64,000 nt of DNA from Phenylobacterium sp. (lineage in GTDB: Bacteria; Pseudomonadota; Alphaproteobacteria; Caulobacterales; Caulobacteraceae). Each line of letters starts with the position of its first letter. Position 1 is the stretch's first letter. The position numbers and the translations under genes were made by a program. The stretch lies in the NCBI RefSeq assembly GCF_004799515.1, contig NZ_SSMX01000047.1:158386-222385 (forward strand), in the 5' to 3' direction. The notes below the pieces were generated by a model. The model searched no databases. It was not told the DNA's origin and saw only the letters and a list, made by a program, of their open reading frames with translations. Positions 1-64,000 of this stretch are shown here, in pieces.

Positions 1-689
1 AGACCGGCGCCCCGGTGACGGTGCAACCGGCCGACACCGATGCGCGCCTGGCCGATCTCGCCACACGGCTGGACGACATTCAGCAGTCGCTCACCAAGAT
101 CAACGCCTCCATCGAGGTCACCACCCACGAACTCGACCAGGCCAAGCGCGACAACAGCCAGCTCCGCGCCCAGGTGAAGGCGCTGGGCGACCGGCTGACC
201 GCCGACGAGCAGAAGCTGGCCGACGCGGCCCAGGCCGCGGCGCAAGCAGCGCCGCCCGCCCCCGCCGAGCCTCCGCCGCCGGCCGATCCCAAGGCGGCGG
301 CCGCGGCGGCGAACGACGCCTTCGGCAAGGCCCGGCAGATGATGCTGAGCGGCGACTACGACGCCGCCGAGCAGGCCTTCAGCGACTTCGTCACCACCTA
401 TCCGGACACGCCGAAGACGCCGGAGGCGCGCTACTGGTGGGGCAAGACGCTGGCGGTGCGCGGCGACTATGCGAAGGCGGCCAGCGCCTTCATCGGCGCT
501 ATCCGCGGCTGGCCGCAGACGGCCTGGGCGCCCGACGCCGTGGTCGAGCTGGCCCGCGCCCTGGTGCAGCTGAAGAAGCCGGCCGACGCCTGCCAGGCGC
601 TGGCCGAGCTGCCGCACAAGTACCCGAAGGCGGGCCCAGCGGTCGCCAGCCGGGTGGCGACCGTCAAGCTGCAGGCGAAGTGCGCCTAG
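1..689 (+). CDS. ybgF: Tol-Pal system protein YbgF/CpoB, C-terminal part (5' end outside window)
   Basis: Coiled-coil N-terminus followed by TPR-like segment (AFGKARQMMLSGDYDAAEQAFSDFVTTYPDTPKTPEARYWWGKTLAVRGDYAKAASAF); directly upstream of tilS; frame open to window edge. Confidence 0.85.
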   Translation, partial: TGAPVTVQPADTDARLADLATRLDDIQQSLTKINASIEVTTHELDQAKRDNSQLRAQVKALGDRLTADEQKLADAAQAAAQAAPPAPAEPPPPADPKAAAAAANDAFGKARQMMLSGDYDAAEQAFSDFVTTYPDTPKTPEARYWWGKTLAVRGDYAKAASAFIGAIRGWPQTAWAPDAVVELARALVQLKKPADACQALAELPHKYPKAGPAVASRVATVKLQAKCA

Positions 690-1900
690 GCGCAGCCCGC
701 GCGATCCCAGAGCCCGACCTTCGGCGGACGGTCGGCGAGGTCCTCGACCGCCGCCTGCTGAGGGACACGCCGCGCCCGATCGCGGTGGCCCTGTCCGGCG
801 GTGGCGACTCCCTGGCCTTGCTGCTGGCCGCCGCCGACTGGGCGGCGGCGGTGAGGCGGCCCTTGCTGGTGCTCACCGTCGACCACGGCCTGCGCCCGGA
901 GAGCGCCCACTGGACCGCCACCTGCGCCACGACCGCCGCGCGGCTGGGCGCGGCCTTCCAGGCCCTGGCCTGGACCGGCGACAAGCCCGCATCCGGCCTG
1001 CCCGCCGCCGCCCGTGGCGCGCGCCACGCCCTGCTGGCCGACGCCGCCCGCGAGGCCGGGGCGCGGGTGATCCTGATGGGCCACACCGCCGACGACATGC
1101 TGGAAGCCGGGCGGATGCGGGCGGAAGGCTCGACCACGCCCACACCGCGCGAATGGTCGCCCTCGCCCGCCTGGCCGCAGGGGCGTGGACTCTTCCTGCT
1201 CCGCCCGTTGCTGGGGACCCGGCGGGCGGAGATCCGCGCCTGGCTCACCGGCCGAGGCGAGGCCTGGATCGACGACCCGGCCAATGAGGACATGGCCTAC
1301 GCCCGAGCCCGGGCGCGCCGCGACCTGCCCGCCGCCGCGCCGCCCGCCGCCGCGGAGCCGGCCTCAGCCAAGGCGCTCGCCGAAGCCTGCCAGGCCGATG
1401 CCACCGGCGGCCTCGCGATCTCCCGCGCGGCCCTGGCCGCCGCTGACGACGCCGCCCGGCTGCGGTTCCTCTCCGCCGTCTGCCTCTGCGCCGCCGGGAC
1501 CAGCCATCCGCCGGCCCGGGCGCGGGTCAAGGCCCTGGCGCGGCGGATCGCGGACGGCGAGGGCTTCACCGCCAGCCTGGCCGGCGCGCGGGTTGAGGCG
1601 GACGAGTCGGAGGTCCGGTTCCGGCGCGAGGCCGGCGAGGCGGCGCGAGGCGGCCTTTCGCCCCTGCGCCTGGCGGCGGGCGAGCGCGCGGTCTGGGACG
1701 GACGGTTCGAGGTCGTCGCGGATCGCGAGACCGAGGTCCGGGCGGCGGTCGTGGATGAAGACCTGCCGCCGGCGTTTCGAGGATTGCCCTCCCGGGTGCG
1801 GCGGACGCTGCCGACGGCGGACGTCCCGCTGCGGATGGAGGCGCTCGCCTATCCGCGGCTGCTGGCCGCGTGCGGCGCGATCGCGCGCGAACCCGCCTGA
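680..1900 (+). CDS. tilS: tRNA(Ile)-lysidine synthase TilS
   Basis: PP-loop motif IAVALSGGGDSLALL, then LVLTVDHGLRPES and MGHTADD; likely GTG start at 680 overlapping ybgF end. Confidence 0.9.
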   Translation: MRLGAARAIPEPDLRRTVGEVLDRRLLRDTPRPIAVALSGGGDSLALLLAAADWAAAVRRPLLVLTVDHGLRPESAHWTATCATTAARLGAAFQALAWTGDKPASGLPAAARGARHALLADAAREAGARVILMGHTADDMLEAGRMRAEGSTTPTPREWSPSPAWPQGRGLFLLRPLLGTRRAEIRAWLTGRGEAWIDDPANEDMAYARARARRDLPAAAPPAAAEPASAKALAEACQADATGGLAISRAALAAADDAARLRFLSAVCLCAAGTSHPPARARVKALARRIADGEGFTASLAGARVEADESEVRFRREAGEAARGGLSPLRLAAGERAVWDGRFEVVADRETEVRAAVVDEDLPPAFRGLPSRVRRTLPTADVPLRMEALAYPRLLAACGAIAREPA

Positions 1901-1910
1901 GGCCGCCGCC

Positions 1911-2789
1911 TCAGCGGTGCGCCGTCGCCAGGACGTGTTCCACGCCGCGCACGATGGGGTCGGCGAACTTGCGGCCGAGCAGGTTGGCGTGGCCGGCGCC
2001 GGCCACATGCTCGATGTAGCCGTTCTGGGAGGCCAGCGCCGGCACCGACTGGATCTCCTTCAGCGCGGTCACCGTGTGCGCGCCGGCGGTGATCACCGCG
2101 ACCGGCATGGCCGGCGGGAAGTCGGCGGCGCGAGCCTGGTCGGAGGTGGCGCGCCAATGGCTGACCTCCTCGGCGGCCCAGAGCGCGTGCGGCGGCGAGC
2201 CGTAGATGCGCCGCTTCTCGGCCGAGGCCTCCGGCGGCAGGCCGATCTTGTCGCCGGCCACCGCCGCCACCGGGCGCATCATGCCGAGCTTCGCCCCCTG
2301 GCTGGTCCAGCCCAGGATCCGGCTGAAGGCGTAGACGCCCTTTTCACCCACCGGATGGGTGATGACGTCGGGCGTCACCGCGTCCACCAGCACAACGCCC
2401 AGCACCTGGCCGGGGTGGGTCAGCGCATAGAGCCTGACCATCAGCCCGCCCATGGAGTGGCCAACGAGGACGAAGGGGCCGGCCTCGTCCACCTCGCGCA
2501 ACAGGGCGGCCAGGTCGGCGACGATGGCCCGCCCGTCGCGCGGCTTCGGCCCTGGCTCGGAGTGGCCGAGGCCCGCGCGGTCGTAGGCCAGGCTGGAGAG
2601 CCCCTTGGCCGCCAGCTTCTCCTGCACCACCGTCCAGTCGGTGGCGCAGCCGAAGGCGCCGTGCTCCAGCACGATGGTCGGCCGCCCGCCGCCCCCGCCG
2701 GCGCGGACCACACGAAGCCGCCGCCCGCCCACATCCACCATCTCGCCGCGGGGCGCCTTGGGCGGGTGGTGAGCGAAAGCGACGGACAT
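1911..2789 (-). CDS. alpha/beta hydrolase
   Basis: ORF with GHSMGG nucleophile elbow and EHGAFG oxyanion-type motif. Confidence 0.85.
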   Translation of the reverse strand: MSVAFAHHPPKAPRGEMVDVGGRRLRVVRAGGGGGRPTIVLEHGAFGCATDWTVVQEKLAAKGLSSLAYDRAGLGHSEPGPKPRDGRAIVADLAALLREVDEAGPFVLVGHSMGGLMVRLYALTHPGQVLGVVLVDAVTPDVITHPVGEKGVYAFSRILGWTSQGAKLGMMRPVAAVAGDKIGLPPEASAEKRRIYGSPPHALWAAEEVSHWRATSDQARAADFPPAMPVAVITAGAHTVTALKEIQSVPALASQNGYIEHVAGAGHANLLGRKFADPIVRGVEHVLATAHR

Positions 2790-2816
2790 CGGCGGCTCCA
2801 GGTTTCGGGTTGGCGG

Positions 2817-3866
2817 TCAGCTGGCCTTGACGAAGGGCTTTGGCCGGCGCGCGCCGCCCTGGCGGGCGAACATCCAGCCGGGGTATTCGCTGGGCAGTTC
2901 GGAGACCTCGTCCAGCCGCTTCATCTCGTCAGCGCTGAGCGTAAGCTCCACGGCCGCCAGGTTGTCGTCCAGCTGCTCCAGGGTCTTGGCGCCGATGATG
3001 ATGCTCATCGTGAAGGCCTTCTGCAGGATGTAGGCGAGCGCCACGCGGGCCACCGAGGCGCCATGGGCCTCGCCCACCTCGCGCATGACCTCGACGCACG
3101 CCCAGGCGCGGTCCTTGTCCACCGGCGGGAAGTCGAAGGTGGTGCGGCGCGAGCCTTCCGGATTGTTCGACCCCGGCCCGAACTTGCCCGAGAGCAGGCC
3201 GCCGGCCAGCGGCGACCAGACCATCAGCCCGACCTTCTCCTCGGCGATCATCGGGACCAGCTCGCGCTCGAGATCGCGGCCGGCGATGGAGTAGTAGGCC
3301 TGCAGGGTCTCGAAGCGGGCGTAGCCCTTGGCCTCCGACAGGCCGAGCGCCTTGGCGATCTTCCAGGCGGCCCAGTTCGACACGCCGATGTAGCGCACCA
3401 AGCCCTGGCTCACGAGGTCGTCGAGGGCGCGCAGGGTCTCGTCGATGGGCGTGACCGAGTCGTTGCCGTGGATCTGGTAGAGGTCGATATGGTCGGTCTG
3501 CAGCCGCTCCAGGCTGGCGCGCACCGAGTCCATGATGTGGCCGCGCGAGGCGCCGCGGTCGTTGGGGCGCGGGCCCATCTCGCCGAACACCTTGGTGGCG
3601 ATGACCACGTCCTTGCGCTTGGTCCCCAGGTTCTTGAACGCCTGGCCCAGCCGCTTCTCGCTCTCGCCGAAGGAATAGACGTCGGCGGTGTCGAAGAAAT
3701 TCACCCCGACCTCAAGCGCGCGGCCCACGATCTTGTCCACGTCGTCCTGCTGCAGCGCGCCGATGGCCTTCCACATGCCGGCGTCCTCGTTGCCGCCGAA
3801 GGTCATGGTCCCCAGGCAGATCTCGGACACGAACAGGCCCGTACGGCCAAGCTGGTTGTACTTCAT
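2817..3866 (-). CDS. aldo/keto reductase
   Basis: MKYNQLGRTGLFVSEICLGTMTFG; FFDTADVYSFGESEKRLG; DLYQIHGND; start chosen at ATG 3866. Confidence 0.9.
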   Translation of the reverse strand: MKYNQLGRTGLFVSEICLGTMTFGGNEDAGMWKAIGALQQDDVDKIVGRALEVGVNFFDTADVYSFGESEKRLGQAFKNLGTKRKDVVIATKVFGEMGPRPNDRGASRGHIMDSVRASLERLQTDHIDLYQIHGNDSVTPIDETLRALDDLVSQGLVRYIGVSNWAAWKIAKALGLSEAKGYARFETLQAYYSIAGRDLERELVPMIAEEKVGLMVWSPLAGGLLSGKFGPGSNNPEGSRRTTFDFPPVDKDRAWACVEVMREVGEAHGASVARVALAYILQKAFTMSIIIGAKTLEQLDDNLAAVELTLSADEMKRLDEVSELPSEYPGWMFARQGGARRPKPFVKAS

Positions 3867-4016
3867 GGGGCGCCTCCAGGTTTTTGTTGGATGCCAGGCC
3901 ATATGGTCAGGCGGATGTGGCGCGGGAAGGTCCATCCCGCGCCAGCGGTGCAATAAACCCGAAATGACCTGTCGCGTGCAGAGTGAGCTTCGGCGAACGG
4001 CCGGCGGTCGCGGCCG

Positions 4017-5428
<1,412 letters not shown>

Positions 5429-5432
<4 letters not shown>

Positions 5433-5773
5433 GCCGCGGCGTCCTTCTTGGGCGCGGCGGGAGCCTTCTTCTTGTACATGGCCAGCATCCGCCGAACGAC
5501 GAGGAAGCCGCCGAAGATGTTGACGCTGGCGAAGGCCGCGGCGACCGCGCCGGCGCCTTTGGAGATCATGACGTTGGCGGTCAGCTCGCCGCCTTCGCCG
5601 TGCGCGGCCACCGCCAGCAGCGCGCCCACGACGATCACCGAGGAGATGGCGTTGGTGACCGCCATCAGCGGCGTGTGCAGCGCCGGCGTCACGCTCCAGA
5701 CCACGTAGTAGCCGACGAAGATCGCCAGCACGAAGATCGCCAGGCGGAAGACGGTGGGATCGACGGCTTCCAT
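5429..5773 (-). CDS. pntAB: NAD(P) transhydrogenase subunit alpha, membrane part (PntAB-type)
   Basis: Small membrane ORF between pntB and pntA, 4-nt overlap with pntB; typical split-alpha arrangement. Confidence 0.9.
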
Positions 5774-5778
5774 GCGCT

Positions 5779-6921
5779 TCAGCCCTTGAGGTTCGGGTGC
5801 ACGACCGCGCCGCCCTGCGTGACCAGGGCCGCCTTCAGGATCTCGTCCTCATAGTCGGGGGCGAACTGGCCCTCCTTGTCGAGGAACAGGCCGGAGAAGG
5901 CGAAGAGGTTGCGGGCGTAAAGCGCCGAGGCATCGGCGGCGATGCGGCCGGGCAGGTTGGGAATGCCCAGGATCTTCACGCCGTTCCGGGTGACGGCCAC
6001 CTCGCCCAGCTTGGCGCCCTCCACATTGCCGCCCTGCTCGATGGCCAGGTCGACGATCACCGAGCCGGGCTTCATGGAGGCCACCTGGGCGGCGTTCACC
6101 AGCCTGGGCGCCGGGTGGCCGGGGATCAGGGCGGTGGTGATCACCATGTCCTGCTTGGCGATGTGGCTGGAGATCAGCTCGGCCTGCTTGGCCTGGTACT
6201 CGGCGCTCATCTCCTTGGCGTAGCCGCCGACGGTCTGGGCGTTCCTGAACTCCTCGTCCTCGACCGCCAGGAACTTGGCGCCGAGGCTTTCCACCTGCTC
6301 CTTGGTGGCCGGGCGCACGTCGGTGGCGGTGACCACCGCGCCCAGCCGCCGCGCCGTGGCGATAGCCTGCAGGCCGGCGACGCCCACGCCCATGATGAAC
6401 ACCTTGGCCGCGGCCACCGTGCCGGCGGCGGTCATCATCATCGGCATGGCCTTGCCGTAGGCCTCTGCGCCCTCGATCACCGCCCGGTAGCCGGCGAGAT
6501 TGGCCTGGGAGGACAGCACGTCCATCACCTGGGCGCGGGTGATGCGCGGCACGAACTCCATGGCGAAGGCGGTGGCCCCAGCCTTGGCCAGGCCGTCCAG
6601 CGTCGCCTTGTCCTGATAGGGATTGAGGGTCGCCACGACGATCGTGCCGGGTTTCAGGACCGCGAGCTCGTCGGCCTCGGGCCCCCGCACCTTGAAGAGG
6701 ATGTCGGCCTTGGCGAGCACATCCTTGGCGGTCTTGGCCAGCGTCGCGCCGGCGGCCTCATAGTCGGCGTCGGGGTAGGAGGCGGCGGTCCCAGCGCCGG
6801 TCTCGACCACCACGGTGAACCCTGCGCCGATGAGCTTCTTGACCGTTTCCGGAACGGCGGCGACCCGGGTCTCGCCGCTGCGGCGCTCCCTGGTGACGGC
6901 AATGACGGCCATAAAGCGCAA
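5779..6921 (-). CDS. pntA: Re/Si-specific NAD(P)(+) transhydrogenase subunit alpha
   Basis: AVTRERRSGETRVAAVPETVKKL; GVGVAGLQAIATARRLGAVVTATDVRPATKEQVESLGAKF. Confidence 0.95.
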   Translation of the reverse strand: MRFMAVIAVTRERRSGETRVAAVPETVKKLIGAGFTVVVETGAGTAASYPDADYEAAGATLAKTAKDVLAKADILFKVRGPEADELAVLKPGTIVVATLNPYQDKATLDGLAKAGATAFAMEFVPRITRAQVMDVLSSQANLAGYRAVIEGAEAYGKAMPMMMTAAGTVAAAKVFIMGVGVAGLQAIATARRLGAVVTATDVRPATKEQVESLGAKFLAVEDEEFRNAQTVGGYAKEMSAEYQAKQAELISSHIAKQDMVITTALIPGHPAPRLVNAAQVASMKPGSVIVDLAIEQGGNVEGAKLGEVAVTRNGVKILGIPNLPGRIAADASALYARNLFAFSGLFLDKEGQFAPDYEDEILKAALVTQGGAVVHPNLKG

Positions 6922-7046
6922 AGCCCCCCGAACGCGGCTGCGGGAGGGACCTTAGGATCGGTTCACCCGACCTGTCCAGCCGCCCCACCGAGGTCGGCGA
7001 ACGAATGCGGAAGAAGCTTTGGTGACGGCCCCGGCGGGCGGTCGGA

Positions 7047-7286
7047 TCAGTGCTCGGCGTCGCCGCGGCTGCGCAGGAAGAAGATCCCGAGCGCCAGGAC
7101 CACCGCGCCCGTGATGAAGGCGCCGAAGAAGCCGGTCGGCGTGCAGAACCACAGCGTCAGGAACAGCAGCGAGGCGGCGATGATCAGCGAGCCCCACTTG
7201 GTGATGCCCATCACCAGGTGGAAGGTCGCCACCTGCTCGTGGATGTCCATGTCGCCGCGGTGATATTCGGAAGCCTGGCCGGCCAT
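7047..7286 (-). CDS. aa3-type cytochrome c oxidase subunit IV-like small membrane protein
   Basis: MAGQASEYHRGDMDIHEQVATFHLVMGITKWGSLIIAASLLFLTLWF, upstream of pnt genes. Confidence 0.8.
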   Translation of the reverse strand: MAGQASEYHRGDMDIHEQVATFHLVMGITKWGSLIIAASLLFLTLWFCTPTGFFGAFITGAVVLALGIFFLRSRGDAEH

Positions 7287-7345
7287 CACGTCTCTCTTCA
7301 ACTCTGGGCTCTTGAGGGCGGTGCTACACGAGACCGCCGCTGTGC

Positions 7346-8413
7346 TCAAGACGCGCTTGCGGGTTCGGGCGGCCAGGCGGCGAGCAGGGCGCGCAACGCC
7401 GCCACCAGCGCCAGCGGCTGGTCGATCATGATGTGGTGGTGGGCGTCCGGGATCTCGATCTCGATCATGCCCGGCGGGAAGGGCGAGGGCGCGCCCGCCT
7501 TGCGGTGCTCCACGATGCGGCTCTTGGCGCCATAGATGTGCACCATGGGCGTCTTGACCGTGACCGCCTCCAGGGGATCGCCGCCCATGGCCCGCTCGCG
7601 GTCGAGCTTGGCCCACATGTTGGGGTCGAACCGCCAGGTCCAGCCTTCGCCGGAGCCGTCGGGGCTGGTCTCGCCATCGGGCAGCGGCGCGCGCTTCAGC
7701 GAGCGGCGGGCGATGAAGTCGGCGATGTAGGCGTTGCCGGCTGGCTGCGGCGGCATCAGGCGGAAGCGGGCCAGCGCCGCCTCTAGCGTCGGATAGACCC
7801 GGCTCGGCCGGTCGACGGTGGGGATGTTGCGCACCGCCTCGAACTGCGCTTGGCGCTTGGCCAGCTCCTCCGGCGGCGGGCCGAAGCCGGTGTCGACCAT
7901 GATCGCGGCATGCATCCGCTCCGGATGGCGCACCGCGGCGAAGAACACCTGCCCGCCGCCGAAGGAGTGGCCGATGTAGGTGGGCTTCCGCCCGCCCTCA
8001 TAGAGCCCGACCGCGCGGCTGACCGCCTCGGCGTCGTCGGCGAAGTCGGTGAAGGAATAGCGCTCGCGCCAGTCCGAGGCGCCCATGCCGGCCAGCGACA
8101 TCGAGGCCACCCGATAGTGCTCGGCGAAGAAGGGCGCGATGAAGCTCCACCAGTCGGCGTGGGCGGAGTTGCCGTGCACGAACAACAGGCCGGGCTTGCC
8201 GACCTCGCCCCAGGTCAGCACCTCGAGCTTCGAACCCAGGCTTTCGACGAAGCTGCGCTCCGGCTGCTGGGCGATGGCGTCCTTGAACCACTGCGGCGAG
8301 GGCGGCTCGGCGCCGGCGAAGGCGGCCAGCGGCGCCTGAACCTCCGGCGGCAGGGCGTCCTCGACGTGCACCGGCCGGTCGTCATGGATCTCCGGCTTCA
8401 CGTCTTCAGCCAT
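7346..8413 (-). CDS. alpha/beta hydrolase
   Basis: GHSFGGGQ elbow; LLFVHGNSAHADWW; start at MAEDVKPEIHD. Confidence 0.88.
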   Translation of the reverse strand: MAEDVKPEIHDDRPVHVEDALPPEVQAPLAAFAGAEPPSPQWFKDAIAQQPERSFVESLGSKLEVLTWGEVGKPGLLFVHGNSAHADWWSFIAPFFAEHYRVASMSLAGMGASDWRERYSFTDFADDAEAVSRAVGLYEGGRKPTYIGHSFGGGQVFFAAVRHPERMHAAIMVDTGFGPPPEELAKRQAQFEAVRNIPTVDRPSRVYPTLEAALARFRLMPPQPAGNAYIADFIARRSLKRAPLPDGETSPDGSGEGWTWRFDPNMWAKLDRERAMGGDPLEAVTVKTPMVHIYGAKSRIVEHRKAGAPSPFPPGMIEIEIPDAHHHIMIDQPLALVAALRALLAAWPPEPASAS

Positions 8414-8564
8414 GCGGATGGTCCTTGAGAAGGGTGGGGCCGACAATTGGGGGAGGCAGGCCCGGCAACATGGGGTCACGTGACTAACAAGCGTTTGAAA
8501 AATGGCAAGCGCTTCGTCCCGGCGCTAGGGTCCGCGCCGGCAGACGCCTGAGGGGGAGTTCCGC

Positions 8565-10049
8565 GTGCTGAAATCCATGTTCCTGGGAAGCGCCGCGGCG
8601 CTGGCGCTGGCGGCGAGCGCGCACGCCGCGCCACAGATTCTGGCCCCACCCGCGCCGCCAGCCGCCTCCGTGCAGCCCTATGTGAAGGTCGGCGGGCCGG
8701 TCACGGTGCTGAAGCATGTGCGGCTGATCGATGGGACGGGCGGGCCGGCGCAGGAGGACCGCACCCTCGTCGTGCAGGGCGGCAAGATCGCGGCCGTCGG
8801 CGGACCGGAGCTGGCCGCGCCGGGGGGCGCCCAGGTGCTGGACCTGCCGGGGCATACGGTCATCCCCGGCCTCGTCGGCATGCACGACCACATGTACTAC
8901 ATCGCCCGGCCCAACATGGACGCCGCCGGCCACTCCGAGCCGCCGCTGATGGTGCCGCAGATGACCTTCTCGTCGCCGCGCCTGTACCTGGCGGCGGGGG
9001 TGACCACCATGCGCACCACCGGCTCCGTCGAGCCCTACGTCGACCTCAACGTCAAAAGCCTGATCGACGCCGGCGGCATGATCGGGCCGCACATGGACGT
9101 GACCGGCCCCTATCTGGAAGGCTCCGGCAGCGCCTTCATCCAGATGCACCCGCTGAAGGACGCCGCCGACGCCACCCGCACCGTCGCCTACTGGGCCGAC
9201 ATGGGCGCGACCTCGTTCAAGGCCTACATGAACATCACCCGCGACGAACTCGGCGCGGCCATCGTCGAGGCCCACAAGCGCGGCTTGAAGCTCACCGGCC
9301 ACCTCTGCTCGGTCACCTATCCCGAGGCGATCGCGCTGGGCATCGACGACCTGGAGCACGGCTTCTTCGTCAACACCCAGTTGGACCCCGGCAAGCAGCC
9401 GGACGTCTGCCCGCGCACCTCGGGCGATCCGACCCTGCTGGCCATGACGCCGGACAGCCCTGAGGCCGACAAGCTGATCCGCCTGATGGTCGACCACCAC
9501 GTGGCGCTGACCTCGACCCTGCCGGTCTTCGAGCAGCGCGTGCCCGGCCATTCACCCCTGAACCCCAAGGCCATGGCGGTGCTGACCGTCGAGGCCCGGG
9601 AGGCCTACCTCTACGCCCGCAACCTGACCAACCAGGCGCCGCGCGACCGCTATGCCGACGCGGCCAAGGAATTCCAGAACGACCTTGGCCTGGAGCACAG
9701 GTTCGTGGCCGCCGGCGGCCTGCTGATCGCCGGGCCCGACCCCACCGGCAACGGCGGCGTCATCCCGGGCTTCGGCGACCAGCGGGAGGTCGAGCTGCTG
9801 GTCGAGGCCGGCTTCACCCCGCTGGAGGCCATCAAGATCGCCACCCTGAACGGCGCGGCCTACCTGGGCCTCGCCGACAGGATCGGCTCCATCGCGCCGG
9901 GCAAGGACGCCGACCTGGTGGTGGTGAAGGGCGACCCGTCGAAGGCCATCGCCGACATCGAGAACGTCGAGATCGTGTTCAAGGACGGGATTGGCTACGA
10001 CGCGCCGAAGTTGCTGGAGTCGGTGAAGGGGCGGTATGGGCAGTATTAA
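8565..10049 (+). CDS. amidohydrolase family protein (secreted)
   Basis: Signal peptide; DLPGHTVIPGLVGMHDHMYY; C-terminal GSIAPGKDADLVVVKGDP. Confidence 0.9.
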   Translation: MLKSMFLGSAAALALAASAHAAPQILAPPAPPAASVQPYVKVGGPVTVLKHVRLIDGTGGPAQEDRTLVVQGGKIAAVGGPELAAPGGAQVLDLPGHTVIPGLVGMHDHMYYIARPNMDAAGHSEPPLMVPQMTFSSPRLYLAAGVTTMRTTGSVEPYVDLNVKSLIDAGGMIGPHMDVTGPYLEGSGSAFIQMHPLKDAADATRTVAYWADMGATSFKAYMNITRDELGAAIVEAHKRGLKLTGHLCSVTYPEAIALGIDDLEHGFFVNTQLDPGKQPDVCPRTSGDPTLLAMTPDSPEADKLIRLMVDHHVALTSTLPVFEQRVPGHSPLNPKAMAVLTVEAREAYLYARNLTNQAPRDRYADAAKEFQNDLGLEHRFVAAGGLLIAGPDPTGNGGVIPGFGDQREVELLVEAGFTPLEAIKIATLNGAAYLGLADRIGSIAPGKDADLVVVKGDPSKAIADIENVEIVFKDGIGYDAPKLLESVKGRYGQY

Positions 10050-10386
10050 TTTCGCGGCTGGAGAAACCCGTGTTCGGGCGCGCATCAGCATGCTCGCGAC
10101 GACGGAGGGTGGGCGAACCTCCCTGATCGTCGGCCCGACTAGCTATCGGCCGAACCACAACTTCTTTGGCCCCGAGAACCGAGACATGGCCATCGGTCTC
10201 ATCGATCTGCTTCCCGGCGAGACGCTGAACCCCGATGAGATTCGTGTGCTCGACCTGACCTTCATCACCTGGCCCGAAGGCGAACTCTATCCGGGGCGGG
10301 GGTGGCTGATTCAAGAAGGCGCCCGGCTCGTCGGCAGGGGTGAGGTCATCGAGCTATTGTCCAGCAGCGGCCATGCTCCGCCCTAA
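10036..10386 (+). CDS. Small protein resembling a stand-alone EF-Tu domain III
   Basis: RVRARISMLATTEGGRTSLIVGPTSYRPNHNFFG...WLIQEGARLVGRGEVIEL resembles EF-Tu C-terminal domain (GGRHTPFF..YRPQFYF / FAIREGGRTVGAGVV); no G domain; ATG overlaps preceding stop. Confidence 0.7.
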   Translation: MGSINFAAGETRVRARISMLATTEGGRTSLIVGPTSYRPNHNFFGPENRDMAIGLIDLLPGETLNPDEIRVLDLTFITWPEGELYPGRGWLIQEGARLVGRGEVIELLSSSGHAPP

Positions 10387-10523
10387 ACCTCGTGGCAGCC
10401 ATGTTTGCCTGCCTCTCCAGCTCACTCAAGGACTGGCCGAAGGCCAGCCGCGATGCGGCGCGCGTTCCGCGCGTCCTTGACTGAGCTGGAGAGGCAGGCT
10501 CGCATCCACCGTGAGATTTAAGG
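10382..10523. repeat. Cloverleaf palindrome element, copy A
   Basis: 27-nt arms 10407-10433 and 10473-10499 (1 mismatch), gapless triloop hairpins TGGCC-GAA-GGCCA (10434-10446), GCCGC-GAT-GCGGC (10447-10459), GCGCG-TTC-CGCGC (10460-10472); flank GTGAGATTTAAG. Confidence 0.88.
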
Positions 10524-10623
10524 ACCGCTCCGCGCTGGCGCGCTGGGCTTTCACGTCAAAACCCCGCCTTCCTCGCGCAAGGGGGAAAGCGGAATCCGGG
10601 GGTTCGCGTTATGCTCGCGCCCC

Positions 10624-11010
10624 ATGACCACCCGCACCGCCCGCTGCGTCTGTGGCGCACTCTCGGTCACCGCCGAGGGCGAGCCGTTGAAGGTTTCCGC
10701 CTGCCACTGCCACGCCTGCCAGCGGCGCACCGGCAGCGCCTTCAGCGTGGCGGTGTTCTACGACCGCGACCGGGTGACGATGACCGGGCCGTCGCAGACC
10801 TTCACTCGGCCCGGCGATAGCGGCCAGACCGTCGCGTTCCACTTCTGCCCGACGTGCGGGACCTCGATCCTCTGGTATCCGCAGTTCCGGCCGCAGTGGG
10901 TCGGCGTGGCCATCGGCTGCTTCGCCGACGACAGCCCCGGCGCGCCGACCCAGGCGGTCTACGAGCAGTTCCGCCACGACTGGGTGACGCTGGCGATCCA
11001 GCCCCGCTAG
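10624..11010 (+). CDS. GFA (glutathione-dependent formaldehyde-activating) family protein
   Basis: CVCGALS..CHCHACQRRTGSAFSVAVFY and FCPTCGTSILW. Confidence 0.9.
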   Translation: MTTRTARCVCGALSVTAEGEPLKVSACHCHACQRRTGSAFSVAVFYDRDRVTMTGPSQTFTRPGDSGQTVAFHFCPTCGTSILWYPQFRPQWVGVAIGCFADDSPGAPTQAVYEQFRHDWVTLAIQPR

Positions 11011-11018
11011 CGCCGGCC

Positions 11019-11492
11019 CTAGCCGCCCGTGTCCGCCGCGCCCGGCTCGCTCACCACCACGTCGGGCGCCACCACCGAACAGTTGGCCAGGATCATCTCG
11101 CGGATGTTGTAGACGTGGCTGCCGTCGCGGCCGCCGCGGATGGTGTGCTTCAGGACCGGCTTGCCGCCGTCGCCCTTCTCCAGGTGGAAGAGTTCGTTGC
11201 CCGTGCCGCGCAGCACCTTGAAGCTCTTCGGGTTCTGCAGCGGCATCGGCAGGACGGCGCTGGAGCTGTAGCTGTCCTCACCCTTCACCTCGATGCCGAA
11301 CCGGCCCTTGTCGCGGGTGATGGTGACGCCGGCGTCGGGGTTGGGGAACGGCTTCCAGCCGGTGTCGTGGGTGAAGCGCATGGCGTCAGTGAGCGGCCCG
11401 TCGCACTTGACGATCACCTGCGGCTCGGCCCGGGCGGCGCCGGCCAGGGCCAGCGCCACACCCGCCGCGGCGGCTCCCATCGCGATCCTCAT
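11019..11492 (-). CDS. hypothetical secreted protein
   Basis: ORF with signal peptide MRIAMGAAAAGVALALAGAARA. Confidence 0.65.
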   Translation of the reverse strand: MRIAMGAAAAGVALALAGAARAEPQVIVKCDGPLTDAMRFTHDTGWKPFPNPDAGVTITRDKGRFGIEVKGEDSYSSSAVLPMPLQNPKSFKVLRGTGNELFHLEKGDGGKPVLKHTIRGGRDGSHVYNIREMILANCSVVAPDVVVSEPGAADTGG

Positions 11493-11836
11493 CCTCGCCT
11501 CCCCTGTTTGCGCTCATCCTTAGCGTCGTCTTCCTGCCGGTCCCAGGCGCCATCGAAGTCGGGCAGCAGGGCGAAGAGGGTGAAGAGGCCGCCAAGCACG
11601 CAAAGCAGGCCGATCAGCTGGCGGGCGTCCAGGCCGTCGCTGCGGGCGGCCAGCCGGGCGCGGGCCTCGGCCGGCGGCAGGCTCCAGCCCACCGGCATGG
11701 CGCGGGGCGTTCCGCAGCGGATCATCTCGCCCTGGCGGTCGACGCAACTCGGCCCAGCGAGCGCCGAAGCCGGCAGGGCCAGCGACAGGAGGGTGAACGA
11801 CAAGGCGGCGGTGAGGCCGATCGCGGGCGCCTTCAT
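11489..11836 (-). CDS. hypothetical membrane protein
   Basis: Start MKAPAIGLTAALSFTLLSLALPASALA; one TM segment; 4-nt overlap with downstream ORF. Confidence 0.6.
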   Translation of the reverse strand: MKAPAIGLTAALSFTLLSLALPASALAGPSCVDRQGEMIRCGTPRAMPVGWSLPPAEARARLAARSDGLDARQLIGLLCVLGGLFTLFALLPDFDGAWDRQEDDAKDERKQGRRG

Positions 11837-11997
11837 GGGAAGCCTCCGCCGCGCCGATCCGGCGCCGAAGGCCCCCAGCCTAGACCAGGCCGGGCGCCAA
11901 CCGGAAGCGCACGATGCAGGCCGCAGTTTGGGCTGCAAGCCTAGCCGCGCCGTCCTAGACTTCGACCGACCCATCGTTGTGAAGGACTTAGACCGCC

Positions 11998-12768
11998 ATG
12001 CGCGCCAACCGCCTGAAGGCCCTCTGGGCGCAAGGAAAGCCCGCGATCAACGGCTGGTGCTCCATGCCGGGCGGCTTCTCCGCCGAGCTGATGGCGCAGC
12101 AGGGCTGGGACAGCGTCACCATCGACACCCAGCACGGGGTGATCGGCTACAGCGAGATGCTGGCCATGCTGCAGGCGGTTTCCACCACGGAGGCCACGCC
12201 GCTGGTGCGGGTCGCCTGGAACCAGCCCGGCGAGATCATGCGGGCGCTGGACGCCGGGGCCTATGGGGTCATCTGCCCGATGGTCAACGACGCCGCCGAA
12301 TGCGCGGCCTTCGTCGCGGCCTGCCGCTACCCGCCGCAAGGGATCCGCTCGTCGGGCCCGACGCGGGCGGCGGTCTATGGCGGGGCCGACTACCACGCCC
12401 ACGCCAACGACGAGATGCTGGCCCTGGCGATGATCGAGACCGCGGCGGGCCTGGCCAATGTCGAGGCCATCGTCGCCACCCCGGGCCTGGACGGCGTCTA
12501 CATCGGCCCCTCGGACCTGTCGCTCGGCATCGGCGGTCCGCCGGGCCAGGACTCCGAGGCCCCGGCGCTGCTGGCCGCCTTCGACCGGATCGTCGCCGCC
12601 TGCAAGGCCGCGGGCGTGCGCGCCGGCGTCCACACCAACAGCCTGGCCTATTCCCAGAAGATGATCGGGCGCGGCTTCGACCTGGTCACCGTCGGCTCCG
12701 ACATCCGCTACCTGATGGGCGGCCGGCGCGAGGCGGCCGAGATACGGAGCTGGCTGGCGGGGCGATGA
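11998..12768 (+). CDS. hpaI: HpcH/HpaI aldolase family (4-hydroxy-2-oxoheptanedioate aldolase-like)
   Basis: DSVTIDTQHGVIGYSEM; GAYGVICPMVNDA; GLDGVYIGPSDLSLGIG. Confidence 0.9.
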   Translation: MRANRLKALWAQGKPAINGWCSMPGGFSAELMAQQGWDSVTIDTQHGVIGYSEMLAMLQAVSTTEATPLVRVAWNQPGEIMRALDAGAYGVICPMVNDAAECAAFVAACRYPPQGIRSSGPTRAAVYGGADYHAHANDEMLALAMIETAAGLANVEAIVATPGLDGVYIGPSDLSLGIGGPPGQDSEAPALLAAFDRIVAACKAAGVRAGVHTNSLAYSQKMIGRGFDLVTVGSDIRYLMGGRREAAEIRSWLAGR

Positions 12769-13853
12769 CGCCAGGGCTCCCGCCGGAACCGCCGCCGCTG
12801 GTCGTCCTGTCAGCGCCGGCGCGGACCAACCACGGCGCCGGCCTGATCGGCCTGGACGGCGAGGCCCTGCTCGCCTGCTGGTACTCCGGCCGCAGCGAGG
12901 CGGGGCCGGACGCGCGCATCCTCTGCGCCCGCAGCGGCGACGCGGGCCGCACCTGGGCTGAGCCCCAGGCCGTCTCAACGCCGCGCGAGACCGCGCTGGG
13001 CGCGCCCGCGCCGGCCAAGAGCGTCGGCAACGTGGTGCTGGCCCGCGACGCGGGCGGGCGGCTGGCGATGATCTCCGGCGAGGTGCAGAGCCGCCGGATC
13101 GCGGGGCTGGAGACCTGCAAGTCCTGGCGCTGCGGCCGCATCGACTTCCGCGTCTCCACGGACCTCGGCCACAGCTGGTCGGCCCCGACCCGCCTGGACG
13201 ACCGTCCGGGCGCCCTGCCGCGCAGCCGGCCGCTGCGCTGGGCGGGCCAGGACCTGCTGCCGGTCTATCAGGAGGCGGGCCGCGCGAGCGTCCTGGCCCT
13301 CGACCTCGCCGCGCTCACGCCCGGCCAGCGGCCAGCCGCCGCGCCGCAGCCGATCCCGGCTAGGACGCCCCTGATCCAACCAACCCTGGCCGCGCCCGCC
13401 CGAGCCGGCGAGCCGGCGCGGGCCTATATGCGCGATCCGCGCCGGCGCTTCGTCTACGTGTCGGCCTATGACGCCGCCGCCGGGCGCTGGTCGCCGGCTG
13501 AGCCCACCGACCTGCCCAATCCCGGCGCGGCGATCGAGGCCTTCCGCGACGGCGCCGGGCGGATCGTGCTGATCCACAATCCCGGCCGTAAGGATCGGCG
13601 GCGCCTGAGCCTCGCCTTCTCGATGGACGGCGCGCATTTCGCCGAGGGTTGCGACCTCTCCGCCCCCGGCGCACATGGCGAGGCGGCCTATCCCGCCGTG
13701 ACGCCGATGGCCGCGGGCGCCTGGGGCGTGGCCTTCTCCATCGAGGACAAGCGCCGCATCGCCTTCGCCCGGCTGGACGCGGCCTTCCTGGACGCCTGCG
13801 CGGCGGCGGCTACTTCGCGGGCGCTTTCGCCGCCGGGGGCGCCTTCGAGCTGA
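12765..13853 (+). CDS. sialidase/BNR-repeat family protein
   Basis: Asp-box-like repeats SGDAGRTW and STDLGHSW; ATGA coupling with hpaI. Confidence 0.8.
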   Translation: MTPGLPPEPPPLVVLSAPARTNHGAGLIGLDGEALLACWYSGRSEAGPDARILCARSGDAGRTWAEPQAVSTPRETALGAPAPAKSVGNVVLARDAGGRLAMISGEVQSRRIAGLETCKSWRCGRIDFRVSTDLGHSWSAPTRLDDRPGALPRSRPLRWAGQDLLPVYQEAGRASVLALDLAALTPGQRPAAAPQPIPARTPLIQPTLAAPARAGEPARAYMRDPRRRFVYVSAYDAAAGRWSPAEPTDLPNPGAAIEAFRDGAGRIVLIHNPGRKDRRRLSLAFSMDGAHFAEGCDLSAPGAHGEAAYPAVTPMAAGAWGVAFSIEDKRRIAFARLDAAFLDACAAAATSRALSPPGAPSS

Positions 13854-14484
13854 ACTCGCTCTCGATGGCCACGTCCACATCGTCGCCGACGCCCATGGTC
13901 GAGCCGGGCGCGGGAATGCCGGCGCTGATCCCGAAGGCGGAGCGCTTGAACTTCGTGTGCGCGGAGAAGCCCACCCGCGCGCCGCCGGGGTCCATGGCGT
14001 TCGGCGGATAGCCGCCGTTGTAGGTCACCTCCAACACCACCGGCCTGGTCACGCCGTGCAGCGTCAGGTCGCCCGTCACGCGGGCGGTATGGGCGCCGGT
14101 GGCCTCGACCCCGGTGGAGCGGAAGGCGATCTTCGGGAAGTGGGCGGCGTCGAACCAGGCCTTGCTCATCAGCTGGTCGTGGAAGCCGGTGGGCGGCGTG
14201 TTCAGCTCCAGCGACATGGGATCGATGGTCGCCTCGACCGCCATGGCCGCCGGATGGGCCGGGTCGAACTTCAGCCGCCCATCGATCCGCGAGAACCGCG
14301 CAGTGTAGTGCGAGAAACCCATGTGACTCACCCGGAAGGTCACCGAGGTGTGGGCCTTGTCCATCACATAGGCCCCGGCCGGCGGCTGAGGCGACGCCGC
14401 GGGCGCCGTGGCCGCCACGGCGGGGCCGGCCAGCAGCAGGACGGACATGGCCTTGGCGGCGGCCATGGCGCGGACGGTGTTCAT
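13810..14484 (-). CDS. YceI family protein
   Basis: Signal peptide; YVMDKAHTSVTFRVSHMGFSHYTARFSRIDGRLKFDPAHP. Confidence 0.92.
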   Translation of the reverse strand: MNTVRAMAAAKAMSVLLLAGPAVAATAPAASPQPPAGAYVMDKAHTSVTFRVSHMGFSHYTARFSRIDGRLKFDPAHPAAMAVEATIDPMSLELNTPPTGFHDQLMSKAWFDAAHFPKIAFRSTGVEATGAHTARVTGDLTLHGVTRPVVLEVTYNGGYPPNAMDPGGARVGFSAHTKFKRSAFGISAGIPAPGSTMGVGDDVDVAIESEFSSKAPPAAKAPAK

Positions 14485-14590
14485 AGTCTCTCTCCCAGTC
14501 TCGTTCGCCCCGAGGACGGATCAGACCAACGCGATCCGACATCGACGTGAAGAAAGCCGACGCGCGCGTTTCAAGCTAGTCTGGCCCCCC

Positions 14591-15328
14591 ATGACCTATT
14601 GCCTCGGTATCCTCCTGAAGGACGGCCTCGTCCTGGCCTCGGATTCGCGTTCAAACGCGGGCGTCGACCAGGTGGTCCGGGTCTCCAAGCTGAACCTGAT
14701 GCCCCAGGCGCCGGACCGGGTGATCTCCATCCAGTCGTCGGGGAACCTGGCCACCACCCAGGCGGTGGTGACCACCCTGCACGAGGCCTTCGGCTCCGGC
14801 GAGGTCGCCCACGACCTGCGCCATGCGCGCACCATGTTCGAGGTCGCCGGCATCGTCGGCGCCCAGCTGCGCGCCACCGTCGCCGCCGACGCCGACTTCG
14901 TGACGCCCTACGGCGACCCCAGCGCCAGCTTCCTGGTGGGCGGCCAGATCGAAGGCGAGCCGCCACGGCTTTTCCAAGTCTACGCCGCCGGCAACTTCGT
15001 GGAGGCCTCGGCCCGCTCGCCCTTCCTGCAGATCGGCGAGACCAAGTACGGCAAGCCGATCCTCGACCGCCTGCTGGCGCCCGGCGCCTCCCTGGCCCAG
15101 GCGGCCACCCTGGCGCTGATCTCCTTCGACGCCACCATCCGCAGCAATCTGTCGGTGGGGCCGCCCATCGACCTCGTGCTCTACCGGGCGGGCGGGTTCA
15201 GCATGGACAACCTAGTCACCGTCGACGACGCCGACCCCTATTGGCAGGCCCTGCGCCGCACCTACGCCGAGGGCCTCTCCGCCCTGATCGCCAGCCTGCC
15301 GCCGCCGCCGGAGACTTGGGGGGCTTAG
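14591..15328 (+). CDS. Proteasome-type protease (Anbu/BPH-like beta-subunit homologue)
   Basis: MTYCLGILLKDGLVLASDSRSNAGVDQVVRVSKLNLM with N-terminal Thr after Met; GDPSASFLVGGQIEGEPPRLFQVYAAGNF. Confidence 0.9.
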   Translation: MTYCLGILLKDGLVLASDSRSNAGVDQVVRVSKLNLMPQAPDRVISIQSSGNLATTQAVVTTLHEAFGSGEVAHDLRHARTMFEVAGIVGAQLRATVAADADFVTPYGDPSASFLVGGQIEGEPPRLFQVYAAGNFVEASARSPFLQIGETKYGKPILDRLLAPGASLAQAATLALISFDATIRSNLSVGPPIDLVLYRAGGFSMDNLVTVDDADPYWQALRRTYAEGLSALIASLPPPPETWGA

Positions 15329-15340
15329 AACACCCCAACG

Positions 15341-15487
15341 GTGTCATCCCGGTTTCGCCATCGGCGAAGACCGGGACCCTTTCGCGCGGCGTAGCCGGCA
15401 ATTCGCAGCGTCGCCGCCGCGCTCCTTCTGGGGGAGATCGGTGCTTATGGGTCCCGGACATCGGCTGCGCCGATTCCGGGATGACAC
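15341..15487. repeat. GTGTCATCCCGG paired palindromic repeat (REPIN-like doublet)
   Basis: GTGTCATCCCGG/CCGGGATGACAC outer stem; side hairpins TTCGCC-ATC-GGCGAA and ATCGGC-TGC-GCCGAT; inner stem CCGGGACCC/GGGTCCCGG. Confidence 0.85.
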
Positions 15488-15521
15488 GGGTTTTGAGACC
15501 TCCCTCCGGGACAATCCCGCC

Positions 15522-15659
15522 CTTACATCTCATGGATGATGCGAGCCTTCGGGCCCGGGCAAGACAAGGACCGGCCCCTGGCCGGCCGCGTCGCGGCGCG
15601 CGAAGCGCGTCCTTGAGTAGCCCGGGCCCGAAGGCAAACTGGCCGGCATGAGATTTAAG
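15522..15659. repeat. Cloverleaf palindrome element, copy B
   Basis: Arms 15545-15571 and 15609-15635; hairpins CGGCC-CCT-GGCCG, GCCGC-GTC-GCGGC, GCGC-GAA-GCGC; outer CTTACATCTCATG/CATGAGATTTAAG. Confidence 0.88.
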
Positions 15660-15685
15660 CTGCCGTCTGACGGCTCTCCATGAAC

Positions 15686-15798
15686 CGTCATCCTCCGGTC
15701 GCCCGAAGAGGCGATCCGGGGGACCCAAACGGCCGCGCCATGCCCTGCCCCTCAGCTTGGGTCCCCCGGATCAGCCTTCGGCTGAGCGAAGGATGACG
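15686..15798. repeat. CGTCATCCTCCGG paired palindromic repeat, copy 1 (113 bp)
   Basis: TCCGGGGGACCCAA/TTGGGTCCCCCGGA inner stem, side hairpins TCGCC-CGAAGA-GGCGA and TCAGCC-TTC-GGCTGA, outer GTCATCC/GGATGAC. Confidence 0.88.
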
Positions 15799-15817
15799 AC
15801 GTCGGGGTAGGGCTAGT

Positions 15818-17608
15818 TCAAACCAACGCCTCGAACTCGTCCACCAGCCGCTCGAGCTGCTTCATCCCGGCCGCCCAGAAGGCCTTCTCCCGCGGGTTCA
15901 GGCCGAAGGGGGCCAGCGCCTCGACGTAGGTGCGCGTGCCGCCGGCGGCCAGCAGGTCCTCGTACAGAGGCGCGAAGGCGACCGGGTCCTCGCAGCGCTT
16001 CTCCATCAGGCCGCGCACCAACAGGTCGCCGAAGGCGTAGGCGTAGACGTAGAAGGGCGCATGCACGAAGTGGCTGACGTAGGCCCAGTAGTGCTCGTAG
16101 CCCCGGTTCAGCTTGATGGCCGGCCCCAGGCTCTCCGCCATCTCCTGCATCCAGATGGCCTCGATCTCGTCGGGCCCGACCTCACCCGCCAGGCGCGCGG
16201 CGTGGAAGCGGGTCTCGAAGCGGTGGAAGGCGATCTGGCGGACGACGGTGTTGATCCCGTCCTCGATCTTGCCGGCCAGCAAACCCTTGCGCTCGGCCTT
16301 GGTGGCGTTGGCCAGGAGGCGCTCGAACACCAGTCCCTCGCCGAAGATCGAGGCGGTCTCGGCCAGCGTCAGCGGGGTGTCGGCCAGGAGGGTGCCGAGC
16401 GGGGCGCAGAGCGTCTGATGCACCGCGTGGCCCAGTTCGTGCGCCAGGGTCAGCACGTCGCGCCGCTCGCCCATGTAGTTCAAGAGGACGTACGGATGGC
16501 GGTTGGCGGTCACCGGGTGCGAATAGGCGCCCGACTGCTTGCCGGGCCGGGGCTTCGCGTCGATCCAGGGGTGGGTGAAGAAGGTCTGGGCAGTGTCGGC
16601 GAACTTGGGCGCGAGGCCCGAGAAGCTCTCCAGAACCATGGCCTTGGCCTGGTCCCAGCCGTAGGTCTTGGGCTGCGCGGTATCGAGGGGCGCGTTGCGG
16701 TCCCAGTGGTCCAGCACGTCGCGGCCCATCGCCTTGGCCTTCAGCCGGTAGTAGCGGTGGCTGACCGGCTCATAGGCCTCGACCACGGCGGCCTCAAGGG
16801 CGGCCACGGCGTCGGCGTCGACCTCGTTGGCCAAGTGGCGCGAGGCGGCCGGGTCCGGATACTTCCGCCAGCGGTCCTCCACCTGCTTCTCGAAGGCCAA
16901 GGTGTTGAGGCAGAGCGCCAGCGTCGGGACCCGTTCTGCCAGGGCCTTCGACAGGGCCTGGGCCGCCTGCTTGCGGCGCGCGCCGTCCGGGTCGGACAGC
17001 CGGTTCAGCACTTCGGAGAGGCTCAGGGTCTCGCGGCCCACCTTGGCGGTCAGCCGCGCCAGGGTCTCCTCCGACAGCCGGCTCCAGTTGGCGACGGCCG
17101 GGCCGCGGTCGATCAGCATCCGCTCCAGATCGGGGGAAAGTTCGTGCGGCCGCGACAGGCGCACGCGGCGGATCCACGGCCGCCAGCGCGCCGCCGGCTT
17201 GTGGGCGCGGAACGCCGCCTCGATCTCGTTGTCGTCCAGCTCGTTGAGCTCGAGGGTGAAGAACAGGCTCTCCGCGGCGATCTGGGCGGAGCGGGCGCGC
17301 AGGTCGCCCTCGAACTTGGCCCAGGCCGGGTCGTCGCGGGCCACCGAGGCGGCCAGGCCCGCATAGGCGCCCACGCCCCACAGGCCGTTGGTCGCCGCCT
17401 CATAGAGGCCGATGCCGCGGTCCAGCAGTTCGCCCAGCAGGCGCGCGTCGCGGCGGCTGGCCACGAAGCGGCCCTTCAGCGCCACCAGGGCGTCGTTGTC
17501 GGCCTTGGCCTGGGCGAGGTCGGCCTCGATCTTCGGATCGTCCCGGCCGGAATAGAGGTCGCCCAGGTTCCACTGCGGCAGGGCGTCGGTCTTGAAGGGG
17601 GCGTTCAT
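15818..17608 (-). CDS. pepF: M3 family oligoendopeptidase F
   Basis: Zn motif LAHELGHAVHQ; start MNAPFKTDALPQWNLGDLYSG at 17608. Confidence 0.93.
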   Translation of the reverse strand: MNAPFKTDALPQWNLGDLYSGRDDPKIEADLAQAKADNDALVALKGRFVASRRDARLLGELLDRGIGLYEAATNGLWGVGAYAGLAASVARDDPAWAKFEGDLRARSAQIAAESLFFTLELNELDDNEIEAAFRAHKPAARWRPWIRRVRLSRPHELSPDLERMLIDRGPAVANWSRLSEETLARLTAKVGRETLSLSEVLNRLSDPDGARRKQAAQALSKALAERVPTLALCLNTLAFEKQVEDRWRKYPDPAASRHLANEVDADAVAALEAAVVEAYEPVSHRYYRLKAKAMGRDVLDHWDRNAPLDTAQPKTYGWDQAKAMVLESFSGLAPKFADTAQTFFTHPWIDAKPRPGKQSGAYSHPVTANRHPYVLLNYMGERRDVLTLAHELGHAVHQTLCAPLGTLLADTPLTLAETASIFGEGLVFERLLANATKAERKGLLAGKIEDGINTVVRQIAFHRFETRFHAARLAGEVGPDEIEAIWMQEMAESLGPAIKLNRGYEHYWAYVSHFVHAPFYVYAYAFGDLLVRGLMEKRCEDPVAFAPLYEDLLAAGGTRTYVEALAPFGLNPREKAFWAAGMKQLERLVDEFEALV

Positions 17609-17627
17609 GCCCGCGTGATAGCCGATC

Positions 17628-17759
17628 CTCCCCCTCAGGGGGAGGTGGCGCGAAGCGCCGGAGGGGGTTTCATCCGCGAGGTCCGCGACAGCCGACCTCC
17701 CCAATGCCGGAGCGGAACCCTCTCAGTCAGCTTCGCTGACAGCTCCCCCTGAGGGGGAG
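17628..17759. repeat. CTCCCCCTCAGGGGGAG paired palindromic repeat
   Basis: Terminal 17-mers 17628-17644 and 17743-17759 are exact reverse complements and self-hairpins; side hairpins GGCGC-GAA-GCGCC and GTCAGC-TTC-GCTGAC. Confidence 0.82.
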
Positions 17760-17775
17760 CGTCTTGGTCAGCCCC

Positions 17776-18204
17776 TCACATCTTCTGCGTGGCCAGCAGG
17801 ATCGAGGTCTCCGTGGAGGCGATGCCCTCGATCAGGCGGACCTGGTCGAGGGTGCGGCTGAACTCGGCCAGGGTCTCGGTGTCGAGCTCGGCCACCAGGT
17901 CCCAGCGGCCGTTGGTGGTGTGGACCTTGTCGACCTCCGGGAAGCCGCGCAGCGCCTGGACCACCGCCCCGGAGCGGCCGCCCTCGACCTCGATGCACAT
18001 GATGGCGCGCACGCGGGCGGCCTCCATCTCCGGGCGGGTGCGCACGGTGAAGGCCTGGATCGCGCCGCCCGGCGCCTGCATGCGGCGGATGCGGTTCTGC
18101 ACCGTGCCGCGCGAGACCTTCAGCCGGGCGGCCAGCGAGGCTACCGGCAGCCGCGAATCGACCCGCAGCAGGGCCAGCAGCTTGCGGTCAAGGTCATCGA
18201 GCAT
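17776..18204 (-). CDS. Lrp/AsnC family transcriptional regulator
   Basis: MLDDLDRKLLALLRVDSRLPVASLAARLKVSRGTVQNRIRRM plus RAM-like C-terminus; divergent from arginine-metabolism genes. Confidence 0.92.
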   Translation of the reverse strand: MLDDLDRKLLALLRVDSRLPVASLAARLKVSRGTVQNRIRRMQAPGGAIQAFTVRTRPEMEAARVRAIMCIEVEGGRSGAVVQALRGFPEVDKVHTTNGRWDLVAELDTETLAEFSRTLDQVRLIEGIASTETSILLATQKM

Positions 18205-18329
18205 ATCGCAAATCCGACTGAACATATCGCCAGCACTGGACGCCAAATGTAGCAGCTTGGGCGCTATTCGCTAGCGCCAGCGCGGGCGATCCTGGGGTTC
18301 GGTTCGCCGCCCCCTGAAGGAGCCCTGCG

Positions 18330-19202
18330 ATGGACGCCCGCCCGCGCTTCCTGATGACCGATCCCTCGGCCTTCGAGGTGAGCTACCGCATCAACCCCTG
18401 GATGGACCCCGCCGCCTGGACCGCCGCCTGCGCCGACCGGGCGAAGGCCGCGTCCGCCGATCTGCGCCACGCGCTGCAGGACCTGGGCGCCCATGTCGAG
18501 ACCGTCGAGGCGGTGCGCGGCCTGCCGGACCTGGTGTTCCCGGCCAACGCCGCGGTGGTGCTGGACGGCAAGGTGCTGCTGGCCCGCTTCCGCCATCCGG
18601 AGCGGCAGGGCGAGGAGACGGTGTTCCGCGCGGTCTTCGCCCGGCTGAAGGCCCGCGGCCTGATCAGCGAGGTCGTCGACCTGCCCGAGGGCATGCTGCA
18701 GGAGGGCGCCGGCGACGCTATCTGGGACGCCCAGCGCGGCCACTTCTGGGCCGGCTTCGGCCCGCGCTCCAACCGCGCCTCGCTGGGGGTGATCCGCCGG
18801 ACCTTCGGCCAGGAGGTCGTGGGCCTGGAGCTGGTCTCCGACCGCTTCTACCACCTCGACACCTGCTTCTGCCCGCTGTCGGGCGGCCAGGTGCTCTATC
18901 ACCCCGAGGCCTTCACGCCCGACGCCCTGGCCGCGATCCGCGAGCGGGTGGCGCCGGCCGACCGCATCGAAGCGGATGCGGCCGAGGCCGCGGCCTTCTG
19001 CGTCAACGCCGTGAACCTGGCCGACACCCTGGTGATGGCCGAAGCGCCGGCGTCCCTGCGCGCCAAGCTCAAGGCGCAGGGCTATCGCCTCGTCGAGGTC
19101 GACCTCGCGCCCTTCATCCGCTCCGGCGGGGCGGCCTACTGCATGACGCTGCGCCTCGACCGCGCCAGCGCCGCGCGCCCCGTCATCCTCGCCGCCGAAT
19201 AG
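18330..19202 (+). CDS. Amidinotransferase-fold hydrolase (DDAH / arginine dihydrolase / CtlX-like)
   Basis: FLMTDPSAFEVSYRINPWM; VFPANAAVVLDGKVLLARFRHPER; HLDTCFCPL; C-terminal SGGAAYCMTLRL with catalytic-type Cys. Confidence 0.85.
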   Translation: MDARPRFLMTDPSAFEVSYRINPWMDPAAWTAACADRAKAASADLRHALQDLGAHVETVEAVRGLPDLVFPANAAVVLDGKVLLARFRHPERQGEETVFRAVFARLKARGLISEVVDLPEGMLQEGAGDAIWDAQRGHFWAGFGPRSNRASLGVIRRTFGQEVVGLELVSDRFYHLDTCFCPLSGGQVLYHPEAFTPDALAAIRERVAPADRIEADAAEAAAFCVNAVNLADTLVMAEAPASLRAKLKAQGYRLVEVDLAPFIRSGGAAYCMTLRLDRASAARPVILAAE

Positions 19203-19214
19203 GGGGAGAAGACC

Positions 19215-20435
19215 ATGAACGACATCGCCCTCGCCCGCTCGCAGTCCGCCGACCTGATCGCGCTCGAGGGCCGCTACGGCGCCAAGAACTACAAGCCGCT
19301 GGACGTGGTGCTGACCCGCGGCCAGGGGGTCCACGTCTGGGACGTGGACGGCAACCGCTACCTGGACTGCCTGTCGGCCTATTCGGCGGTGAACCAGGGC
19401 CACTGCCATCCGAAGATCCTTGAGGCCATGGTCGAGCAGGCCGGGCGTCTGACGCTCACCTCGCGGGCCTTCCGCAACGACCAGCTCGCGCCCTTCTACG
19501 AGGAGCTCTGCGCGCTCACCGGCAGCCATAAGGTCCTGCCGATGAACTCCGGCGCCGAGGCCGTGGAGAGCGCCGTCAAGGTCGCCCGCAAATGGGCCTA
19601 TGAGGTCAAGGGCGTCCCCACCGACCGGGCCGAGATCGTGGTCGCCGCCGACAACTTCCACGGCCGCACCGTGGCCATCGTGGGCTTCTCCACCGACCCG
19701 GTCTCGCGCGGCGGCTTCGGCCCCTTCGCGCCGGGGTTCCGGATCGTCCCCTACGGCGACGCCCAGGCCCTGGAGGCCGCCATCGGCCCCAACACCGCCG
19801 CCGTCCTGCTGGAGCCGATCCAGGGCGAGGCCGGCGTGATCGTGCCCCCGGCGGGCTATCTGAAGCGCGCCCGCGCGCTCTGCACCGAACGCCGGGCGAT
19901 CCTGATCCTTGACGAAATCCAGACGGGCCTCGGCCGCACCGGCAAGCTGCTGGCGGAGGAGCACGAGGGCGTCGAGGCGGACCTGACCCTGATCGGCAAG
20001 GCGCTCTCCGGCGGCTTCTATCCGGTGTCGGCGGTGCTCTCGAACTCCGAGGTCATGGATGTGCTGCATCCCGGGGAGCACGGCTCGACCTTCGGCGGCA
20101 ATCCGCTGGCCTGCGCCGTCGCCCGCGCGGCGTTGAGGGTGCTAGTCGAGGAGGGCATGGTCGAGAACGCCGCCCGGGTCGGCGACCGCCTGCAGGCCTC
20201 GCTCGCCGCGATCCGCGCCGACAGCGTCAGGCAGGTCCGCGGCCGCGGCCTGATGCTGGCCGTCGAGCTGCATCCCGAGGCCGGCGGCGCGCGGCGCGTC
20301 TGCGAAGCCCTGCAGGCCCGCGGCCTGCTCGCCAAGGAGACCCACGACCATACCATCCGCATCGCCCCGCCGCTGATCCTCACCGAGGCCCAGGCCGACT
20401 GGATCGCCGAGCAGTTCGCCGCGGTGCTGCGCTGA
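19215..20435 (+). CDS. rocD: Ornithine--oxo-acid transaminase
   Basis: [58 protein letters not shown]. Confidence 0.93.
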
Positions 20436-20722
20436 CAACGGCGTAGGACGCGCATTCAACCGACGGCGCGTTGGATACTCGGATCTAAAGGCCAGGAAGT
20501 TTTCCCGGCGTTTCTAGGGAAACTCTCTCAGAGAAACCTGCCAATTCCACCCGGAAGACCAGAGTCAGGAGCTTTGTTTCAATCTGGAAGCCAAGAAGTC
20601 GTCCTCGATCCTTGATCGACGGTAGCGGGTGACTGGAGAGTTGGTCTAATTCCTCCGACGGCTTTGTGCGCGACTTGCGCCCTGGCCCGTCAAACCGCCC
20701 AAGAGCGGCAAGGGGGAAGACG

Positions 20723-22648
20723 ATGTTCCAGGCGAACTATTTCGCGCGCGCCGCGGCCGGGGCCTTCGCCCTACTGAGCGGCGGCCTTGCGATCCTGTGG
20801 GCGCCCGCCGCCTTCGCCCAGGCGCCGGCCAACACGCCGGACCCCAACCACCCCGGAAAGGCGATCTTCGACCGCGCCTGCGCGGGCTGCCACGCCAACC
20901 CGGCCCCGGGCAGCCGGGCGGCGACCTTCAGCCAGATCACCGGCACGGCGCCGGCGCAGCTTCGGACGACCCTCACCGAGGGCGTGATGAAACCGATGGC
21001 GGCGAGCCTGTCGCCGGAGGACCTCACGTCCCTGATCGGCTACCTGACCTCCGGCCAGAGGGCGGTGAACGCCAACTGGACCGACGCGATGATGTGCGCC
21101 GCCGACAACCGGACGGTGGACGTGGCCAAGCCGGTCGCCTTCGGCGGCTTCGGCGTCGATCCGCACTCGACCCGCAACCTATCCGCCGCCAAGGCCGGGC
21201 TGAAGAAGTCCGACATGGCGCACCTGGAGATGGCCTGGGCCATCGGCTTCCCGCAGACCCAGAGCCTGGGAACCGGCGCCGTCGTGCTGGGCGACACGGT
21301 CTTCGTGAACGGGGCGGGCAAGCTCCTGGCGCTGGACGCCGCCAAGGGCTGCGCGCGCTGGGTCAAGGCGCTGAACTCGCGCAACACCCCGCAGATCGCC
21401 GACCTGGACGGCCGCAAGGTGCTGCTGCTCGCCAACGGCCGCCACGACCTCAGCATGGTGGACGCGAAGACCGGCGACACGGTCTGGACGGTGAACGCGC
21501 AACCGAGCCACGACGAGGGCATCGGCATCCGCGGCGGGGTGGTCGTCTACAAGGACAAGATCATCGTGCCCTATTCGGCCTCGGGCGTCGGCACGGGCCA
21601 GAACCCCGCCTTCGAGTGCTGCGCCTTCCACGGCGCGGTCGTCGCCCTGTCGCTCAAGGACGGCAAGAAGCTGTGGGAATACCACACGATGAAGGACGCC
21701 GAGTACACCGGCAAGCTGTCCAAGACCGGCGTCAAGCAGCGCGGCCCCTCGGGCGCCCCGATCTGGGCGCTGCCGACCATCGACGAGGCGCGCAACCGGG
21801 TGTTGGTGGGCACCGGCGAGAACACGTCCTTCCCGGCGACCGAGACCTCCGACGCCATCATCGCGCTGGACCTCGACACCGGGAAATCAGCCTGGGTGTT
21901 TCAGGCCGAGGCGCTCGACGTCTGGAACATGTCCTGCAACGACCGCGAGCTGCAGAAGAGCGGCCCGAACTGCCCGAACCTCTATGACAACGACAAGGGC
22001 CACGACTTCGACTTCGGCGCGACGCCGATCCTGACCAAGGGCGCCGGCGGCAAGGACATCATCTTCGACGGCCAGAAGTCGGGCGGCGTCTGGGTCATCG
22101 ATGCGGCCACCGGCAAGAAGCTGTGGGGCGACCGCATCGGCGAGGGTACGGCGCTGGGCGGCGTCCACTGGGGCGTGGCGGTCGACGGCCCCCTGGGCTT
22201 CGCGCCCATCGCCGATTCCATGTTCCTGCCGGAGGAGATGGCCACCCGGGCCAAGCCCGGCGTCTACGCCTACCGCCTGAGCGACGGGAAGCAGGTCTGG
22301 GCCCATCACGCGACGGCCGATTGCGCGCCGGCGCGGAAGGCGAACCTCGTGGCCTGCGACACCAAGTACGGCTTCTCGGCGGCGCCCCTGGTGGTCGACG
22401 GCGCCCTGATCGCCGCGACCCTCGACGGCAAGGTGGTGATCTTCGACGGCAAGACCGGCGCGGTGCTGAAGACCCTCGACACCGCCGGCCCGGTGAAGAC
22501 CGTCAACGGCGTCCCCGGCAAGGGCGGCTCCATCGACGCCCACGCCATCTCGGCGGGCGCCGGCATGGTCTTCGTCACCTCCGGCTATGGCTCCTTCAGC
22601 CAGACGCCGGGCAACGTCCTGATCGCGTTCAAGCCGGCGGGGAAATAG
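20723..22648 (+). CDS. PQQ-binding beta-propeller protein with N-terminal cytochrome c domain (polyvinyl-alcohol dehydrogenase-like)
   Basis: Haem motif CAGCH; quinoprotein repeats (WVKALNSRNTPQIADLDGRKVLLLANG, KKLWEYHTM); vicinal Cys ECCAFHGAVVAL. Confidence 0.85.
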   Translation: MFQANYFARAAAGAFALLSGGLAILWAPAAFAQAPANTPDPNHPGKAIFDRACAGCHANPAPGSRAATFSQITGTAPAQLRTTLTEGVMKPMAASLSPEDLTSLIGYLTSGQRAVNANWTDAMMCAADNRTVDVAKPVAFGGFGVDPHSTRNLSAAKAGLKKSDMAHLEMAWAIGFPQTQSLGTGAVVLGDTVFVNGAGKLLALDAAKGCARWVKALNSRNTPQIADLDGRKVLLLANGRHDLSMVDAKTGDTVWTVNAQPSHDEGIGIRGGVVVYKDKIIVPYSASGVGTGQNPAFECCAFHGAVVALSLKDGKKLWEYHTMKDAEYTGKLSKTGVKQRGPSGAPIWALPTIDEARNRVLVGTGENTSFPATETSDAIIALDLDTGKSAWVFQAEALDVWNMSCNDRELQKSGPNCPNLYDNDKGHDFDFGATPILTKGAGGKDIIFDGQKSGGVWVIDAATGKKLWGDRIGEGTALGGVHWGVAVDGPLGFAPIADSMFLPEEMATRAKPGVYAYRLSDGKQVWAHHATADCAPARKANLVACDTKYGFSAAPLVVDGALIAATLDGKVVIFDGKTGAVLKTLDTAGPVKTVNGVPGKGGSIDAHAISAGAGMVFVTSGYGSFSQTPGNVLIAFKPAGK

Positions 22649-22672
22649 CCCCGCCGGCCCAGGCGCCGGACG

Positions 22673-24787
22673 CTACTTCGCCGCCACCGCGGTCGTCGCT
22701 GGCAGGGGCTCGCCCTTGCCCTGGGAGATCAGGAAGGCGCGCACGTCCTCGACGTCCTTGGCCGACAGGAACCTGGCGAAGCTGACCATGCCGTTGTGGG
22801 CGCGCACCCCCTGCATGACGACGGAGTTGAAGTCGTCGGGCGTGGTGATCATCGGCGAGCGCTTCAGGTCCGGCAGCCAGGAGCCCGTGGCGTTGGTCCC
22901 GTGGCAGACGCCGCAGTTGTCGTTGAAGACTACATAGCCGTGCGCCTTGTCGCCCGTCGTCGTGACCTGGCTGAGGTCGATGGTGGGCTGGGCCGGCAGG
23001 ATGAAGTCCTTGGCCTTCGCCGTGCCGCCGATCTTGAACACCAGCAGCCGCCCGGGCAGGCGCGGCCGGGTAGGCATGTAGGCCGGCGCGGAGATCTGGC
23101 CGCCGCCGCCCGCGCCCACCATCAGCGCCACATATTGCTCGCCGTTCAGCTCATAGGTCATGGGCGCGGCGATCACCCCGTTGCCGGTCTGGTAGGACCA
23201 GAGCTGTTTCCCGCTGGCGGCGTCGTAGGCGTAGAACTGGCCCTCGGCCGCGCCCTGGAAGACCAGGCCGCCGCCGGTCGACAGCACCCCGGCGTTCCAG
23301 AAGTAGGGATGCTCGACGCTCCAGACCGCCTTCTGGGCCACCGGGTCCCAGGCGATCAGATAGCCCTTGTAGGAGGCGGCCGCGGCCTTGGCCTGATCGG
23401 CCGTCATCGGGCCGGCGTTGGCCAGGGTGTTGATCCCCAGGTTCCAGGCCCCGGCCTTGTAGCCGAAGGTCTTGGCGCCCTGGTAGGCGAAGGGGTCCGA
23501 CTGGGCCGGGATGTAGACCAGGCCGGTCTTCGGGCTGAACGACATGGGATGCCAGTTGTGGCCGCCCAGCGGACCGGGCTGCTGCAGGTCGACGCTGCCG
23601 TTCTTGTAGCGCGCCTCGGGGTTCTCGACGGGCCGGCCGGTGGCGATGTCGATGCTCTTGGCCCAGGTCACCGGCACATAGTTCTTGGCCGACAGCAGCT
23701 TCCCGTTGGTGCGGTCCAGGACGTAGAAGAAGCCGTTCTTCGGCGCCTGCATCAGCACCTTCCTGACCTGGCCGTCGATCTTGAGGTCGGCCAGGATCAT
23801 CGGCTGCACGGCCGAATAGTCCCAGCTTTCGCCGGGGTTCACCTGGTAGTGCCAGACGTAGTCGCCGGTGTCGGCGTTGATCGCCACGATCGACGACAGG
23901 AAGAGGTTGTCGCCCTTGCCGCCGGACCGGTCTTCCTGGTTCCAGGGCGTGCCGTTGTCGACGCCGAAGTAGATCAGGTTGAGTGCGGGATCGTAGACGA
24001 TGGCGTCCCAGACCGTGCCGCCGCCGCCCACCGTCTTCCACTGGCCGTCGGGCCAGGTGGCCATGGCCTTTTCCTTCAGCGGCTTGTCGGAGGGTTCGCC
24101 GTCCGGCGTCCCGGTGGCGTTGGGCAGGGTGTAGAAGCGCCAGAGCTTCTTGCCGGTGGCGGCGTCGTAGGCGGCCAGGAAACCGCGCACGCCGTACTCG
24201 GCGCCGGACTCGCCGATCAGCACCTTGTCCTTCACCACCCGCGGCGCCTGGGTGATGGTGAAGGGTTGCTTGGGATCGCCGACCTGGGCCTGCCAGAGGA
24301 CGTGACCGTCCTTGGCGTCGAGCGCGATCAGCCGCGCGTCCATGGTGCCGACGTAGACGCGGCCCTTCCAGATGGCGACGCCGCGGTTGACCACGTCGCA
24401 GCAGGCGTCGAAGCCCTTGGCCCCATCGATCTTGGGATCGAAGGACCAGAGCTGCTTGCCGGTGGCGGCGTCGAAGGCGAACACCTTGGACCAGGCGGTG
24501 GTGGTGTAGAGTACGCCGTCGACCATCAGGGGCGTCGCCTCCTGACCGCGGTCGGTGTCGAACTGGGCGTACCAGGCCAGGCCGAGCTGGCCGACGTTGC
24601 CGGTGTTGACCTTGTCCAGCGGCGAGAAGCGCTGCTCGGAGTAGCCCTTGCCGTAGGACAGCCACTCGGTGTTGGTCGGGGCGTCCGCCGCCGCGATCCG
24701 GGCCCCGTCGACGTTGGCGACGGGCTTGCCGCAGGCCGCCACGGCCGCGGCCAGCGCAACGGCCAGCGCGAGCTTGATGATCCTCAT
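22673..24787 (-). CDS. PQQ-dependent dehydrogenase, methanol/ethanol family, with C-terminal cytochrome c (quinohaemoprotein)
   Basis: DACCDVVNRGVAIW vicinal Cys; GKKLWRFYTLP; C-terminal CGVCHG haem motif. Confidence 0.93.
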   Translation of the reverse strand: MRIIKLALAVALAAAVAACGKPVANVDGARIAAADAPTNTEWLSYGKGYSEQRFSPLDKVNTGNVGQLGLAWYAQFDTDRGQEATPLMVDGVLYTTTAWSKVFAFDAATGKQLWSFDPKIDGAKGFDACCDVVNRGVAIWKGRVYVGTMDARLIALDAKDGHVLWQAQVGDPKQPFTITQAPRVVKDKVLIGESGAEYGVRGFLAAYDAATGKKLWRFYTLPNATGTPDGEPSDKPLKEKAMATWPDGQWKTVGGGGTVWDAIVYDPALNLIYFGVDNGTPWNQEDRSGGKGDNLFLSSIVAINADTGDYVWHYQVNPGESWDYSAVQPMILADLKIDGQVRKVLMQAPKNGFFYVLDRTNGKLLSAKNYVPVTWAKSIDIATGRPVENPEARYKNGSVDLQQPGPLGGHNWHPMSFSPKTGLVYIPAQSDPFAYQGAKTFGYKAGAWNLGINTLANAGPMTADQAKAAAASYKGYLIAWDPVAQKAVWSVEHPYFWNAGVLSTGGGLVFQGAAEGQFYAYDAASGKQLWSYQTGNGVIAAPMTYELNGEQYVALMVGAGGGGQISAPAYMPTRPRLPGRLLVFKIGGTAKAKDFILPAQPTIDLSQVTTTGDKAHGYVVFNDNCGVCHGTNATGSWLPDLKRSPMITTPDDFNSVVMQGVRAHNGMVSFARFLSAKDVEDVRAFLISQGKGEPLPATTAVAAK

Positions 24788-24875
24788 GAACGCCTCTCCC
24801 GAATGGCCGTAACCTCGGCCTTGGGAGGAACTATGCGCGGACTGCGGCCGCGGGCAAGCGGCGCACGCCGCCGGG

Positions 24876-24980
24876 CTAGCGCTTCTGGTTCGTGCTGAGC
24901 GAGATCACCTCGGGCGGCTTCGCTTTCGGCTGCTTCGGCTTGCGGACTTCCTTGTTGGACTTCTTCTGACCCTTGGCCAT
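24876..24980 (-). CDS. small basic protein MAKGQKKSNKEVRKPKQPKAKPPEVISLSTNQKR (34 aa)
   Basis: ATG preceded by AGGAG; ORF below the 60-aa cutoff of the supplied track. Confidence 0.7.
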   Translation of the reverse strand: MAKGQKKSNKEVRKPKQPKAKPPEVISLSTNQKR

Positions 24981-24993
24981 GTCGGACTCCTGA

Positions 24994-25116
24994 TCAGCGG
25001 GTGCTGCGGCGATCGTTGAGCACCGGCGTGCGCGGCGCGCTGGCCGGCTTGCCGGAAGAGCGCGGATCGCTGAGGTCGCGCCGGTTCGGGGTCATCGTGC
25101 CTTGGTAGGTTTTCAT
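24994..25116 (-). CDS. small protein MKTYQGTMTPNRRDLSDPRSSGKPASAPRTPVLNDRRSTR (40 aa)
   Basis: ATG with upstream GAGG; directly upstream of the 34-aa ORF; absent from supplied track. Confidence 0.5.
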   Translation of the reverse strand: MKTYQGTMTPNRRDLSDPRSSGKPASAPRTPVLNDRRSTR

Positions 25117-25223
25117 GGCCGTCCTGCCTCTTGAGGCGGCGGGCCGACGCGAACGCGTGACCGGGCCGCGCGTCTGGGTTGGCGGCTATTTAGCACGCGG
25201 CCGGTCGCGCCGGGGGCTTTCTT

Positions 25224-26225
25224 TCAGGCGTCCGCCAACCGCGCGGCGATCATGTCGGCGGCGCGGTCGAGGTCGGCAGGGGCGATCTCGCCCAGGTCGA
25301 TGACCCCCAGGCTGGCGCGCGTCTCGCCGCGGCTGGAGCGGCGGTAGGCCGGGTCGTAGTGCAGCTCCATCAGCGCCAGCGCCAGCGCCTCGAAGGCGCC
25401 GGCGTCGGCAAGCTGGCCCCAGGCCTCCAGCCGCTTGCGTCCGGGCGGCGTCGGCAGGCGTCGCAGAGCCTCGTCGAGTGCGGGGCGGTCGCGGGAGATG
25501 TCGCTGTAGGTCCGCGCCAGGTAGCGCGCCCGGGCCTGCGGCGAGGCCGTGAGTTCGAAGCGGCCCGCCCTGGTCATGGCCTGCCAGAGCGCCGGCGGGG
25601 TCATCCGCTCGCCGATCTTGCTGGACTCCGCCTCGACGACCACGGGCCGCGCCGGATCGAGGCCATCGAGGATGGCCAGCAGACGGGATTCGAACAGCTT
25701 CTGCGGCGGCTGCGGCTGGCCGGCCAGCGCCCCGAACAGCGAGCCGCGATGGGCGGCCAGGCCCTCCAGGTCCACCACCTGCACGCCGCGCTCGGCCAGC
25801 CGGACCAGCACCTCGGTCTTGCCGGTGCCTGTCCCGCCGTCGATCAGCACGAGACGCAGCGGCAGCGCACCGTCATAGAGCCGCGCGGTGACGTGCCGCC
25901 GCCAGGTCTTGTAGCCGCCGGCCAGCAGGCCCGTTCGCCAGCCGACTTGCGACAGGATCGTCGCCATGGCGTTCGACCGCTGGCCCCCGCGCCAGCAGTA
26001 GACCAGCGGCCGGAACGAACCCTGCCGGTCGGCGAGCGCGGTCTCCAGGTGCCTGGCCACGTTGCGGGCGATGTAGGCCGCGCCGATCCGCCGGGCGCGG
26101 AAGCGGCTCTCCTGCACATAGATGGTCCCGACCTCGGCCCGCTCGGCGTCGGTGAGCACCGGCAGGTTCACCGCGCCCGGCGCGTGGTCCTCCGCGAACT
26201 CGCCCGGGCTGCGAACGTCGATCAC
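25224..26225 (-). CDS. selU: tRNA 2-selenouridine synthase (SelU/MnmH); true start may lie upstream of GTG 26225
   Basis: Rhodanese-like [37 protein letters not shown]-loop [11 protein letters not shown]; divergent from selD. Confidence 0.92.
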
Positions 26226-26332
26226 CGCATCGAAGACCGCGAGGCTCTTCAGATCGGCCGTCTCAAGGATCTCGATGCCGGACAGGGAAATCGCCTTCGG
26301 TTCGGAACGTGGGCCGCGCTATCCTGCAGCCT

Positions 26333-27403
26333 ATGACAGCCACGACGACCGAAGCCACCCTCGCCGTCCAACCCGTCCGCCTCACCGCCCTGGCCCACGG
26401 CGGCGGCTGCGGCTGCAAGCTGGCCCCGGCGGTGTTGCAGGACATCCTCCAGGGCATGCCGGCGACCGCGGCCTTCGCCAACCTGATGGTGGGGACCGAC
26501 ACCGCCGACGACGCGGCGGTCTGGCGGCTGAACGACAGCCAGGCCCTGGTGGCGACCACCGACTTCTTCATGCCCGTCGTGGACGATCCCTTCGACTTCG
26601 GGCGGATCGCGGCGACCAATGCGCTCAGCGACGTCTACGCCATGGGCGGGACGCCGATCCTGGCGCTGGCCCTGGTCGGCATGCCGGTGGACAAGCTGCC
26701 GCCGGCGACCATCCGCGCGATCCTGGAGGGCGGCGCCTCGGTCTGCGCGGCGGCGGGGATCCCGGTGGCCGGCGGCCACTCCATCGACAGCGTCGAGCCG
26801 ATCTACGGCCTGGTGGCGCTGGGCCTGGTGCATCCCGACAAGGTGCTGACCAACCGCACGGCGCGCGAGGGCGACGTGCTGATCCTGACCAAGGCGCTGG
26901 GCGTCGGCGTGTTGAGCGCGGCCTTCAAGCAGGAACGGCTGGACGCGGCGGGCTACGCCGCCCTGATCGCCTCGACCACCCAGCTGAACCGCGTCGGCGC
27001 GGAGCTGGCCGGGATCGACGGTGTCCATGCCGTCACCGACGTCACCGGCTTCGGCCTGCTGGGCCACGCGCTGGAGCTCTGCCGCGGCGCGGGCCTGGGC
27101 GCCGAGCTCATCGCCGCGCCGCCCCTGCTGGCGGGCGTCGAGGGCTTGGCGGAGGCAGGGGTGCGCACCGGCGCCTCGGGCCGCAACTGGGCGAGCTATG
27201 GCGCCGATGTCGAGCTGGCGGACGGCCTGGCCGACTGGACGCGTGACCTGCTCACCGATCCCCAGACCAGCGGCGGCCTGCTGATCGCCGCGGCGCCCGA
27301 GGCCGCCGAGACGGTGCTGGGCCTCGTCCGCGACCAGGGCTTCAGCGCGGCGGCCGCGGTGGGCCGGATGACGGCGGGACCGGCGCGGGTGCGGGTGGCC
27401 TGA
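26333..27403 (+). CDS. selD: Selenide, water dikinase (Cys form)
   Basis: [45 protein letters not shown]. Confidence 0.93.
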
Positions 27404-29420
27404 GCGCCGCGTCCAGCCAGCCGGGGACCAGCATCCGCGCGCCGCTGGCGCTCAGGTGGTCGTCGTCGAAGTAGATCAGCCGATGCTTCAGGACGGTGAG
27501 GCAGCTCGTCTGTGTGCAGAGCCGGCGCGACGGATAGAACACCTTCACATCCGGCCAAGCCGCCAGGGCCGTCGCGATCTGCGCCTCCGCCGGCCGGGCG
27601 CGGGCCAGAGGCAGGGTGGCCGGCGCATCCCAGCACGGCCATTCCGAGCGCCCCAGATGGCGCGCCATGGCCACGCAGTAGGAGGGTGAGAAGGTGAGTT
27701 CCGGGACCGGACCCAGCACGAGGACCTGCGCCCTTGTCCCGCTGGCGGCGATGGCGGCCAAGGTCCGAGCCAGGGCCTCATCGAGGGGATAGACCCGATC
27801 GCCGGGCGCGGCGGCGTCCAGCATGCTGTGCGGCGGATTGCCGGTGTCGTAGTAGGGCTTGTCGCCGTCGTAGAGCGGCCAGCGCGCCGCCAGCACGATG
27901 AGCTTCAGCTTCGGATCGGCGGCGATCTCGTTCATCACCAAGCGGGTGGAGGCCCGGCATCCCCTTATCTCGCCGGTCTTCGGCTGCATGGACCGTGCGC
28001 CCACCAGCGGTGGGCAGCCGCCCTCAGTCGCCTCGCGCACGCTCCAGCCGCGGGCCTTCGCCCAGTCCACCACCCCCGGGACCACCGCGTCGGCGTGGGA
28101 GTCGCCCCAGACCAGCACGTCGTAGCCCTTGGCGCCGGCCGCCGCGCCATAGCGGCAGCCGTCAGCCTGAACCGGCTTGCCGTTCACGAAGCACTCGAGC
28201 CGGCGCGGGTTGATGTCGGTCTCCTCGATGTCGGCGGCCTGGCGCGCCGCAGGCGAGAACCTCTGCGGCAGGCCATGGGTCAGGAACAGCGCCGCGCCCA
28301 ACGCCACGAAAACGAGCAGCGGCGAAAGGGTCAGCGCCAGCGTTCTGCCCGGCCGCGGCGGCGCGGGGCGACGGCGCCACGGCTGCTCCACGAACCGCCA
28401 GCTGGCCGCCGCCAGGACCGCGCTCAAGGCCAACACGCCAGCGATCTCCAGCGGCTTCAGGTCGCGCTGCGCGTACTCACGGGCGAAGATCAGCGCCGGC
28501 CAGTGCCAGAGGTAGAGGGAATAGGAGATGAGCCCGACGCCCACGGCCGGCGGGCTTCTCAGAGCCGCGCTCGCGACCGGATCGCGGCCGATCCCGCTCC
28601 ACAGCACGAGCGCCGCGCCCAGGCAGGCGGGAACCGCCGCAAGGCCTGGAAATGGCGTGGCTTCGTTCAGCAACGCCATAGACCCGACGAGCATCGCCAA
28701 GCCGATCCCGGCCGCGGCGTTGGCCGCCAGGGCGCCGCGCGGTCCGCCTGTGGCGCCGAGGGCCAGGATCCCGCCGGCCAGGAACTCCCAGGCCCTCGGC
28801 GGCAGGAGGAAGAAGGACCAGACCGCGCCGTCGTGGCTCACCAGCCACTGTGCGCCGGCGAGCGAGAGGATCGCCAGCCCAGCCGCCACGGCGAAACGCC
28901 AGCGGCGAAGCGCCGCCAGCGACAGGAAGGCCAACAACAGCGGCCAGAGCAGGTAGAACTGTTCCTCGACGCCGAGGGACCAGAGGTGCAGCAGCGGGTT
29001 CTGCTGCACCGCGGGCGTGAAATAGCCGAAGCTGATCGTGAAGCCGAGGTTGGTCAGGAACAGGCCGGCGGCAGCCAGGGCGGCGCCGACCCAAGTCAGG
29101 CGCAGCGGCAGCAGCAGCCAGAGCGAGAGCCCCGCGATCGCCGTCAACACCACCAGATAGGCGGGCACGATCCGCCGGGCCCGCCGCAGATAGAACCTCA
29201 GATAGGAGAACCGGCCCTCGTCCCGCGCCCGGACGATGATCCCGATGATCAGGAACCCGGAGATCACGAAGAAGACGTCGACGCCGACGAAGCCGCCCGG
29301 GACCCACTTCGGGAAGCCGTGGTAGATCACGATGGCCAGCACCGCGAGCGCGCGCAGGCCGTCGATGTCGCGCCGATGTCGCGCCTCGCCGGGCATCGCC
29401 GCCGTCCCGTCCGTGGTCAT
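27342..29420 (-). CDS. Acyltransferase 3 family protein with C-terminal SGNH-type domain (OafA/YrhL-like)
   Basis: [60 protein letters not shown]; start chosen at 29420. Confidence 0.9.
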
Positions 29421-29432
29421 CCCGCCCTCGAC

Positions 29433-29446
29433 ATTACGCTTGTAAT
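29433..29446. promoter_or_regulatory. Putative BlaI/MecI-type operator 1 (ATTAC-GCTT-GTAAT)
   Basis: Perfect dyad 13 nt upstream of the acyltransferase ATG; same TTAC-N4-GTAA spacing as site 2. Confidence 0.6.
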
Positions 29447-29513
29447 TCCAATGAGGAGAGCCGTGTGCAAGCTCGGCTGTCAATCTCGCGGATCGGTGAC
29501 TTGACGAGAAAAT

Positions 29514-29550
29514 TTACGGATGTAACGTTCGGGAGAATTCACGGACGTAA
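29514..29550. promoter_or_regulatory. Putative BlaI/MecI-type operators 2 and 3 (TTAC-GGAT-GTAA; TCAC-GGAC-GTAA)
   Basis: 29514-29525 and 29539-29550, immediately upstream of blaI-like ATG 29555. Confidence 0.6.
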
Positions 29551-29554
29551 GAGC

Positions 29555-29926
29555 ATGGCCAAGATATCCGCTGCCGAAAGCCAGGTGATGGAGGCGGTGT
29601 GGAGCCGAGGCCCGCTCGCCGCCGACGAGATCGTCGCCGAGGTCGGTCAGCCGCAGGGCTGGGGCGAGGCCACGGTGAAGACCCTGATCAACCGCCTCCT
29701 GAAGAAGAAGGCCCTGCTGTCGGAACGCAGCGAGGGCCGCACCCGCTACCGCGCCCTGGTCAGCCGCGAGGACTATGTGCAGGGCGAAAGCCAGGGCCTG
29801 CTGGACCGCCTGTTCGGCGGCGAGCTCGCGCCGCTGGTCGCCCACTACGCCAAGCACCGCAACCTGTCGGCCCAGGAGGTCGCGCGCCTGAAGCGCCTGA
29901 TCGCGGAGCTCGACGATGGCGAATGA
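29555..29926 (+). CDS. BlaI/MecI/CopY family transcriptional regulator
   Basis: MAKISAAESQVMEAVWSRGPLAADEIVAEVGQPQGWGEATVKTLINRLLKKKALLSERSEGRTRYRALVSREDY. Confidence 0.93.
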   Translation: MAKISAAESQVMEAVWSRGPLAADEIVAEVGQPQGWGEATVKTLINRLLKKKALLSERSEGRTRYRALVSREDYVQGESQGLLDRLFGGELAPLVAHYAKHRNLSAQEVARLKRLIAELDDGE

Positions 29927-30871
29927 TGTGCTGGCGGGTCTGCTCCACCTGAACCTCGCCGCCGCCGCGGCGGTGCTGGCGGTGCTGGCGCTTCGGCCCC
30001 TGGCGCGCCGTCCGTTCGGCGCGGAGCTGACCTATGGCCTGTGGGCCTGCGTGCCGATGGCCGCGCTGGCCACCCTGGTTCCCGCCGCGGCGGCCACTCG
30101 CATCGTCCCGCCGGGTGTTGGGCCGCATTTCGACCCGGTCTACCTGGCGTCCCGGACGCTGGCCGAGGCGCCGGCGGCCCTCCTGATCGGGGTCTGGCTT
30201 GTGGGCGCGGCGGCCTGGCCATCGGCCTGGCGGCGGGCCAGCTCAGGTTCCTCGACCTGGCGCGCCAGGGCCTGGCGGGGCCGGCGGTGGCCGGGGTGAT
30301 CGCCCCGCGCATCGTCATGCCCGCCGACGCCGACCGCCTCTATAGCGACGACGAGCGCGCCCTGATCCGCGCCCACGAGCGCACCCACATCCTGCGCGGC
30401 GACCCACGCGCCAACGCTCTGATCGCGATCGCCCAATGCCTGTGCTGGTTCAACCCGCTGGTCCACATGGCCGCGCATCAGGCGCGGCTGGACCAGGAAC
30501 TGGCCTGCGACGCCACGGTGCTTCGCCACCGCGCCGGCCAGAAGCGCCGCTACGCCGAAACCCTGCTGAAGACCCAGCTCGGCGCGGTCGCCGCCCCGTT
30601 CGGCTGCCACTGGCTGGCCGGTTCGGCGGCGCACCCGCTGGAGCTGCGGATCGCGGCCCTGCGCCAGCCGATGCCCACCTTCCAGCGCCGCGACCTGGGG
30701 GCGCTCGCCCTGGCGGCCCTGGTCGCGCTGTCGGCCTTCGTCGCCTGGAAGGCCCAGCCGATGGCCGAAGCGCAGGGCATGCCGCCGATCGTCGTCGCCG
30801 TTCCCAATCCCGCGCCGCACGTCCAGCTGAGCATCGTGCGCTGGTCGCACTACTACGCCGCGCGCCGCTAG
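29916..30871 (+). pseudogene. M56 family metallopeptidase (BlaR1-like), frameshifted near 30205-30230
   Basis: N-terminal TM part in frame of 29916 (…LLIGVWLVGAAA), remainder in the frame of 30041 (LAIGLAAGQLRFLDLARQG…HERTH…FNPLVHMAAHQARLDQELACD); HEXXH present only after the shift. Confidence 0.8.
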
Positions 30872-30900
30872 ACGCCTTTCGCAGACCCAAGGACGACCGC

Positions 30901-31410
30901 ATGACCGGACCCGCCGCCGGCGGCTGGCGCTTGGCCGCCGCCAGCCTGCTCCTCTCGGGCCTCGCCGCCTGCGGCGGGCCCGACGCCGCCGAGCGGCTGC
31001 TGGCGCGCCAACAGGCCGTCGACCCGCCGCACCTCTGGCGCATCGAGGTGGTCCGCCCCGACGGCGCGCCGGGGGCTTCGACCTATATCTGCGCCGACAG
31101 CAGCCTCGCCCAGATCTTCACGCGCACCCGCGCCGAGATCAACGGCGCGCCCTGCCTGGACGTGGGCGGCCCGGCGGCGACGCCGGACGGATGGTCGCTG
31201 CGCTGCCAGGTCGACGGGCGGCTGTTCTCGGTGGGCTCGGCGATGCACGGCGACCGGACCCGCGACTTCCGGCTCGACTTCGCCCTCGTGGCCCTCGACC
31301 GCGAGGTGGAGCCCGTCAAACAGTCGCAGCATTTCCAGCGCCTGGGGCCCTGCCCCGCCGGCTGGGGGATCGGCGACCAGGCGCGGCCGGGCCGCAGGCC
31401 CCAATCCTAA
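30901..31410 (+). CDS. hypothetical lipoprotein
   Basis: LLLSGLAACGG lipobox; ORF continues to 31410. Confidence 0.7.
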   Translation: MTGPAAGGWRLAAASLLLSGLAACGGPDAAERLLARQQAVDPPHLWRIEVVRPDGAPGASTYICADSSLAQIFTRTRAEINGAPCLDVGGPAATPDGWSLRCQVDGRLFSVGSAMHGDRTRDFRLDFALVALDREVEPVKQSQHFQRLGPCPAGWGIGDQARPGRRPQS

Positions 31411-31420
31411 GGGGCCGACC

Positions 31421-33241
31421 CTAGGGCTTCAGGCCGAGGGTGCGGCCCGGCATGCCGGCGGCGTCGAAATAGGTCTCGCCGCCGGCCTCCTGGATATTGA
31501 GCACGGTGACGAAGCCGTTGGCGGCGGGCTCGGAGCGCAGGGTCGCCGGGCGGACCTCGGGAACCGCCGCGCCCTCGGTCAGCGCCTCGCCCATCACCCG
31601 GCCGCGCAGGTGGCCGTTGTCGGAGAGCTGGACCCCGATGATGTGGGCCAGGGTATTGGCCCAGTCGGCGTTGGAGACCGGCGCGGGATCCACGAAGCGG
31701 GTTTTGAAGTCCGGGCCGATGGCGGCCATGAAGTTGTGGGTGTCCTGACGGCCGAAGGAGCCGTGGATGCCCTGGCCCTGCTGCTGGCCGCTGTCGGCGA
31801 TCTCGACCCCGCACATCTCCGGGTCGGCGCAACCCGTGGACCAGCTCTTGAACGAGACCATGATCGAGGGCTGCGGCGTGCGCGCCGAGCCGATCAGGCC
31901 GATCCGGCTCATCGGCAGGCTGCCCGGGATCGCGCCCAGGGCGTCGTTGACGAAGATCGCGCCGACGTAGTCCTGGCGGGTCAGGAAGGCGACCACCTTG
32001 GGCGCCAGCGCCTTGGCGCCGGGACCGGGCAGGTAAAGCAGGTCCGAGCCGCCGTTGGGGGCGATGGCGACCTCAGGATGCTTGGGATCGGCGCCCAGCA
32101 GCGAGCCGTGCTTGGGATAGAAGCCCTGCTCCGGATGCACGATGTCGCCGGTGGCGTCGCGCAGCGGCAGCTTCAGGCCGATGGACATGTCGATGTCCAG
32201 GAAGCCCTGCGGCAGGAAGCCCGGCTGCACGTCGCGATAGCGGAACTTCGCCGCCGGGCTGGCCGGGCTCTGCCGCGACATGGTGGAGAAGCCGTGGTCG
32301 GCGGTGACGATCACGTCGGTGTTGTCGTCGAGGCCCAGGGCCTTCAGCGCGTCGCGCAGGGCCTGCAGGTCGTTGGAGGCGTTGCGGATCGCGGCCTTGG
32401 AGGTCGGGCCGTTGATGCCAGGCTCCAGCGCGTTCAGGCTGTCGCCCTGGCCGTGCTGGGTGCCGTCGGGGTCGCGCGACCAGAAGACCAGGACGAAGGG
32501 TTTGCCCTCGGCCTTGAACCGCGGCAGCAGCACCTTGGTGGCCACGCCAGCGAACCAGTTCTGCTGGTCGACATTGGCCACCAGCGTTCCGGCCATGTTG
32601 TAGGCCCCGCCGCCGCCGTTCAGGCCGCGGTCCGGCGGCAGGGGCTCGAGGCCCGCGGCCTTGATCGCCGCCGCGATCTCCGCGCGCAACGGAATGCCGT
32701 GGCCGCCGTCGCGGCCGCCGGTGTCGTCGTCCAGCTCGATGGTCCCCAGGCCGTCGCGGGAGGTCACATCCTGGATGGCGGTCGGGCCGTGCTTGCCGAG
32801 GGCGGCGGTGGCGTACCCCTTGGCCCGGGCGGCGGCCAGGAGCGTGGTCTCGCCCAGGTAGTCGCCGCCGAACCGCTGGTTCATCACCGCCTGGGCGTCG
32901 TCGTCCTCGATGCCGGCGATGGAGGCGCCGAAGGGCGGCGGCAGAGGCTCGCCCACGAAGATGGTGTTGCCGAAGTCGCCGGTGTCGCCCAGCAGATGGC
33001 CGGTGGCGATGGCCGAGGAATTGGGCGTGGTCACCGTCGGATAGAGCGAGTGGCTGTTGGCGAAATCGACGCCCTCGGACCGCACGGCGGCCAGGGCGGG
33101 CGCCACCTCCGGCGTCACGCTGTGCGAGCGCAGGCCGTCGGCCACAAAGATGATGAGATTGCGCGGCGCGGCGGCGGCGGGAAACCCGCACAAAAACGCC
33201 GCGGCCATCGCGCCCGCGGCGGCGAATTTCAGGATTTGCAT
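31421..33241 (-). CDS. Alkaline phosphatase / type I phosphodiesterase-nucleotide pyrophosphatase family protein
   Basis: NLIIFVADGLRSHSVTPEVAPAL; FANSHSLYPTVTTPNSSAIATGH; DVIVTADHGFSTM. Confidence 0.88.
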   Translation of the reverse strand: MQILKFAAAGAMAAAFLCGFPAAAAPRNLIIFVADGLRSHSVTPEVAPALAAVRSEGVDFANSHSLYPTVTTPNSSAIATGHLLGDTGDFGNTIFVGEPLPPPFGASIAGIEDDDAQAVMNQRFGGDYLGETTLLAAARAKGYATAALGKHGPTAIQDVTSRDGLGTIELDDDTGGRDGGHGIPLRAEIAAAIKAAGLEPLPPDRGLNGGGGAYNMAGTLVANVDQQNWFAGVATKVLLPRFKAEGKPFVLVFWSRDPDGTQHGQGDSLNALEPGINGPTSKAAIRNASNDLQALRDALKALGLDDNTDVIVTADHGFSTMSRQSPASPAAKFRYRDVQPGFLPQGFLDIDMSIGLKLPLRDATGDIVHPEQGFYPKHGSLLGADPKHPEVAIAPNGGSDLLYLPGPGAKALAPKVVAFLTRQDYVGAIFVNDALGAIPGSLPMSRIGLIGSARTPQPSIMVSFKSWSTGCADPEMCGVEIADSGQQQGQGIHGSFGRQDTHNFMAAIGPDFKTRFVDPAPVSNADWANTLAHIIGVQLSDNGHLRGRVMGEALTEGAAVPEVRPATLRSEPAANGFVTVLNIQEAGGETYFDAAGMPGRTLGLKP

Positions 33242-33342
33242 GCCGCCAACATGGCGATGCTTCGTGACAACACAGTTTCAACATGCCGCAGGCGGCGGCG
33301 ACAAGCCATGGATTGGGTTCCCGGCCCTAGCTGTGCTATAGG

Positions 33343-33357
33343 TTAATCTGGGGTTAA
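33343..33357. promoter_or_regulatory. Putative CtrA box TTAA-TCTGGGG-TTAA
   Basis: Exact TTAA-N7-TTAA spacing in the intergenic region. Confidence 0.55.
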
Positions 33358-33378
33358 GATTAGGGCATGGGGTTGGGC

Positions 33379-33915
33379 ATGCGCGTCATCAGCATGACGG
33401 CGGTTCTCGGCGTGAGCGTCGCGTTGATCGCGGCGCCGGCGTTGGCGCAGAACAGCACGGGCGGCGGCAATAGCCTTAGCAACGCAGCCGCGGGACTGGG
33501 CCTGGTGGGATCCGACGTGCCGGCGTTGCTGGTGCAGGTGAAAGCCGATCCGTACAAGGCGCCCGCCGCGCCGGCCTGCGACACCATCCCCGCCGAGATC
33601 CTGCAGCTCAGCAACCTCATCGGCCCTGATCTCGACTCCGGCGTCACCCAACCGGGGGAGACCATGGCCCACCGGGGCATGGAGGCGGCCAAGGGCCTCG
33701 TCCCCTACAGCGGCGTGCTGCGCTTCGTCACCGGCGCCAGCAAGAAGGACAAGGACCTGCACGACGCCGTCGCCGCCGGCTACGCCCGGCGCGGCTTCCT
33801 GCGCGGCATGGAAGTCAATCTGAAGTGCGGCGTCACCCAGACGGAAGCGCAAGCCGCGGATTCACCCCCGGCCACGCCCGCCAAGAAGAGCCGCAAGGCG
33901 GCCAAGGGCGGCTGA
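33379..33915 (+). CDS. hypothetical secreted protein
   Basis: MRVISMTAVLGVSVALIAAPALAQ signal peptide; alternative start 33367. Confidence 0.7.
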   Translation: MRVISMTAVLGVSVALIAAPALAQNSTGGGNSLSNAAAGLGLVGSDVPALLVQVKADPYKAPAAPACDTIPAEILQLSNLIGPDLDSGVTQPGETMAHRGMEAAKGLVPYSGVLRFVTGASKKDKDLHDAVAAGYARRGFLRGMEVNLKCGVTQTEAQAADSPPATPAKKSRKAAKGG

Positions 33916-34078
33916 CGCGGCCTGTTCCGAGCGCCGAGCGCCCGTTCCGCGCCGGCCGGCCGGCCGTTAACGCCTGACTCAGCTCTCCGAAACTCGGCCT
34001 TTACTCCGAGCCTGTATCAATTCGTGACAACGGAGCCCGCGTCCATGAGGCGCTGGCCGGTCATGGTGGTGTCTTCAA

Positions 34079-35593
<1,515 letters not shown>

Positions 35594-35693
35594 CGTCTCC
35601 GAGACGCGACTGGATTCTGCCGCTTCCCCCGCGGAAATAACGCCGTAACATTGGCGCCGACCCTACGCGGTTCAATCCAGGGAGGCAGCCCAC

Positions 35694-36569
35694 ATGTGCG
35701 ACGAGCATAACCGTCCGGACCTTTTCCAAATGAGCGACGTCTCGCGTCGGGCGTTCGGCCTGTCGGCTGCGGCCGCCGCCGCGCTGGCCGCGACCATGGC
35801 GCACGCCCAGGCGACGGTTGAGGAGAAGGACGTCAATGTGAAGACGCCCGACGGCATGGCCGACGCGGCGCTGTTCTATCCGAAGGGCAAGGGGACCTGG
35901 CCGGCGGTGCTGATCTGGACCGACATCGGCGGCCTGCGCCCGGTGTTCCGCGACATGGGCCGCCGCCTGGCCGCCCAGGGCTATGTGGTCCTGGTGCCCA
36001 ACCCGTTCTACCGGGTGAAGAAGGCGCCGGTGGTCGACGGTCCGCTGGACTTCAACGATCCCGTCGCCCGCGCCAAGATCATGGACCCGGCCAACCGCAA
36101 GGGCATGGACGAGCCCGGCATCGACCGCGACGCGGTGGCCTATCTGGGCTTCCTCGACGCCCAGCCGCAGACCAACAAGAAGAAGAAGGCCGGCACCCAG
36201 GGCTATTGCATGGGCGGTCCCCTGGTCTACCGCACCGCCGCCATCCTGCCCGACCGCATCGGCGGGGCGGTCACCTGCCACGGCGGCGGCCTGGTCACCA
36301 AGGCCGACACCAGCCCGCACCTGCTCATCCCCAAGATGAAGGCCGAGGTCTATTCGGCGGTCGCCGCCAACGACGACCAGCGCTCGCCCACCGACAAGGA
36401 CGTGCTGAAGAAGGCCTTCGCCGATGGCGGCAAGAAGGCCACCGTCCTGGTCTACGACGGCTGCAACCACGGCTGGTGCGTCAAGGACAATGGCGCGGTC
36501 TACAACGAGACCGGCGCCGAAAAAGCCTGGGCGGAACTGACCGCGCTCTACAAGCGCAACCTGGTCTAA
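35694..36569 (+). CDS. Dienelactone hydrolase family protein (exported, SRRAF near N-terminus)
   Basis: GYCMGGPL nucleophile motif with Cys; YDGCNHGW. Confidence 0.88.
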   Translation: MCDEHNRPDLFQMSDVSRRAFGLSAAAAAALAATMAHAQATVEEKDVNVKTPDGMADAALFYPKGKGTWPAVLIWTDIGGLRPVFRDMGRRLAAQGYVVLVPNPFYRVKKAPVVDGPLDFNDPVARAKIMDPANRKGMDEPGIDRDAVAYLGFLDAQPQTNKKKKAGTQGYCMGGPLVYRTAAILPDRIGGAVTCHGGGLVTKADTSPHLLIPKMKAEVYSAVAANDDQRSPTDKDVLKKAFADGGKKATVLVYDGCNHGWCVKDNGAVYNETGAEKAWAELTALYKRNLV

Positions 36570-36579
36570 TCCGCGTCTC

Positions 36580-36604
36580 GCGAGTCCGGCGGCGCCGGAC
36601 TCGC
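36580..36604. terminator. Palindromic hairpin GCGAGTCCGGC-GGC-GCCGGACTCGC after dienelactone hydrolase
   Basis: Perfect 11-bp stem, 3-nt loop, 10 nt after stop; no clear T-tract. Confidence 0.55.
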
Positions 36605-36728
36605 ACTCAAGGGCGCGGTTCGGGAAGTATTTCCTCCCCGGTAATGCTGTTCTGTCGCATAAGAGATCGATAGTGCGACGCTGGCCAAGCGCCGGAGATC
36701 AAGTCAACCGAACAGATAGGGGTGCCCC

Positions 36729-37394
36729 GTGAGTAAGAGCGCAGTTTGCATGGCGGCCGTTTCGGCCGTCGCCCTGACAGCCGCCGCCTCGGGCGCGCAG
36801 GCCCAAAGCGCCACGAACGCCTCGTTGGCCGCGCCGGGGGTCTATTTCGGAACCGGCAACCCGAACGGCGCCTTCGCCACCGACACGGCGGGCGGCATCG
36901 AGATCGGGCTGCGGTCGAAGATCAGCGGCGTCCATCCGCAGATCACGCCGGTCGGCGACGTCTATTCGATCCCGCTCGGCGACACCTTCAACTTCGACTA
37001 CTCGTTCAACCCCTCGGTGGGCGCTGGCGAGGTCGACGCCGACGGCCTGACCCAATCGATCACCGTCACCGACGCCTTCGGCTTTTCGGTGAGCTTCGAC
37101 CCCTCGGCGATTGGCGACAACGCCACCAACGCCGGCGCGCCGGGCGGCTTCCAGAACAGCGAGAAGATCAGCTTCTCCTTCCTGGACCCGGCCTACAATC
37201 CGAACAAGAACGACACCTTCACCATCACCTACTCGGTGTTCGGCATCGACCACCCGAGCCTGTCGGTGGAGAACGTTGTGAACGTCGGCTCGGGCGCGCC
37301 GGAACCGGCGGCCTGGGCGCTGATGATCCTGGGCTTCGGCGGCGTCGGCGCGACCCTGCGCCGGAAGGTCCGCACCGCGGCCACCGCGGCCTGA
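36729..37394 (+). CDS. PEPxxWA-CTERM sorting domain-containing protein
   Basis: C-terminus APEPAAWALMILGFGGVGATLRRKVRTA. Confidence 0.9.
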   Translation: MSKSAVCMAAVSAVALTAAASGAQAQSATNASLAAPGVYFGTGNPNGAFATDTAGGIEIGLRSKISGVHPQITPVGDVYSIPLGDTFNFDYSFNPSVGAGEVDADGLTQSITVTDAFGFSVSFDPSAIGDNATNAGAPGGFQNSEKISFSFLDPAYNPNKNDTFTITYSVFGIDHPSLSVENVVNVGSGAPEPAAWALMILGFGGVGATLRRKVRTAATAA

Positions 37395-37419
37395 TCGGCC
37401 TGCGATCGACGTCGAGAGA

Positions 37420-37446
37420 GGGACCGCTCCCGGGCGGCCCCTTTTT
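37420..37446 (+). terminator. Rho-independent terminator
   Basis: GGGACCGC-TCCCGG-GCGGCCCC followed by TTTTT. Confidence 0.75.
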
Positions 37447-38174
37447 CATGCGCCGATGCGGTGGCGGGCCAGGGCCTCGTAGTGCGGCCGCGCGGCCTCG
37501 GCGATGCGCGCCAGCGCGGCCGTAAGCGGCGGCGCGGGCGCGCGATCCGGCGCGGCGAAGCCTGTGGAGCGTTCGACCGCCTCGTACCAGGCCGGCGCCC
37601 AGACGCCGTCGCTGTCGCGCCGTCCCGCCGGCCACGCCAGCATCGCCTCGCGGAACGGGATCCCCAGCGCCGCGCAGAGCGCGCCCAGGGTCCCACGCGG
37701 ATCGGCCAGGACGTCGGCGCCTTCCACCACCGGCGGCGCGTGGCCCAGCCGCTCAGCTTCGCGCTCGAACAGCTCGCGCTGGCGCACGGCGCCGATGTCC
37801 TCCAACGTCACCTCGGCGCGCTTCCTGACATAGGAGGCCAGCACCTCAGCCGGATCGCGGATCAGGAAGGCGTTGCGGCAGGCCGCTGTCCAGTCCAGGC
37901 CGAAGTCCGGCAGCATGTGGTGGGTCATGTGCTTCTGGTAGAAGACCGGCGCGGGTTCGTCGGTCACCAGAGCGTCAGCCACCGTCCGCCAGTCCTGCGG
38001 CTGCGAGGCCAGCACCTCGTCGGTCATCGGGTGGCTGAGGCCGGTTTGGGCCAAATAGGCGGCGTAGAACGGCTCGTCGACCACGGCGCAGTCGGCGCGG
38101 TTCTCGAAGGACCGCATCATGGCGGTCGAGATGTTGCGCGGCCCCGACCACATGGCGATGCGCACAGCGGTCAT
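37446..38174 (-). CDS. Sulfotransferase-like P-loop protein
   Basis: MTAVRIAMWSGPRNISTAMMRSFENRADCAVVDEPFYAAYL. Confidence 0.8.
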   Translation of the reverse strand: MTAVRIAMWSGPRNISTAMMRSFENRADCAVVDEPFYAAYLAQTGLSHPMTDEVLASQPQDWRTVADALVTDEPAPVFYQKHMTHHMLPDFGLDWTAACRNAFLIRDPAEVLASYVRKRAEVTLEDIGAVRQRELFEREAERLGHAPPVVEGADVLADPRGTLGALCAALGIPFREAMLAWPAGRRDSDGVWAPAWYEAVERSTGFAAPDRAPAPPLTAALARIAEAARPHYEALARHRIGA

Positions 38175-39088
38175 GCCGTGACGCCCGCTTCGGCGTCCTT
38201 CAGCGCCTCGTAGAACCCGCGCAGCCGCACCGTCACCGGCCCCGGCAGGGCGGCGGGCAGCACATGGCCGTCCACCTGCCGCACCGGGGTCAGCCCCCCG
38301 AAGGTGCCGGTGACGAAGGCCTCGTCGGCCGCGTGCAGGTCGCCCAGGGGGAAATGCCCCTGCTCGATCGGCACGCCGTTGGCCTCGCAGAGCGCGATGA
38401 CATTGGCCCGCGTCACCCCGTTGAAGCAGAACTGGCCGCCCGAAGTGCGCACCTTGCCGTCGCGCACCCAGAACAGGTTGGTGGCGTTGCAGCTCGAGAC
38501 GTGGCCGCCGGGATCCAGCATCACAGCCTCGTCCGCGCCGGCCTTGATCGCGTCCAGGAGGGCGGTGATCAGCGCCAGGCGCGAGTGCGAATTGAGCCGC
38601 ATGTCGAACATCTCGGCGGGCGTGCAGACCACCTGCGAGGTGGCCAGCGACAGGCCGCGGGTGACGATCTCCGGCGACGGCTCCTTGTACTCGGCGGTGA
38701 TCACGAGGGTGGGTTGGCCCAGCCAGTTGCGCGGGTCCTGGTTGACCGCCTTCTTCTCGCCGCGCGTCACCATCAGCCGCAGGTGCGCGCCATGCTCCAT
38801 GCCATTGGCCGCCAGGGTCTTCTCGATCTCGGCGGTGAGCTCAGCGGGCGTCAGGCCGAGGTCGAGCTCGATCTTCGCCAGGCCCCAGTAGAGCCGGTCG
38901 AGGTGCGCCTGCAGGAACACCAGCTTGCCCTTGTGCAAGCGCAGGCCCTCCCAGACGCCGTCGCCCAGCACGAAGCCCGCGTCGAAGATCGACACCTTGG
39001 CCTCGGCGCGGCGCACCAGGTCGCCGTTGAGGTAGATCCTGAGGTCCGCGTTGCGCGGGTCGGCGGCGAAATCCTGGCTTCCGGGCAT
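38171..39088 (-). CDS. Aminotransferase class IV (branched-chain/D-amino acid aminotransferase-like)
   Basis: DAGFVLGDGVWEGLRLHKGKLVFLQAHLDRLY; SSCNATNLFWVRDG; FCFNGVTRANVIAL; 4-nt overlap with sulfotransferase. Confidence 0.9.
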   Translation of the reverse strand: MPGSQDFAADPRNADLRIYLNGDLVRRAEAKVSIFDAGFVLGDGVWEGLRLHKGKLVFLQAHLDRLYWGLAKIELDLGLTPAELTAEIEKTLAANGMEHGAHLRLMVTRGEKKAVNQDPRNWLGQPTLVITAEYKEPSPEIVTRGLSLATSQVVCTPAEMFDMRLNSHSRLALITALLDAIKAGADEAVMLDPGGHVSSCNATNLFWVRDGKVRTSGGQFCFNGVTRANVIALCEANGVPIEQGHFPLGDLHAADEAFVTGTFGGLTPVRQVDGHVLPAALPGPVTVRLRGFYEALKDAEAGVTA

Positions 39089-39115
39089 GGGCTTTCTTAG
39101 CCGCTCTCGTTTCGG

Positions 39116-39148
39116 CCGTCATGGCCGGGCTTGTCCCGGCCATGACGG
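39116..39148. repeat. CCGTCATGGCCGGG-CTTGT-CCCGGCCATGACGG hairpin repeat
   Basis: Perfect 14-bp stem; matches the common alphaproteobacterial repeat that yields spurious MAGTSPAMT peptides (seen in ORF 38841..39143). Confidence 0.85.
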
Positions 39149-39198
39149 ACGGGGAAAACCGGGGGCGAACGCCAGCATCCTCCCAGGATGCTGTTGAC

Positions 39199-39340
39199 CC
39201 TTAAGTCCATGGCTGATTGCGAGCTTGGGCGTCCGGGCAAGTCAAGGACGCGCCCTTGGCGCGCCGCGAAGCGGCTGGTCGGAGGCCAGTCCTTGAGTTG
39301 CCCGGACGCCCAAGCAATTCTGGCCCCCATGGATTTAAGG
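39199..39340. repeat. Cloverleaf palindrome element, copy C
   Basis: Arms 39223-39249 and 39289-39315 (1 mismatch); hairpins GCGCC-CTT-GGCGC, GCCGC-GAA-GCGGC, TGGTC-GGA-GGCCA gapless; outer CCTTAAGTCCATGG/CCATGGATTTAAGG. Confidence 0.9.
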
Positions 39341-39376
39341 CGCGGTCTCTTCAGGGCCGTGCGGAGGACTTGAGAG

Positions 39377-40588
39377 ATGACCCACGGCATCGGCGGATCG
39401 ACGGCGGAGGCCGAACTCGCGGCGCTAAAGCCGTGGCCCAACCCAGCACCTGCCATCACCCCCGCCGAGCGCGCCGAGCGCCTCGCCCACGCCCAGGCCC
39501 TGATGGCCGACCTCGGCGCGGACGCCATGATCGTCGGCGCGGGGCCTTCGCTGCGCTATTTCGCGGGCGTCGGCTGGAACGCCACCGAGCGGCTGGTGGC
39601 GATGATCCTGCCGCGCACGGGCGCGCCGGTGATGGTCTGCCCGCGCTTCGAGCTGGGCTCGCTGCAGGCCTCGCTGGGGATCACCGCGGAGATCGTCCTC
39701 TGGGAGGAGCACGAGAGCCCCTACGCGCTGGCGGCGACGGTGCTGGGCGACCCGAAGGCCGCCAGCCTCGCCATCGATCCCGCCCTGCCGTTCTTCGCCT
39801 ATGACGGCCTGCGGCTGGCCGCGCCGCAGGTGGCGATGATGAACGCCGCTCCGATCGTCGACGGCTGCCGGATGATCAAGTCGCCGGCCGAACTCGCCCT
39901 GATGCGCCAGGCCAAGGCCATGACCCTGGAGGTCCACCGCCGGGCCGCCCGGATCCTCGCCCCAGGGATCACCACCACCGCCGTGCGCCGCTTCATCGAC
40001 CAGGCGCACCGGGCGCTGGGCGCCGACGACGGCTCGTCCTTCTGCGCGGTGCAGTTCGGCCTGGCCTCGGCCTATCCGCACGGCCTGCCCGGCGAGCAGG
40101 CCCTGGCGCAGGGCGACCTCGTGCTGATCGACACAGGCTGCAAGGTGCAAGGCTACAACTCCGACATCACCCGCACCTACGTCTTCGGGACGCCGAGCGC
40201 CGACCAGCGCCGGGTCTGGGACGTGGAGAAGCAGGCCCAGGCCGCCGCCTTCGCCGCCGTGAAGCCAGGCGTGGCCTGCGAGGAGATCGACGCCGTGGCG
40301 CGCCGGGTGCTTGAGGCCGCGGGCTTCGGCCCCGACTACGCCCTGCCCGGCCTGCCGCACCGCACCGGCCACGGCATCGGCCTTTCCATCCACGAGGCGC
40401 CCTATCTTGTGCGCGGCGATGCGACCCCGCTGCAACCCGGCATGTGCTTCTCCAACGAGCCGATGATCGTCGTGCCCGACGCCTTCGGCGTGCGCCTGGA
40501 GGACCACTTCCACGTGACGGAGACCGGCGCGGCCTGGTTCACCGAGCCGCAGCCCAGCCTGGACGAGCCGTTCAGGCCGCAGAACTAG
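39377..40588 (+). CDS. M24 family metallopeptidase (Xaa-Pro aminopeptidase-like)
   Basis: DTGCKVQGYNSDITRTYVFG; LPHRTGHGIGLSIHEAPYLV; CFSNEPMI. Confidence 0.93.
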   Translation: MTHGIGGSTAEAELAALKPWPNPAPAITPAERAERLAHAQALMADLGADAMIVGAGPSLRYFAGVGWNATERLVAMILPRTGAPVMVCPRFELGSLQASLGITAEIVLWEEHESPYALAATVLGDPKAASLAIDPALPFFAYDGLRLAAPQVAMMNAAPIVDGCRMIKSPAELALMRQAKAMTLEVHRRAARILAPGITTTAVRRFIDQAHRALGADDGSSFCAVQFGLASAYPHGLPGEQALAQGDLVLIDTGCKVQGYNSDITRTYVFGTPSADQRRVWDVEKQAQAAAFAAVKPGVACEEIDAVARRVLEAAGFGPDYALPGLPHRTGHGIGLSIHEAPYLVRGDATPLQPGMCFSNEPMIVVPDAFGVRLEDHFHVTETGAAWFTEPQPSLDEPFRPQN

Positions 40589-40733
40589 TCGCCACCTAGG
40601 GCGGCGGCGGCGGGCTTCGGATAGGTCCTGGCCAGGTAGTCGATCAGCAGCGCCGCGGTGTCGGGGCCGCCGTGGCCAGCGAGGCGCCCAGCGCCAACGC
40701 CATGGCGGTCGCCAGCGTCAGGCGCCAACGCAC
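40585..40733 (-). pseudogene. Remnant of a secreted-protein gene (signal peptide joined out of frame to a short C-terminus)
   Basis: VRWRLTLATAMALALGASLA in one frame, then GHGGPDTAALLIDYLARTYPKPAAAALGGD* in another; length 149 nt, not a multiple of 3. Confidence 0.6.
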
Positions 40734-40736
40734 CCC

Positions 40737-42023
40737 CTAGGGCTTCACGAGGGCGTCGTAGATCCAGGCGCGGTTCTTACGCTGGTACTGCGAGGCGAGC
40801 TCACGGCTCTGGACCATGAACACCATGAAGAGGTCGTTCTTCGGATCGACCCAGAACTCGGTGCCGGCGATGCCCCACCAGCTGAAGGTCCCGTTTCCGG
40901 GCCGCTGCTGGGTGTCGTCGTTGACCAGGCTGAAGCCCAGGCCGAACCCCATGCCCGGACCGGGAAAGAACAGCCCGGCCTGGCGGATCTGCGGCGTGGT
41001 CTCGTCCTGGCGCATGCGGGCCAGGGTCTCCGGCTTGAGGATCCGCACGCCCTTGTACTGACCGTTCCCCTCCAGCATCAGCACGAAGCGCAGATAGTCT
41101 TCCGCCGTCGACGAGATGCCGCCGCCGCCCGACAGCAGGGGCGTGGGCTTGGCGTAGTCGTAATAGAGTCCCTCAAGCGGCCCGCCGCCCCCGGTGTTGA
41201 CCGGCTCGGCGAACCGCGCCCGCTTGCTCTCCGGTTGCCAGAAGGCGGTGTCGGTCATGCCGAGCGGCCCGGTGACGCGCTCGCGGATCAGGACGTCCAG
41301 CGGCTTGCCGCCCGCCACCTCGACCACGGCGCCGAGCACGTCGGTGGAATGGGAATAGAACCAGGCCGTGCCCGGCTCGGTGCGCAGCGGCAGCTTGGCC
41401 AACATCCGGGCGTATTCGCGCGCCGTCAGGTCGTTGCGGTTTTCGCCGCCCTTGGCCCAGGCCTGGGCGATGGGCGTGTTGGGCTGGATGAAGCCATAGA
41501 TCAGGCCCGAAGTATGGCTCATCAGGTTGCGCACCAGCATGGGCCGGGTGGCCGGCTTCGTCGTGCCATCCGGCTGCCAGACCACCAGGTTGGCGTACTC
41601 CGGCAGGTACTTGGAGACCGGCGCGTCGAGGTCGAGCTTGCCTTCCTCCACCAAGGTCATGGCGGTGACCGAGACAATGGGCTTGGTCATGGAGAAGACG
41701 CGGAAGATGGTCTTGTCGGTGACCGGCGCCGTCTGGCCGGGGCCCTGGACGCCGAAGCCTTCCTGGAAGGCGACCTTGCCGTGGCGGCCGATCAGCAGAT
41801 AGGCGCCGGCGATCTTGCCGGAGGCGACGTCGGCCTTCAGCCCGTCCTCGGCGACCTTCAACTTGGCCTGGTCGAAGCCCAGCGCGGCGGGATCGCCCGG
41901 GACGATGGATGAGACCTTGGGGTCGACCTGCTTGGGCGCCGCGGTCGCCGGCGCGCCGGCCCCCAGAGCCAAGGCCATCGCGAGCATTGTGGCCGCGCGC
42001 AGAACCGAAACCCGATACGCCAT
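40737..42023 (-). CDS. Serine hydrolase (beta-lactamase/class C-like)
   Basis: RVFSMTKPIVSVTAM (SxxK); WFYSHSTDVLG (YSH); FSWWGIAG. Confidence 0.92.
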   Translation of the reverse strand: MAYRVSVLRAATMLAMALALGAGAPATAAPKQVDPKVSSIVPGDPAALGFDQAKLKVAEDGLKADVASGKIAGAYLLIGRHGKVAFQEGFGVQGPGQTAPVTDKTIFRVFSMTKPIVSVTAMTLVEEGKLDLDAPVSKYLPEYANLVVWQPDGTTKPATRPMLVRNLMSHTSGLIYGFIQPNTPIAQAWAKGGENRNDLTAREYARMLAKLPLRTEPGTAWFYSHSTDVLGAVVEVAGGKPLDVLIRERVTGPLGMTDTAFWQPESKRARFAEPVNTGGGGPLEGLYYDYAKPTPLLSGGGGISSTAEDYLRFVLMLEGNGQYKGVRILKPETLARMRQDETTPQIRQAGLFFPGPGMGFGLGFSLVNDDTQQRPGNGTFSWWGIAGTEFWVDPKNDLFMVFMVQSRELASQYQRKNRAWIYDALVKP

Positions 42024-42099
42024 GAAATCCCCCCGTTTTCACGAGAGATGGCGGCATTCCCTAGGGGCTGGCAATAGCGCCCCCGTTTCCCGGATGGCG

Positions 42100-42975
42100 T
42101 TAGGCCGCGGCCCAGGCGCGGGGATCGAGCGCGTCGGGATCGTCCAGCGCCATCTCGTCCCAGTCGAGGTCCGGCGGCGGGCTCATGGCCGCGGCGATCA
42201 CCGCCGACATCTCGGCGGCCGAGGCCACGCCCACCAGGACGCAGGCGGCTTCAGGGCGCGACAGGGCGAAGCCCAGGGCGGCCTGCAGCGGATCGGAGCG
42301 GCCCTCGGCGATCAGGCGGCGCGCGCGGCTGATCCGCCCGGCGGCGGCCTTCAGATGGTTGGGCGCCCGGTCGGGCGGCAGGAACAGCAGGCCGTTCAGG
42401 AAGATCGAGCGCAGATGCACCTCGATCCCCATGCCGGCCAGTTCGGCCAGCGTGCCGTCGATCAGCAGGCGCTGGTCGAGCAGGGAGGCCGGCGCCTGGA
42501 CGAGGTCCGGCTTGAAGCGCCTGGCCAAGCCCACCGGATCGTCCGAGGCGTAGACCGAGACCCCGATCTTCTTGGTGAGGCCCTCGTCCTTCAGCTTGCG
42601 CAGCCGGTCCCACAGCTCCGGCCCGTGGGCGCTGAACAGGTCGGTGGCCGAAGGCGCCAGGATCGCGTCGACCGAGCCCACACCCAGGCGCGCCAGCTGC
42701 GCGCGGATCTCGGCGTCGACCAGGTCGGCGCCGCGGTCGGGGCGCACGGTGGTGACGGTGAGCTTGAAGGGCTGGGGCTTGGGCAGCACCTGGCCCAGGG
42801 TGATCTCGGCGGGGTTGGGATGGCGGCCCACCTCCAGCACCGTCATCCCCGAACGCGCGGCGATGGCCAGGATCTCGCGCGCTTCCTGGTCGCGCGGGCG
42901 GCCACGGGGGCCGGCCTGCTGATCCAGGCCGAACTGGCCGGTTCCAAGGCCAAGCTTGCTGAGGGGCGGGGTCAT
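42100..42975 (-). CDS. Aldo/keto reductase family protein
   Basis: LSKLGLGTGQFGLDQQ; TKKIGVSVYASDDPVGL; start ATG 42975. Confidence 0.85.
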   Translation of the reverse strand: MTPPLSKLGLGTGQFGLDQQAGPRGRPRDQEAREILAIAARSGMTVLEVGRHPNPAEITLGQVLPKPQPFKLTVTTVRPDRGADLVDAEIRAQLARLGVGSVDAILAPSATDLFSAHGPELWDRLRKLKDEGLTKKIGVSVYASDDPVGLARRFKPDLVQAPASLLDQRLLIDGTLAELAGMGIEVHLRSIFLNGLLFLPPDRAPNHLKAAAGRISRARRLIAEGRSDPLQAALGFALSRPEAACVLVGVASAAEMSAVIAAAMSPPPDLDWDEMALDDPDALDPRAWAAA

Positions 42976-43147
42976 CTGTGCAGGCGACTCGGGGCGCTTC
43001 CAACGAGCCCACATGTTGGGCCCATGATGCCTAAGAAGCCGTATCCGAGACCTTTCCGAGGGGTTAAATCTCAAGCGGCTGTGTGGGTTGTTGCGCAAGA
43101 CCTGTGGACAGGCTGGCGGACCGGCCGGCGCCCAGTGCAGCATAGAT

Positions 43148-43260
43148 CGTCATCCTCCGGTCAGCCGCAGGCTGATCCGGGGGACCCAAGCCGAACTTCA
43201 GAAAATGGCGACGCCGCTTGGGTCCCCCGGATCGCCTCTTCGGGCGACCGGAGGATGACG
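43148..43260. repeat. CGTCATCCTCCGG paired palindromic repeat, copy 2 (113 bp, inverted relative to copy 1)
   Basis: Inner stem TCCGGGGGACCCAAGC/GCTTGGGTCCCCCGGA; side hairpins TCAGCC-GCA-GGCTGA and TCGCC-TCTTCG-GGCGA. Confidence 0.9.
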
Positions 43261-43272
43261 GCGGTGGGGACT

Positions 43273-44393
43273 TCAGGCCCCGACACCGGCCGCCAGCGCC
43301 AGGTCGTCGGCGTGCACCAGTGGGCCGGACGTGTAGCCCAGCACCGGCTCGATCGCCTCGCTCTTCAGGCCCAGGATGCGCGCCGCGTCCTCGGCCTCGT
43401 AGCGGACCAGGCCGCGGGCGATCTCCAGGCCGGCCTCATCGCGGATCACCACCGCATCGCCCTTGTCGAAGCGGCCCTCGGCGCGGCGCACGCCCGCGGC
43501 CAGCAGGCTCTTGCCCCGGCGCACAGCCTCGGCCGCGCCGGCGTCCACCACCAGGGCGCCGGCCGGGGCCAGCGATCCGGCGATCCAGGCCTTGTAGGCG
43601 GCGGCCGGCGTGGTGGAGGCCTCGATCAGGGTGGCGCGCTCGCCGTCCTCCACCGCCTGCAGCGGCGAGGGGCGGTGGCCGAGCGTGATCACCGTGGCGC
43701 AGCCGGCGGCGCTGGCGATCCGCGCGGCGGCAAGCTTGGTGGCCATGCCGCCGGTGCCGACCCCGGCGGAGGCGTTGGCGCCGCCCGCCATGGCCTCTAT
43801 CTCGCGGGTCAGCCGGCTTACGCGCGGCAGATGCTCCGCTGACGGATCGTTGCGCGGATCGGCGGTGTAGAGCCCGTCGACATCGGAGAGCAGGACCAGC
43901 AGGTCCGCGCCGATCATCTGGGCGACGCGGGCGGCCAACCGGTCGTTGTCGCCGTAGCGAATCTCCTCGGTGACCACGGTGTCGTTCTCGTTGACCACCG
44001 GAACGACACCCAGGCCCAGCAGCGTCTCGACGGTGGCGCGGGCGTTCAGCCAGCGGCGGCGCACCTCGGTGTCGTCGCGGGTCAGCAGCACCTGGGCCGC
44101 GGCGATGCCGTGCGGCTCCAGCGCCTCTTCCCAAGCGCGCATCAGGGCCGACTGGCCTGCGGCGGCGGCGGCCTGCTTCTCCGGCAGGGTGAGCGCGCGC
44201 CGGGTGAGCGCGAGCCGCCGCCGCCCCAGCGCCACGGCGCCGGACGAGACCACCAGCACCTGCTGGCCGCGCGCGCGCAGGCGGGCGACGTCGGCGGCGA
44301 AGGCGGCCAACCAATGGGCGTCGGCGCCGGCTTCGCCCACCAAGAGGGCCGAGCCGACCTTGACCACCACCCGCCTGGCGCGCGCCAGCTCCA

Positions 44394-44394
<1 letters not shown>
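43273..44394 (-). CDS. proB: Glutamate 5-kinase
   Basis: [57 protein letters not shown]-terminal PUA. Confidence 0.95.
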
Positions 44395-45461
<1,067 letters not shown>

Positions 45462-45476
45462 TTAACACGAAAACCG

Positions 45477-45522
45477 GGTGTCATCCCGGACAAGCCGCTT
45501 CGCGTCTTTCCGGGATGACACC
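45477..45522. repeat. GGTGTCATCCCGG...CCGGGATGACACC hairpin (single unit of the 15341-15487 family)
   Basis: Perfect 13-bp stem between obgE and GNAT gene. Confidence 0.8.
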
Positions 45523-45531
45523 TCAGATGGG

Positions 45532-46074
45532 TCAAGCCAGCCACACCATCAGCCGGGTCGGCACCAGTTCGCCGCCGCGCGCCGTGCAGGCCCGTTGCTC
45601 GACGTCACCGGTGTAGAGGAAGCCCGCCTTGATCAGCACCTGGCCCGAGGCGGGGTTGTCGGCGAAGTGGCCGGCGACCACGACCTTGCGGCCCCAGTCG
45701 CGCTTGGCCCACTTCAGCCCCGCCCGCGCCGCCTCCGTCGCGTAACCGCGGTTCCAGAACGGGCGGCCCAGCGCATAGCCGATCTCCGTGCCCGAGCCGC
45801 GCTTGCGGTCGAAGCCCAGGAGGCCCACGACCCCGAACGCGCGGTGCTCGATCACGAACATCGCCTCGCGGCGCCAGTCGAGGCCGCGGCACTTGCCGAT
45901 CCAGGTCTCGGCGTCCTCCAGGCCATAGGGGTGCGGCATGGAGGTGGTCATGGCCGACACATTGAAATCGCCGGCGATATTGGCGATCGCCGGGGCGTCG
46001 GTGATCACCGGCCCACGCAGGATCAGCCGTTCCGTCGATATGACGGGGCTCACGTCAACTGCACACATCTTCAC
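45532..46074 (-). CDS. GNAT family N-acetyltransferase
   Basis: ISTERLILRGPVITDAPAIANI; IGYALGRPFWNRGYATEAARA. Confidence 0.93.
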   Translation of the reverse strand: MKMCAVDVSPVISTERLILRGPVITDAPAIANIAGDFNVSAMTTSMPHPYGLEDAETWIGKCRGLDWRREAMFVIEHRAFGVVGLLGFDRKRGSGTEIGYALGRPFWNRGYATEAARAGLKWAKRDWGRKVVVAGHFADNPASGQVLIKAGFLYTGDVEQRACTARGGELVPTRLMVWLA

Positions 46075-46111
46075 CTCCCGGCCCTTCGCCCTTCGAGGGT
46101 GCGTACAGGGC

Positions 46112-46152
46112 CCAAAACGAAAGCGGGGAGCCCGGCTGTCCGGACTCCCCGC
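46112..46152 (-). terminator. Rho-independent terminator of rplU-rpmA
   Basis: On minus strand GCGGGGAG...CTCCCCGC followed by TTTCGTTTT. Confidence 0.8.
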
Positions 46153-46205
46153 GAGGTCGTCTGTCCGGTTCAGCCCGTGGGCGAACCGGAGAAAGGCTGG
46201 TTCGC

Positions 46206-46478
46206 CTACTTTTCGGTCTTCGCGTCGGCCATCACGATGTTCACGTAGGTGCGGTTGTCCCGCTTGGTCGTGAACGACACCGCGCCCGTAGCGGTCGCGA
46301 AGAGGGTGTGGTCGCGGCCGAGGCCGACATTGTCGCCCGGCCAGAACTTGGTGCCGCGCTGGCGCACGAGGATGTTGCCGGCGAGCACCGCTTCGCCGCC
46401 GAACTTCTTCACGCCGAGGCGCTGACCGGCGGAATCGCGCCCGTTGCGCGAGGAGCCGCCCGATTTCTTGTGAGCCAT
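46206..46478 (-). CDS. rpmA: 50S ribosomal protein L27
   Basis: [52 protein letters not shown]. Confidence 0.97.
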
Positions 46479-46509
46479 GTCGCTCTCCTAGGTCCTACGC
46501 GAGGACGCC

Positions 46510-47175
46510 TTACTCGGCGTCCTTGTCCTTCTTGGGAGCCGCGGCCTTCTTCGGCGCGGCGGCTTTCTTTTCGGTGGTGTCGGCCTTGGCTTCGGCCTTC
46601 GGCGCGGCGGCCTTCTTGACCGGAGCCTTCTCAGCCTTGGCTTCGGTCGCGGGGACCGTTTCGGCTTCAACCTTCGCCTTGGGCGCGGCCTTGGCCTTCG
46701 CAGGCGCGGCCGGCTTCGGCGCGGAGACCTTCTGGACCTTGGCGGCCGCGGCGGCTTCGCGCTGGGCCTCGGGGCTCACGAACACCAGGCCACGGGCGCG
46801 GGCGTTCAGCTCACCCTTGGTGGTCAGGTCGACCGTGCCGTCCCACTTGGTTTCCTTGCCGTCGGCGCCGGCGATGGCGGTCACCCGCAGCACCGTCTCG
46901 TGCTGGCGATGGCCCTTGGTGCGGCGATAGCCCTGGCGGCGGATCTTCTTGAAGATCTTCACCTTCTCACCCTTGCGGGTTTCCACCAGGGTCGCGGACA
47001 CGGACGCGCCGGCCACGGTCGGGGCGCCGACGACGACCGCGTCGCCCTCGCCCACCAGCAGGACCTCGCCAAAGGCCACGTTGGCGCCGGGCTCACCGTC
47101 CAGCTTCTCGACGACCATCAGGTCGCCGGGGGAAACCCGGTATTGCTTGCCGCCGGTCTTGATCACCGCGTACAT
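46510..47175 (-). CDS. rplU: 50S ribosomal protein L21 with long Ala/Lys-rich C-terminal extension
   Basis: MYAVIKTGGKQYRVSPGDLMVVEKLDGEPG...GYRRTKGHRQHETVLRVTAI followed by about 100 aa Ala/Lys/Pro-rich tail. Confidence 0.95.
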   Translation of the reverse strand: MYAVIKTGGKQYRVSPGDLMVVEKLDGEPGANVAFGEVLLVGEGDAVVVGAPTVAGASVSATLVETRKGEKVKIFKKIRRQGYRRTKGHRQHETVLRVTAIAGADGKETKWDGTVDLTTKGELNARARGLVFVSPEAQREAAAAAKVQKVSAPKPAAPAKAKAAPKAKVEAETVPATEAKAEKAPVKKAAAPKAEAKADTTEKKAAAPKKAAAPKKDKDAE

Positions 47176-47252
47176 CGTTCGCGCCTTAAATCACTAGTGT
47201 TTGTGCAAAACGGAATGCGCCCGCGAGATGGCCCGCGGGCGAGAGGGCGGGA

Positions 47253-47280
47253 CTTATACGGATCGAGCGCAGAGTGTCAA
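47253..47280 (-). promoter_or_regulatory. Putative housekeeping promoter for rplU-rpmA
   Basis: Minus strand TTGACA (47275-47280), 16-nt spacer, TATAAG (47253-47258). Confidence 0.7.
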
Positions 47281-47356
47281 CGAATAGAGGGGCGATCGCT
47301 GCGACGCATTTTGAACCGGGGGCTCGGCCGGTTCTATTCTGCTCCGCTCTTCGCAT

Positions 47357-47399
47357 CGTCGTCCTCCGGTCGCCCGCAGAGGCGATCCGGGGGACGACG
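47357..47399. repeat. Single (half) unit of CGTCATCCTCCGG repeat
   Basis: CGTCGTCCTCCGG-TCGCC-CGCAGA-GGCGA-TCCGGGGGACGACG folds on itself. Confidence 0.8.
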
Positions 47400-47424
47400 G
47401 TTTAAGGGAAGCGGCCAGATTTCC

Positions 47425-47472
47425 CCTTAATTCCATGGCGGCCCGTTTGTCTTGCGGCCATGGGATCTAAGG
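47425..47472. repeat. Core-less derivative of cloverleaf element (outer module only)
   Basis: CCTTAATTCCATGG...CCATGGGATCTAAGG matches outer ends of copy C; 93-bp core absent. Confidence 0.55.
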
Positions 47473-47770
47473 ACGGCCAGCCCTCTGAGGAGAGCAGGCC
47501 TGACCAGAACGGCCTGCGCGTGGGTGGCGGATCAACCCCTGCCGCCCCGCCCCAGATTTCAAGCTTGCCGCCCGGCAGCAATACGCCAGTCGCACGGATG
47601 GCCGAATCGTAGGTCCGGTACTGCGCGCGCCGCGCCACGGCACACGGCAAGCTTGCGCTTTGCCCCTGGATTCCGTCCTGCCAGATACTACCTGCAGGGG
47701 TATCGGAGGCGGCGGCGCGGCTCTCTGGGACCGACGCGGCTTAGAACATAGAGTACGGCTGACAGGCATC

Positions 47771-48484
47771 ATGTTCGAGCAGCAAGACCCCATGATGCTG
47801 ACCTTCCGTTGCCCCAAGGAACTGGAGGGCCTCTTGCCGCCCCCGGTGCCGGCGGCGGCCGGCCTGCCCGGCTGGTTGAAGACCATGCCGGCCCAGGCGT
47901 TCAGCGCGGTGGTCTCCGGCGAGGACGACACCGCCAAGCGCTGCCCGCCGTTCATCGACGCCATGACCTCGGGCTTCCTGATCCCGCTGATCTGCGACCT
48001 GAAGGTGGAGAACGGCGAGTTCACCTGGGACAACGACCTGCCGCCGGGGGGCGCCGTCAGCTTCCCGCGATCGCCCATCGGCATCCATGACGCCAGCCAG
48101 GTCACCGGCACGCCGCTGTTCGACGCCGACCGCTTCCTGATCAAGTTCCACAACCTGTGGACCGTCGAGGCGCCGGAGGGCTACGCGCTGCTCTTCACCC
48201 ACCCGGTCAACCGCTTCGACCTGCCCTTCACCACGCTTACCGGCCTGGTCGACTGCGACCGCTACCATGACGCCTGGATCAACTTCCCGGCCCACTGGCA
48301 CGACGCCAATTTCAGCGGGGTGCTGCCCAAGGGCACGCCGGTGGCGCAGTGCTTCCCGGTGAAGCGGGAGAACTGGGTCCCGCGCACCGCCGCCTTCACC
48401 GAGGAAGAGACCCAGCGCACCCACGACCTGGTGCATTCCATCGCCCGCGAAAAAGGCGTCTACCGCCGCCAGTTCCGGGCCTAG
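47771..48484 (+). CDS. conserved hypothetical protein
   Basis: Long ORF with high-GC codon usage; MLTFRCPKELEGLLPPPVPAAAGLPGWLKTMPAQAFS. Confidence 0.75.
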   Translation: MFEQQDPMMLTFRCPKELEGLLPPPVPAAAGLPGWLKTMPAQAFSAVVSGEDDTAKRCPPFIDAMTSGFLIPLICDLKVENGEFTWDNDLPPGGAVSFPRSPIGIHDASQVTGTPLFDADRFLIKFHNLWTVEAPEGYALLFTHPVNRFDLPFTTLTGLVDCDRYHDAWINFPAHWHDANFSGVLPKGTPVAQCFPVKRENWVPRTAAFTEEETQRTHDLVHSIAREKGVYRRQFRA

Positions 48485-49329
48485 GCTCCGGCCCCAAGGA
48501 ATTTCGCCGCCGCGCTCGGGCGCAGGAAGAAGCGGCCGTGCGCGGTCGAGGCCAGGGCGGTCATCGCGGGCCCGGCCATCTGCGCCGCGCTGTGGGCGGC
48601 GGCGCGTAAGTTCGCCTCGCCGGCGGCGCGCTCGCCCATCTCCAGCAGGCATTTGGCAAGGCTGATCCGGACCGTCGCGTCGTCCGGCCGCGCCTGCAGC
48701 GCCTGGCGGTAGACCTCGGCGGCGGCGGCGTAGTCGCCGTCCTGGACCATCACCCCGGCAAGCGCGACCTGGGCGTCGTGCCGCTGCGGCGCGGCGGCGC
48801 GGGCCGCAAGGAACAGCCGGCGCGCGCCGGCGCGGTCGTTGCGGTTCAGGCGGACGTAACCCAGCCCCACCAGCAGGCCCGGTGCATCCGGGGCGAGCGC
48901 AATGCCTTCTTCGAACACGGCCTGCGCCTCGTCGAAGCGCCCGAGCTTGCGCAGCTCATCGCCGAGCTCGAGGAAGGCCAGCGGATAGGCCGGCCGCCGG
49001 GCAGCCGCCTGGCGCAACCGCTCCAGCGCCTCGTCACCGCGTCCGAGGTCGGCCAGGGCCCGGGCCAGCAGGGTCTCGATCGCCGGATCGCCGCTGCGGC
49101 GGGCGGCCCGGGTGAGCGGTCCCTCGGCGTCTTTCGCGCGGCCCTGCAGCAGCAGCGCCTGCCCCAGGACCTGGGCGGCGGCCACATTGCCCGGGTTCGA
49201 CCGCAGCACGCCGGCGGCCAGGCCCTCCGCCTCGGCGAGGCGCTGCGCCCGCAGCGCCAGGACGGCCCGGTCGAGGGCTTCCTGGACGGTGCCCGGCCGG
49301 TCGGAGGGTGAAGGCGGACGCTGGGACAT
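48481..49329 (-). CDS. Tetratricopeptide repeat protein
   Basis: Repeated TPR units (AYPLAFLELGDELRKLGRFDEAQAVFEEGIALAPDAP). Confidence 0.85.
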   Translation of the reverse strand: MSQRPPSPSDRPGTVQEALDRAVLALRAQRLAEAEGLAAGVLRSNPGNVAAAQVLGQALLLQGRAKDAEGPLTRAARRSGDPAIETLLARALADLGRGDEALERLRQAAARRPAYPLAFLELGDELRKLGRFDEAQAVFEEGIALAPDAPGLLVGLGYVRLNRNDRAGARRLFLAARAAAPQRHDAQVALAGVMVQDGDYAAAAEVYRQALQARPDDATVRISLAKCLLEMGERAAGEANLRAAAHSAAQMAGPAMTALASTAHGRFFLRPSAAAKFLGAGA

Positions 49330-49579
49330 CACTCGGGAGGTAAGGAAACGGCGACAGAACGGCGCGGCCTGGACACTTCGCACGCCTAGGCGGCCGGGGC
49401 CGTCGCCGAACACGTTCTGTCAACCGCGGGGGCCATCTCTTCGGCCAAGACCTGGGCGGAGCGCAAGGGGCTTGCGGCCATGCCCGGGATTTAAGCGACG
49501 GTCCGCCGCGGGGCGTGGTGATCTTCGGGACCGCGGCGCTCTATCTCTACGCCCTTATCCGGGCCAGCCCTGACCGCCC

Positions 49580-49864
49580 TTAGGCCGCGTCGTTCACCTG
49601 CTGCGCCATCGTCCGTTCGCGGCGGCGGATGACGATGGCCTCCTCTTCCGAGAGGGCGGCGAAGAAGTAGCCGATGTCGACTTCGAGCGCCTTGGCCAGC
49701 TTCCACAGCATCACCACCGACAGGCGGCACACAGCAGCCTCGTACTTGTGGATCTGCTGGAAGGTCACCCCGCAGGCGACGCCGAGGTCCTGTTGTGAAT
49801 AGCCCAGCAGCCGGCGACGCGCCCGGATCCGCCGTCCAACCACCACGTCCACATTGTCAATCAT
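49580..49864 (-). CDS. Helix-turn-helix (XRE-type) transcriptional regulator
   Basis: VGRRIRARRRLLGYSQQDLGVACGVTFQQIHKYEAAVCRLSVVMLWKLAKALEVDIGYFF. Confidence 0.92.
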   Translation of the reverse strand: MIDNVDVVVGRRIRARRRLLGYSQQDLGVACGVTFQQIHKYEAAVCRLSVVMLWKLAKALEVDIGYFFAALSEEEAIVIRRRERTMAQQVNDAA

Positions 49865-49968
49865 CGCACTCACCCACCAGCCAGACTCGAAAAGCACAGT
49901 CAGTGAACCGCGTCCGGCGAGTGGAGAATTGTAATTACGCGACACGCCGCGGCGATCGCTTCAACCGC

Positions 49969-50871
49969 TCAGGCGGCGGGGTTTTCCGGGGGCTGCAGCA
50001 CCTGGACCGGCGAGCCGAGCAGCGCCTTCCGCCGTTTCCAGGCCTCGGCCATGAACGGCTGGTCTCGGGCCAGATAGGCGCTGGGCGACAGGCCCATGTA
50101 GTAGTTGAACTCGTGGATGAAGTGGGCCTGGTCTGTGAACTGGTCGTCGAGGAACTGCGTCCAGGTCCCTTCCGGCGCCTCGCGCATGGCGGCCAGCGTC
50201 CGCAGCAGGCGCTGGCGGCGCAGCAGCCGCTTGGGCGACATGCCGAAATAGCGGTTGGAGAACCGCTCCAGCTGGCGCGACGACAGGCCGACGATCTCCG
50301 CCCAGTCGGCCACGGTCTGCATGTGGGGATCCTGCAGCGCTGTGTGGGCGGCGGCGACGGTGGCGGCCTCCGGCCGCTCGGTGAGGATCGAGAGCAACAC
50401 CTCGTCGAGGACGGCGTAGATCGCCGCGTCGCCCTGCGCCGCTCTAAGCCGGCGGTAGAGTTCGTCGGCCGCCGGGCCGATGACCTCGCTCAGGGGCGCG
50501 AGGCGGTTGGTGAAGAGGTCGGCCGATGCGGTCGCCAGCTGCGGCCAGCCCGCCGGCATCAGGCCTACGCCCACCATCACCCCGGCCGAGCCGCCGGCCC
50601 ATAGCGCCTTTTCCAGCGCGCCGCTCATGCCGATCTTCGGCACCGACTGGTTGGGCTCGCCCGGGAAATGCGCCTCCCAATCGCCGTCGAGGATCAGCCG
50701 GAAGTTCGGCCATTCGGGGAAGATCTGGTCCCAGACTGTGCCTGGCCCGGTCACCTTGACCTGATAGTAGGTGGTCACGGCGCCCCGCAGGGCCTGGGCC
50801 GGCAGGTGATAGGTCACCGACGCCGTCGCGGCGTCTGCACACCCGGTGTCATGGTCAAGCTTCGTGGCCAT
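49969..50871 (-). CDS. AraC family transcriptional regulator
   Basis: C-terminal VGLSSRQLERFSNRYFGMSPKRLLRRQRLLRTL...DQFTDQAHFIHEFNYYMGLSPSAYL. Confidence 0.92.
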   Translation of the reverse strand: MATKLDHDTGCADAATASVTYHLPAQALRGAVTTYYQVKVTGPGTVWDQIFPEWPNFRLILDGDWEAHFPGEPNQSVPKIGMSGALEKALWAGGSAGVMVGVGLMPAGWPQLATASADLFTNRLAPLSEVIGPAADELYRRLRAAQGDAAIYAVLDEVLLSILTERPEAATVAAAHTALQDPHMQTVADWAEIVGLSSRQLERFSNRYFGMSPKRLLRRQRLLRTLAAMREAPEGTWTQFLDDQFTDQAHFIHEFNYYMGLSPSAYLARDQPFMAEAWKRRKALLGSPVQVLQPPENPAA

Positions 50872-51010
50872 GGGCGATAATGCGCGCAAAACTTCTCAGT
50901 TTTCTACTATCTGGCGAAACGGATGAGAAAAGGGACGTGACGGCCCGGGTTCGCCAACCCGTGTAACGTGATATTTGAGGCCTGACGCCGCAGGCGCTAC
51001 CTTAGCGGGC

Positions 51011-51340
51011 ATGGCGAATCACTCGCAACAGCGCGCCGTGGCGCCCGAACCGTCCTGGCGGCTCACCGACGCCCTCGGCGCCAAGCTGGCCGAACTCACC
51101 GGCCTGGGTTTCGAGGTCCTGTGGATCGAGGCCTCCATGGCCGACCTGACCCGCCTGGTGCAGGAGGGCGGCGAGGCCGCGATCCGGCTCGACCCCGATC
51201 CTTCCCTCGACCGGGCCTGGTTCGGCGCGGCGGAGATCCGCCATGCGGCGGCCCGCGAGAACACCTGGGTCTTCCTACGCGGCGAGGTGGCGTCCGGCGA
51301 AGTCAGCGCCCATGTGGTCGCCCCGCCGAACCCCGCCTGA
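51011..51340 (+). CDS. hypothetical protein
   Basis: ORF starting ATG 51011, MANHSQQRAVAPEPSWRL. Confidence 0.6.
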   Translation: MANHSQQRAVAPEPSWRLTDALGAKLAELTGLGFEVLWIEASMADLTRLVQEGGEAAIRLDPDPSLDRAWFGAAEIRHAAARENTWVFLRGEVASGEVSAHVVAPPNPA

Positions 51341-51455
51341 GGCCCCCGGACCCGCAGGCTCGCCGGGCGTCCTTAACGGTCCTTTCGGGTTTCCATGGGA
51401 TGCAGGGAGGGTCAAGGCCGCAGGGGGTGGCCTGAACAGGATCCGGACAGCCGCC

Positions 51456-52577
51456 GTGGCAGGCTCCAACGAACGCATCTACCGCAGCCTTCGCGGGCTG
51501 GAGAAGACGGCCTCCACCAGCCGGGTGCTGAACCTGGCCGCGCTGGCCGTGCGTCACGCCGGCAACCCCGAACACGCCGCCCAGCCCCTGTTCCGCAGCC
51601 CCGTCCTGAACGGCTCGGTGGTGCTGAAACACCGCCTGCGCGTCGACGAGGCCGACCTCTTCGAAGGCCTGACCCGCACGGCGACCAAGCTGATCGTGCC
51701 CTTCGACAAGTCTGACCTGTCGCTTGGCGGCCGCGCCGTCTTCGTGGGCGAGAAGGGCTGGATGCCGGTCCTGCAGGAATTGCGCGGCGGCGCCGACGAG
51801 CTGATCCGCGACGTCGAGATCCTTGAGGCCGTCGACCAGCTGCCGTCCCTCGACCCCTTCCTGCTGCGCGAGCACCTGAAGCGGCGCGGCTTCGAGGTCA
51901 GCCCCACCCACTTCGACATCTCCTCCGGCGACGCCGACAAGATGCAGCGGTTCGTAGGCGGCGAAATCGCCCGCCTGATCGAGCTGGCCTACGGCGGCGC
52001 GGGCAGCGGCGGCGCCACCAGCCGCCTGGTGGAAGCGCTGCTCTCCTCCAAGACCGACGAACGGCTGGAGCCCCTGCGGCTCACCCTGCAGCTCGAGGGC
52101 GAGAGCTACCGCGAGGGCATCTTCAGCTGGAAGGGCTTCCTCTATTACAAGTGGGTGCTGAACACCCTTTGGCCCAAGCTGAAGGAAGTGCTGGTCGAGG
52201 TGATGAAGCTCAGGGTCATCGGCCCGCGCGACCGCGACCTGATGGTGCTGATCGACGAGTCCAAGCTGCGCCTGCGCGGGGCCATGGAGGGCCAGGTCAA
52301 GGCGGTCATGGGCTACTTGAAGACCTATGACGCGGTGTTCCTGCAGCTCACTGAGGGCAACGCCGCGGCCTTCCGCGACTTCCTGCTGGCCTCGCCGGAG
52401 ATGTTCATGGCGCTGGGCGAAGGCGCCGGCACGCTCAGCCACGTGGCCACCTTCTGGCGTTACCGCTTCCCGCAGGGCAAGCCGCTGATGGCCTCCATGG
52501 GCGAGATCCTGGAGCTGCTGCAGGACTTCGAGGCCGGCCTCGGCGCCGAGCCGCATCCCATGAGCTACGCGGCCTAG
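51456..52577 (+). CDS. conserved hypothetical protein
   Basis: Long ORF, GTG start proposed (VAGSNERIYRSLRGLEKTASTSRVLNLAAL). Confidence 0.75.
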   Translation: MAGSNERIYRSLRGLEKTASTSRVLNLAALAVRHAGNPEHAAQPLFRSPVLNGSVVLKHRLRVDEADLFEGLTRTATKLIVPFDKSDLSLGGRAVFVGEKGWMPVLQELRGGADELIRDVEILEAVDQLPSLDPFLLREHLKRRGFEVSPTHFDISSGDADKMQRFVGGEIARLIELAYGGAGSGGATSRLVEALLSSKTDERLEPLRLTLQLEGESYREGIFSWKGFLYYKWVLNTLWPKLKEVLVEVMKLRVIGPRDRDLMVLIDESKLRLRGAMEGQVKAVMGYLKTYDAVFLQLTEGNAAAFRDFLLASPEMFMALGEGAGTLSHVATFWRYRFPQGKPLMASMGEILELLQDFEAGLGAEPHPMSYAA

Positions 52578-52632
52578 CCGCCGGCCCGCGGGTCGACGGG
52601 AACCTTCCATCCACGGCGGACCTTGGCTGGAT

Positions 52633-53835
52633 ATGGCCAAGCCTCTCTATCCCGCGCCCGATGCGCGCGCCGCCCTGCTGCGCGACGCCCAACGCCACAA
52701 GATGACCCGCTCGGCCCACGCCTATGTGCGCGGCTCGACCGAGAAATTCTACGAGTGGCTGGAGGCCAGCGCCGGCAAGGTCCCGCAAGGGCCGCCGGTG
52801 TGGATCTGCGGCGACTGCCATTCCGGCAACCTGGGCCCCGTCGCCAGCCGGCGCGGGCAGGTCGCCGTGCAGATCCGCGACCTCGACCAGACGGTGATCG
52901 GCAATCCCGCCCACGACCTGATCCGGCTGGGCCTGTCGCTGGCCACCGCCGCGCGCGGCTCCAACCTGCCCGGCGTCACGACCGCGCTGATGACCGAGCG
53001 GATGGTGGAGGGCTACGTCGCCGGCCTGCAGGGCGAGACCCTGGCGCCGGACGAGGAGACCACGCCCAAGGAGGTCCGCCGGGTGCTGAAGCAGGCCCTG
53101 CGCCGGCGCTGGAAGGACCTGGCCCGCGAGCGCATCGACAATCCGCGCCCGACCATCCCGCTGGGCAAGCGCTTCTGGCCGCTGTCCGACGCCGAACGCG
53201 CGACGCTCACCGCGCTGGCTGAGGAAGAGGGCCTGCGCAAGCTGATCACCAGCCTGCAGCACCGCCCGGACGACGCGCCCATCGAGGTGCTGGACGGCGC
53301 CTACTGGATGAAGGGCTGCAGCTCCCTGGGCCGCCTGCGCTACGCCCTGCTGGTCGGCGTCGGCGGCGAGGACGGCCGCCAGGAGCCGCTGCTGGTCGAC
53401 ATCAAGGAGGCCACGCCCGCCGCCGCCCCGGCCGCGCCCGGCGCGAAGATGCCCGCCGACAACGCCCAGCGGGTGGTGGCCGGCGCGCGGGCCCTGTCGC
53501 CGTTCCTGGGCCGCCGGATGCTGGCCGGCAAGCTCGGCCGCCGCCCGGTGGTGATCCGCGAACTCACGCCCCAGGACCTGAAGCTGGATATCGAGCACCT
53601 CTCCCGCGACGAGGCGGTGCGCGCGGCGCATTACCTGGCCCTGGTGGTCGGCCGCGCCCACGCCCGCCAGATGGATCCGGCGACCAAGGCCGCCTGGGGC
53701 GAGGACCTAGCGCGGGGCCATTCCAAGACCCTCGACGCGCCGTTCTGGCTGTGGTCGGCGATCGTCGAACTGATCCAGAGCCACGAGGCGGCCTATCTCG
53801 ACCACTGCCGCCGCTACGCCCTGCAGGCCGCCTGA
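52633..53835 (+). CDS. DUF2252 family protein
   Basis: MTRSAHAYVRGSTEKFYEWL; ICGDCHSGNLGPV; RDLDQTVIGNPAHDLIRL; GRAHARQMD. Confidence 0.9.
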   Translation: MAKPLYPAPDARAALLRDAQRHKMTRSAHAYVRGSTEKFYEWLEASAGKVPQGPPVWICGDCHSGNLGPVASRRGQVAVQIRDLDQTVIGNPAHDLIRLGLSLATAARGSNLPGVTTALMTERMVEGYVAGLQGETLAPDEETTPKEVRRVLKQALRRRWKDLARERIDNPRPTIPLGKRFWPLSDAERATLTALAEEEGLRKLITSLQHRPDDAPIEVLDGAYWMKGCSSLGRLRYALLVGVGGEDGRQEPLLVDIKEATPAAAPAAPGAKMPADNAQRVVAGARALSPFLGRRMLAGKLGRRPVVIRELTPQDLKLDIEHLSRDEAVRAAHYLALVVGRAHARQMDPATKAAWGEDLARGHSKTLDAPFWLWSAIVELIQSHEAAYLDHCRRYALQAA

Positions 53836-53962
53836 ACGCGGGTCCCCCGCCGCCCAAGAGCTTGACAGTTAACGAGATGTGACAAAGCGGGCTCTAGGCG
53901 ACGGCCCCGGCCCGGCGTAGCTTGGGGGTCGAGGGACGGCTCTTGGGTTCGGAGCTGTCAGG

Positions 53963-54811
53963 ATGCGTGGACTAGGGGCAGGGGTTTTCTTCAGCCTGGT
54001 GGCCGCGGCGGTTGCGGGACCGTTCGGCGCCGGCACAGCGGTCGCCGCGCCGGCGTTGGCGACGGCGAGCCTTGACGCGCCGTCCTGGGCGATCGCGCCC
54101 GAGGACGCGGCCTGTCACACCGATCTGGAGCTGGTCTCGCGGTCCGGCGCCATCGCGCCGGTCTCGCTGCTGTCCGACGGCGACCATGTCGCCCTGCGCT
54201 TCACCAAGGCCGGCGTGCCCAGCCAGGCCTTCCTGCCGATCCGCGTCGACGGCAAACCCTTCGCCAACCTCGTCCAGCGGACCGGCGAAGAGGGCCTGGC
54301 GGTGATGAACCTGTCCGACGAGACCCTGGCGGCGCTGCGCCGCGGCAAGACCCTGCAGGTGGCCTGGCTGTCCGACGAGGCGGTGAGCGCCTCCCTGGCC
54401 GGGGCCAGCCAGGGCCTCGCCGACCTGAAGACCTGCGGCGCCCAGGTGGCTGGCCAGGCCCGCGCCCGTCAGGCCGAGTTCGACGCCCAGCGCGAGCGGA
54501 AGCTGGCCGACGCCCGGGCCAAGGCCGTGGCCGACGAACAGCTGAAGACCGCCAGGGCCCAGACCGCCACCGCGGAAGCTGAGCGCCAGCGCGTCGCCGC
54601 CGAGGCCCAGAGGGCCCAGGCCCAAGCCGATGAGCTCGCCGCCAAGGCGGTGCAGGCGCGCGCCTACGCCGAGCAGGCCCAGCAGCAGGGCTATGCCGAA
54701 CAGGTCCGCCAGCAGCGGGCCGCCCAGTACTACTATTACAACGGCCAGCAGATTCCCCCGCCGCCGTCCTCGCCGCCCGCGTGGAACTACCCCCAGTACT
54801 ATCCCCGCTGA
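53963..54811 (+). CDS. hypothetical secreted protein with coiled-coil and QYYYY C-terminus
   Basis: Signal peptide; Ala/Gln/Arg-rich coiled coil. Confidence 0.7.
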   Translation: MRGLGAGVFFSLVAAAVAGPFGAGTAVAAPALATASLDAPSWAIAPEDAACHTDLELVSRSGAIAPVSLLSDGDHVALRFTKAGVPSQAFLPIRVDGKPFANLVQRTGEEGLAVMNLSDETLAALRRGKTLQVAWLSDEAVSASLAGASQGLADLKTCGAQVAGQARARQAEFDAQRERKLADARAKAVADEQLKTARAQTATAEAERQRVAAEAQRAQAQADELAAKAVQARAYAEQAQQQGYAEQVRQQRAAQYYYYNGQQIPPPPSSPPAWNYPQYYPR

Positions 54812-54819
54812 CGACCGGA

Positions 54820-55284
54820 CTAGGTCGGCGGGGCGACACGTCCGGAGTGCAGGAACTCCATGCGCCAGCGGCCGTCCTGGTAGCGCAGGACCGCCGATTC
54901 CAGCCATGTCACCGGCGCCATCGCCCCGCCTGCCTTGCCCGACGCGCCCGTATTGACCCAGGCCGCCCACGCCAGGTCGCAGCTCAGATGGACGTCGACT
55001 TTTCCGATGTTCCACTCGACCCGGGTTCCTGACGCCTTGGCGCCGCGCAGCAGTTCGCCCAGCGCCGTACCGTCGAACCGCTTGCCGTTGTCATAGGCAT
55101 AGAAGCCGGGCGCCTGCAGGGCGTAGCCGGCCGCATAGTCGTCGCGGGCGAAGGCGCCGAACCAGCCGCGCACCACGGCCTCGACGTCCTTGGAAGCGCC
55201 GCGCGGCGCGCACGTCGGCGCCGCCCGCGCCACGCCCGCCACCGCACAAACCACCAAAGCCAGGGTCAACAGTCCGCGACGCAT
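54820..55284 (-). CDS. SnoaL/NTF2-like secreted protein
   Basis: SKDVEAVVRGWFGAFARDDYAAGYALQAPGFYAYDNG; signal peptide MRRGLLTLALVVCAVAGVARA. Confidence 0.75.
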   Translation of the reverse strand: MRRGLLTLALVVCAVAGVARAAPTCAPRGASKDVEAVVRGWFGAFARDDYAAGYALQAPGFYAYDNGKRFDGTALGELLRGAKASGTRVEWNIGKVDVHLSCDLAWAAWVNTGASGKAGGAMAPVTWLESAVLRYQDGRWRMEFLHSGRVAPPT

Positions 55285-55470
55285 GTCCTCAGCCCTCCGC
55301 ATAGTGGTCGGTGAGTGTCGGGCCGCCGCCGCGAAACGGCGAGCAATTTATGCTCGTCCTCGACGCGGTCAGCCCCCAAGGCCGATCCGCCACCGGACTT
55401 AGCGGCTCCTCCCCTTGCGTCAGCCCACCGCTGAAGCGAAGGTCGCTCGCCTCAAGTTGGAGCCCGCCCC

Positions 55471-56853
55471 TTGCGCCGCATTTTGCCCGTCCTCGCCGCC
55501 TTTGCCGCGGCCCTGCCGCTCGCCGCCCACGCCCAGTCCTCGCCCAACGAACACGCCGTGCTGCATCAGTTGGCCTCCGACGTCTCCCCGGAGCGCGAGC
55601 GGGCGACCATCGCCAGGCTGGTGGCCTTCGGCACCCGCCACACGCTCTCGGACACCAAGTCCGAGACCCGCGGCATCGGCGCGGCGCGGCGCTGGGTGGC
55701 CTCGGAGTTCGCCGCCATTTCCAAGGACTGCGGCGGCTGCCTGACCGTCGAGACCCCGTCGGAGACCGTCACCGGCCGGCGCGTGCCCAACCCCACCGAG
55801 GTGATGGACATCCTGGCGATCCAGAAGGGGACCACCGATCCCGGCCGGGTGATCGTCATCTCCGGCCACATCGACAGCCGGGTGACCGACGTCCAGAACT
55901 TCACGGCCGACGCCCCCGGCGCCAACGACGACGGCTCGGGCACAGCGGCGGTGATCGAGGCCGCCCGGGTGCTGTCGAAGCACAGGTTCCCCGCCACCCT
56001 GGTGTTCGCCGTCCTGTCCGGCGAGGAGCAGGGCCTCTATGGCGGCCACGTCCTCGCCGACTACGCGACCAAGCAGGGCTGGCGCGTGGAGGGCGACCTG
56101 AACAACGACATCGTCGGCAATTCCGAGGGCATCAACGGGGTGCGCGAGACCACCCGCGTGCGGGTCTTCTCCGAAGGCACCAAGACCGTCGAGACCGCCG
56201 CCGAGGCCGACAAGCGGCGCTACAACGGCGGCGAGGTGGACAGCCCCTCGCGCCAGCTCGCCCGCTTCATGGACGGCATGGCCAACGACTACCTGGGCAA
56301 TTTCCACGTCACCATGGTCTACCGCACCGACCGCTTCGGGCGCGGCGGCGACCAGACCGAGATGCTGAAGGCCGGCTTCCCGGCGGTGCGGGTCACCGAG
56401 GCCAACGAGAACTACAACCGCCAACACCAGGACCTGCGCACCGAGAAGGGGATCAAGTACGGCGACGTGCTGGAAGGCGTCGACTTCGCCTACCTGGCCA
56501 ACGTCACGCGCCTGAACGTGATCTCGCTCGCCGCCTTGGCCAGCGCGCCCGCCCCGCCGACCGCCGTCGACATCTCCGGCGCGGTCTCGGCCGACACCAC
56601 GGTGAAGTGGAAGCCGTCGCCCGACGCGGCGCGCTATCGCCTGTGGTGGCGCTCGACCACCGACCCGCAGTGGCGCTACAGCCGCGAGGCCGCGCCCACC
56701 GGCCAGGCGGTGCTGAAGGACGTCAATATCGACGACTGGTTCTTTGGCGTCAGCGCGGTCAGCGCCGACGGCTGGGAAAGCCCGGTGGTCTTCCCCGGCG
56801 CCGCAGGCAGCTGGACGCACGAGGAGCCGCCGCCGGCGCGGCCGGCAGGCTAG
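55471..56853 (+). CDS. M28 family metallopeptidase
   Basis: VIVISGHIDSR; PGANDDGSGTAAVIEAARVL; VLSGEEQGLYGG; NDIVGN. Confidence 0.92.
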   Translation: MRRILPVLAAFAAALPLAAHAQSSPNEHAVLHQLASDVSPERERATIARLVAFGTRHTLSDTKSETRGIGAARRWVASEFAAISKDCGGCLTVETPSETVTGRRVPNPTEVMDILAIQKGTTDPGRVIVISGHIDSRVTDVQNFTADAPGANDDGSGTAAVIEAARVLSKHRFPATLVFAVLSGEEQGLYGGHVLADYATKQGWRVEGDLNNDIVGNSEGINGVRETTRVRVFSEGTKTVETAAEADKRRYNGGEVDSPSRQLARFMDGMANDYLGNFHVTMVYRTDRFGRGGDQTEMLKAGFPAVRVTEANENYNRQHQDLRTEKGIKYGDVLEGVDFAYLANVTRLNVISLAALASAPAPPTAVDISGAVSADTTVKWKPSPDAARYRLWWRSTTDPQWRYSREAAPTGQAVLKDVNIDDWFFGVSAVSADGWESPVVFPGAAGSWTHEEPPPARPAG

Positions 56854-56867
56854 ACGAAAGGCGGGCG

Positions 56868-56894
56868 AGTCCCGGCCGGCGCGCGGCCGGGACT
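56868..56894. terminator. Bidirectional hairpin AGTCCCGGCCG-GCGCG-CGGCCGGGACT
   Basis: Perfect 11-bp stem between convergent M28 gene and small His-rich ORF. Confidence 0.55.
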
Positions 56895-56901
56895 GTCGCT
56901 G

Positions 56902-57027
56902 CTAGCGGTGGCGATGGTGCATACGGTGATGCACGACGTGGTGGTGGTGACGCGGATAGGCGGCGGCGGCGCCGGCGGTGGCCGCCAGGGCGATGGTGGC
57001 GGCGAGCGCCAGGGTGATGAGTTTCAA
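56902..57027 (-). CDS. Small His-rich exported peptide MKLITLALAATIALAATAGAAAAYPRHHHHVVHHRMHHRHR (41 aa, TTG start)
   Basis: Signal peptide followed by YPRHHHHVVHHRMHHRHR; GGGAGAG upstream of TTG; absent from supplied track. Confidence 0.65.
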   Translation of the reverse strand: MKLITLALAATIALAATAGAAAAYPRHHHHVVHHRMHHRHR

Positions 57028-57193
57028 GATTTCTCTCCCAGGGTTCTCTAGCGCCGCGAATCACAAAGACCCGCGGACATGCAAGGCTAGGCGTCCAGAG
57101 TATTGCCGCAACGTTACAACCGCGCGTCGGTAAGCCTAACTTTAAGGGGTCGGACGCAGGATGGGCCGGGCAGTCAGGGGGCAGGAATCGCCG

Positions 57194-57772
57194 ATGGCTT
57201 GGAAAACCGGAACCTGGCCGATCTTCGCCCTGACCGGCGTGGCCTTTGGCGCGGCCGTGCTCGGCGCGGGGCGGGCTGAGGCGGCGCTGTTCGACGTCGT
57301 CCGCTCGAACGCCAGCGCCGTCACGGTGATCGATCCTTCGGCGGTGGAGGCCGTGCCTGGCGACGGCAAGGTGCGTCGCGTGCGCTCCGTCGCCGTCCAG
57401 CGCTCGATCACCGCCGACGGCCCCCGGCAGGCTGGCTATGTCAGCACCATCAGCGACTACGACTGCCTGAAGTGGCGCAGCCGCTGGCGGGCGTTTTCGG
57501 TCTACACACGGTTCGGCGCCCTGGTGCTGCACAAGGACAACGCCGAGGCCGGCTGGACGCCGATCTATGGCGACCCGGAGGCCGAGGCCACCGCGCCTGT
57601 CGTCTGCAACGGCGGCGGCGCGGCCAACGTCTATTCCGCCGCCTCGATCGGCGAGCTGGTCACGGCCTTGCTGCAGACCTGGGACGACGCCGAGCCCCTG
57701 CCGCCGCTGCAGCCGGTGGCCCCGCTGCCGGCGAAGAAGCCGAAGAAACCGCCCCCGCAGAGCCGGCCTTGA
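57194..57772 (+). CDS. hypothetical secreted protein
   Basis: Signal peptide MAWKTGTWPIFALTGVAFGAAVLGAGRAEA. Confidence 0.75.
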   Translation: MAWKTGTWPIFALTGVAFGAAVLGAGRAEAALFDVVRSNASAVTVIDPSAVEAVPGDGKVRRVRSVAVQRSITADGPRQAGYVSTISDYDCLKWRSRWRAFSVYTRFGALVLHKDNAEAGWTPIYGDPEAEATAPVVCNGGGAANVYSAASIGELVTALLQTWDDAEPLPPLQPVAPLPAKKPKKPPPQSRP

Positions 57773-58233
57773 AGATCGCTATCGTCGCCATCGGCCGCCT
57801 CGCCCGCTCGCCGGAGAGCGACCTCGTGAAGACCTACGCGGAGCGGGGGACCCAGGCAGGACGGTCCCTGGGCCTGGGCCCCGTGGAGGTCTTGGAGGTG
57901 GAGAGCCGCAAGCCCGGCAAGGCCGCCCAGGCCGAGGCGCTTATCCCGCACCTGGCCGACGCGCACCTCATCGCCTGCGACGAGCATGGCGCGGCGCGGC
58001 CCTCGCGCGCCTTCGCCGAGGAGATTGCGGCCTTGCGCGACCGCGGCGTGCGCCGCCTGGTCTTCGTCATCGGCGGGGCTGACGGCCTGGATCCCGCCCT
58101 GCTCGCCCGAGCCAATGGCAAGCTGGCCTTCGGGCCGCAGACCTGGCCACATGCGCTGGCCCGCGCCATGTTGGCCGAACAGGTCTATCGGGCGGTCACA
58201 ATCCTGGCCGGATCGCCCTATCATCGGGACTGA
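57769..58233 (+). CDS. rlmH: 23S rRNA (pseudouridine(1915)-N(3))-methyltransferase RlmH
   Basis: LKIAIVAIGRLARSPESDLVKTYAER; LVFVIGGADGLDPALL; HALARAMLAEQVYRAVTILAGSPYHRD. Confidence 0.95.
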   Translation: MKIAIVAIGRLARSPESDLVKTYAERGTQAGRSLGLGPVEVLEVESRKPGKAAQAEALIPHLADAHLIACDEHGAARPSRAFAEEIAALRDRGVRRLVFVIGGADGLDPALLARANGKLAFGPQTWPHALARAMLAEQVYRAVTILAGSPYHRD

Positions 58234-59105
58234 TGAGACCCTCCGCCTACGCCCTGCCCGCCGCGCTCCTCACCCTTTCCCTGGGCGCGGTGGCGCTCGC
58301 CGCCGGCGGAGAGCGCCTGGCGCGGCTGAATACCGAGGAGACCCAGCTCTCCGTCGAGCAGACCCGCAATCTGGATCAGCTCGCCCGCTTGTTGTCGGTC
58401 TTGGAGGAGCTGAAGCGCGATCCGCCGCCCGCACTCCTGGTCTCGCCCCGGGACGCCAAGGACGCCGTGCGCGCCGCCATCCTGGTCAAGGCCATGACCC
58501 CCGGCCTGCAGGCCCGCGCCAGCGGCTACGCCCACGAGGCCGGCGAGATGATGCGCCAGCGCCGGCTGGCGGCGGTGGAAAGCGAGGCCCTGTTCACCAA
58601 CGAGAGCGAGCGGGCCGAGGCCAACCCGCCGCCGGTGCTGCGCGGGCCGCTCAATGGCGCCGCTGTCCCAGAAGCAGCCATGACCCCGCCGCAAAGCCTC
58701 TCTATCCCGGCCAGCGGCCCCATCGTGCGGCGGTTCGGCCAGGCCCTATCGAGCGGCGGCCGTTCGAACGGCCTGACCTTCGCCGCCGCCGCCGGGGCCC
58801 GCGTTGGCAGCCCCGGCGCGGGAACGGTGCAATACGTCGGCCCGGTCAAAGGCTGGGGCGTCATTCTGATTTTAAGGCTGGCGGGCGGATATCATTTGGT
58901 GCTTGCTGGCTTGGAGCGCTCGTCCGTGACGGTCGGTCAATCGGTCGCGGCGGGCGAAGCTGTTGGATTCATGCCGGAAGGCGCAAGGTCTGAAGGCGGC
59001 GGATCTGAGGGCGGCGACAAAAAGGCTCCCAGGGAACTTTACCTGGAAGTCCGGGAACAAGGCGCCCCAGTCGATCCGGGGCGCTGGCTGAACAAAGCGG
59101 GCTGA
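58233..59105 (+). CDS. M23-type peptidoglycan peptidase / EnvC-like murein hydrolase activator
   Basis: PASGPIVRRFGQALSSGGRSNGLTFAAAAGARVGSPGAGTVQYVGPVKGWGVILILRLAGGYHLVLAGLE. Confidence 0.85.
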   Translation: MRPSAYALPAALLTLSLGAVALAAGGERLARLNTEETQLSVEQTRNLDQLARLLSVLEELKRDPPPALLVSPRDAKDAVRAAILVKAMTPGLQARASGYAHEAGEMMRQRRLAAVESEALFTNESERAEANPPPVLRGPLNGAAVPEAAMTPPQSLSIPASGPIVRRFGQALSSGGRSNGLTFAAAAGARVGSPGAGTVQYVGPVKGWGVILILRLAGGYHLVLAGLERSSVTVGQSVAAGEAVGFMPEGARSEGGGSEGGDKKAPRELYLEVREQGAPVDPGRWLNKAG

Positions 59106-59199
59106 GCGGGCTTATGGAAGCGCCCGTTCAAGGGGGCTTGGTTTTTGCAGGCGGCGTCTGCCCAGCAGGACAGCGCCGCAAGGGAGCCTAAGGCAGGCG

Positions 59200-60594
59200 A
59201 TGAAGAAGTACCTCCTGATCGGCGTTTCGGCTTTCGTGCTTGGCGCGGGCTCCATGGCCTATGTGAGCCAGCACGCCCAGGCCGCGGCGACCCAGCCCAA
59301 GGCCAACACCTACCGCATGCTGGGCCTGTTCGGCGACGTGCTGGACATCGTCGAGCGCCAGTACGTGACCCCGGTGGACGACACCAAGCTGATCCACGCC
59401 GCCCTGGACGGCATGCTGACCTCGCTGGATCCGCACTCCAACTACCTCGACCCCGAGGGCTTCGACGACATGCGCGACCAGACGCGCGGTGAGTATGGCG
59501 GCCTGGGCCTGGAGGTCACCACCGAGGACGGTGTGGTGAAGATCATCTCGCCCATCGACGACACGCCCGCCGCCAAGGCCGGACTGAAGCCGGGCGACTT
59601 CATCACCGCCGTGAACGGCGACAGCGTGCTGGGCCTGTCGGTCACCGACGCGGTCAAGCAGATGCGCGGCAAGCCGGGGGAGAGCGTCACACTCACCATC
59701 GCCCGCGAGAAATCCGACCCCTTCGACGTCAAGCTGACCCGCGAGATCATCAAGCAGAAGTCCGCCACCGCGAAGCTGGACGGCGACTATGGCGTCCTGC
59801 GCGTCTCGGGCTTCAACGAGAAGACCACCGACGAGGCGCAAGCCGCCTTCGCCGAGATCAAGGCCAAGAACCCACACATGAAGGGGCTGATCCTCGACCT
59901 GCGCCGCAATCCGGGCGGCCTGCTCGACCAGGCGGTCGGCATCTCCGACCTGTTCCTGGAAGGCGGCGAGATCGTCAGCCAGCGCGGCCGCGATCCGCGC
60001 GACGTGGAGCGCTACAACGCCCGTCCGGGCGACATCACCAACGGCCTGCCCATGGTGGTGCTGATCGACAGCGGCACCGCCTCGGCCGCCGAGATCGTCG
60101 CCGGCGCCCTGCAGGACCGCAAGCGCGCCGCCGTGGTCGGCCTGACCAGCTTCGGCAAGGGTTCGGTGCAGACGGTGATCCCGCTGCGCGGCGGCCTGGA
60201 CGGGGCGCTGAAGCTGACCACCGCGCGCTACTACACGCCCTCCGGCCGCTCAATCCAGAAGACCGGCATCGAGCCCGACCTGGAGGTGGCGGCCAGCAAG
60301 GACGAGGCGCAGGAGATCGCCAACAAGGCGTTCGGCTTCTCAGAGGCCTCGTTCAAGAACGCGCTGAACGCCGACGAGGGCAAGGCCCGCAAGGGCGCCC
60401 ACGAGCCGGCCGAGGCGCCGCCGGAAGGCTTCGACGTCAAGAAGGACTTCCAGCTGACCCGCGCCGAGGACGTGCTGAAGTACGGCTCCGTCGCCGCCAC
60501 GCCGAAGCTGGCCGCCCCCACTGCGCGTCTGGCCGCGATCCTGTCCAAGTCCAAGGTCGCCGAGGCCAAGCCGACGGCCCCGAAGCAGCCCTAA
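59200..60594 (+). CDS. ctpA: S41 family C-terminal processing peptidase
   Basis: PDZ domain; LRRNPGGLLDQAVGISDLFLEGG; DSGTASAAEIVAGALQDRKRAAVVGLTSFGKGSVQ. Confidence 0.95.
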   Translation: MKKYLLIGVSAFVLGAGSMAYVSQHAQAAATQPKANTYRMLGLFGDVLDIVERQYVTPVDDTKLIHAALDGMLTSLDPHSNYLDPEGFDDMRDQTRGEYGGLGLEVTTEDGVVKIISPIDDTPAAKAGLKPGDFITAVNGDSVLGLSVTDAVKQMRGKPGESVTLTIAREKSDPFDVKLTREIIKQKSATAKLDGDYGVLRVSGFNEKTTDEAQAAFAEIKAKNPHMKGLILDLRRNPGGLLDQAVGISDLFLEGGEIVSQRGRDPRDVERYNARPGDITNGLPMVVLIDSGTASAAEIVAGALQDRKRAAVVGLTSFGKGSVQTVIPLRGGLDGALKLTTARYYTPSGRSIQKTGIEPDLEVAASKDEAQEIANKAFGFSEASFKNALNADEGKARKGAHEPAEAPPEGFDVKKDFQLTRAEDVLKYGSVAATPKLAAPTARLAAILSKSKVAEAKPTAPKQP

Positions 60595-60725
60595 GCGCCG
60601 ATCGTCCCGGTTCACGCCGGGGCGGCAGATTCGCGCAGCCCAAGCGAATTCCGCCGCCAACCGGCGCGATCTGAAGTGATCGTTAACCCTGTTTTGGGAG
60701 TCTCCGCCGCGAGGAGCACCCCGCC

Positions 60726-61853
60726 GTGGCCGCTGTCCACCTTCCCCGCCTGTCTGGCGCCGCCGGCGCCTTTTCCCTGCGCGGCCTGACCGGCAACCCG
60801 TGGGTGCGGGCCGGCGCGGCCGCCCTGCTGCTGGTCGCCGCCGTCCTCGGCCTGGCGCGCACCCTGGGCGCGGTCGGCCGCACCGACGGAACCGTGCGCG
60901 TGTCCTTGAGCAAGGCGCTGGCGCACGCCCCGCAGGGCTGGCGCGAGACGCTGAAGCCCCTGCGCGGCCCGGCGCCGGTCAGCCAGGACGTGATCCAGCT
61001 CTCCGAGCGGCCGCTGCCCGCGCCCAGCGCCGCGGCGCCCAGCCGGCCGGGCCAGATCCTGCCGCCGCCCGCGCCCGGCGCGCCGCTGCCGGCCGCGCCC
61101 ATCGCCGGCTTCTTCGCCCCCGGGCCGGCCGGGCCTTTGCCGATCATCGCCCAGGACGGCCACACGCCCTTCGAGGCCTACCGCCGCCCCTTCGCCCCCA
61201 ACGGCCGGCCGAGGATCGCCCTGATGATCGGCGGCCTAGGCCTGAACGCGCGCCTCACCCAGCAGGCCATCGAGACCCTGCCGGCCGAGATCACCCTGTC
61301 CTTCAGCCCCTATGCCGAGGGCCTGCAGGGCTGGATCGACATGGCCCGCGCCCACGGCCACGAGGTGCTCTTGGAAGCGCCCATGGAGCCGGTGGACTAT
61401 CCGGACAACGATCCGGGCCCCTACACCCTGATGGCCGGCGCCCAGGGGCCGGAGACGGTCAAGAAGCTGGAGTGGATCCTGTCGCGGGCCACCGGCTACT
61501 TCGGGATCACCAACTACCTGGGCTCGCGCTTCCTGGGATCGGACGGCGCCTACCAGGCCTTCGCCGGCGGACTGAAGGCGCGCGGCCTGGCCTTCGTCGA
61601 CGACGGCTCGGCGGCCCGGCGCGGCGGCAAGGGCCTGGCGCGGGCCTCGGCCGAGCGGGTGGTCGACGACCAGCTGAACACCGCCGCCATCGACCAGCAG
61701 CTTGTGGCCCTGGAGGCCGGCGCCTTACAGCGCGGCCAGGCCCTGGGCTCGGGCTTCGCCTATCCGGTGACGGTGGAGAAGGTCGCCGCCTGGTCGCGGG
61801 CTCTGACCGACCGCGGTTTCCAGCTCACCCCTGTCTCGGCGCTGGCGCATTGA
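60726..61853 (+). CDS. Divergent polysaccharide deacetylase family protein
   Basis: RPRIALMIGGLGLNARLTQQAIETLPAEITLSFSPYAEGLQGWIDMARAHGHEVLLEAPMEP. Confidence 0.9.
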   Translation: MAAVHLPRLSGAAGAFSLRGLTGNPWVRAGAAALLLVAAVLGLARTLGAVGRTDGTVRVSLSKALAHAPQGWRETLKPLRGPAPVSQDVIQLSERPLPAPSAAAPSRPGQILPPPAPGAPLPAAPIAGFFAPGPAGPLPIIAQDGHTPFEAYRRPFAPNGRPRIALMIGGLGLNARLTQQAIETLPAEITLSFSPYAEGLQGWIDMARAHGHEVLLEAPMEPVDYPDNDPGPYTLMAGAQGPETVKKLEWILSRATGYFGITNYLGSRFLGSDGAYQAFAGGLKARGLAFVDDGSAARRGGKGLARASAERVVDDQLNTAAIDQQLVALEAGALQRGQALGSGFAYPVTVEKVAAWSRALTDRGFQLTPVSALAH

Positions 61854-61874
61854 TGCGCTAGATATCGCCTGCGC

Positions 61875-62366
61875 ATGAGCCAGGATCTCGACCTCTACCG
61901 CCCCAACGTCGGCGTCGTCCTGTTCCACCCGGACGGACGCGTCTGGCTGGGCCGGCGCGTCTCGACGCCGGGGCCGCACAACTGGCAGTTCCCGCAGGGC
62001 GGCGTCGATCCCGGCGAAGACCTGGAAGCCGCCGCCCGCCGCGAGCTCGCCGAGGAGACCGGGGCGACCCGCATCGCCTTCCTGGGCCGCACCGACGACT
62101 GGGTCGCCTACGACTTCCCAGCGGGGCACGGCGGGTCCAAGGCCCTGCGCGGCTGGAAGGGCCAGAAGCAGGTGTGGTTCGCCTTCCGTTTCGAGGGCGA
62201 GGACGCCGACTTCGACCTCACCGCCCACGGGCCGCCGGAGTTCGACGCCTGGCGCTGGGCCCTCCTGGCGGAGGCCGCCGAGCTGATCGTGCCGTTCAAG
62301 CGGGCGGCCTATGAGCGCGTGGTGGAGGCCTTCGGAAGCTTCGCCGCGACTGCCCGCCGCGGTTGA
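61875..62366 (+). CDS. rppH: RNA pyrophosphohydrolase (Nudix)
   Basis: YRPNVGVVLFHPDGRVWLGRR; GGVDPGEDLEAAARRELAEETG Nudix box. Confidence 0.93.
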   Translation: MSQDLDLYRPNVGVVLFHPDGRVWLGRRVSTPGPHNWQFPQGGVDPGEDLEAAARRELAEETGATRIAFLGRTDDWVAYDFPAGHGGSKALRGWKGQKQVWFAFRFEGEDADFDLTAHGPPEFDAWRWALLAEAAELIVPFKRAAYERVVEAFGSFAATARRG

Positions 62367-62451
62367 ATCCGCTGCCGCACACAGACCAAACGGCCTTAGA
62401 GTGGCCGACTGGGACGCGCCGTGCGGCAAAGGCCGGGGCAAGAGGGGATCT

Positions 62452-63213
62452 ATGACCGCCATCGTCATGGTGCACGGCGCCTTCTGCGGCGGCTGGGCGT
62501 TCGAGCGCTTCGGCGCGCCCTTCGCGGCGGCGGGCTTCGAGGTGATCGCGCCCGACCTGCGCGGCCATGGGCCGGGCGACGCCGCCGGGGCGGTGGTGGG
62601 CGTCTCGATGAGCGACTACGCCGCCGACATCGCCGCGCTGTGCAACCGGCTGGAGAGCCCGCCGGTGCTGCTGGGCCACTCCATGGGCGGGCTGGTCGCC
62701 CAGCTCGCCGCCCGCCGGGCGCGGATCGAGGCCCTGGTGCTGCTCGCGCCGTCGCCGCCCTGGGGCGTGATGGCCTCCAGCCTGGAGGAGGCGGCGACCG
62801 CCTTCGGGGTGCAGATCGCCGGCCTGTTCTCCTCGGGGGCGCTGGAGCCCGACCGCGGCCTGATGCGCGCCTACAGCCTGGACCGCATGCCGAAGGCCGA
62901 GCGCGAGGCCGCCGTGGCGCGCCTGAGGCCCGAAAGCGCCATGGCGGTGCGCGAGACGCTGAACTGGTGGCTGGACCCCTTCATGACCACCAGCGTGGGC
63001 CCGGGCGCCATCGCCGCGCCGTCGCTGGTGATCGCCGGCCAGGGCGATGTGGTGCACACCGCCGCCACGGGGCGGGCGACCGCCGAGCGGATCGGAGCGG
63101 CGTTCCAGGCCATGCCGGGCATGAGCCACTGGCTGGTGGGCGAGCCCGGCTGGGAGACGGTGGCGGAGACGGTCCTGCGCTGGCTGGCCGACGAAGTCAG
63201 CCTCGCCGCTTGA
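62452..63213 (+). CDS. alpha/beta hydrolase
   Basis: MVHGAFCGGWAF; GHSMGGLVAQL. Confidence 0.9.
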   Translation: MTAIVMVHGAFCGGWAFERFGAPFAAAGFEVIAPDLRGHGPGDAAGAVVGVSMSDYAADIAALCNRLESPPVLLGHSMGGLVAQLAARRARIEALVLLAPSPPWGVMASSLEEAATAFGVQIAGLFSSGALEPDRGLMRAYSLDRMPKAEREAAVARLRPESAMAVRETLNWWLDPFMTTSVGPGAIAAPSLVIAGQGDVVHTAATGRATAERIGAAFQAMPGMSHWLVGEPGWETVAETVLRWLADEVSLAA

Positions 63214-63445
63214 GCGCCAGCCGCACCAGGCCGGCCAAGGCCACCAGCGCCCATGACCCTTCCATCGCCGTCGAGGCCAGGTTGAAGTTGGCCACCAGCA
63301 GCGAGACGAGGATCAGGCAGGCGCCGAGGAAGTTGACGAACAACGACCAGCCGCCCTTGGGGTCGAGCCGCCCCAGGGCCGCGCCGGCGTAGGCTACGAG
63401 GATCATCAGGACGCCGGCGAGGCCCGCGGCGTCCGTCCAGCTCAT
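63197..63445 (-). CDS. Small membrane protein (CBU_0592-like)
   Basis: Two or three TM segments, GRLDPKGGWSLFVNFLGACLILVSLL. Confidence 0.7.
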   Translation of the reverse strand: MSWTDAAGLAGVLMILVAYAGAALGRLDPKGGWSLFVNFLGACLILVSLLVANFNLASTAMEGSWALVALAGLVRLALKRRG

Positions 63446-64000
63446 CAGAACTTGCGTTCCTGGTAGAAGATCTCGCCCGTCGAGAACTTCGCGTTGAGCG
63501 AGCTGTCGTCAGGCTTGGTCCAGGTGGAGAAGTTCACCGCCGTCGAGGCGTTGGCCTCCAGGTGCTCCCAGGACTTCCGGACGCGCTTGATGCCATCCGG
63601 GTCCACGGCCACGTAGTTGGCCTGCAGGATCAGCTCCGGCTGGTGCAGGAAGGACCAGATGTTGATCGCCTCGACGATCGGCTTGTCCTGGTTCAGCGCG
63701 TAGTGGACCTCGCCGCGGCAGACGTCCTTGTTCGAACCGGGCGGCGAGATGGTGACGTTGTAGTCCTTGCTGGTCGTACCCAGCTGCATCGCCCAGGAGT
63801 TGTCCCGGCGGTTCTTCTTGAAGCCCAGGGCGGCATTGGTCTTCATCAGGTCGTCGAGGTTGCCGCCGCGCACCAGGGGCACACAGATCTTCTCGATCAC
63901 CTGGAGGATCTGGGCGCCGTCGCCGGTCGTGGGGATCTGCGGGGGCGCTTCAGCGGCGGGCGCCGCCGGAGCCGCGGGCGCGGCGCTGGCGTCCGGCGCG
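63445..64000 (-). CDS. hypothetical secreted protein, 5' end beyond window
   Basis: Frame stays open upstream of the listed Met (Ala/Pro-rich APDASAAPAAPAAPAAEAPPQIP) to the window edge. Confidence 0.7.
   Translation of the reverse strand, partial: APDASAAPAAPAAPAAEAPPQIPTTGDGAQILQVIEKICVPLVRGGNLDDLMKTNAALGFKKNRRDNSWAMQLGTTSKDYNVTISPPGSNKDVCRGEVHYALNQDKPIVEAINIWSFLHQPELILQANYVAVDPDGIKRVRKSWEHLEANASTAVNFSTWTKPDDSSLNAKFSTGEIFYQERKF

Follow-up and report, generated by a model that had tools for sequence, protein, structure and literature searches.

The window, which is the whole stretch of 64,000 nucleotides analysed from a Phenylobacterium sp. genome, carries three copies (A, B and C) of a long palindromic element. 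Copy C resides between divergent genes, in an intergenic region of 288 nt. Its modules, and the cores of the other two copies, are listed below.

39173 to 39353, minus strand: copy C, whole element, with borders estimated from the covariance model (CM) match at 39195-39342 and the conservation profile of 90 copies
39173 to 39193, minus strand: copy C, terminal hairpin P7, CAGCATCCT-CCC-AGGATGCTG, at the 3' end of the element
39199 to 39212, no strand: copy C, outer stem P1, left arm, partner of 39327-39340
39223 to 39249, no strand: copy C, left arm, made of P2 (18 nt), mismatch base 39241 and P3 TCAAGGAC
39250 to 39262, 39263 to 39275 (GCCGC-GAA-GCGGC) and 39276 to 39288, no strand: copy C, tip, three triloop hairpins (DNA fold)
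39289 to 39315, no strand: copy C, right arm, made of P3 GTCCTTGA, mismatch base 39297 and P2
39327 to 39340, no strand: copy C, outer stem P1, right arm, partner of 39199-39212
10407 to 10499, plus strand: copy A, core of 93 nt, CM match 10380-10526
15545 to 15635, minus strand: copy B, core of 91 nt, CM match 15518-15661

The copy C core had been described, in a sequence-only reading, as arm, three hairpins and arm (39223-39315), enclosed by 39199-39212 and 39327-39340, and the same plan had been assigned to copies A (93 nt) and B (91 nt). The layout was found again on re-reading, and copies A and B follow it too. The 27-nt arms, regarded as self-complementary, are such in their 18-nt and 8-nt parts, which are separated by a 1x1 mismatch, either G.G or C.C, in all three copies of the window. 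The third hairpin of copy C includes one G.T pair. The gapless four-way junction proposed for this copy holds for DNA, which folds as a cloverleaf, but not for RNA, in which the minimum free energy (MFE) structure is a different nested hairpin. The fold of copy C is not a product of chance, because z-scores are -9.75 for RNA and -10.1 for DNA, with 0 of 200 shuffles in each case. The motif CAAGGAC-N-GTCCTTG has three matches in the window, and none in 100 shuffles (0 expected). When the arms were tried as guides to other sites of the window, only the element itself was matched. Palindromes of the type CGTCAT...ATGACG, resembling known CGTC-tagged REPs, were found at 39117-39147, 15686-15798 and 43148-43260, and two of the three are close to copies C and B.

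The family unit is a discrete intergenic foldback of ~175 nt with sharp borders. Modules follow each other in the order P1, a conserved asymmetric internal loop, the 18-bp P2, a 1x1 mismatch, P3, the hairpins P4 to P6, and P7. In the alignment of the 19 own-genome copies, set in one orientation, P1 reads CTTAAATCTCATGG / CCATGAGATTTAAG, and the internal loop is approximately CGGCCAGTTTG / TCGCATCAAC. The mismatch, which splits the arm into P2 (18 nt) and P3 (8 nt), is C.C on the plus strand of the element and G.G on the other, and is present in 86 of 106 oriented copies. P3, an 8-nt TCAAGGAC stem, and P5, GCCGC-NNN-GCGGC, are nearly invariant across the order. In 69 of 86 cores an exact P5 is flanked on both sides by perfect stems, P4 and P6, each at least 4 bp long, and triloops make up 119 of 138 loops. 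P7 is a small hairpin located outside P1 on one side only, the 3' side; hairpins of at least 6 bp occur at its position in 47/90 copies, against 9/90 in a control flank. Conservation in the 90-copy profile starts ~11 nt before the CM match and extends ~19 nt beyond it, as far as the end of P7, to fall to background thereafter, and three copies at one locus (L294) have a common 3' end at P7. All 19 copies identified by pattern in the own genome fold as long hairpins, nearly all with the same plan. Features of MITEs found in the family are terminal inverted repeats (P1), sharp borders and absence of coding capacity, the last of these on the evidence of length and intergenic placement alone.

Nineteen places were identified in the own genome by pattern search, against one for a reversed-pattern control, and 21 by CM. 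Many intergenic copies, which the sequence-only reading had named as support, were found: all 19 own pattern copies, and all but one of 90 distinct copies from several genera, are intergenic. CM matches were obtained in 13 of 60 relatives, 12 of them among the 36 that belong to the genus. Larger searches, run with strict filters at which weak matches are lost, gave matches in 50 of 299 sampled Caulobacterales genomes (10 of 54 sampled genera) and in 5 of 385 genomes over the class, own genome included. Named records with the pattern belong mainly to Caulobacter and Phenylobacterium, and also to Brevundimonas viscosa; C. vibrioides DSM 9893 carries copies. Plasmid and phage collections, searched by DNA similarity, yielded no element. 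A viral contig (L195; portal, head protease, major head protein) features two copies, at 102-156 and 6595-6649, between structural genes. TCAAGGAC three-hairpin-like units were also seen in the actinobacterium Nocardioides litoris (L096, L109, L125, L160, L193), mostly as inverted pairs ~300 bp apart inside a ~550-bp palindromic repeat. Gene arrangements around the copies are mixed, and others besides copy C lie between divergent genes. Between tandem genes, elements are codirectional in 24 cases and opposed in 8 (90 copies; p = 0.007). A shared function theme was sought among the neighbouring genes and none emerged, the neighbours being diverse housekeeping genes.

Stem residues change extensively while pairing is retained. 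In the 19 own copies 93.7% of the cells pair, and 29 pairs show double changes, in 138 cells, a figure reached by 0 of 500 shuffles; in the 90 distinct copies, 36 of 55 pairs feature at least two Watson-Crick types. These figures bear out the earlier suggestion that the fold is preserved while the letters change, and the strong covariation expected from it. The 4916 pair cells of the 90 copies divide into 4592 Watson-Crick, 99 G.T, 79 A.C and 146 other pairs, counts which lean towards the structure, to which the alignment was fitted; a separate ungapped count of P2 alone, made on the first copy set, agrees (25 G.T, 19 A.C). In structured RNAs that act from one strand, G.U is expected to be tolerated much more readily than A.C. 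G.T is here not significantly commoner than A.C (p = 0.15), which argues that the fold is apparently kept as folded DNA rather than as one-strand RNA, and speaks against the structured-RNA option, in its one-strand form, of the sequence-only reading. The tRNA control for the same ratio gave 6 G.T and 0 A.C, from five tRNAs, a sample too small for weight. In Rfam, no family matched the window at the gathering threshold (best weak match 35.9 bits, threshold 79), a result in favour of the sequence-only reading.

The intergenic region hosting copy C measures 35-60 nt, and is devoid of the element, in most resolved relatives. In three relatives it is longer (99-206 nt), with CGTC-type palindromes in at least two and the element in none. 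In the closest genome found (G467), which has ~18 other places, the site spans ~44 nt without element. Among the relatives resolved, the site of copy C displays the presence/absence pattern used to recognize MITEs. Loss elsewhere, rather than gain here, could explain why copy C is missing from the relatives; new sites seem to have acquired the element, and we infer that it is mobile. For six own copies a likely counterpart was identified in G467, in some cases from a single flank. One compensatory P2 change marks the probable orthologue of copy B (L252, one flank matched) in that genome. The orthologue of copy A in another genome (G083) has identical P2 arms, and a nested hairpin inserted in P4. 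In seven ortholog pairs, arms are 91% identical and gapless, tips are 63% identical with gaps, and flanks 47% identical, which is the level of unalignable DNA. P2 pairs are unchanged in 117 of 126 cases; 3 are double changes from Watson-Crick to Watson-Crick in place, 6 are single-side changes. The constraint on the arms at old sites exceeds what a decaying mobile repeat needs, and counts against a mobile nature.

Tips at orthologous sites are usually swapped or flipped. YGG-type and GNG-type hairpins are found at P4/P6 in either order, two YGG hairpins never (p = 7e-6), and half-elements ending at the tip occur in one genome (G011). Since hairpin order flips and half-elements are cut at the tip, the data suggest breakage and rejoining at the tip. 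In the same genome (L293:4800-11200), three elements and two half-elements alternate with short, poorly scoring ORFs next to a gene which, by eye, we take from its sequence to be nrdB. This array was considered as a set of integron-like cassettes, a reading disfavoured by its sequence, which is unlike attC. The GC skew of G011, examined for replication-strand or ter bias, was too noisy.

Transposases were sought among the 25 commonest families of 70 neighbouring proteins, and none was found. RAYT (PF01797) is present in 4 of 12 genomes of the genus with copies and in 1 of 24 without (p = 0.03). Despite this nominal enrichment, RAYT/Y1 was rejected as partner, Y1_Tnp being undetected in the own genome (G000, 21 places) and in the copy-rich G015. 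IS110 was similarly discarded, as its presence is uncorrelated with copies, and it was undetected in the copy-rich G000, G009 and G015. In G430, six places (L229, L232-L236) hold an IS110-family element with a 27-bp-arm TCAAGGAC palindrome and a P5-like hairpin; the palindrome lies 52 nt past the transposase stop codon, and could be either a relative that was captured or a likeness due to chance. No target-site duplication was seen at the three L294 copies, and empty sites are too diverged for comparison. The earlier proposal of a single-stranded DNA substrate for a transposase or recombinase acting in trans is still the option that fits best, but searches for Y1/RAYT and IS110 gave no enzyme to go with the 21 places.

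Fixed borders, intergenic location, presence/absence at orthologous sites, Watson-Crick covariation over the entire foldback, arms under constraint and a tip that is exchanged or flips are the basis on which we assign a probability of about one half to the family being a non-autonomous dispersed DNA element of the small-mobile-repeat kind (MITE-, ERIC- or REPIN-like), recognised as folded single strand. Recognition would take place when the element is single-stranded, as on the lagging-strand template, and folded into a long hairpin whose tip forms a four-way junction. Strand and polarity would be marked by the retained mismatch together with the conserved internal loop, P7 would mark the 3' end, and an enzyme acting in trans would spread the element. 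Perfect arms may be kept through selection for the fold along with foldback or template-switch copying, and breakage followed by rejoining at the tip would account for tips that are replaced or inverted and for half-elements that are cut there. Against mobility, transposition was not seen, and neither target-site duplications, nor an autonomous partner, nor a neighbouring transposase of the families listed were found. It is possible, though doubtful, that the family represents a DNA element, mobile or maintained, of a new class: a folded cloverleaf single strand with an almost fixed TCAAGGAC/GCCGC core, handled by a putative junction-recognising enzyme that swaps and flips its tip as well.

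Arms 91% identical at orthologous sites, surrounded by unalignable non-coding DNA, would also suit a DNA site useful to the host, where a nucleoid, replication or regulatory protein would bind the palindrome in its extruded or folded state, copies being selected at particular genes. The near invariance of P3 and P5 over an order, and the weak codirectional bias with flanking genes (24 vs 8), point the same way. Most sampled members of the genus and order, however, have no detectable copies, the housekeeping neighbours have no common theme and gene arrangements are mixed, and a host site is unlikely. Selection on both strands would equally make G.T as rare as A.C, as in an RNA element that works from both strands, such as a bidirectional terminator or a stabiliser of mRNA 3' ends. 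The fold is indeed very stable on either strand, the MFE structure of the tip having three hairpins in 66/86 cores on the plus and 64/86 on the minus strand, but copy C is not the only one to separate divergent genes, P7 is not followed by a U-run in any copy that was read, and no Rfam family reached the gathering threshold; such an RNA is improbable. Still harder to accept are palindromic repeats devoid of function, in which covariation would derive solely from the correction of arms by template switch or gene conversion. Wobble intermediates are few, and tips are replaced as whole hairpins, in keeping with this scheme, yet arm conversion leaves unexplained the conserved unpaired internal loops, the retained mismatch, and the 91% identity of arms against 47% of flanks.

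The proposed recognition of the element as a folded single strand bears on a wider question. An order-wide family, which is present in the model genus Caulobacter and combines covariation apparently at the DNA level with a fast-changing tip on conserved arms, makes it testable whether recognition of the folded single strand by an enzyme is the reason why long bacterial palindromes are maintained; a covariance model is now available for finding the partner enzyme.

Membership in a described family (CIR, CGTC or GTAG REPs, REPINs) deserves hardly any credence: CIR repeats have the same order and intergenic habit, C. crescentus is reported to have CGTC REPs (PMC3733652), copies B and C have CGTC-like palindromes beside them, but GANTC is found in only 18/90 copies, at scattered positions, GTAG in 3/90, and CIR, described as two arms plus linker, is set apart by description.

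The family is real, is absent from Rfam and was not found in the literature searched. Its behaviour is closest to that of a small, non-autonomous and mobile palindromic repeat in which the folded single strand matters, and it is a candidate MITE, for which neither a duplication nor a partner was found; membership in REPs, REPINs or CIR is unsupported. ERIC, NEMIS and RUP MITEs are likewise 100-200 nt long, non-coding, strongly base-paired, mostly intergenic and patchy in distribution. In contrast to these, compensatory changes are found throughout the unit, the cloverleaf tip is exchangeable, and no TA duplication or known IS partner was seen. Inverted terminal repeats of the AAV type are T-shaped, with a long stem and short triloop hairpins at the tip, the order of which flips. 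By analogy only, stem and flipping triloop tip are alike, whereas the element here is not a genome end, and has no linked Rep protein. CIR repeats of Caulobacter, as summarised in PMC2229807 from Chen and Shapiro 2003, are ~110-bp intergenic sequences of inverted organisation, made of two arms with a linker and a conserved GANTC at a terminal loop. Compared by published description rather than by sequence, the two sets share the status of intergenic Caulobacter repeats and the inverted organisation, and differ in that the unit here is one closed foldback lacking the conserved GANTC. CGTC-tagged REPs of alphaproteobacteria (PMC3733652) are also intergenic palindromes without known transposase, but each is a single hairpin of 8-9 bp that carries a CGTC tag, with no relation in sequence or plan. 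Differences from the REPIN/BIME-RAYT system of GTAG REPs reside in the scarcity of GTAG, the lack of detectable Y1_Tnp in the own genome, the three-hairpin cloverleaf tip and the ~175 nt length; REPINs are similarly short intergenic palindromes, present in tens of copies, in which paired inverted units form a long hairpin, and are thought to move in trans, as proposed for the family here.
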